DNA from: Bacteroidales bacterium
GTDB taxonomy: Bacteria > Bacteroidota > Bacteroidia > Bacteroidales > P3
DNA length: 20,017 nucleotides
Assembly (NCBI GenBank): GCA_017545365.1
Contig: JAFWOP010000140.1
Coordinates: forward strand, 1-20,017
Direction of reading: 5' to 3'
The translations under genes and the position numbers were made by a program. This document shows positions 1 through 20,017 of the stretch, one piece after another. Below the pieces are notes generated by a model that saw only the letters and a program-made list of their open reading frames with translations, was not told the origin of the DNA and made no database searches. Within the stretch, counting starts at the first letter, position 1. Each line of letters opens with the position of its first letter.

Positions 1-24
1 ATCGAAGATGCTGAATTTCAATAA

Positions 25-50
25 CCCCACACAAGGAACGCAGTGTGGGG
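25..50. repeat. Hairpin with CCCCACAC/GTGTGGGG arms, dispersed intergenic repeat copy 1
   Basis: Perfect 8-bp arms at 25-32 and 43-50 around a 10-base loop. The surrounding framework TCGAAG (2-7), CAATAACCC (19-27), AGTGTGGGGT (42-51) recurs at 5901-5940 in the same orientation. This suggests a dispersed extragenic palindromic repeat rather than a terminator. Confidence 0.6.
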
Positions 51-72
51 TCAACGAAAACCCTACTACTCA

Positions 73-89
73 GCGTCCCGGAGGGACGC
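73..89. repeat. Short palindrome GCGTCCC-GGA-GGGACGC
   Basis: Perfect 7-bp arms (73-79 and 83-89) around a GGA loop. Hairpins of the GTCCC..GGGAC kind are common in intergenic regions of Bacteroidota genomes. No T-run follows on either strand, so a repeat is a better reading than a terminator. Confidence 0.55.
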
Positions 90-406
90 GACAATGGGAA
101 AGATTGGAAAAAAATCAGTCATACTTTATACTAGAGCGATATGTCAAATCATAGTTAAAGTTCTCTCTAAAGTGCAAATTTTCGGCATCATTGGGGAGGA
201 ACAACTAACTGACAAAAGAGAGCCCCGCACAGCAGTGTGGAGGCATGTTTCAGTCATCGTAGGGAGAAACACTTACCCCCGTCCATAAGTCCGAGGTGTA
301 GAAAGGTCTGTGGGCAAAATGCTGATGAGCGACGAACTGCGAAGGTGATGCTGGTTCCTTAGTGGGTTCGACGGGTTGTTTCCGAACAGATTATTCGGTT
401 TGCTCA

Positions 407-1174
407 TCAATGGTTGTTGGGAGAGACGGCGTCTTCGATGTGGGGCGGGATAAGGCCTTGCTCTTGGAGTTTCTTGTAGGTCTTTTCGGCTGCCAGTTGT
501 TCGGCTGCCTTAATGGAGAACTCGATAGCGTGTTCGTTGGGGGTGCCGTCTATTTTAACGCGGACATCATATTGTCGGCGACTTTCTTTCCCTTGATAGA
601 AGGTGCGCTCGACTTCGAAGCTGATTTTCTTGCGGCTTTTCTGCCCCCAATCGATGAGTTTGCTTTTGAAGTTCCATTCGGTATGTGCCATGGCATCGAC
701 ATCGAGGTAGAGGCCAATTATCTTCTTGATGATGACGCGGCGTGTGAAGCGATAACCTTTTTCGAGATAGATGGCACCCACCAGGGCTTCAAAAGCGTCG
801 CCGTCGACAGATTTGAAGATGCCTTGCGACTCGCGGTTGTACTGGATGAGTTGGGATAGACCTATTTTTTGTGCCAGTTTGTTGAGATTGGCACGGCTGA
901 CGAGTTTGGATCGCATCTCGGTCAGATAGCCTTCGCCTTGGTAGGGGTATTTTTTGTAGAGGAATTCTGCCACTACGGCACTCAGAACTGCGTCGCCGAG
1001 GTATTCGAGGCGTTCGTTGTTGATGCGCCATCCTTGTCCCATTTCAAGGGATTTGGAGCGGTGGATGAAAGCAATCTGGTAGAGTTTGGTGTTGCGCGGG
1101 GTGAATCCCAACACGTTTTTGAAAAATAGGTAGAACTCTTTGTTCTCGCCTTTATAACGACAGAAGTTGAACAT
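407..1174 (-). CDS. rnc: Ribonuclease III
   Basis: A 255-residue double-strand-specific endoribonuclease that processes rRNA precursors and structured mRNAs. The signature NERLEYLGDAVL lies at residues 53-64, with the metal-binding acids E57 and D61. The second pair, D126 and E129, is in SVDGDAFEAL. The C-terminal third, from about residue 168, looks like a double-stranded RNA binding domain ending in the AAEQLAAEKTYKKL helix. The catalytic set is complete, so the enzyme should be active. The length is slightly above the usual 220-250. The ATG at 1174 starts 3 bases after the fabF stop codon, so the two are almost certainly cotranscribed. acpP-fabF-rnc is the normal Bacteroidales order. Confidence 0.96.
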   Translation of the reverse strand: MFNFCRYKGENKEFYLFFKNVLGFTPRNTKLYQIAFIHRSKSLEMGQGWRINNERLEYLGDAVLSAVVAEFLYKKYPYQGEGYLTEMRSKLVSRANLNKLAQKIGLSQLIQYNRESQGIFKSVDGDAFEALVGAIYLEKGYRFTRRVIIKKIIGLYLDVDAMAHTEWNFKSKLIDWGQKSRKKISFEVERTFYQGKESRRQYDVRVKIDGTPNEHAIEFSIKAAEQLAAEKTYKKLQEQGLIPPHIEDAVSPNNH

Positions 1175-1177
1175 ACT

Positions 1178-2422
1178 TTAGTACTTGCGGAAAGCCAAAC
1201 AGGCATTGTGTCCGCCGAAACCGAAAGTATTGCTTAGGGCAAAGTCTACGCGCCGATAGGTAGGCTTGTTGAAAGAGAAGTCGAGCGGCTCAATATTGGG
1301 GTCGTCGGTGAAGTGGTTGATGGTGGGATGGACGACATCGTTCTTCACGGACAAGATAGTGGCGACAGCTTCTACAGCACCAGCAGCCCCAAGAAGGTGC
1401 CCTATCATGGATTTGGTAGAGTTAATGGTGATTTTGTGGGCATGTTCTCCGAAAAGGGAGACGATGGCCTTGGGTTCGGAGATATCACCGATGGGGGTGG
1501 AGGTGCCGTGGGAATTGATGTGGTCGACGTCGGACAGCTGCATTCCCGAGTCTTCTACGGCCATGCGCATGGCATTCAACGCCCCGATGCCTTCGGGATG
1601 GGAGGCGGCGATGTGATAGGCATCGGCACTGAGACCTGTGCCTGTTATCTCGGCATATATTTTGGCGCCACGTGCTTTGGCATGCTCCAATTCTTCGAGG
1701 ATAAGGGCGCCTGCTCCTTCGCCGAGGACGAAGCCGTCGCGGTCCTTGTCGAAAGGACGAGAGGCTGTGAGGGGGTCGTCGTTGCGGAGAGAAAGAGCCT
1801 GCATGGAGGAGAATCCTCCGATTCCTGCTTCGATGATGGCAGCCTCGCTACCACCAGTGACAAAGATGTCGGCCTTGCCCATACGGATGAGCATGAACGC
1901 ATCGTTTATGGCCATGGCTGATGAGGCACAGGCTGCGGAGGTGGAGTAGTTGGGCCCGCGGAACCCATATTTGATGGATATTTGACCAGCACAGATGTCG
2001 GTGATGGTCTTCGTGACAAAGAAAGGACTGAACCGTGGAACAGAGTGAGAGTTGGCAAAAGCCACCAACTCGTCCTGAAAGGTTTTGCATCCCCCCATAC
2101 CGGTGCCGAAGATAACGCCGATACGGTCTTTGTTGAGGTGTTCTATGTCAAGACCCGCATCGCTGATGGCTTCGTCGGCTGCCACCATCCCATACTGGGT
2201 GAAAGGGTCAAGTTTGCGGATTTCTTTCTTGTCAAAATGCTCGTCGGGGTTGAATCCTTTGAGCTCGGCCGCGATGCGGCATTTAAAGTTGGAGGAATCA
2301 AAGCGCGAAATCAGGCTTGCGCCACTTACTCCTCGCAATAATGCATCCCAATACTGGGGGACATTATTACCAATAGGAGTAAGTGTGCCTAGCCCTGTGA
2401 CTACAACTCGTTTTAAATTCAT
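1178..2422 (-). CDS. fabF: 3-oxoacyl-[acyl-carrier-protein] synthase II (KAS II)
   Basis: A 414-residue condensing enzyme that extends acyl-ACP with malonyl-ACP in cytoplasmic type II fatty acid synthesis. The catalytic triad is complete: nucleophile C165 in STSAACASS, H305 in NSHGTSTPIGD, and H342 in STKSMIGHLLGAAGA, with the conserved lysine K337 just before it. The start is taken at the ATG at 2422. One codon upstream in frame is TTG, a less likely start. It follows acpP by 17 bases and precedes rnc by 3, so carrier protein and synthase are made together. Length matches the FabF family. Confidence 0.97.
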   Translation of the reverse strand: MNLKRVVVTGLGTLTPIGNNVPQYWDALLRGVSGASLISRFDSSNFKCRIAAELKGFNPDEHFDKKEIRKLDPFTQYGMVAADEAISDAGLDIEHLNKDRIGVIFGTGMGGCKTFQDELVAFANSHSVPRFSPFFVTKTITDICAGQISIKYGFRGPNYSTSAACASSAMAINDAFMLIRMGKADIFVTGGSEAAIIEAGIGGFSSMQALSLRNDDPLTASRPFDKDRDGFVLGEGAGALILEELEHAKARGAKIYAEITGTGLSADAYHIAASHPEGIGALNAMRMAVEDSGMQLSDVDHINSHGTSTPIGDISEPKAIVSLFGEHAHKITINSTKSMIGHLLGAAGAVEAVATILSVKNDVVHPTINHFTDDPNIEPLDFSFNKPTYRRVDFALSNTFGFGGHNACLAFRKY

Positions 2423-2439
2423 CAAGTTGGAGCAGAAAT

Positions 2440-2676
2440 TTATTTCTGTGCTTTTTCGATGAAATTGACGGCATCGCCAACGGTTACAATCTTTTCAGCT
2501 TCCTCATCGGGGATTTGGATATCGAATTCTTTTTCGAGTTCCATAATCAATTCGACAGTGTCCAAAGAGTCAGCGCCAAGATCATTAGTGAAGCTGGCTT
2601 CAAGCGTAACATCTTTTTCATCAACACCGAGCTTATCAACAATGATAGCTTTTACTTTCGTTGCAATTTCAGACAT
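2440..2676 (-). CDS. acpP: Acyl carrier protein
   Basis: A 78-residue acidic helical protein that carries growing fatty acyl chains on a 4'-phosphopantetheine arm. The attachment serine is S37 in the classic [10 protein letters not shown] motif. It is a cytoplasmic partner of FabF and the other Fab enzymes. It is the first gene of the acpP-fabF-rnc operon, with 17 bases to fabF. The upstream region to purN is 303 bases, so the promoter for this highly expressed operon should lie there. Confidence 0.98.
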
Positions 2677-2979
2677 GTTTATTTAATTTTTTAAGTTTAA
2701 CAAGGTGCAAAGAAACGAAAAAAAACTCATATAATGATATTTTTTAACTATTTTTCTTCAATGCTATATCGGTAATTACAATATTTTGAAGAGATTACGA
2801 TTATAAAAAAACGGCTTTATTCCGATTTCATATAGTGGAAAATGATGCAATACGTGCTGTTTCTGAGAGTGAAATTTGTTAATTTTGGCTAGTTTGCTGA
2901 TGCCAGAAATGTTAAATTTTGTGGAAATACAACAAATTGAGACATTTAGCGTTATTTGGAATAAAAAGAAACAGTAATA
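2677..2979. other. Divergent promoter region between acpP and purN
   Basis: AT-rich intergenic stretch that must hold promoters for both directions. Only one box near the consensus is visible, facing acpP (2708-2715, annotated separately). No good TTTG-N19-TAnnTTTG pair was found facing purN. No RNA gene, repeat or small ORF of note is seen. Confidence 0.5.
2708..2715 (-). promoter_or_regulatory. Possible -7 box for acpP-fabF-rnc
   Basis: On the minus strand this reads TTTCTTTG followed by CA. That is one base from the Bacteroidota -7 consensus TAnnTTTG and resembles the TATCTTTGCA boxes elsewhere in the window. No matching -33 TTTG is seen at the expected distance. It lies about 32 bases ahead of the acpP ATG. 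Confidence 0.35.
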
Positions 2980-3546
2980 ATGATAAAGTTAGCAATTTTG
3001 GCCTCGGGCAATGGCACAAATGCTCAGCGCATTAGCGAATATTTTGCCGATAATGCAGACATCAAAGTGGAATGCATCATTTATAACCGTAAAGATGCTT
3101 TTGTTGCGGTGAGAGCAGCAAAACTGGGTATTCCAGCCATATATTTTAATAGGAAGGACTTCTATGAGAATGGAAATGTTTTGTCATTCTTACAGGAGCA
3201 CCAGATAGATTGGGTGATATTGGCGGGCTTTCTTTGGCTTGTACCCGAAGATATATTGAACGCGTTCCCCAACCATATTATTAATATACACCCTGCGTTG
3301 CTCCCAAATTATGGCGGCAAGGGGATGTATGGTCATCATGTTCATGAAGCTGTGATTGCCCACCATGAAAAGGAAAGCGGCATAACTATTCATATTGTAG
3401 ATAACAATTATGACAGGGGCACTATCTTGTTCCAGACCAAATGCCAGCTGACCGATGCGGATACGCCGGATACGCTGGCAGAGAAGATTCACCTACTAGA
3501 GCAAGAATATTTCCCAATAGTTATTGAGAAAACCGTAACGAGATGA
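2980..3546 (+). CDS. purN: Phosphoribosylglycinamide formyltransferase
   Basis: A 188-residue folate-dependent enzyme that formylates GAR with 10-formyl-tetrahydrofolate in step 3 of purine synthesis. The catalytic residues match the E. coli enzyme: N102 and H104 in INIHPALLPNYGGKG, and D145 in VDNNYDRG. The N-terminal LAILASGNGTN segment is the phosphate-binding start of the fold. Length is normal (about 190-210). It is divergent from acpP, as in other Bacteroidales. The stop codon overlaps the ATG of the downstream glycosyltransferase (ATGA at 3543-3546), which implies translational coupling. Confidence 0.95.
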   Translation: MIKLAILASGNGTNAQRISEYFADNADIKVECIIYNRKDAFVAVRAAKLGIPAIYFNRKDFYENGNVLSFLQEHQIDWVILAGFLWLVPEDILNAFPNHIINIHPALLPNYGGKGMYGHHVHEAVIAHHEKESGITIHIVDNNYDRGTILFQTKCQLTDADTPDTLAEKIHLLEQEYFPIVIEKTVTR

Positions 3547-4676
3547 ATATAGGTGTAAACACCAGGCTGTTGCTTGCTGGCAAGATGGATGGTATTGGCT
3601 GGTTTACAGCCGAAACATTGAGACGCATTGTAGTCAACCATCCGGAGGATGAGTTCTACTTCTTTTTTGACAGGAAGCCGGATGCGCGCTTTGTGTATGC
3701 ATCTAATGTGCATCCTGTGGTATTATGTCCTCAGGCACGCCATCCCATATTGTGGTATCTTTTCTTCCAATGCAGCATACCGTATGCGCTGAAACGGCAC
3801 AAGATTGACCTTTTCCTTTCCCCCGATGGTTATACTTCGCTCGATGTCAAGACGCCTACCTTGACGGTTATTCATGATATCAATTTTGAACATGGGGCGG
3901 ATTATTTGAAGCCGTCGCATCAGCGATATATGACTTATTTCTCCCCACAATTCGCACGTTATAGCACACGCCTGGCAACGGTTTCGCAGTTTTCAAAAAA
4001 GGATATAGTAGAGACTTACCATATCGACCCGAAGAAGATTGATGTGGTGTATGACGGTGCGCATGAGGGATATCGGCCCCTTACGGCACAGGAGAAAAAA
4101 GAGACGCGAGAGCAGTATTCTGATGGTTGCCGCTACTTTATTTTTATCAGCACCATCTTGAAAAGAAAGAATCTGGCGACCTTGCTTACTGCTTTTGATT
4201 GCTTCAAGAAAGATGATGCGGAGGATACCAAATTAGTCGTTGTAGGGCACAAGGTATGGTGGCAGGACGAGCTGGCAAAAGCCTATCAGCAGATGAGTCA
4301 CAAGGAGGATGTCATCTTTATTGGGAGGGCTGAACCGGAGGTCTTGGCGCGGTTGTTAGGGGCTGCTGAGGCTTTGGTGTACCCTTCTCTGTATGAAGGA
4401 TTCGGTATCCCAATCTTGGAGGCGTTTGAGGCAGAGGTTCCGGTTATCACATCTAACTGCACATCCATGCCAGAGGTGGCAGGGGACGCAGCGATACTTG
4501 TTGAACCTACTCATGTGGAAGCACTGACCAAAGCCCTTTCTGATGTCGTGAGTGACCCGTCGCTGGCCGGGCAGTTGGTGGCACGAGGCCGCGTTCAACG
4601 CACGCAGTTCAGCTGGGACATCACTGCAGAGAGGTTATGGGAGAGCATGATGAAAACGCTCGAACCAACAGCATGA
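3543..4676 (+). CDS. Family 4 glycosyltransferase (GT-B fold)
   Basis: A 377-residue glycosyltransferase of the group 1/GT4 kind, which moves a sugar from a nucleotide donor and retains the anomeric configuration. The N-terminal half starts MNIGVNTRLLL with the glycine-rich turn MDGIGWFT. The C-terminal donor-binding half has FISTILKRKNLATLL and the EX7E motif, with E285 and E293 inside YEGFGIPILEAFE. No membrane segment is apparent, so it is probably cytosolic or peripheral. Donor and acceptor cannot be read from the sequence. Capsule, LPS or protein glycosylation are all possible. It overlaps purN by 4 bases upstream and the OmpA-family gene by 4 bases downstream, so all three are likely one transcript. 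Confidence 0.9.
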   Translation: MNIGVNTRLLLAGKMDGIGWFTAETLRRIVVNHPEDEFYFFFDRKPDARFVYASNVHPVVLCPQARHPILWYLFFQCSIPYALKRHKIDLFLSPDGYTSLDVKTPTLTVIHDINFEHGADYLKPSHQRYMTYFSPQFARYSTRLATVSQFSKKDIVETYHIDPKKIDVVYDGAHEGYRPLTAQEKKETREQYSDGCRYFIFISTILKRKNLATLLTAFDCFKKDDAEDTKLVVVGHKVWWQDELAKAYQQMSHKEDVIFIGRAEPEVLARLLGAAEALVYPSLYEGFGIPILEAFEAEVPVITSNCTSMPEVAGDAAILVEPTHVEALTKALSDVVSDPSLAGQLVARGRVQRTQFSWDITAERLWESMMKTLEPTA

Positions 4677-5860
4677 GGAGGCACTGGATTACATTGGGGT
4701 TGATGTTGGCTCTTACAAGATTTGTGGGAGCCCAGGGGGACGTGGCTCCCGACAGCTCTAGGTATGTTAATCTCGTTTATAACGGTTCCTTTGAGGAGTA
4801 TAGGCATTGTCCAAAGCGTGTTGACGCTGTCGGGATTCTGACATTGGTGGAAGGATGGTATCAGCCCACCCGCGGAAGTGCCGATTATTTCAACGTTTGT
4901 GGTAGCCGCGAGTGTGGAGTTCCGAACAATAAATTGGGCCAGCAGATGCCCCATGATGGGGATGGATACTGCGGCATTTATTGCAGCAAGAACGACTACA
5001 GAGAATACCTTCAAACCAAGCTACGCCGAAAACTACATAAGGGCGACAGCATACAGCTCTCTTTCTGGGTCAGCCTTTCGGAAGAATCAACAGGGAGTGT
5101 GGCCACTTTGGGAGGGTTGTTTACACGAGAGAGCATCAGCGATACGGTAAGGACTCTTTTCTTGAAGAAAGAATACGTCAAGATAACAGATGAGATAACG
5201 CAGACAATCGCCCAGCCTTTCGTTCCTCAAGTGGTTAATGATATCGGTGCCCCATTGCTGGACACAAAAGGGTGGCAATGCGTCACCGGTGTCTTTGTGG
5301 CCGAGGGAGGGGAGCAGTACATTACTTTGGGCAATTTCAATACGGCAGAGCTGTCGGGTTATATGGACCCCGATTCGCTCACAAAACTCCTCCCAGGGGC
5401 TTATTATTATATCGACGATGTGACAGTAACATGCCTGAACTGTAAGCCGCCTGTTGCCGATGACATGAATGTTGACTCTTCGTATCTCACCAAGGAACAG
5501 CCGGAGTTTGCGGTAGGCAGCACATTCGTATTAAAAGACATCTTTTTCGAGTTTGATAAAAGCACGATACTTCAGCAGTCGTATTTCGAGCTGATGAGGC
5601 TTATTTCATTATTGAACACCTATCCCGAGATGCGCATCGAGATAGGGGGGCACACGGACGGAAAGGGTTCGGACAGCTATAACCAGCGGCTTTCGGAGAA
5701 TAGAGCAAAGGCAGTGTCGGACTACTTGATTTCGAAAGGTGTGAGCGAAAAACGTTTACAATATAAAGGATATGGGAAGAATCGTCCGATTGATACGAAC
5801 GATACCGAGGAGGGCAGGGCAAATAACCGGCGTGTTGAATTCAAGATTCTAGGCATCTAA
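4673..5860 (+). CDS. OmpA-family envelope protein with N-terminal lectin-like domain
   Basis: Secreted protein of 395 residues. The start is placed at the ATG at 4673, which overlaps the upstream stop (ATGA). It gives a clean signal peptide, MRRHWITLGLMLALTRFVGA, that an upstream in-frame ATG at 4637 would spoil. After the signal comes a roughly 240-residue domain beginning NLVYNGSFEEY, with YREYLQ, SFWVSL and a late YYYIDDVTV strand. This resembles the beta-sandwich domains found ahead of OmpA domains in Bacteroidota. From about residue 288 to 394 is a peptidoglycan-binding OmpA C-domain (FFEFDKSTI, IGGHTDGKGS, NNRRVEFKI). It is probably outer-membrane-associated or periplasmic and tethered to peptidoglycan. 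The ligand of the N-terminal domain is unknown. Confidence 0.85.
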   Translation: MRRHWITLGLMLALTRFVGAQGDVAPDSSRYVNLVYNGSFEEYRHCPKRVDAVGILTLVEGWYQPTRGSADYFNVCGSRECGVPNNKLGQQMPHDGDGYCGIYCSKNDYREYLQTKLRRKLHKGDSIQLSFWVSLSEESTGSVATLGGLFTRESISDTVRTLFLKKEYVKITDEITQTIAQPFVPQVVNDIGAPLLDTKGWQCVTGVFVAEGGEQYITLGNFNTAELSGYMDPDSLTKLLPGAYYYIDDVTVTCLNCKPPVADDMNVDSSYLTKEQPEFAVGSTFVLKDIFFEFDKSTILQQSYFELMRLISLLNTYPEMRIEIGGHTDGKGSDSYNQRLSENRAKAVSDYLISKGVSEKRLQYKGYGKNRPIDTNDTEEGRANNRRVEFKILGI

Positions 5861-5900
5861 ATTAGTCTCTTCACGATTAGAAGGAGTTCTACAAATTGCC

Positions 5901-5940
5901 TCGAAGGCATGCCCAATAACCCTTACTTATAGTGTGGGGT
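5901..5940. repeat. Dispersed intergenic repeat copy 2
   Basis: Shares TCGAAG, CAATAACCC (5914-5922) and AGTGTGGGGT (5931-5940), in the same order and orientation, with the repeat at 2-51. The left arm has decayed, so the hairpin is weaker than in copy 1. It also contains the small palindrome GCCT-CGA-AGGC at 5899-5909. It sits 40 bases after the OmpA-family stop codon. Confidence 0.5.
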
Positions 5941-6013
5941 AAGTCCGGCAGCGTGTTGGCGATACGCGCTTTCAATAATGAATTAATAGAAATCCACCCG
6001 TCATAAGAAAAGC

Positions 6014-6044
6014 AAGAGGCGACTCATTTGATGAGCCGCCTCTT
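6014..6044 (-). terminator. Intrinsic terminator of the OmpA gene
   Basis: 14-bp stem (6014-6027 with 6031-6044) around a 3-base loop. In the minus-strand RNA the single odd pair is a G-U wobble, whereas in the plus-strand RNA it would be a mismatch, so the minus strand is favoured. A T-rich tail (GCTTTTCTTATG) follows on the minus strand. It lies 22 bases past the stop codon at 6066. Confidence 0.85.
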
Positions 6045-6065
6045 GAGGTTAAGTATTATTATTAA

Positions 6066-7397
6066 CTATTCAATAACGCGATAGAAGGAAACACGACGGT
6101 TGAGTTCGTAGTGGATGTCGCCAAAGGCAACGGTCTTACCCTTCCAGTCAACAGTGAGGCGGTCGGGATCGATACCATACTTCTTAACCATGATGCGCTT
6201 GACTTCTTCAGCACGCTTCTGGGAGAGCTTCATGTTGTACTCGTCGGAAGCAGTGTAGTCGCAGAAACCAACAATGGTCAGTTTCACATCGGGGTTGTCC
6301 TTCATGATACGAGAGATGGCTTTAACCTTGATCATTTCGGAATCGGTCACGTGCCAAGAATCGTTAGGATAGAGGACCGAGAAAGGAATAGCGTAGTAAG
6401 TCAGCTGGTCATTCTTAAGCTGGTCAAGAACACCGCTCAAGCTGTCGGAAACGCGCTGAGCTTTGGCCAAAGCCTCACGTCTGATTCTCTCATTCTCTTC
6501 ATTGAGCTGGTTAATCTGATCTCTGAGTTTCTGCTCGTCGTTCTTCACAACGGTAACTTCTTTCTTCAGATTGTCGTTCTCCTCTTCGAGGGCATCCATC
6601 TGCTCCTTGGTAACAAGAGCGCGCTGGGCGAGAAGCTCCTGGTCAGCAGCGGTAACGCCGAAGTTGAAGATGTAGCCAACAGTGGCAAGGAAGTCGGTGT
6701 GGTGGAAACCAACGCGAGTACCGTCATTATTTTTCTTCCAAAATGCAGGAGCATCGGCAATGACATCGGACTCAAGTTCGCAGAAAATGGAACTTCTGTC
6801 GGTAACTTTATAGCTGAAACCAAGACCACCGTCAAGTTGAATACCAGCTCTATACATAGCACGAGCCTCATTACCACTAAAAGCAATTCCACCACCAGCG
6901 AACAAATATAGGTTACCACGACGTTCGGGATTCCAGTTGTGGAAGCTGTTGTTCAACGACAGAAGGAACTCAGCAGTTAGGGCGCTGTGTTGGTCCATTG
7001 ACTGATATAAGGTCTCTTTTATGGTACCGTCATCATTCTTTTTTATAATAGGAGCCACACCCCACGTACCTCTTGCAAGTGTTGCTGCATCATTGTTATT
7101 GCAGCCCCAGAATAGGCTAGGATACACATAGCGGAAACGCAGATATGCACCGCGGTCAACCTCTTTCTGCAAAATAATACCGAGACCGGCGTTAAAGCCA
7201 CTACCAAAAGCGGGATTCTCGATACCATTGAACTGATAGGCATCCGGCTGAGCCATGAACGACCCACTGATACCGATGCCCCAATTGCTCCAAAAACCAT
7301 ACTGAGGATATTCGGCAACCTCGTTTTGAGCAAATGTATTGCCTGCAAAAGTGAACAGGCAGAGCAATACTGCGATTTTTGATACTTTTTTCAACAT
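6066..7397 (-). CDS. OmpA-family outer membrane protein with coiled-coil linker
   Basis: 443 residues from the ATG at 7397, which opens the signal peptide MLKKVSKIAVLLCLFTFAG and ends at NTFAQ. The frame runs 38 codons further upstream, but that stretch is Lys-rich, crosses the promoter and is not coding. Residues about 25-260 look like an outer membrane beta-barrel rich in aromatic and glycine strands. Residues about 263-333 form a heptad-like coiled coil (ALEEENDNLKKEV, LRDQINQLNEEN). Residues 334-443 are an OmpA peptidoglycan-binding domain with VGFCDYTAS in place of the common GHTD and the closing ELNRRVSFYRV. It resembles the major OmpA-like proteins of Bacteroidales that anchor the outer membrane to the wall. 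It is monocistronic with a strong promoter and terminator, suggesting high expression. Confidence 0.9.
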   Translation of the reverse strand: MLKKVSKIAVLLCLFTFAGNTFAQNEVAEYPQYGFWSNWGIGISGSFMAQPDAYQFNGIENPAFGSGFNAGLGIILQKEVDRGAYLRFRYVYPSLFWGCNNNDAATLARGTWGVAPIIKKNDDGTIKETLYQSMDQHSALTAEFLLSLNNSFHNWNPERRGNLYLFAGGGIAFSGNEARAMYRAGIQLDGGLGFSYKVTDRSSIFCELESDVIADAPAFWKKNNDGTRVGFHHTDFLATVGYIFNFGVTAADQELLAQRALVTKEQMDALEEENDNLKKEVTVVKNDEQKLRDQINQLNEENERIRREALAKAQRVSDSLSGVLDQLKNDQLTYYAIPFSVLYPNDSWHVTDSEMIKVKAISRIMKDNPDVKLTIVGFCDYTASDEYNMKLSQKRAEEVKRIMVKKYGIDPDRLTVDWKGKTVAFGDIHYELNRRVSFYRVIE

Positions 7398-7445
7398 ATT
7401 GGTATACTTTTTGTTATAATTAATATTTCCTTGTGTTTCAAATTG

Positions 7446-7476
7446 CAAAATTACACATTTTTTTTTACTCACCAAA
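7446..7476 (-). promoter_or_regulatory. Bacteroidota promoter of the OmpA gene
   Basis: On the minus strand: TTTG (7476-7473), a 19-base spacer, then TAATTTTG (7453-7446), an exact TTTG-N19-TAnnTTTG match. Transcription should start near 7440, giving a leader of roughly 40 bases ahead of the ATG at 7397. This also argues against the longer reading frame, whose first codons would lie upstream of the transcript. Confidence 0.75.
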
Positions 7477-7624
7477 CTTTTTTTTTCAAAATCACTTTTT
7501 CGGTCACACAAAAACTTATAAACAAGTTATCAACTGGCCTCTTTGTGAAGAAATAACGGCGCACGAATAGGATGATAGACAATGTGATGTGGTGCTCAAT
7601 ATATATACATTTTAATATTTATTA

Positions 7625-7654
7625 TTGCTGAATGTTTTTTTTTTCGTATCTTTG
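7625..7654 (+). promoter_or_regulatory. Bacteroidota promoter of pgi
   Basis: TTG (7625-7627), a 19-base T-rich spacer, then TATCTTTG (7647-7654) followed by CA. This fits the -33/-7 elements used by the main sigma factor in Bacteroidota. The expected start near 7660 leaves a leader of about 33 bases to the pgi ATG. Confidence 0.75.
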
Positions 7655-7692
7655 CAAGCAGAAATGTTGTTAATAACTTAACTCAATCGAAA

Positions 7693-9012
7693 ATGGAAAC
7701 AATAAAATTGAATACCGAGTATTTACATCGGTTTGTGAGTGATTCTGAGCTGAGCAGCATCCAAGAAGAAGTCCTTCGTGCCAAAAAGGTGCTGCTTTCC
7801 GGGAGTGGACGCGGTAACGACTTCCTAGGATGGATTGATTTGCCAGAAGCCATTTCTCAGGAGATTCTTGACGACATCAAATCTGATGTTCAACGATTGG
7901 CTGCTAAGGCTCGCATATTCGTCGTCATAGGCATTGGGGGTAGCTATCTTGGCGCACGTGCAGTCATTGAAGCCTTACAGTCAGAATTTGCATCCATGCA
8001 ACATGGCGGCTCACATCCGTTTATCATATATGCCGGCCATACGCTTAGCGAGGACTACTATTCTCAACTGATGCAGGTCCTCGATAACAACGACTATGCC
8101 GTTGCTGTGATTTCCAAGTCGGGCACCACCACAGAACCTGCCGTTGCCTTCCGTATCATCAAATCTCATCTGGAGAACAAATATGGCCATGCAGAAGCAA
8201 CAAAACGCATCATTGCCATCACCGATGCACACAAAGGTGCCCTACATGACATCGCCTGTCAGGAGGGTTATAGTTCTTATGTGATACCCGACAATGTCGG
8301 CGGTCGTTTTTCCGTACTCACTCCTGTCGGACTGCTCCCCATCGCGATGGGTGGTTATAATATCGACCAGCTATTGCAAGGTGCACGCGACATGCGCAAG
8401 GTGTGTATTGATAACGACAACCTCAACGATAACCCGGCGTTACTATATGCCGCAGTCCGCAACACCCTCTACCGTAAGGGCTATAAAGTGGAAATCCTCG
8501 AAAACTTTGTCCCCCAGTTAAAATATATCAGCGAATGGTGGAAGCAGCTCTATGGAGAGAGCGAGGGTAAAGAGGGTAAGGGCATCCTGCCCCACAGCCT
8601 CAGTTTCACTACCGACCTACACTCCATGGGCCAATATGTGCAGGAAGGCGAGCGCCTGATGTTCGAAACGGTTCTAAGCCTAGAGCAACCCCAAGGCAGA
8701 GTGGTCATACCCGCCGACGACAAAAATCTCGATGGCATCAACTACCTATTGGGCAAGAGCCTTACTGAAATCAACCACAATGCCGAACTTGGCACCATTA
8801 TGGCTCATAATGACGGGGGAGTGCCTGTACTCAGGTTGCTGCTCCCCAACATCACAGAATATACTCTTGGCCAACTGATTTATTTCTTCGAATTTGCCTG
8901 CGGAGTCAGCGGATACACACTAGATGTAAACCCATTCGACCAACCTGGCGTGGAGGCATACAAAAAGAATATGTTCCGCCTCTTAGGCAAGCCTGGTTAT
9001 GAGAATAAGTAA
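7693..9012 (+). CDS. pgi: Glucose-6-phosphate isomerase
   Basis: A 439-residue cytoplasmic enzyme that interconverts glucose-6-phosphate and fructose-6-phosphate in glycolysis and gluconeogenesis. It is the short bacterial type (about 440-450 residues) rather than the 550-residue E. coli type. The sugar-phosphate binding part has GIGGSYLGARA and the SKSGTTTEPA loop. PGI signature DNVGGRFSVLTPVG starts at D200. The base-catalysis region YGESEGKEGKG, H310 in TDLHSMGQ, and the late VEAYKKNMF lysine all match the active site of the Bacillus-type enzyme. It is a single gene with its own promoter and a hairpin terminator. Confidence 0.96.
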   Translation: METIKLNTEYLHRFVSDSELSSIQEEVLRAKKVLLSGSGRGNDFLGWIDLPEAISQEILDDIKSDVQRLAAKARIFVVIGIGGSYLGARAVIEALQSEFASMQHGGSHPFIIYAGHTLSEDYYSQLMQVLDNNDYAVAVISKSGTTTEPAVAFRIIKSHLENKYGHAEATKRIIAITDAHKGALHDIACQEGYSSYVIPDNVGGRFSVLTPVGLLPIAMGGYNIDQLLQGARDMRKVCIDNDNLNDNPALLYAAVRNTLYRKGYKVEILENFVPQLKYISEWWKQLYGESEGKEGKGILPHSLSFTTDLHSMGQYVQEGERLMFETVLSLEQPQGRVVIPADDKNLDGINYLLGKSLTEINHNAELGTIMAHNDGGVPVLRLLLPNITEYTLGQLIYFFEFACGVSGYTLDVNPFDQPGVEAYKKNMFRLLGKPGYENK

Positions 9013-9033
9013 TCAGTCGATTATGCTCAATCA

Positions 9034-9069
9034 AAAAAGGCTGGACACTTTCGAGCGTCCAGCCTTTTT
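9034..9069. terminator. Bidirectional terminator between pgi and ssb
   Basis: 13-bp perfect arms (9034-9046 and 9057-9069) with a GC core GGCTGGAC, flanked by A-run on the left and T-run on the right. Each strand therefore has a stem followed by Ts. It lies 21 bases after the pgi stop and 4 bases past the ssb stop. Confidence 0.9.
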
Positions 9070-9073
9070 GGTG

Positions 9074-9520
9074 TTAGAAGGGCAAATCCCCAAGAGGCTC
9101 TGTGTCGCTGTTTAATATAGTCGATAGAGGGTCTTGTTCTTTGTCGGAATGCTCGTCTTGGCGATTCTTGTTGGCCAAGACGGTGAAATTTTCTGCCACC
9201 ACTTCGGTAATGGTGCGGCGGTTGCCTTCTTTATCTTCCCACGAGCGGGTCTGTAGTTTCCCTTCAACATATAGCTGCGTTCCTTTGCGAAGTATCTTTT
9301 CAGCGATTTCTGCCAACGCACGCCAGCATACTACATTGTGCCACTCGGTCTGTTCCACACGTTCGCCATCGCGGTTACGCCTAAACTCTGTTGTGGCCAA
9401 AGGGAATGATGCCTTCTTTACTACACTCGAAACGTCATCGTTCCGGTCCTGAGGAAATGCTACAACATCGGGGTTTCTACCCAAATTACCAATTAGAATT
9501 ACTTTGTTTACTCCTACCAT
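9074..9520 (-). CDS. ssb: Single-stranded DNA-binding protein
   Basis: A 148-residue SSB that coats single-stranded DNA in replication, repair and recombination and recruits partners through its C-terminal tip. The OB-fold begins MVGVNKVILIGNLGRNPDV and includes the WHNVVCW and KGTQLYVEGKLQTRSWED strands. A polar linker follows, ending in the tip DLPF, a variant of the canonical acidic DDDIPF. The ATG at 9520 is preferred over an in-frame TTG at 9526. A TATCTTTG box between mutY and ssb suggests ssb has its own promoter although it lies 122 bases behind mutY on the same strand. Confidence 0.94.
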   Translation of the reverse strand: MVGVNKVILIGNLGRNPDVVAFPQDRNDDVSSVVKKASFPLATTEFRRNRDGERVEQTEWHNVVCWRALAEIAEKILRKGTQLYVEGKLQTRSWEDKEGNRRTITEVVAENFTVLANKNRQDEHSDKEQDPLSTILNSDTEPLGDLPF

Positions 9521-9601
9521 TGTCAAATAGTTTTACCTGAATTAATTATATTTCCTTAACTACAATTATTTGACACTTGCCAGATGGCAAATATCCTTTT
9601 G

Positions 9602-9609
9602 CAAAGATA
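9602..9609 (-). promoter_or_regulatory. -7 box of ssb
   Basis: TATCTTTG followed by CA on the minus strand, an exact TAnnTTTG match, 81 bases ahead of the ssb ATG. No clear -33 TTTG is seen at 19-21 bases. It lies in the mutY-ssb gap. Confidence 0.55.
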
Positions 9610-9642
9610 CCATTTTTTGAAAAACTGAAAACATAAAGATAT

Positions 9643-10698
9643 TCACAATTCCGACAAATACCTGTCAATCAAACGCGAAATAGGAAGACTTTTTATTTCT
9701 TGGAACTTCAGAACCCGCATTCTCTTGGGTATTTTCGTAGGCCTATTTTCGAAAAAAGCACGTACAAATTGGGCTTTGATGGTGCGGTGCGTAAGTTTAT
9801 GAGTCAGACAAGGCCCTATTTCCAGCCTTTTGGGCATCACTTCCAGCCAGTCATGCAGAACATCCTTCAGACGATTCTCCAAATCAGAATTCTCTATCGG
9901 GCTCTCGGTTTCGTATAGTGGCAATTCGTACAATCCTTGCCAGATATCTTTCGATTCCCGCTTTTGTATAAGCATCATCTGCCCTGGCTCACCCCATCGT
10001 ATGTCCAAATAGTAAAAAAACCTTTCCTTCACCGGCGTTCGGCTGGCTTTTACGGGCAACAGGTTCACCGCACCCCTGCGGCTCGCCACACATTCGTAGG
10101 CAAAAATGCAACTCTCACAATCACATCCATGGGGTTTGCAATACAATGAGCCAAAATCCATTAACGCCTGATTGAAAAGGGCAGGGCGCTCCTTGTCGAT
10201 AAGCCGTAGGAGCAAATCTTCGAACTCCTTATATGCCCTCCCTGAATCGATGGGGGTGGTAATACCATACAGCCGTGCAATAAATCGGTACACATTGCCA
10301 TCAATCACAGGGTAAGGCAGTCCAAAAGCAAATGATGCCACCGCCGCAGCCGTATAACGCCCCACGCCTTTCAACGACAATATTCCCTCATACGTATTAG
10401 GGAACTGCCCGCCCAAATCAAATGCTATATGCCGTGCTGCAAGGTGCAGATTGCGGGCCCTCGAGTAATACCCCAAACCCTGCCAACTTTTCAAAACTTG
10501 CTGCTCTGAGGCATTGGCCAGATGCACCACGGTCGGGTACTCCTCCACAAATTGCTCATAGTAGGCTCTTCCTTGTTCAATCCTAGTCTGTTGGAGTATT
10601 ATCTCCGACAACCATATATAGTACGGGTCGGTGGTCTCTCTCCACGGTAACTGCCTGCCATTCTCGACATACCACGATATTACTTTGTCAGCGAACAT
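9643..10698 (-). CDS. mutY: A/G-specific adenine glycosylase
   Basis: A 351-residue base excision repair enzyme that removes adenine mispaired with 8-oxoguanine or guanine. Catalytic E32 lies in SEIILQQTRIEQG. The helix-hairpin-helix LKGVGRYTAAAV spans 109-120, with catalytic D133 in VIDGNVYR. The iron-sulfur cluster ligands C187, C194, C197 and C203 have the exact C-X6-C-X2-C-X5-C spacing. The C-terminal 130 residues look like the NUDIX-like 8-oxoG recognition domain (IRWGEPGQMMLIQKRES, LTHKLTHRTIKAQF). All key residues are present and the length matches E. coli MutY (350). Confidence 0.97.
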   Translation of the reverse strand: MFADKVISWYVENGRQLPWRETTDPYYIWLSEIILQQTRIEQGRAYYEQFVEEYPTVVHLANASEQQVLKSWQGLGYYSRARNLHLAARHIAFDLGGQFPNTYEGILSLKGVGRYTAAAVASFAFGLPYPVIDGNVYRFIARLYGITTPIDSGRAYKEFEDLLLRLIDKERPALFNQALMDFGSLYCKPHGCDCESCIFAYECVASRRGAVNLLPVKASRTPVKERFFYYLDIRWGEPGQMMLIQKRESKDIWQGLYELPLYETESPIENSDLENRLKDVLHDWLEVMPKRLEIGPCLTHKLTHRTIKAQFVRAFFENRPTKIPKRMRVLKFQEIKSLPISRLIDRYLSEL

Positions 10699-10984
10699 AA
10701 AATAAGGTCAAATTTCAGAAAAATGAGTGCGTAAAAGGAGTTTTGAACAAGCTATTATGCCATAACTACTTGAAAAACCTGTGTTAAAATCGTATTTTCC
10801 AATATTTGTAAATATCTGTATTCCATGTGTGTGTAGATAATGGTGTGTTAAAAAAATCAGAAAACCCTTTTCTGCGGGGCGAAAAGTTTTGCCAATTCAA
10901 AAAAAAGTCCGACTTTTGCACCCACTTTTTCGCAAAAAAAGTACTCGTAAATAACGTAAACAAACAATAAAAATTGTAGATAAA
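10699..10984. other. Divergent region between mutY and rpmB
   Basis: AT-rich, with the rpmB promoter at its right end. No ORF, RNA gene or repeat is evident. A small CTTTTC/GAAAAG inverted repeat overlaps the rpmB -33 region at about 10868-10887 and may or may not be meaningful. No convincing promoter facing mutY was found. Confidence 0.45.
10889..10919 (+). promoter_or_regulatory. Promoter of rpmB-rpsU
   Basis: TTTG (10889-10892), a 19-base spacer, then GACTTTTG (10912-10919), which is one base from TAnnTTTG. The spacing is exactly that of Bacteroidota promoters. The leader to the rpmB ATG would be about 60 bases. Confidence 0.6.
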
Positions 10985-11224
10985 ATGTCAAAGATTTGTG
11001 AAATTACTGGTAAGAAAGTGATCCGTGGTAACAACGTTTCCCACTCCCGCATCCACACCAAGCGTACGTTCTCTCCGAACCTCCAGACCAAGAAATTCTA
11101 TATCCCCGAAGAGGATATGTGGATTACTTTGAAAGTGAGTGCCAAAGGCATGCGCATTATCAATAAGAAAGGCATCCTTGCCGCCCTTAACGATGCAGCT
11201 GCACAAGGTCACCTGCAATTCTAA
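10985..11224 (+). CDS. rpmB: 50S ribosomal protein L28
   Basis: A 79-residue basic protein of the large ribosomal subunit. The start MSKICEITGKKVIRGNNVSHS and the middle TKRTFSPNLQTKKFY are diagnostic for L28, and RIINKKGILAALNDA closes the family pattern. It is followed after 68 bases by rpsU rather than by rpmG (L33), DUF4295 and ftsY as in Bacteroides. The leader shows no clear attenuator. Confidence 0.97.
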   Translation: MSKICEITGKKVIRGNNVSHSRIHTKRTFSPNLQTKKFYIPEEDMWITLKVSAKGMRIINKKGILAALNDAAAQGHLQF

Positions 11225-11292
11225 CAAAGAAGACAAAAAGAGTCTTAATAATCAATTATTTATCAATCCTTAACAAGAAAGAGGTATTAACA

Positions 11293-11490
11293 ATGATCGT
11301 AGTTCCTATTAAAGAAGGTGAAAACATTGAAAGAGCACTCAAAAAGCTCAAAAGAAAATTCGAGAAAACTGGTGTAGTGAAAGAGCTTCGCGAACGTCAG
11401 AAATTTACTAAACCTTCCGTCATCAATCGGGAACGCAGACAGAAAGCTATCTATGTCCAGCACCTGCGTCAGCAGGAACTTGACAAATAG
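11293..11490 (+). CDS. rpsU: 30S ribosomal protein S21
   Basis: A 65-residue very basic small-subunit protein. It begins MIVVPIKEGENIERALKKLK, with the S21 pattern F-KTGVVKELRERQKFTKPS. In Bacteroidota S21 sits near the anti-Shine-Dalgarno end of 16S rRNA, which fits the low use of Shine-Dalgarno sequences in the phylum. An AAAGAGG precedes the ATG by about 9 bases. In Bacteroides the recombinase and hpf genes usually follow rpsU on the same strand. Here they lie just beyond but are convergent. Confidence 0.96.
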   Translation: MIVVPIKEGENIERALKKLKRKFEKTGVVKELRERQKFTKPSVINRERRQKAIYVQHLRQQELDK

Positions 11491-11511
11491 TCCAAGTTTG
11501 CACACGTCATC

Positions 11512-11547
11512 GAAGAGGATGCTCCATCTGCTTGGGGCATCCTCTTC
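11512..11547 (+). terminator. Intrinsic terminator of rpsU
   Basis: Fifteen-pair stem (11512-11526 with 11533-11547, one T-G wobble) around a 6-base loop, followed by TGTTTGCCTTTCCC. It lies 21 bases after the rpsU stop codon. Confidence 0.8.
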
Positions 11548-11624
11548 TGTTTGCCTTTCCCGCTCTCTCGTGACAGGTGACGAGGCTGGAGAGGGCCGTA
11601 TTGCATGCAGTCAGCCGCATAACA

Positions 11625-11663
11625 GAAACGGAGGGCACCACATCAGGGGGTGCCCTCCGTTTC
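11625..11663 (-). terminator. Intrinsic terminator of hpf
   Basis: Perfect 15-bp stem (11625-11639 with 11649-11663) around a 9-base loop, 19 bases past the hpf stop on the minus strand. The following minus-strand sequence is TGTTATG, so the T-run is weak. Together with the rpsU hairpin it insulates the two converging operons. Confidence 0.75.
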
Positions 11664-11682
11664 CGCTATCCTTATGCAGGAG

Positions 11683-11976
11683 CTATTTGTAACGTTCCTT
11701 GTACTTGTCTATCTGATTCTTCATTGAGTCGACGCAGTCGGCAACGGCCTCTTCGAAACTGTCGGCTTGCTTGCTGTTGAAGAGGGTTTGTCCAGGGAGT
11801 TTGAGCGACAGCTCCGCAATCTTATTATTGTCAGACTCGGGTTTGTCTACTTTCAAAATCACTTCGCATTTGGTGGCGTTGTCGATCAGACGGTCAAGCT
11901 TGGCCACTTTTTCATTAATGTAGTTTTCCAGTTTGGGGTCAGCCTTGAACTTTACGGCGTTGATTGTTGTGTTCAT
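11683..11976 (-). CDS. hpf: Ribosome hibernation-promoting factor, short form
   Basis: A 97-residue protein of the HPF/YfiA (RaiA) family, which binds the 30S decoding site and inactivates or dimerises ribosomes in stationary phase. It shows the family start MNTTINAVKFKADPKLENYI, KVAKLDRLID, and the closing DSFEEAVADCVDSMKNQIDKYKE. Only the N-terminal domain is present, as in short HPF. A strong Shine-Dalgarno (GGAGGT at 11986-11981 on the minus strand) stands 5 bases ahead of the ATG and immediately after the recombinase stop. The two genes are 10 bases apart and surely cotranscribed. Confidence 0.92.
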   Translation of the reverse strand: MNTTINAVKFKADPKLENYINEKVAKLDRLIDNATKCEVILKVDKPESDNNKIAELSLKLPGQTLFNSKQADSFEEAVADCVDSMKNQIDKYKERYK

Positions 11977-11980
11977 TATT

Positions 11981-11987
11981 ACCTCCT
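11981..11987 (-). promoter_or_regulatory. Strong Shine-Dalgarno site of hpf
   Basis: The minus strand reads AGGAGGT, a near-perfect anti-16S match at optimal spacing, directly behind the upstream stop codon. Most other genes in this window lack such a site, so it stands out. It may secure hpf translation independently of the upstream gene. Confidence 0.7.
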
Positions 11988-12910
11988 TATTTTTTATTTG
12001 CCCTAGGGTGGGCGTGTTTATAGGTTTCTTTCAAATGCTCCCGGGTCACATGGGTGTACACTTCTGTGGCTACCAGGTCGCTGTGTCCGAGCAGCTCCTT
12101 GATGGCGTCGATGTTTGCACCTTCGTTCAGCATGTGTGTTGCAAACGTGTGCCTAAACACATGCGGGCTTGTTCGTTCAGCGTTTGAGATACCGGACATG
12201 TAGCGTTCTACTATCAGGTATATCATTCCCTCGCTGACGGGTCGGCCCTTGCCATTGATGAGGAGCCTTGGGGTTGGCGAGTAATGCTCGTTTTGCATCC
12301 TCAACTCTTCCTCTCTTTTATTCCGTAACGCAAAATATCGTGAAATATTTTGTGCAAGTTCGTTTTCTATCGGAATTATTCTTTCCTTATTGCGCTTGCC
12401 TCTCACTTTTATGGTCAAAGCGGTAAGGTCGATATTGTCCATAGTGAGCGATGCCAACTCCGAACGGCGCATGCCAGTCTCATATAATATCCTTAGAACC
12501 AGCTTGTCCAGTTCCCCGTCAAAGGTGTTGGGGAATATGTCGGAGTAAATCTTCTCCACCTCCGATTCTCGGAAAAAGACCGGAAGGCGTTTGGGCATTT
12601 TCGGGGGAGTGATTTTCACCATGATGTCGCGCGAGCAGTATTTCTCCTTGCGCAAATACTTAAACCACGCCCGCAGGGCTGCCAATTGCTTGGTAATCGT
12701 GCCGGGCGATTCCCCATCCTCGAACAACCCCATCTGCCAATTGCGCACATGGTACGACTCGATGTCATCTACCTCCAGTATCTGCTGTGTCTGCAAATAT
12801 CTGCCAAATCGCGTCACCTCACCAATATAATAGCGGCACGTGGCCGGGGCCAGGCGGCGTTCTACTGTGATGTGGTCGGCGAATAACTGTATGGCAACAT
12901 CTATTTTCAC
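11987..12910 (-). CDS. Tyrosine recombinase of the XerC/XerD type
   Basis: A 307-residue site-specific recombinase, likely acting in chromosome dimer resolution at dif. The N-terminal SAM-like domain (about 1-90) is followed by a catalytic domain with the full set R148 (YETGMRRSEL), K172 (VRGKRNKER), H250 and R253 (SPHVFRHTFATHM), H276 (LLGHSD) and the nucleophile Y285 (VYTHV). The frame opens at a TTG at 12928, but a TATCTTTG promoter box overlaps those codons. The GTG at 12910 is therefore the likelier start. The next in-frame Met is about 60 codons in. In Bacteroides this gene sits between rpsU and hpf; here only the pairing with hpf is kept. XerC versus XerD cannot be told. Confidence 0.9.
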   Translation of the reverse strand: MKIDVAIQLFADHITVERRLAPATCRYYIGEVTRFGRYLQTQQILEVDDIESYHVRNWQMGLFEDGESPGTITKQLAALRAWFKYLRKEKYCSRDIMVKITPPKMPKRLPVFFRESEVEKIYSDIFPNTFDGELDKLVLRILYETGMRRSELASLTMDNIDLTALTIKVRGKRNKERIIPIENELAQNISRYFALRNKREEELRMQNEHYSPTPRLLINGKGRPVSEGMIYLIVERYMSGISNAERTSPHVFRHTFATHMLNEGANIDAIKELLGHSDLVATEVYTHVTREHLKETYKHAHPRANKK

Positions 12911-12915
12911 ATTTG

Positions 12916-12923
12916 CAAAGATA
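12916..12923 (-). promoter_or_regulatory. -7 box of the recombinase-hpf operon
   Basis: TATCTTTG followed by CA on the minus strand, an exact TAnnTTTG match. Bacteroidota transcripts usually begin a few bases past this box, which here lands on or beside the GTG at 12910. No TTTG is seen at the -33 distance. Confidence 0.55.
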
Positions 12924-13230
12924 CGCAAAAAATATGTGATAAATGTTAAATGCTATAAATTTTTTTCTCCTGCGCCTTCTCGGTAGCCCTACCACTGGGT
13001 GCTTTATGCCCTGCAACTTGGCCCGCCGCGCGAACCCTGTTCGCCTCTTTTGTCTCTGTTATAGAATCATTTCAAGGCGTTTTTAAGCTGCTGAAACCTA
13101 TACATATCTTAGATTTATCCCACTTATATCCTAGTAAAAGCTAAGGCGTTCCTCAACTGGACCCAACCTATCGTGAAGGCGGTTTGAAATAAGAAATAGG
13201 TGCAAAATATTATAATTACAAAATAAATCG

Positions 13231-13238
13231 TATCTTTG
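13231..13238 (+). promoter_or_regulatory. -7 box of rseP-lptF
   Basis: TATCTTTG followed by CA, an exact TAnnTTTG match 37 bases ahead of the rseP ATG. The -33 element is not obvious in the AT-rich sequence before it. Confidence 0.55.
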
Positions 13239-13275
13239 CACGTTTTTTTAGTAAATAGAATAGTCACCTAACTGC

Positions 13276-14679
13276 ATGAAAGCATTATTGTTCCTTGTCA
13301 GCCTCACCCTGCTGGTCGTAACCCACGAACTGGGTCATCTGCTGTTTGCCAAACTGTTTCACACCCGTGTGCTCCGTTTCTATGTCTTCTTTAATCCCAA
13401 ATTCTCTATCCTGAAGGCAAAGAAATTCAACGGCAAATGGCACTTCCTCTTCTTCAATTCCACTACCCCCGATTCGTGGAAGGTGGAGAACCTGCGCCCC
13501 GAGGACCAGGACAACACCCTCTGGGGGCTTGGATGGGTGCCGCTGGGCGGCTATTGCGATATTGCGGGTATGGTCGACGAAACCAAGAGTACTGATGACC
13601 TTGAGGACACGCCCCAGCCATGGGAGTATCGCACCAAACCCCATTGGCAGCGCCTGTGCATCATCTCCGGGGGCGTGTTGGTCAACTTCCTCTCCGCCCT
13701 CATCATCTTTGCTGGCATTTTTGCCCACTGGGGCACCGACGAACTGCCTCTCCGCAATGCCAAGTTGGGCTACGAATACCACCAAATCTTTTTGGACGAG
13801 GGATTCCAAAACGGCGACATCATTTATGCCCTCGATGGCAAGGAGATGTACGATTTGAAGGAAGCCACCCGTGCGCTTCTTATCGACTCGCCAAAGAATG
13901 TCACCGTCATGCGCAGCGACAGTCTTGTGACGTTCGACTTGAGCAAGGATTTCATCTCGCGTCTGGTTTCTGAGAATCCCAAGCAGATTATGTCTCCCCG
14001 ATGGCCTTTCGTAGTCAAGGATTTTGCCCCAGGTTCGGTGGGCAGACGGGCGGGTATGCTTGTGGGCGACAGCCTAGTTAGCGTCTGCGGTATCGCCACC
14101 CCCACGTCGGAAGACTTCGTCACCACGCTGGCCGACTATGCCGACGACAGCGTCGTCATAGGCCTCTACCGCAACGGACGTTATACCGAGGTGGCAGCCC
14201 TTTTGGGCAGTGATGGCAAACTGGGCATCTATGCCGTCGACGACTTAGGCAAACTCTTCGAGGTGGAGCATCAGGACTACACCCTCTGGCAGGCCATCCC
14301 CGCCGGCATCAGCCATGGGTGGGAGACGCTCGTCACCTATGTCTCTTCTCTCAAGTTGCTTTTTGCCAAGGGTGGGGTGAACAGCCTCGGCGGCTTTATC
14401 TCCATGGGCAGCCTCTTCCCCAACACATGGGAGTGGCATAGTTTCTGGAACATCACAGCCCTGCTGGCTATCGTGCTGGCTTTCATGAATATCATACCCA
14501 TCCCCGGCCTCGACGGCGGCCACATAGTCATCACACTTTGGGAAATGATTACCCGCCGACCCGTCAACGACAAGGTACTTAATGTGATTCAGAACATCGG
14601 CCTTGCGCTGCTGATTCTGCTCCTTGTGGTCGCCAACGGAAATGATTTGGTGAGGGTCTTCAACGGCTGGTTTAAGTAA
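13276..14679 (+). CDS. rseP: RIP metalloprotease (site-2 protease) RseP
   Basis: A 467-residue intramembrane zinc metalloprotease that cuts anti-sigma factors or other membrane proteins within the bilayer. The zinc motif HELGH is at residues 17-21 in the first membrane segment. The third zinc-site residue lies in the IPGLDGGH motif at about 412-416 in a late membrane segment. Between them are one or two PDZ-like regions (for example FAPGSVGRRAGMLVGDSLVS), typical of the RseP group. Length fits (about 450). In many Bacteroidales dxr precedes rseP; here a recombinase diverges from it instead. The permease follows after 23 bases. Confidence 0.94.
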   Translation: MKALLFLVSLTLLVVTHELGHLLFAKLFHTRVLRFYVFFNPKFSILKAKKFNGKWHFLFFNSTTPDSWKVENLRPEDQDNTLWGLGWVPLGGYCDIAGMVDETKSTDDLEDTPQPWEYRTKPHWQRLCIISGGVLVNFLSALIIFAGIFAHWGTDELPLRNAKLGYEYHQIFLDEGFQNGDIIYALDGKEMYDLKEATRALLIDSPKNVTVMRSDSLVTFDLSKDFISRLVSENPKQIMSPRWPFVVKDFAPGSVGRRAGMLVGDSLVSVCGIATPTSEDFVTTLADYADDSVVIGLYRNGRYTEVAALLGSDGKLGIYAVDDLGKLFEVEHQDYTLWQAIPAGISHGWETLVTYVSSLKLLFAKGGVNSLGGFISMGSLFPNTWEWHSFWNITALLAIVLAFMNIIPIPGLDGGHIVITLWEMITRRPVNDKVLNVIQNIGLALLILLLVVANGNDLVRVFNGWFK

Positions 14680-14702
14680 GACCGAATGTAACGCCTGACT
14701 TG

Positions 14703-16130
14703 ATGAAAAAGCTCGACCGACTCATCCTTAAGTCCTTCCTCGGACCCCTGCTGCTGACGTTTGCCATTGCGGTGTTCGTCCTGCTGATGCAGTTTGTGTG
14801 GAAATATATCGATGACTTGGTCGGCAAAGGACTTGAATTCGGCGTCATTGCCGAGTTGCTGATGTATGCCTCAGCCACCTTCGTACCCATGGCTCTGCCT
14901 ATCGCTGTGCTCTTTGCCTCCATCATGACGATGGGTAACTTTGGCGAGAAATACGAGCTGGTGGCCATGAAGGCCGGCGGCATTTCCGTCCGGCGTATCA
15001 TGATGCCTATGGCCATAGTGTCCATACTCCTCATGGGCATCGCCTTCTATTTTGCCAACAATGTGCTGCCGGTGGCCATGTTCAACTACCGCACTACGCT
15101 CTACGACATCCAGCGCAAGAAGCCGGCCGTCAGCATCCGCCCCAGCGAATATTACAACGAAATCGACGGCTATGTTATCCGCGTCAATGCCAAAGACCCC
15201 GATGGCCGCACCATGCGCGACATCATCATCTACGACCACACCCAAGGCATCAGCCGCACCAACATCATTGTGGCCGACCACGGCTACATGCAGTCAACTC
15301 CCGACGACCGTTACCTCCTCTTCACTCTCTATAAGGGCTATTCTTACAGCGAGTTCACCGATGGAGAGAACTACGAAAAACGTCCTCTCACAAGCATTGG
15401 TTTCGACGAGCAGATTCTCACTTTCGACATCTCGTCGTTCGCCTTTGAGAAGTCCGATGCCCAGCTGTTCAGCAACCACTACCAGATGCTGAATGTCACC
15501 CAGCTTGACTCCACCATCGGCTCGCTCGAATCGTCGCTCGACGGCCGTTACGAGGAATTCAGCCATATGATGATTGGCAAGATGCGCGCGCTGGCTGTCC
15601 ACGACGAGTATGAGAAAGATACTACGGCATATCTCGATGTGGCTCAATATATGGCCGACACCTCTGCCGAATTTCGTCAGAAGGTGCTCAATCAGGCTCG
15701 TTCCAATGCCTTCAATGCCCTCAGCGATGTCCAGCTCAACAAGCAGATGATTCTGTCGGACAAGGAATATATCAATCGGCACTACATCGAGCTTATGCGT
15801 AAATTCACCCTCTCCGTGGCCTGTCTGCTTCTTTTCCTTATCGGCGCACCCTTTGGCTCGATTGTTCGCAAAGGAGGGTTGGGAATGCCCTTGGTGGCGT
15901 CGGTTGTGTTCTTTGTTCTCTACTATGTCATCGGCATGATATACGAAAAGTCGGTTCGCGAAAGTGCCATGGGTCCTATCGGCATGTGGATGGCCACGTT
16001 CATCTTCATCCCCATTGGTGCACTGCTTACCTGGCAGGCCACTACTGACTCTAGCCTCTTCGACCTTTCATCATGGAAGAAATGGCTGAGAATCAAAGAC
16101 AAGATACGTCCCGAAAAGGACAACCGCTAG
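14703..16130 (+). CDS. lptF: LptF/LptG (YjgP/YjgQ) family LPS export permease
   Basis: A 475-residue inner membrane component of the Lpt machine that extracts LPS from the inner membrane with the LptB ATPase. About three N-terminal membrane segments (after LDRLILKSFLGPLLLTFAIA; ASATFVPMALPIAVLFASIM; IMMPMAIVSILLMGIAFYF) are followed by a periplasmic beta-jellyroll of about 250 residues. Three C-terminal membrane segments follow (KFTLSVACLLLFLIGAPFGS onward). ELVAMKAGGISVRRIM is the family coupling region. The ATG at 14703 is preferred to the in-frame TTG before it. Gene symbol lptF is by family; lptG is possible. The stop codon lies 1 base before an IS remnant, so the original C-terminus may have been altered. 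Confidence 0.88.
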   Translation: MKKLDRLILKSFLGPLLLTFAIAVFVLLMQFVWKYIDDLVGKGLEFGVIAELLMYASATFVPMALPIAVLFASIMTMGNFGEKYELVAMKAGGISVRRIMMPMAIVSILLMGIAFYFANNVLPVAMFNYRTTLYDIQRKKPAVSIRPSEYYNEIDGYVIRVNAKDPDGRTMRDIIIYDHTQGISRTNIIVADHGYMQSTPDDRYLLFTLYKGYSYSEFTDGENYEKRPLTSIGFDEQILTFDISSFAFEKSDAQLFSNHYQMLNVTQLDSTIGSLESSLDGRYEEFSHMMIGKMRALAVHDEYEKDTTAYLDVAQYMADTSAEFRQKVLNQARSNAFNALSDVQLNKQMILSDKEYINRHYIELMRKFTLSVACLLLFLIGAPFGSIVRKGGLGMPLVASVVFFVLYYVIGMIYEKSVRESAMGPIGMWMATFIFIPIGALLTWQATTDSSLFDLSSWKKWLRIKDKIRPEKDNR

Positions 16131-16131
16131 T

Positions 16132-16242
16132 GTCGGAATCAACAACAAAATCAAGACCCTCAAACGCATGGGCTACGTATTCCGCGACCAACACTGTTTC
16201 AAACTGCGCCTACTCGCCCTACATGACTTCAAGGTGGCTTGA
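16132..16242 (+). pseudogene. Transposase C-terminal fragment (ISL3 family)
   Basis: About 36 residues of a transposase that is normally about 400 residues long. No start codon or catalytic core remains, so it is not functional. It is the only coding trace of the element described in the overlapping mobile-element entry. Confidence 0.68.
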
Positions 16243-16279
16243 CGACCTGTCCCACCTACGCAAAAATCTGAAGAGCCCC
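16132..16279 (+). mobile_element. Remnant of an ISL3-type insertion sequence, right end
   Basis: The frame at 16132-16242 translates to VGINNKIKTLKRMGY, FRDQHCFKLRLLALHD and a stop. This matches my memory of the C-terminus of ISL3-family DDE transposases (GINNKIKTLKR..YGFRD..YFKLRLLALH). The 37 bases after the stop end in AAGAGCCCC at 16271-16279. On the other strand this reads GGGGCTCTTC, the expected start of an ISL3 terminal inverted repeat. The rest of the transposase and the left end are missing. The remnant starts 2 bases after the permease stop codon, in a different frame. Identification rests on recall, not a search. Confidence 0.7.
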
Positions 16280-16300
16280 AATGACATGCAATAATAAACG

Positions 16301-16333
16301 AGAAGTCCCCTGCTAAGTAGGCAAAGGACTTCT
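16301..16333 (-). terminator. Likely terminator of the fimbrillin-like cluster
   Basis: Arms AGAAGTCC (16301-16308) and GGACTTCT (16326-16333) with a partial inner stem. On the minus strand CGTTTATTATT follows, while the plus strand continues TAAAGTAAAG, so the minus strand is favoured. It could serve both the lipoprotein genes ending at 16383 and, weakly, the permease. Confidence 0.55.
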
Positions 16334-16382
16334 TAAAGTAAAGAGCAATTCTGAAGTTGTTCTTTATAACTGGCGTTGAGGT

Positions 16383-17906
16383 TTAGAATTCAGCATAATG
16401 AGCTAACCGTACAGATGAACCCACATATTTCAGTTCAGTATGATTTGTCCACAATGCCTGTAATCCATCTTGGAGGATAATAAAATGCAAGGTCTTAGGA
16501 TTAAGATCAGATGTCCAATAGCAACCTTCATACTCCACAGAATAGACACCCTGCCGTCCTAAACGCATTCCGCCTATGGGTAAAAAGACTGCCCCCCCAT
16601 CATGTTGCATTATTCCCCATTGGGTTATGGTATAATTGTTAGCTGTTCCACTATTACCAGGAGTGAAACTGTATCCAGAGGGAAGTTCCCAATCGTCTGG
16701 CAATAGTATCAAACCTTTAATGCCATTCACTACCCCAATGCCCCATTTTTCTGCAGCATTAGGACGTTGGTTAAAGATATAATTCCATTCTTCACTACTT
16801 AATGTTTGCCAGTAATACCCCGTGCGAACTCCCCAGTCTACAAAGATTGGGAAATCGGAGTCACGGGTTGATGATATGTGTTGTACCGGATTATATCCTG
16901 TTCCCCAACTAAAGAGGTCAATCCAACCATCATACGTTGCACTGGCGTTGTTGTTGCCTATGCCAATAATATCATACATGTTATCAGCAAAGCGCCATGA
17001 ATGAGTGCTTGGCTGATATTGTAGATTACCATTAGCGAAAATCACCTGTTGATTTTCACTTACCGAAAATCTTCTTTGGGTTGTCCAATAATGGTCAAAT
17101 GTTATAAAGGTTTCAAAATCCATATCGTTCTCATCAAAGGAAATAGGGGTGTACTGGCTGCGGATTACAGGAATGGCAACATTGGCAGTTTTGATACAGT
17201 GAGTTCCGTCTGTTGTATGGATGTCTATCACCAGCTCGTTGTAGGTGCCGGCTGGCATGACAACATAGAAATCGTGTCCATTGTCAATCGGCTGTGGTGT
17301 GCTGCATGTTAGCGTCACATGGTTCACCCCTTTATTGGCATACGTTAGTGTAGGCTCTCCATTATTGTAATCAATGGTGTAGTTGCCGCTTATGTGTGCG
17401 TCTGCTGTTATAATAATCGAATTCACAGAGGTGTTAGCTTTAGTAAGGTGTAGCTTCAACGCTCCGCAGAGGTTTTTGAACTCTAAAGTGTTGTTGTTGC
17501 TTTCGGCATACATAGGCAGGCCGACCAAATTGCCGTCATCGCTTATTTGTGTTGAGGGAAGCGTGATGGTGTTCCCATCAGTGGTAATCGTAGCCGGATA
17601 GTAGGCACGGCAAGGGGCCATCACTGGGCTACCGCTCATTTGGCTGAATGTGGCTGTAGTGGGAGGTATACCGGGTGTGGCAGAATATATGCCGTCTCCA
17701 CCCACACCATAGATGGATATTTGGTCATCATTCTCCCAGTTCAGAGAGGTGCCGTTAAGGGCGGTCTTGCCAAGTTCGTCATAGTAGTTCTCCATAGTGG
17801 CCACAAACTGGCTGCTGACCGACTGATTCTCTTTGTTACATGAAACAAAGGCTATTAAAGATGATATTGACAATGATGTCAATAATAATGTAATTGTTCT
17901 TTTCAT
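16383..17906 (-). CDS. Fimbrillin-like surface lipoprotein B
   Basis: 507 residues from the ATG at 17906, which opens the lipoprotein signal MKRTITLLLTSLSISSLIAF with lipobox FVSC (lipidated C23). The frame runs 25 codons further up but overlaps the end of the preceding gene. Residues about 30-270 look like an Mfa/FimA-type fimbrillin-like domain: FVATMENYYDELGKTAL, NWENDDQISIYG, FKNLCGALKL, ISGNYTIDYNNGEP. From about residue 279 comes a second domain (QQVIFANGNLQYQP, LSSEEWNYIFNQR, VNGIKGLILLPDDW, GAVFLPIGGMR, YWTS, SSVRL). It resembles the FISUMP-like paralogous domain of gut Bacteroidales surface proteins. It follows lipoprotein A by 13 bases. It could be an adhesin or a minor fimbrial subunit; the ligand is unknown. 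Confidence 0.8.
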   Translation of the reverse strand: MKRTITLLLTSLSISSLIAFVSCNKENQSVSSQFVATMENYYDELGKTALNGTSLNWENDDQISIYGVGGDGIYSATPGIPPTTATFSQMSGSPVMAPCRAYYPATITTDGNTITLPSTQISDDGNLVGLPMYAESNNNTLEFKNLCGALKLHLTKANTSVNSIIITADAHISGNYTIDYNNGEPTLTYANKGVNHVTLTCSTPQPIDNGHDFYVVMPAGTYNELVIDIHTTDGTHCIKTANVAIPVIRSQYTPISFDENDMDFETFITFDHYWTTQRRFSVSENQQVIFANGNLQYQPSTHSWRFADNMYDIIGIGNNNASATYDGWIDLFSWGTGYNPVQHISSTRDSDFPIFVDWGVRTGYYWQTLSSEEWNYIFNQRPNAAEKWGIGVVNGIKGLILLPDDWELPSGYSFTPGNSGTANNYTITQWGIMQHDGGAVFLPIGGMRLGRQGVYSVEYEGCYWTSDLNPKTLHFIILQDGLQALWTNHTELKYVGSSVRLAHYAEF

Positions 17907-17919
17907 TTGTATAAGTGTT

Positions 17920-19560
17920 TTATTTGCTGAAGTCATTGCCATCGAATTCTGAACTGCTACCGATGAAGTTCTCATTGCCACCCGATATGTTGTAATCCAT
18001 CACTAGACGCACAGAGATTTCGGATTCGCGTCCAATTGTATACATGTCTACGTCACTAGTATTAAAAAAAGTGCAAAATGCCGATTCGTTGTCACTAGGT
18101 GTTGATGCCCAGTAATAACCATAGTTTTGTCCAAACCTATTAATTTTCATGTGCATACGATATCCATTGGCAACTAGAAATACCGCACCTGCTCGTGACA
18201 TCTCTGCCCATTGGTCGAGGGTGTAGCTGTTGTGTGACCAACGGTTGTCTGTTTCCGATTCAGGCATAAATCCTGGAGTGAATGTACATCCAGAAGGGAG
18301 TGTCCAATTGTCGGGCAGTACCACCATGCCGTGCACTCCGTTCACATTGCCCGCTCCATATTTCGATGAGGCATCTGTGCGGGAGTTGAATAAGTGGTTC
18401 CACTCATCACTGGTCAGTGTACGCCATTGGCCACACTGGCTACCGCCATTGCTGATGGAGTTGACACCCCAGTCCGCAAAGGCGGCACCGCTAGTGAAAT
18501 ACCCAGGGTAGTTAGGGCTGTTGGCACTATGCCAGTAGAAGATGCTTTGCAAGTATGAGTTCCCATTATCGCCATCACGATATACATTTCGTGTGTCGAA
18601 AAGCCAGGTGCCAGGCATATTGTTGCCCTCTACACCAGCATGGGTGCCAATGGGGCTATACAGAAGGTTGCCGTTCGAGAAGAGTACCTGCTGCCCCTGT
18701 CCCACAGTAAATAATCCGGGCAATGCCCCTGCGTAAGGAGAAAAATCGAGGTTGTTACCAGTCAGTGTGATGGTGGTTATCATGCTACGGCGTACACGTA
18801 CGCTGCTCCCAGTCCGCACAATCTTGGTACACACGCCTCCATCGCTACTATAGATTCGGATTTGCATTCCCTCGTACACCTTCTCTGGCAGATAGATGTA
18901 GAAGTCTTTTTGTGTGGCGATGCTCTGTGCTGTTGCGCAGGTCATCATCACCGAAGGCTCGTTCTTCATCTCTTCCTCGGTTTGGAATGTTTGTGGACTT
19001 CCCTCGGCACTTAATAGGGGGTGTCCATTGTTATAATTCACACTAAAGAGTCCGGAGATAAATTCGTTGGCAATAATTTCTATCCCCATTATGCTCACTC
19101 CGCTCTTCTGTAGTCGCAGCCTCAGTATACCGCAGAGGTTTTTAAAATCCAGTTGCGTGTTATCTGATTGTGCCATCATGGGGAGGTCTTTCAGCGAGCC
19201 ATCCACCGTAGCCTGCACTACGGGCAGCCACACCTGATTTCTTCCTCGTTCAGCTGAGGCTGGATAGATGGCGCAATAGGGTCCGCTACCCGCATCGCCG
19301 CTGACAACGTTCAACGTTGTCGTGCCGACCGTGTGGTTGACTGCCTCGTACACTCCGCTTCCAGTTGTGCCGTATACCTTTATCTGATCGCCGTTCTCCC
19401 AATATATTACGTTGTTAGTCATTACTGTCTTCCCTTGCTCGTCCTTGCATTTTTCCATTGTGGCGGTGAATGTTTTGGCTGCGATTTCCTCCTTTTGGCA
19501 CGAAGAGATAGTAAATACCATAACGGTCAGCATTAATATAAGTGATATTATTTTTTTCAT
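17920..19560 (-). CDS. Fimbrillin-like surface lipoprotein A
   Basis: 546 residues with signal MKKIISLILMLTVMVFTISS and lipidated C21. It is a clear paralogue of lipoprotein B, sharing both domains in the same order. The N-terminal fimbrillin-like domain has FTATMEKCKDEQGKTVM, IYWENGDQIKVYG, FKNLCGILRLRL and ISGLFSVNYNNGHP. The second domain from about residue 282 has QQVLFSNGNLLYSP, LTSDEWNHLFNSR, VNGVHGMVVLPDNW, FTPGF, GAVFLVANGYR, YYWAS and ISVRLV. After SVRL it has an extra Gly/Asn/Ser-rich tail of about 26 residues that B lacks. It is probably exported to the outer membrane surface. It sits between the small peptide gene (66 bases upstream) and lipoprotein B (13 bases downstream), an operon-like layout. 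Confidence 0.82.
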   Translation of the reverse strand: MKKIISLILMLTVMVFTISSCQKEEIAAKTFTATMEKCKDEQGKTVMTNNVIYWENGDQIKVYGTTGSGVYEAVNHTVGTTTLNVVSGDAGSGPYCAIYPASAERGRNQVWLPVVQATVDGSLKDLPMMAQSDNTQLDFKNLCGILRLRLQKSGVSIMGIEIIANEFISGLFSVNYNNGHPLLSAEGSPQTFQTEEEMKNEPSVMMTCATAQSIATQKDFYIYLPEKVYEGMQIRIYSSDGGVCTKIVRTGSSVRVRRSMITTITLTGNNLDFSPYAGALPGLFTVGQGQQVLFSNGNLLYSPIGTHAGVEGNNMPGTWLFDTRNVYRDGDNGNSYLQSIFYWHSANSPNYPGYFTSGAAFADWGVNSISNGGSQCGQWRTLTSDEWNHLFNSRTDASSKYGAGNVNGVHGMVVLPDNWTLPSGCTFTPGFMPESETDNRWSHNSYTLDQWAEMSRAGAVFLVANGYRMHMKINRFGQNYGYYWASTPSDNESAFCTFFNTSDVDMYTIGRESEISVRLVMDYNISGGNENFIGSSSEFDGNDFSK

Positions 19561-19626
19561 TATGATAGATAAATTTAATGATTATACGTTTGTGGCTATT
19601 CTTTTTACGGTTACGATGCGGGCCAA

Positions 19627-19800
19627 TCAGGTATATCTGGCACCCTCGTTGAAGATGTCGTTGCCATAGCTGTCACCCTCAGTTATCGGATCACCAACCG
19701 TACTGCCAGCGATAAAACTACCGGCAAAGCCCTTTTCCACGCGGGCGTTTAACATTTCTACTTGCGGAGCTTCATACTCCTGTTTCTTGATTTGTTCCAT
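19627..19800 (-). CDS. Small protein with EYEAPQVEML head and GFAGS motif
   Basis: 57 residues from the ATG at 19800. The frame extends 34 codons upstream, but that part translates a perfect palindrome and an AT-rich leader. The protein has no signal peptide and no cysteine. The first about 20 residues are charged and helix-prone with EYEAPQVEML. Then comes EKGFAGS, and a Gly, Asp and Ser-rich acidic tail ending in NEGARYT. Short proteins with a similar Y.AP..E....EKGFA pattern occur in gut Bacteroidales beside fimbrillin-like genes, as far as I recall, and have no assigned role. The head, break and tail layout would fit a regulator or peptide precursor, but nothing proves this. It probably belongs to the lipoprotein cluster. 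Confidence 0.65.
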   Translation of the reverse strand: MEQIKKQEYEAPQVEMLNARVEKGFAGSFIAGSTVGDPITEGDSYGNDIFNEGARYT

Positions 19801-19854
19801 ATTCTTTATTGTTAATGAGATTAAGTTATTGATTGTTGTTTTGTTGATAGTTAT

Positions 19855-19869
19855 GGGATTGAAAATCCC
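19855..19869. repeat. Small palindrome GGGATT-GAA-AATCCC
   Basis: 6-bp arms around GAA, located 6 bases from the larger palindrome at 19875-19907. It has the same GGATT/AATCC core, so the pair looks like one repeat unit. Confidence 0.5.
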
Positions 19870-19874
19870 TTTCT

Positions 19875-19907
19875 CCATTGTGGCGGATTGCAAATCCGCC
19901 ACAATGG
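19875..19907. repeat. 33-base perfect palindrome (REP-like)
   Basis: 15-bp perfect arms (19875-19889 and 19893-19907) around a 3-base GCA loop, with GTGGCGGATT in the left arm. It starts 5 bases beyond the stop codon of the partial lipoprotein gene and lies 75 bases before the small peptide ATG. There is no T-run on the minus strand (AGAAAGGG follows). It is therefore more like an extragenic palindromic repeat that may stabilise the upstream mRNA or attenuate transcription than a standard terminator. Confidence 0.7.
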
Positions 19908-19911
19908 GTGG

Positions 19912-20017
19912 CTATTCCACATTTTGGACTAAGCGAACAGAGGCTCCATGAGTCCTTGATATCGAATTAAACGTTCCTAACATATTACCATAAAAAGTCA
20001 TTATTCCTTGGCTATAG
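19912..20017 (-). CDS. Partial fimbrillin-like lipoprotein, C-terminal end
   Basis: The last 34 codons of a gene that continues beyond the right edge of the window. The reading frame gives YSQGIMTFYGNMLGTFNS, then ISRTHGASVRLVQNVE and a TAG stop at 19912-19914. The closing SVRL followed by a short tail matches the ends of the two complete lipoproteins (SSVRLAHYAEF, ISVRLVMDYN). The position also matches the end of the same C-terminal domain. This would be the third member of the tandem family. Confidence 0.7.
   Translation of the reverse strand, partial: YSQGIMTFYGNMLGTFNSISRTHGASVRLVQNVE

What the first reader, a model, noticed from the sequence alone, without database searches (positions are those of the whole stretch)
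16383..20017. Tandem family of two-domain surface lipoproteins with an embedded small peptide gene
At least three paralogues (one cut by the window edge) lie head to tail with a 57-residue non-secreted protein between them. The proteins keep the same architecture but differ strongly in the middle of both domains, so they look diversified rather than recently duplicated. An N-terminal fimbrillin-like domain joined to an SVRL-ending FISUMP-like domain is not the usual FimA/Mfa1 subunit plan. The cluster could be a surface adhesin set or an antigenic-variation reservoir.
Basis: partly seen in the sequence, partly recalled or inferred. Interest (0 to 1): 0.75.

Follow-up and report, generated by a model that had tools for sequence, protein, structure and literature searches.

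The report
Modified-peptide precursors paired with surface lipoproteins
A short gene lying between surface-lipoprotein genes of an uncultured gut-type Bacteroidales looks like the precursor of a chemically modified, exported peptide, and related genomes keep many such precursor and surface-protein pairs scattered about, probably all served by one set of modifying enzymes.

Summary
On the minus strand lie the end of lipoprotein C, a 57-aa peptide gene, lipoprotein B and lipoprotein A. B models as a fimbrillin (type V pilin-like) N-domain plus a C-type-lectin-like domain. The notable part is the peptide. Sixteen related genomes, chosen because they hold one, have 9-23 copies each. Of 90 distinct copies, 84 sit directly upstream of a lipoprotein gene (background 43 of 468). 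82 of those 84 carry B's N-domain, only 57 its C-domain. The peptide has a YxxPx[VI]...ExGFxxS leader. [quoted passage not shown] In other Bacteroidales they join a nucleotidyltransferase and an MsbA-like exporter; in three genomes peptide and N-domain lipoprotein lie in that cluster. This gene set was described in 2026 for "linear polyphosphorylated peptide" (LPP) RiPPs, said to be restricted to Bacillota. Best reading: the peptide is an LPP-like RiPP precursor whose precursor-lipoprotein pairs have multiplied and dispersed. Unshown: modification, cleavage, export and function. The window's own genome is not held. An antigenic-variation reservoir is unsupported.

The parts
19912..20016 (-). 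3' end of lipoprotein C (third paralogue, cut by the window edge)
   Evidence: Identical to the C-terminus of P0010
19875..19907 (.). 33-base palindrome between C and the peptide gene
   Evidence: RNA fold of 19865-19912: -26.6 kcal/mol, z -7.0; the same core lies just after a lipoprotein gene in L063
19627..19800 (-). 57-aa peptide gene: proposed RiPP precursor
   Evidence: Family of 34, then 48 aligned, then 91 distinct members; no Pfam or NCBIfam match at E <= 1
19729..19800 (-). Proposed leader M1-G24 (YEAPQV = YxxPxV; VEKG)
   Evidence: Conserved columns; cleavage after G24 is inference
19630..19728 (-). Proposed core F25-T57 with the conserved Ser28
   Evidence: Ser at this position in 87 of the 90 peptides that fit the motif, of 91
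17920..19560 (-). Lipoprotein B (546 aa; lipobox ...SSC21)
18751..19488 (-). B residues 25-270: fimbrillin-like N-domain
17992..18738 (-). B residues 275-523: C-type-lectin-like / Lcl-CTD-like C-domain
17923..17988 (-). B residues 525-546: extension resembling a peptide tail
   Evidence: Only matches of a 106-tail HMM among 1129 C-termini are B and its copy P0001, E 0.0024
16383..17906 (-). Lipoprotein A (507 aa), paralogue of B
   Evidence: 36% identity over 503 aligned columns, E 1e-88
16301..16333 (-). Terminator-like hairpin after A
   Evidence: 13-pair stem and T-rich tail; region total 2 against 3.1 in shuffles, so weak

Best explanation
The 57-aa protein is the precursor of a ribosomally made, post-translationally modified peptide (RiPP) of an LPP-like pathway, encoded as a unit with the surface lipoprotein that follows it. 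Proposed mechanism: a PqqD-type recognition element (RRE) binds the YxxPx[VI] leader; an HprK-like kinase phosphorylates the conserved Ser (ExG[F/Y]xxS); an archaeal-type signal peptidase removes the leader near the ExG; an MsbA-like ABC transporter exports the core, possibly after a nucleotidyltransferase step. Outside, the core works with the fimbrillin-like N-domain of the neighbouring lipoprotein, which displays a variable lectin-like or other C-domain. Shown: the genes, their linkage, selection on the peptide, co-occurrence with the enzymes. Inferred: every chemical step, the cleavage site, export, and the partnership with the lipoprotein. The enzymes are shown in relatives, not in the window's own unheld genome.
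For: Linkage: 84 of 90 peptides precede a lipoprotein (median gap 27 bp) against 43 of 468 other genes, p 2e-59. 82 of the 84 lipoproteins have B's N-domain (81 when the signal peptide is left out of the model), 57 its C-domain. Copy number 9-23 in 16 of 16 genomes, which were chosen for holding a peptide. Selection: pN/pS 0.03-0.25 in 6 of 8 comparisons. Machinery: PqqD in 15 of 16 focal genomes; RRE, HprK-like kinase and signal peptidase clustered in 15 of 16 examined loci of peptide-bearing genomes (four of them supplied the queries); RRE's best solved match is lasso RRE TfuB1 (E 2.7e-6); kinase fold in the PEPCK/HprK family; Ser/His/Asp pattern of the signal peptidase in 20 of 22. Cluster-embedded precursors in G035, G129, G377, G405; in G129, G377 and G405 the next gene is a lipoprotein with the same N-domain (hhalign E 2.6e-12, 5.8e-8, 2.2e-12; a control lipoprotein aligns only over its 24-aa signal peptide). 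Genus-level co-occurrence of kinase and peptide p 9e-4. LPP chemistry from PMC13381572.
Against: No peptide product has been seen. Kinase and signal-peptidase HMM scores lie below curated cut-offs. In focal genomes no exporter was located and the nucleotidyltransferases lie on other contigs. The peptide does not match the full LPP motif (no HQ, no FET; Ser one residue further from Tyr). Peptide without machinery: G386 has a PqqD at a contig edge and no kinase or signal peptidase in the 8 kb held; G054 has only a weak kinase match, G182 and G439 none. Machinery without a recognised peptide: 8 of the 10 other strong kinase loci, and peptide-free G028 has all three genes. PqqD is in 8 of 13 and PF14907 in 5 of 13 peptide-free genomes. 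Order-wide overlap of kinase and peptide (7 genomes, p 9e-8) rests on five genomes that supplied the kinase profile and a close relative; without these six it is 1 of 5, p 0.16. Incomplete MAGs could add to the genus-level result. The G377 peptide was found only by local search (E 6e-4) and lacks the exact GFxxS. 6 of 90 focal peptides have no lipoprotein downstream; five of 22 distant ones follow a T9SS-type protein instead.
Confidence: 0.72

Rival explanations
1. The peptide is a regulatory leader peptide: its translation controls expression of the downstream lipoprotein by attenuation or coupling, with no role as a product.
For: Short gaps (median 27 bp); the peptide is small and mostly the first gene of a pair.
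Against: Selection acts on the amino acids, tail included: identical tails in four paralogues with about 9 synonymous differences per pair. Solo copies and copies downstream of T9SS-type proteins exist. It lies inside RiPP-type clusters. A near-invariant Ser follows the leader.
Confidence: 0.12
2. The peptide is an ordinary small cytoplasmic or chaperone-like protein for the fimbrillin-like lipoprotein; its likeness to RRE-bound leaders and its co-occurrence with the RRE-kinase-peptidase cluster are coincidental.
For: The motif is short; PqqD proteins are widespread (8 of 13 peptide-free genomes); machinery clusters also occur without a recognised peptide; order-wide co-occurrence without the profile's own genomes is not significant.
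Against: Peptide within 10 kb of the kinase in 3 of 6 non-focal genomes, where chance gives p 6e-4; the overlapping G377 operon; genus-level p 9e-4.
Confidence: 0.12
3. A plain tandem adhesin or antigenic-variation cassette array, the peptide being incidental.
For: Three diversified paralogues with a divergent stretch near the C-terminus; fimbrillin fold.
Against: Lipoprotein genes are dispersed as well as tandem; reverse transcriptase in only 5 of 16 genomes; the peptide is too regular a neighbour to be incidental.
Confidence: 0.04

Closest known systems
Linear polyphosphorylated peptide (LPP) RiPPs of Bacillota (PMC13381572; sections 4, 6, 7, 11, 12 and search passages read)
   Same: Same enzyme kinds: discrete RRE, HprK-like kinase, archaeal-type signal peptidase, nucleotidyltransferase, MsbA-like exporter; YxxPxV leader; conserved Ser just after the leader; variable C-terminus.
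   Different: Bacteroidales rather than Bacillota; many dispersed precursors per genome; most paired with a fimbrillin-domain lipoprotein; leader lacks the HQ and FET residues; the one focal signal peptidase scanned carries a VanZ-like domain.
Phosphorylated lasso peptides (paeninodin type)
   Same: PqqD-type RRE, HprK-like kinase, nucleotidyltransferase, YxxP/WxxP leader (PMC13381572).
   Different: B2 leader peptidase (PF13471) found in 0 of 32 genomes.
Type V pilus (FimA/Mfa) subunits and tip proteins
   Same: Lipoprotein signal and fimbrillin-like N-domain fold; Pfam Mfa_like_1 above cut-off in two distant partners, L149 and L160.
   Different: C-domain is lectin-like, LRR or absent; A and B match no fimbrillin HMM.
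FISUMP / Lcl-CTD C-type-lectin-like domains
   Different: Below the curated cut-off; no match in A or P0010.

Membership tests
LPP RiPP pathway | Discrete PqqD-type RRE | tested here: met
   PF05402 in 15 of 16 focal genomes, above cut-off, e.g. 7.5e-12; TfuB1 E 2.7e-6
LPP RiPP pathway | Archaeal-type signal peptidase clustered with the RRE | tested here: met
   15 of 16 loci; TIGR02228 1.4e-10 to 2.5e-4 in the four proteins scanned, below the curated cut-off; Ser/His/Asp pattern in 20 of 22
LPP RiPP pathway | HprK-like kinase | tested here: met
   AF2 model pLDDT 92.4; the 50 listed PDB matches (of 53 with E <= 0.001) are all PEPCK or HprK; HMM scores below cut-off
LPP RiPP pathway | Nucleotidyltransferase and MsbA-like exporter in the cluster | tested here: inconclusive
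   Both in G035 and G355 and in 6 of 10 other loci; in focal genomes PF14907 in 14 of 15 but on other contigs, exporter not located
LPP RiPP pathway | Precursor consensus YxxPxVLxHQxIxFETxxS | tested here: not met
   YxxPx[VI], E and Ser present; HQ and FET absent; Ser 19 rather than 18 residues after Tyr. Hence LPP-like, not LPP
LPP RiPP pathway | Phosphorylated core Ser; leader cleaved by the signal peptidase | not testable with these tools
   Needs mass spectrometry
LPP RiPP pathway | RRE within the LPP clade of the RRE tree | not tested
   No LPP RRE sequences were fetched
Lasso peptide pathway | B2 transglutaminase-like leader peptidase | tested here: not met
   PF13471 in 0 of 32 genomes; among 14 control genomes it rings in 2, Bacteroides ihuae and Haloferax volcanii
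Type V pilin family | Fimbrillin fold of the N-domain | tested here: met
Type V pilin family | FimA/Mfa family HMM match for A or B | tested here: not met
   No Mfa, FimA or FimB model at E <= 1
FISUMP domain (TIGR02145) | Score above the curated cut-off | tested here: not met
   B 19.3 against 41.65 bits; no match in A or in P0010 (E <= 0.1)
DGR target proteins | Reverse transcriptase in the genome | tested here: inconclusive
   PF00078 in 5 of 16 genomes; RT type not examined

The most novel reading that the evidence does not exclude
A RiPP used as a structural part of the bacterial surface: each exported, phosphorylated core peptide binds or completes the fimbrillin-like N-domain of its own lipoprotein (for instance as a donor strand, cap or covalent decoration), so that one enzyme set matures many peptide-adhesin pairs per genome. 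Window lipoprotein B, which has a peptide-tail-like sequence fused to its own C-terminus, would be a natural fusion of the two partners.
Probability: 0.25. Interest if true: 0.92.

Novelty: new variant of a known kind. Interest (0 to 1): 0.78.

Why it matters
LPP RiPPs were described in 2026 with final product and biological role unknown, and the authors state that they are restricted to Bacillota (PMC13381572, discussion). Here an LPP-like gene set appears across Bacteroidales, and in one clade it goes with 9-23 precursor-like genes per genome. It also adds a clue not reported in the sections I read: a fixed partner, a fimbrillin-domain surface lipoprotein. If true, it ties a RiPP to adhesin or pilus biology and gives a directly testable function. 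It would also give a function to a family of short hypothetical genes (390 protein clusters by profile search at E <= 1) for which the seven members scanned gave no Pfam or NCBIfam match above a cut-off.

Tried and rejected

Counts and drops: one search used 91 distinct peptides from 90 sources (window, L001-L029, L060-L119), all chosen because they hold a peptide; one was dropped for lack of downstream sequence; two tandem peptides (L115) share one lipoprotein and are counted twice. In one search not all matches were listed; regions were fetched around listed matches of eight genomes, not all copies. In one search I count 22 distinct distant peptides after removing four duplicate loci: 13 are followed within 43 bp by a lipoprotein start (judged by eye), one precedes the kinase, five follow a T9SS-type protein (sorting domain confirmed by HMM for three), three have none or no room. 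(75 of 80 N-domain lipoproteins have a peptide upstream) is biased by the choice of loci. RRE loci were examined in 16 of the 21 peptide-bearing genomes with PqqD. Of six peptide-free PqqD loci looked at (about 3 kb or less each), four have no kinase or signal peptidase, one a weak kinase, one (G028) all three. Of the ten strong kinase loci outside the first set (L255-L264), six have all five genes, eight have RRE, kinase and signal peptidase, and two (G377, G405) a recognised peptide. Of 24 kinase loci (L231-L254, short stretches), 21 have a signal-peptidase-like and 14 an RRE-like ORF; two show weak in-cluster peptide matches (L243 E 3e-3, L254 E 2e-3).

Literature: searches (131 used whole words, so 'bacteroid' missed 'Bacteroides'; it is weak; 132 matched 616 papers of which 12 were listed). 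No paper on LPP-like clusters in Bacteroidales or on a peptide paired with fimbrillin lipoproteins appeared in these listings; most subscription papers and bioRxiv preprints are not held. PMC12710340 and PMC7533575: passages only. PMC7470986: term search with no hits. PMC4159848: listing only.
Full report
1. What is there. The finding's stretch reads, on the minus strand, C (3' end, 19912-20016), a 33-base palindrome (19875-19907), a 57-aa peptide gene (19627-19800), lipoprotein B (17920-19560), lipoprotein A (16383-17906) and a terminator-like hairpin (16301-16333; such hairpins are no more frequent here than in shuffles). The peptide-B gap is 66 bp and the B-A gap 13 bp. The cut C is identical to the C-terminus of P0010, a 528-aa homologue on a 42,031-base contig; two more peptides of the family have a longest contig of the same length, so the set probably continues to the right. 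The nine other window proteins scanned are housekeeping or ordinary envelope proteins.

3. The peptide is the key. A scan of genome contigs with six peptides gave 29 loci, all in uncultured Bacteroidales or Bacteroidetes MAGs (one named Candidatus Colimorpha), from rumen, omasum or horse faeces where the title tells. A profile then found 9-23 copies in each of 16 of these genomes. From 90 sources I collected 91 distinct peptides; of the 90 with sequence downstream, 84 are followed on the same strand by a lipoprotein start within -20 to 200 bp (median 27, 78 within 70), against 43 of 468 other genes in the same loci (Fisher p 2e-59). 82 of these 84 lipoproteins carry B's N-domain (81 if the signal peptide is left out of the model), only 57 its C-domain. 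So the constant partner of the peptide is the fimbrillin-like N-domain. The family is found in 49 of 59 genomes drawn from one genus, 30 of 101 of the family, and in the order 5 of 198, 9 of 247 and 11 of 295 with successively broader profiles. In distant genomes 13 of 22 distinct peptides again precede a lipoprotein, while five follow a T9SS-type protein.

4. It is a real, selected protein. Four paralogues of one genome share the tail TGSNEDLISSGEVHGGSDFD with about nine synonymous differences per pair over these 20 codons (pN/pS 0.03; the few non-synonymous steps counted come from multi-step serine codon changes). Other leader and tail comparisons give 0.10-0.31, and one ungapped tail set 0.52. 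The layout is Y..P.[VI]......[VI]E.G[F/Y]..S followed by a variable, Gly/Ser/Asp-rich tail that usually ends near an aromatic residue. 90 of 91 fit Y..P...E.G[FYLI]..x, with Ser at the last position in 87 of the 90. No Pfam or NCBIfam model matches the seven members scanned above a cut-off; one gave a chance-level Pfam match at E 0.11.

5. The machinery. YxxPx[V/I/L] is the motif bound by discrete RREs of lasso, PQQ and LPP pathways (PMC13381572, introduction). PqqD-family RREs occur once in 15 of 16 focal genomes (G012 has a second, weak match), in 6 of 6 distant peptide-bearing genomes and in 8 of 13 peptide-free Bacteroidales (p 0.019). [quoted passage not shown] four of these loci supplied the search queries; the exception, G386, is cut by a contig edge. 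Of six peptide-free PqqD loci, four have neither, one a weak kinase, and G028 all three. The kinase model (pLDDT 92.4) resembles PEPCK and HprK. The signal peptidase keeps the Ser/His/Asp pattern in 20 of 22, the kinds of residue shown to be catalytic in LppS (PMC13381572). The RRE profile's best solved match is the lasso RRE TfuB1. In other Bacteroidales the genes sit with a nucleotidyltransferase (PF14907) and an MsbA-like exporter: all five in G035, G355 and 6 of 10 further loci. This is the gene set reported for LPP RiPPs, in which a 27-aa leader is removed by the signal peptidase and Ser3 of the core is multiply phosphorylated. The paper calls LPPs restricted to Bacillota; 37 of 295 Bacteroidales genomes have the kinase at E <= 1e-10.

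6. The link. In G035 the peptide lies directly before the kinase. In G129, G377 and G405 peptide and lipoprotein are adjacent within the cluster. In G377 the order is peptide, lipoprotein, kinase, signal peptidase, RRE, nucleotidyltransferase, exporter on one strand, with the last genes overlapping by a few bases. The G377 peptide was found only by local search (E 6e-4), not in the genome-wide one. The three cluster lipoproteins share the N-domain of the window's family by profile comparison (G405 E 2.2e-12, G377 5.8e-8, G129 2.6e-12); in G129 the protein is little more than that domain. A control lipoprotein aligns over its signal peptide only. The simplest history is that precursor and N-domain lipoprotein began inside the cluster, and the pair multiplied and dispersed in the focal clade while RRE, kinase and signal peptidase stayed at one locus. 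The direction of this history is inference.

7. Statistics against. Kinase presence at E <= 1e-50 and peptide presence overlap in 7 genomes of 295 (16 and 11 positives; p 9e-8), but five of the seven supplied rows to the kinase profile and a sixth, G001, is a close relative of others that did; without these six the overlap is 1 of 5 (p 0.16). The genus test (47 of 49 peptide-bearing genomes have the kinase, 5 of 10 peptide-free ones do; p 9e-4) is better, though incomplete MAGs may add to it. The within-10-kb test (3 of 6 non-focal genomes with both, p 6e-4) left out G377, whose peptide was found by looking near the kinase. Eight of ten further kinase loci show no recognised peptide; they may use other precursors.

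8. B's tail. B's last 22 residues, after the usual SVRLV end, resemble peptide tails; among 1129 C-termini only B and its near-identical copy match the tail HMM (E 0.0024). A, 13 bp downstream, has no peptide of its own. A deletion that fused A's precursor tail to B is the likely origin. Whether it is a relic or a working fusion is open.

9. Verdict. I do not file it as LPP: the full precursor consensus is not met and the chemistry is untested. The window's own genome is not held, so its machinery is assumed from relatives.

Noticed in passing
19875-19907: Strong palindrome (TGTGGCGGATTGCAAATCCGCCACA core) just after C's stop codon; the same core lies just after a lipoprotein gene in L063. Possibly a REP-like element or transcript-end hairpin.
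   Followed up: partly
L120, L124, L139, L148, L156 (genomes G035, G386): In two genomes peptides of the family lie 20-84 bp downstream of proteins with T9SS-type C-termini, so the surface partner may not always be a lipoprotein.
   Followed up: partly
L221:10554-11300 (+): In this focal genome the signal-peptidase-like protein carries a VanZ-like membrane domain at its C-terminus (PF04892, E 1.1e-8); other focal copies are of similar or greater length but were not scanned.
   Followed up: no
L019, L020, L022, L025, L099, L119 and others: Several peptide-partner lipoproteins end in a short tail [S/A]K after the domain (e.g. TSGSSK, RPTSK), as window B does (DFSK); meaning unknown.
   Followed up: no
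L115:4388-4740 (-): Two tandem peptide genes in front of a single lipoprotein gene.
   Followed up: no
L011:9989-10150, L027:9980-10150, L028:6211-6405, L023:9977-10174: Solo peptide genes without a lipoprotein, followed by terminator-like hairpins by eye in most cases.
   Followed up: partly
G016 loci L060, L062, L063, L064: Four peptides of one genome have identical tails but different leaders and different lipoproteins, as if the tail answers to a shared partner.
   Followed up: partly
L243 about 2517, L254 about 1046: Weak peptide-profile matches (E 3e-3, 2e-3) beside RRE and kinase ORFs in two further Bacteroidales genomes; possible divergent precursors.
   Followed up: no
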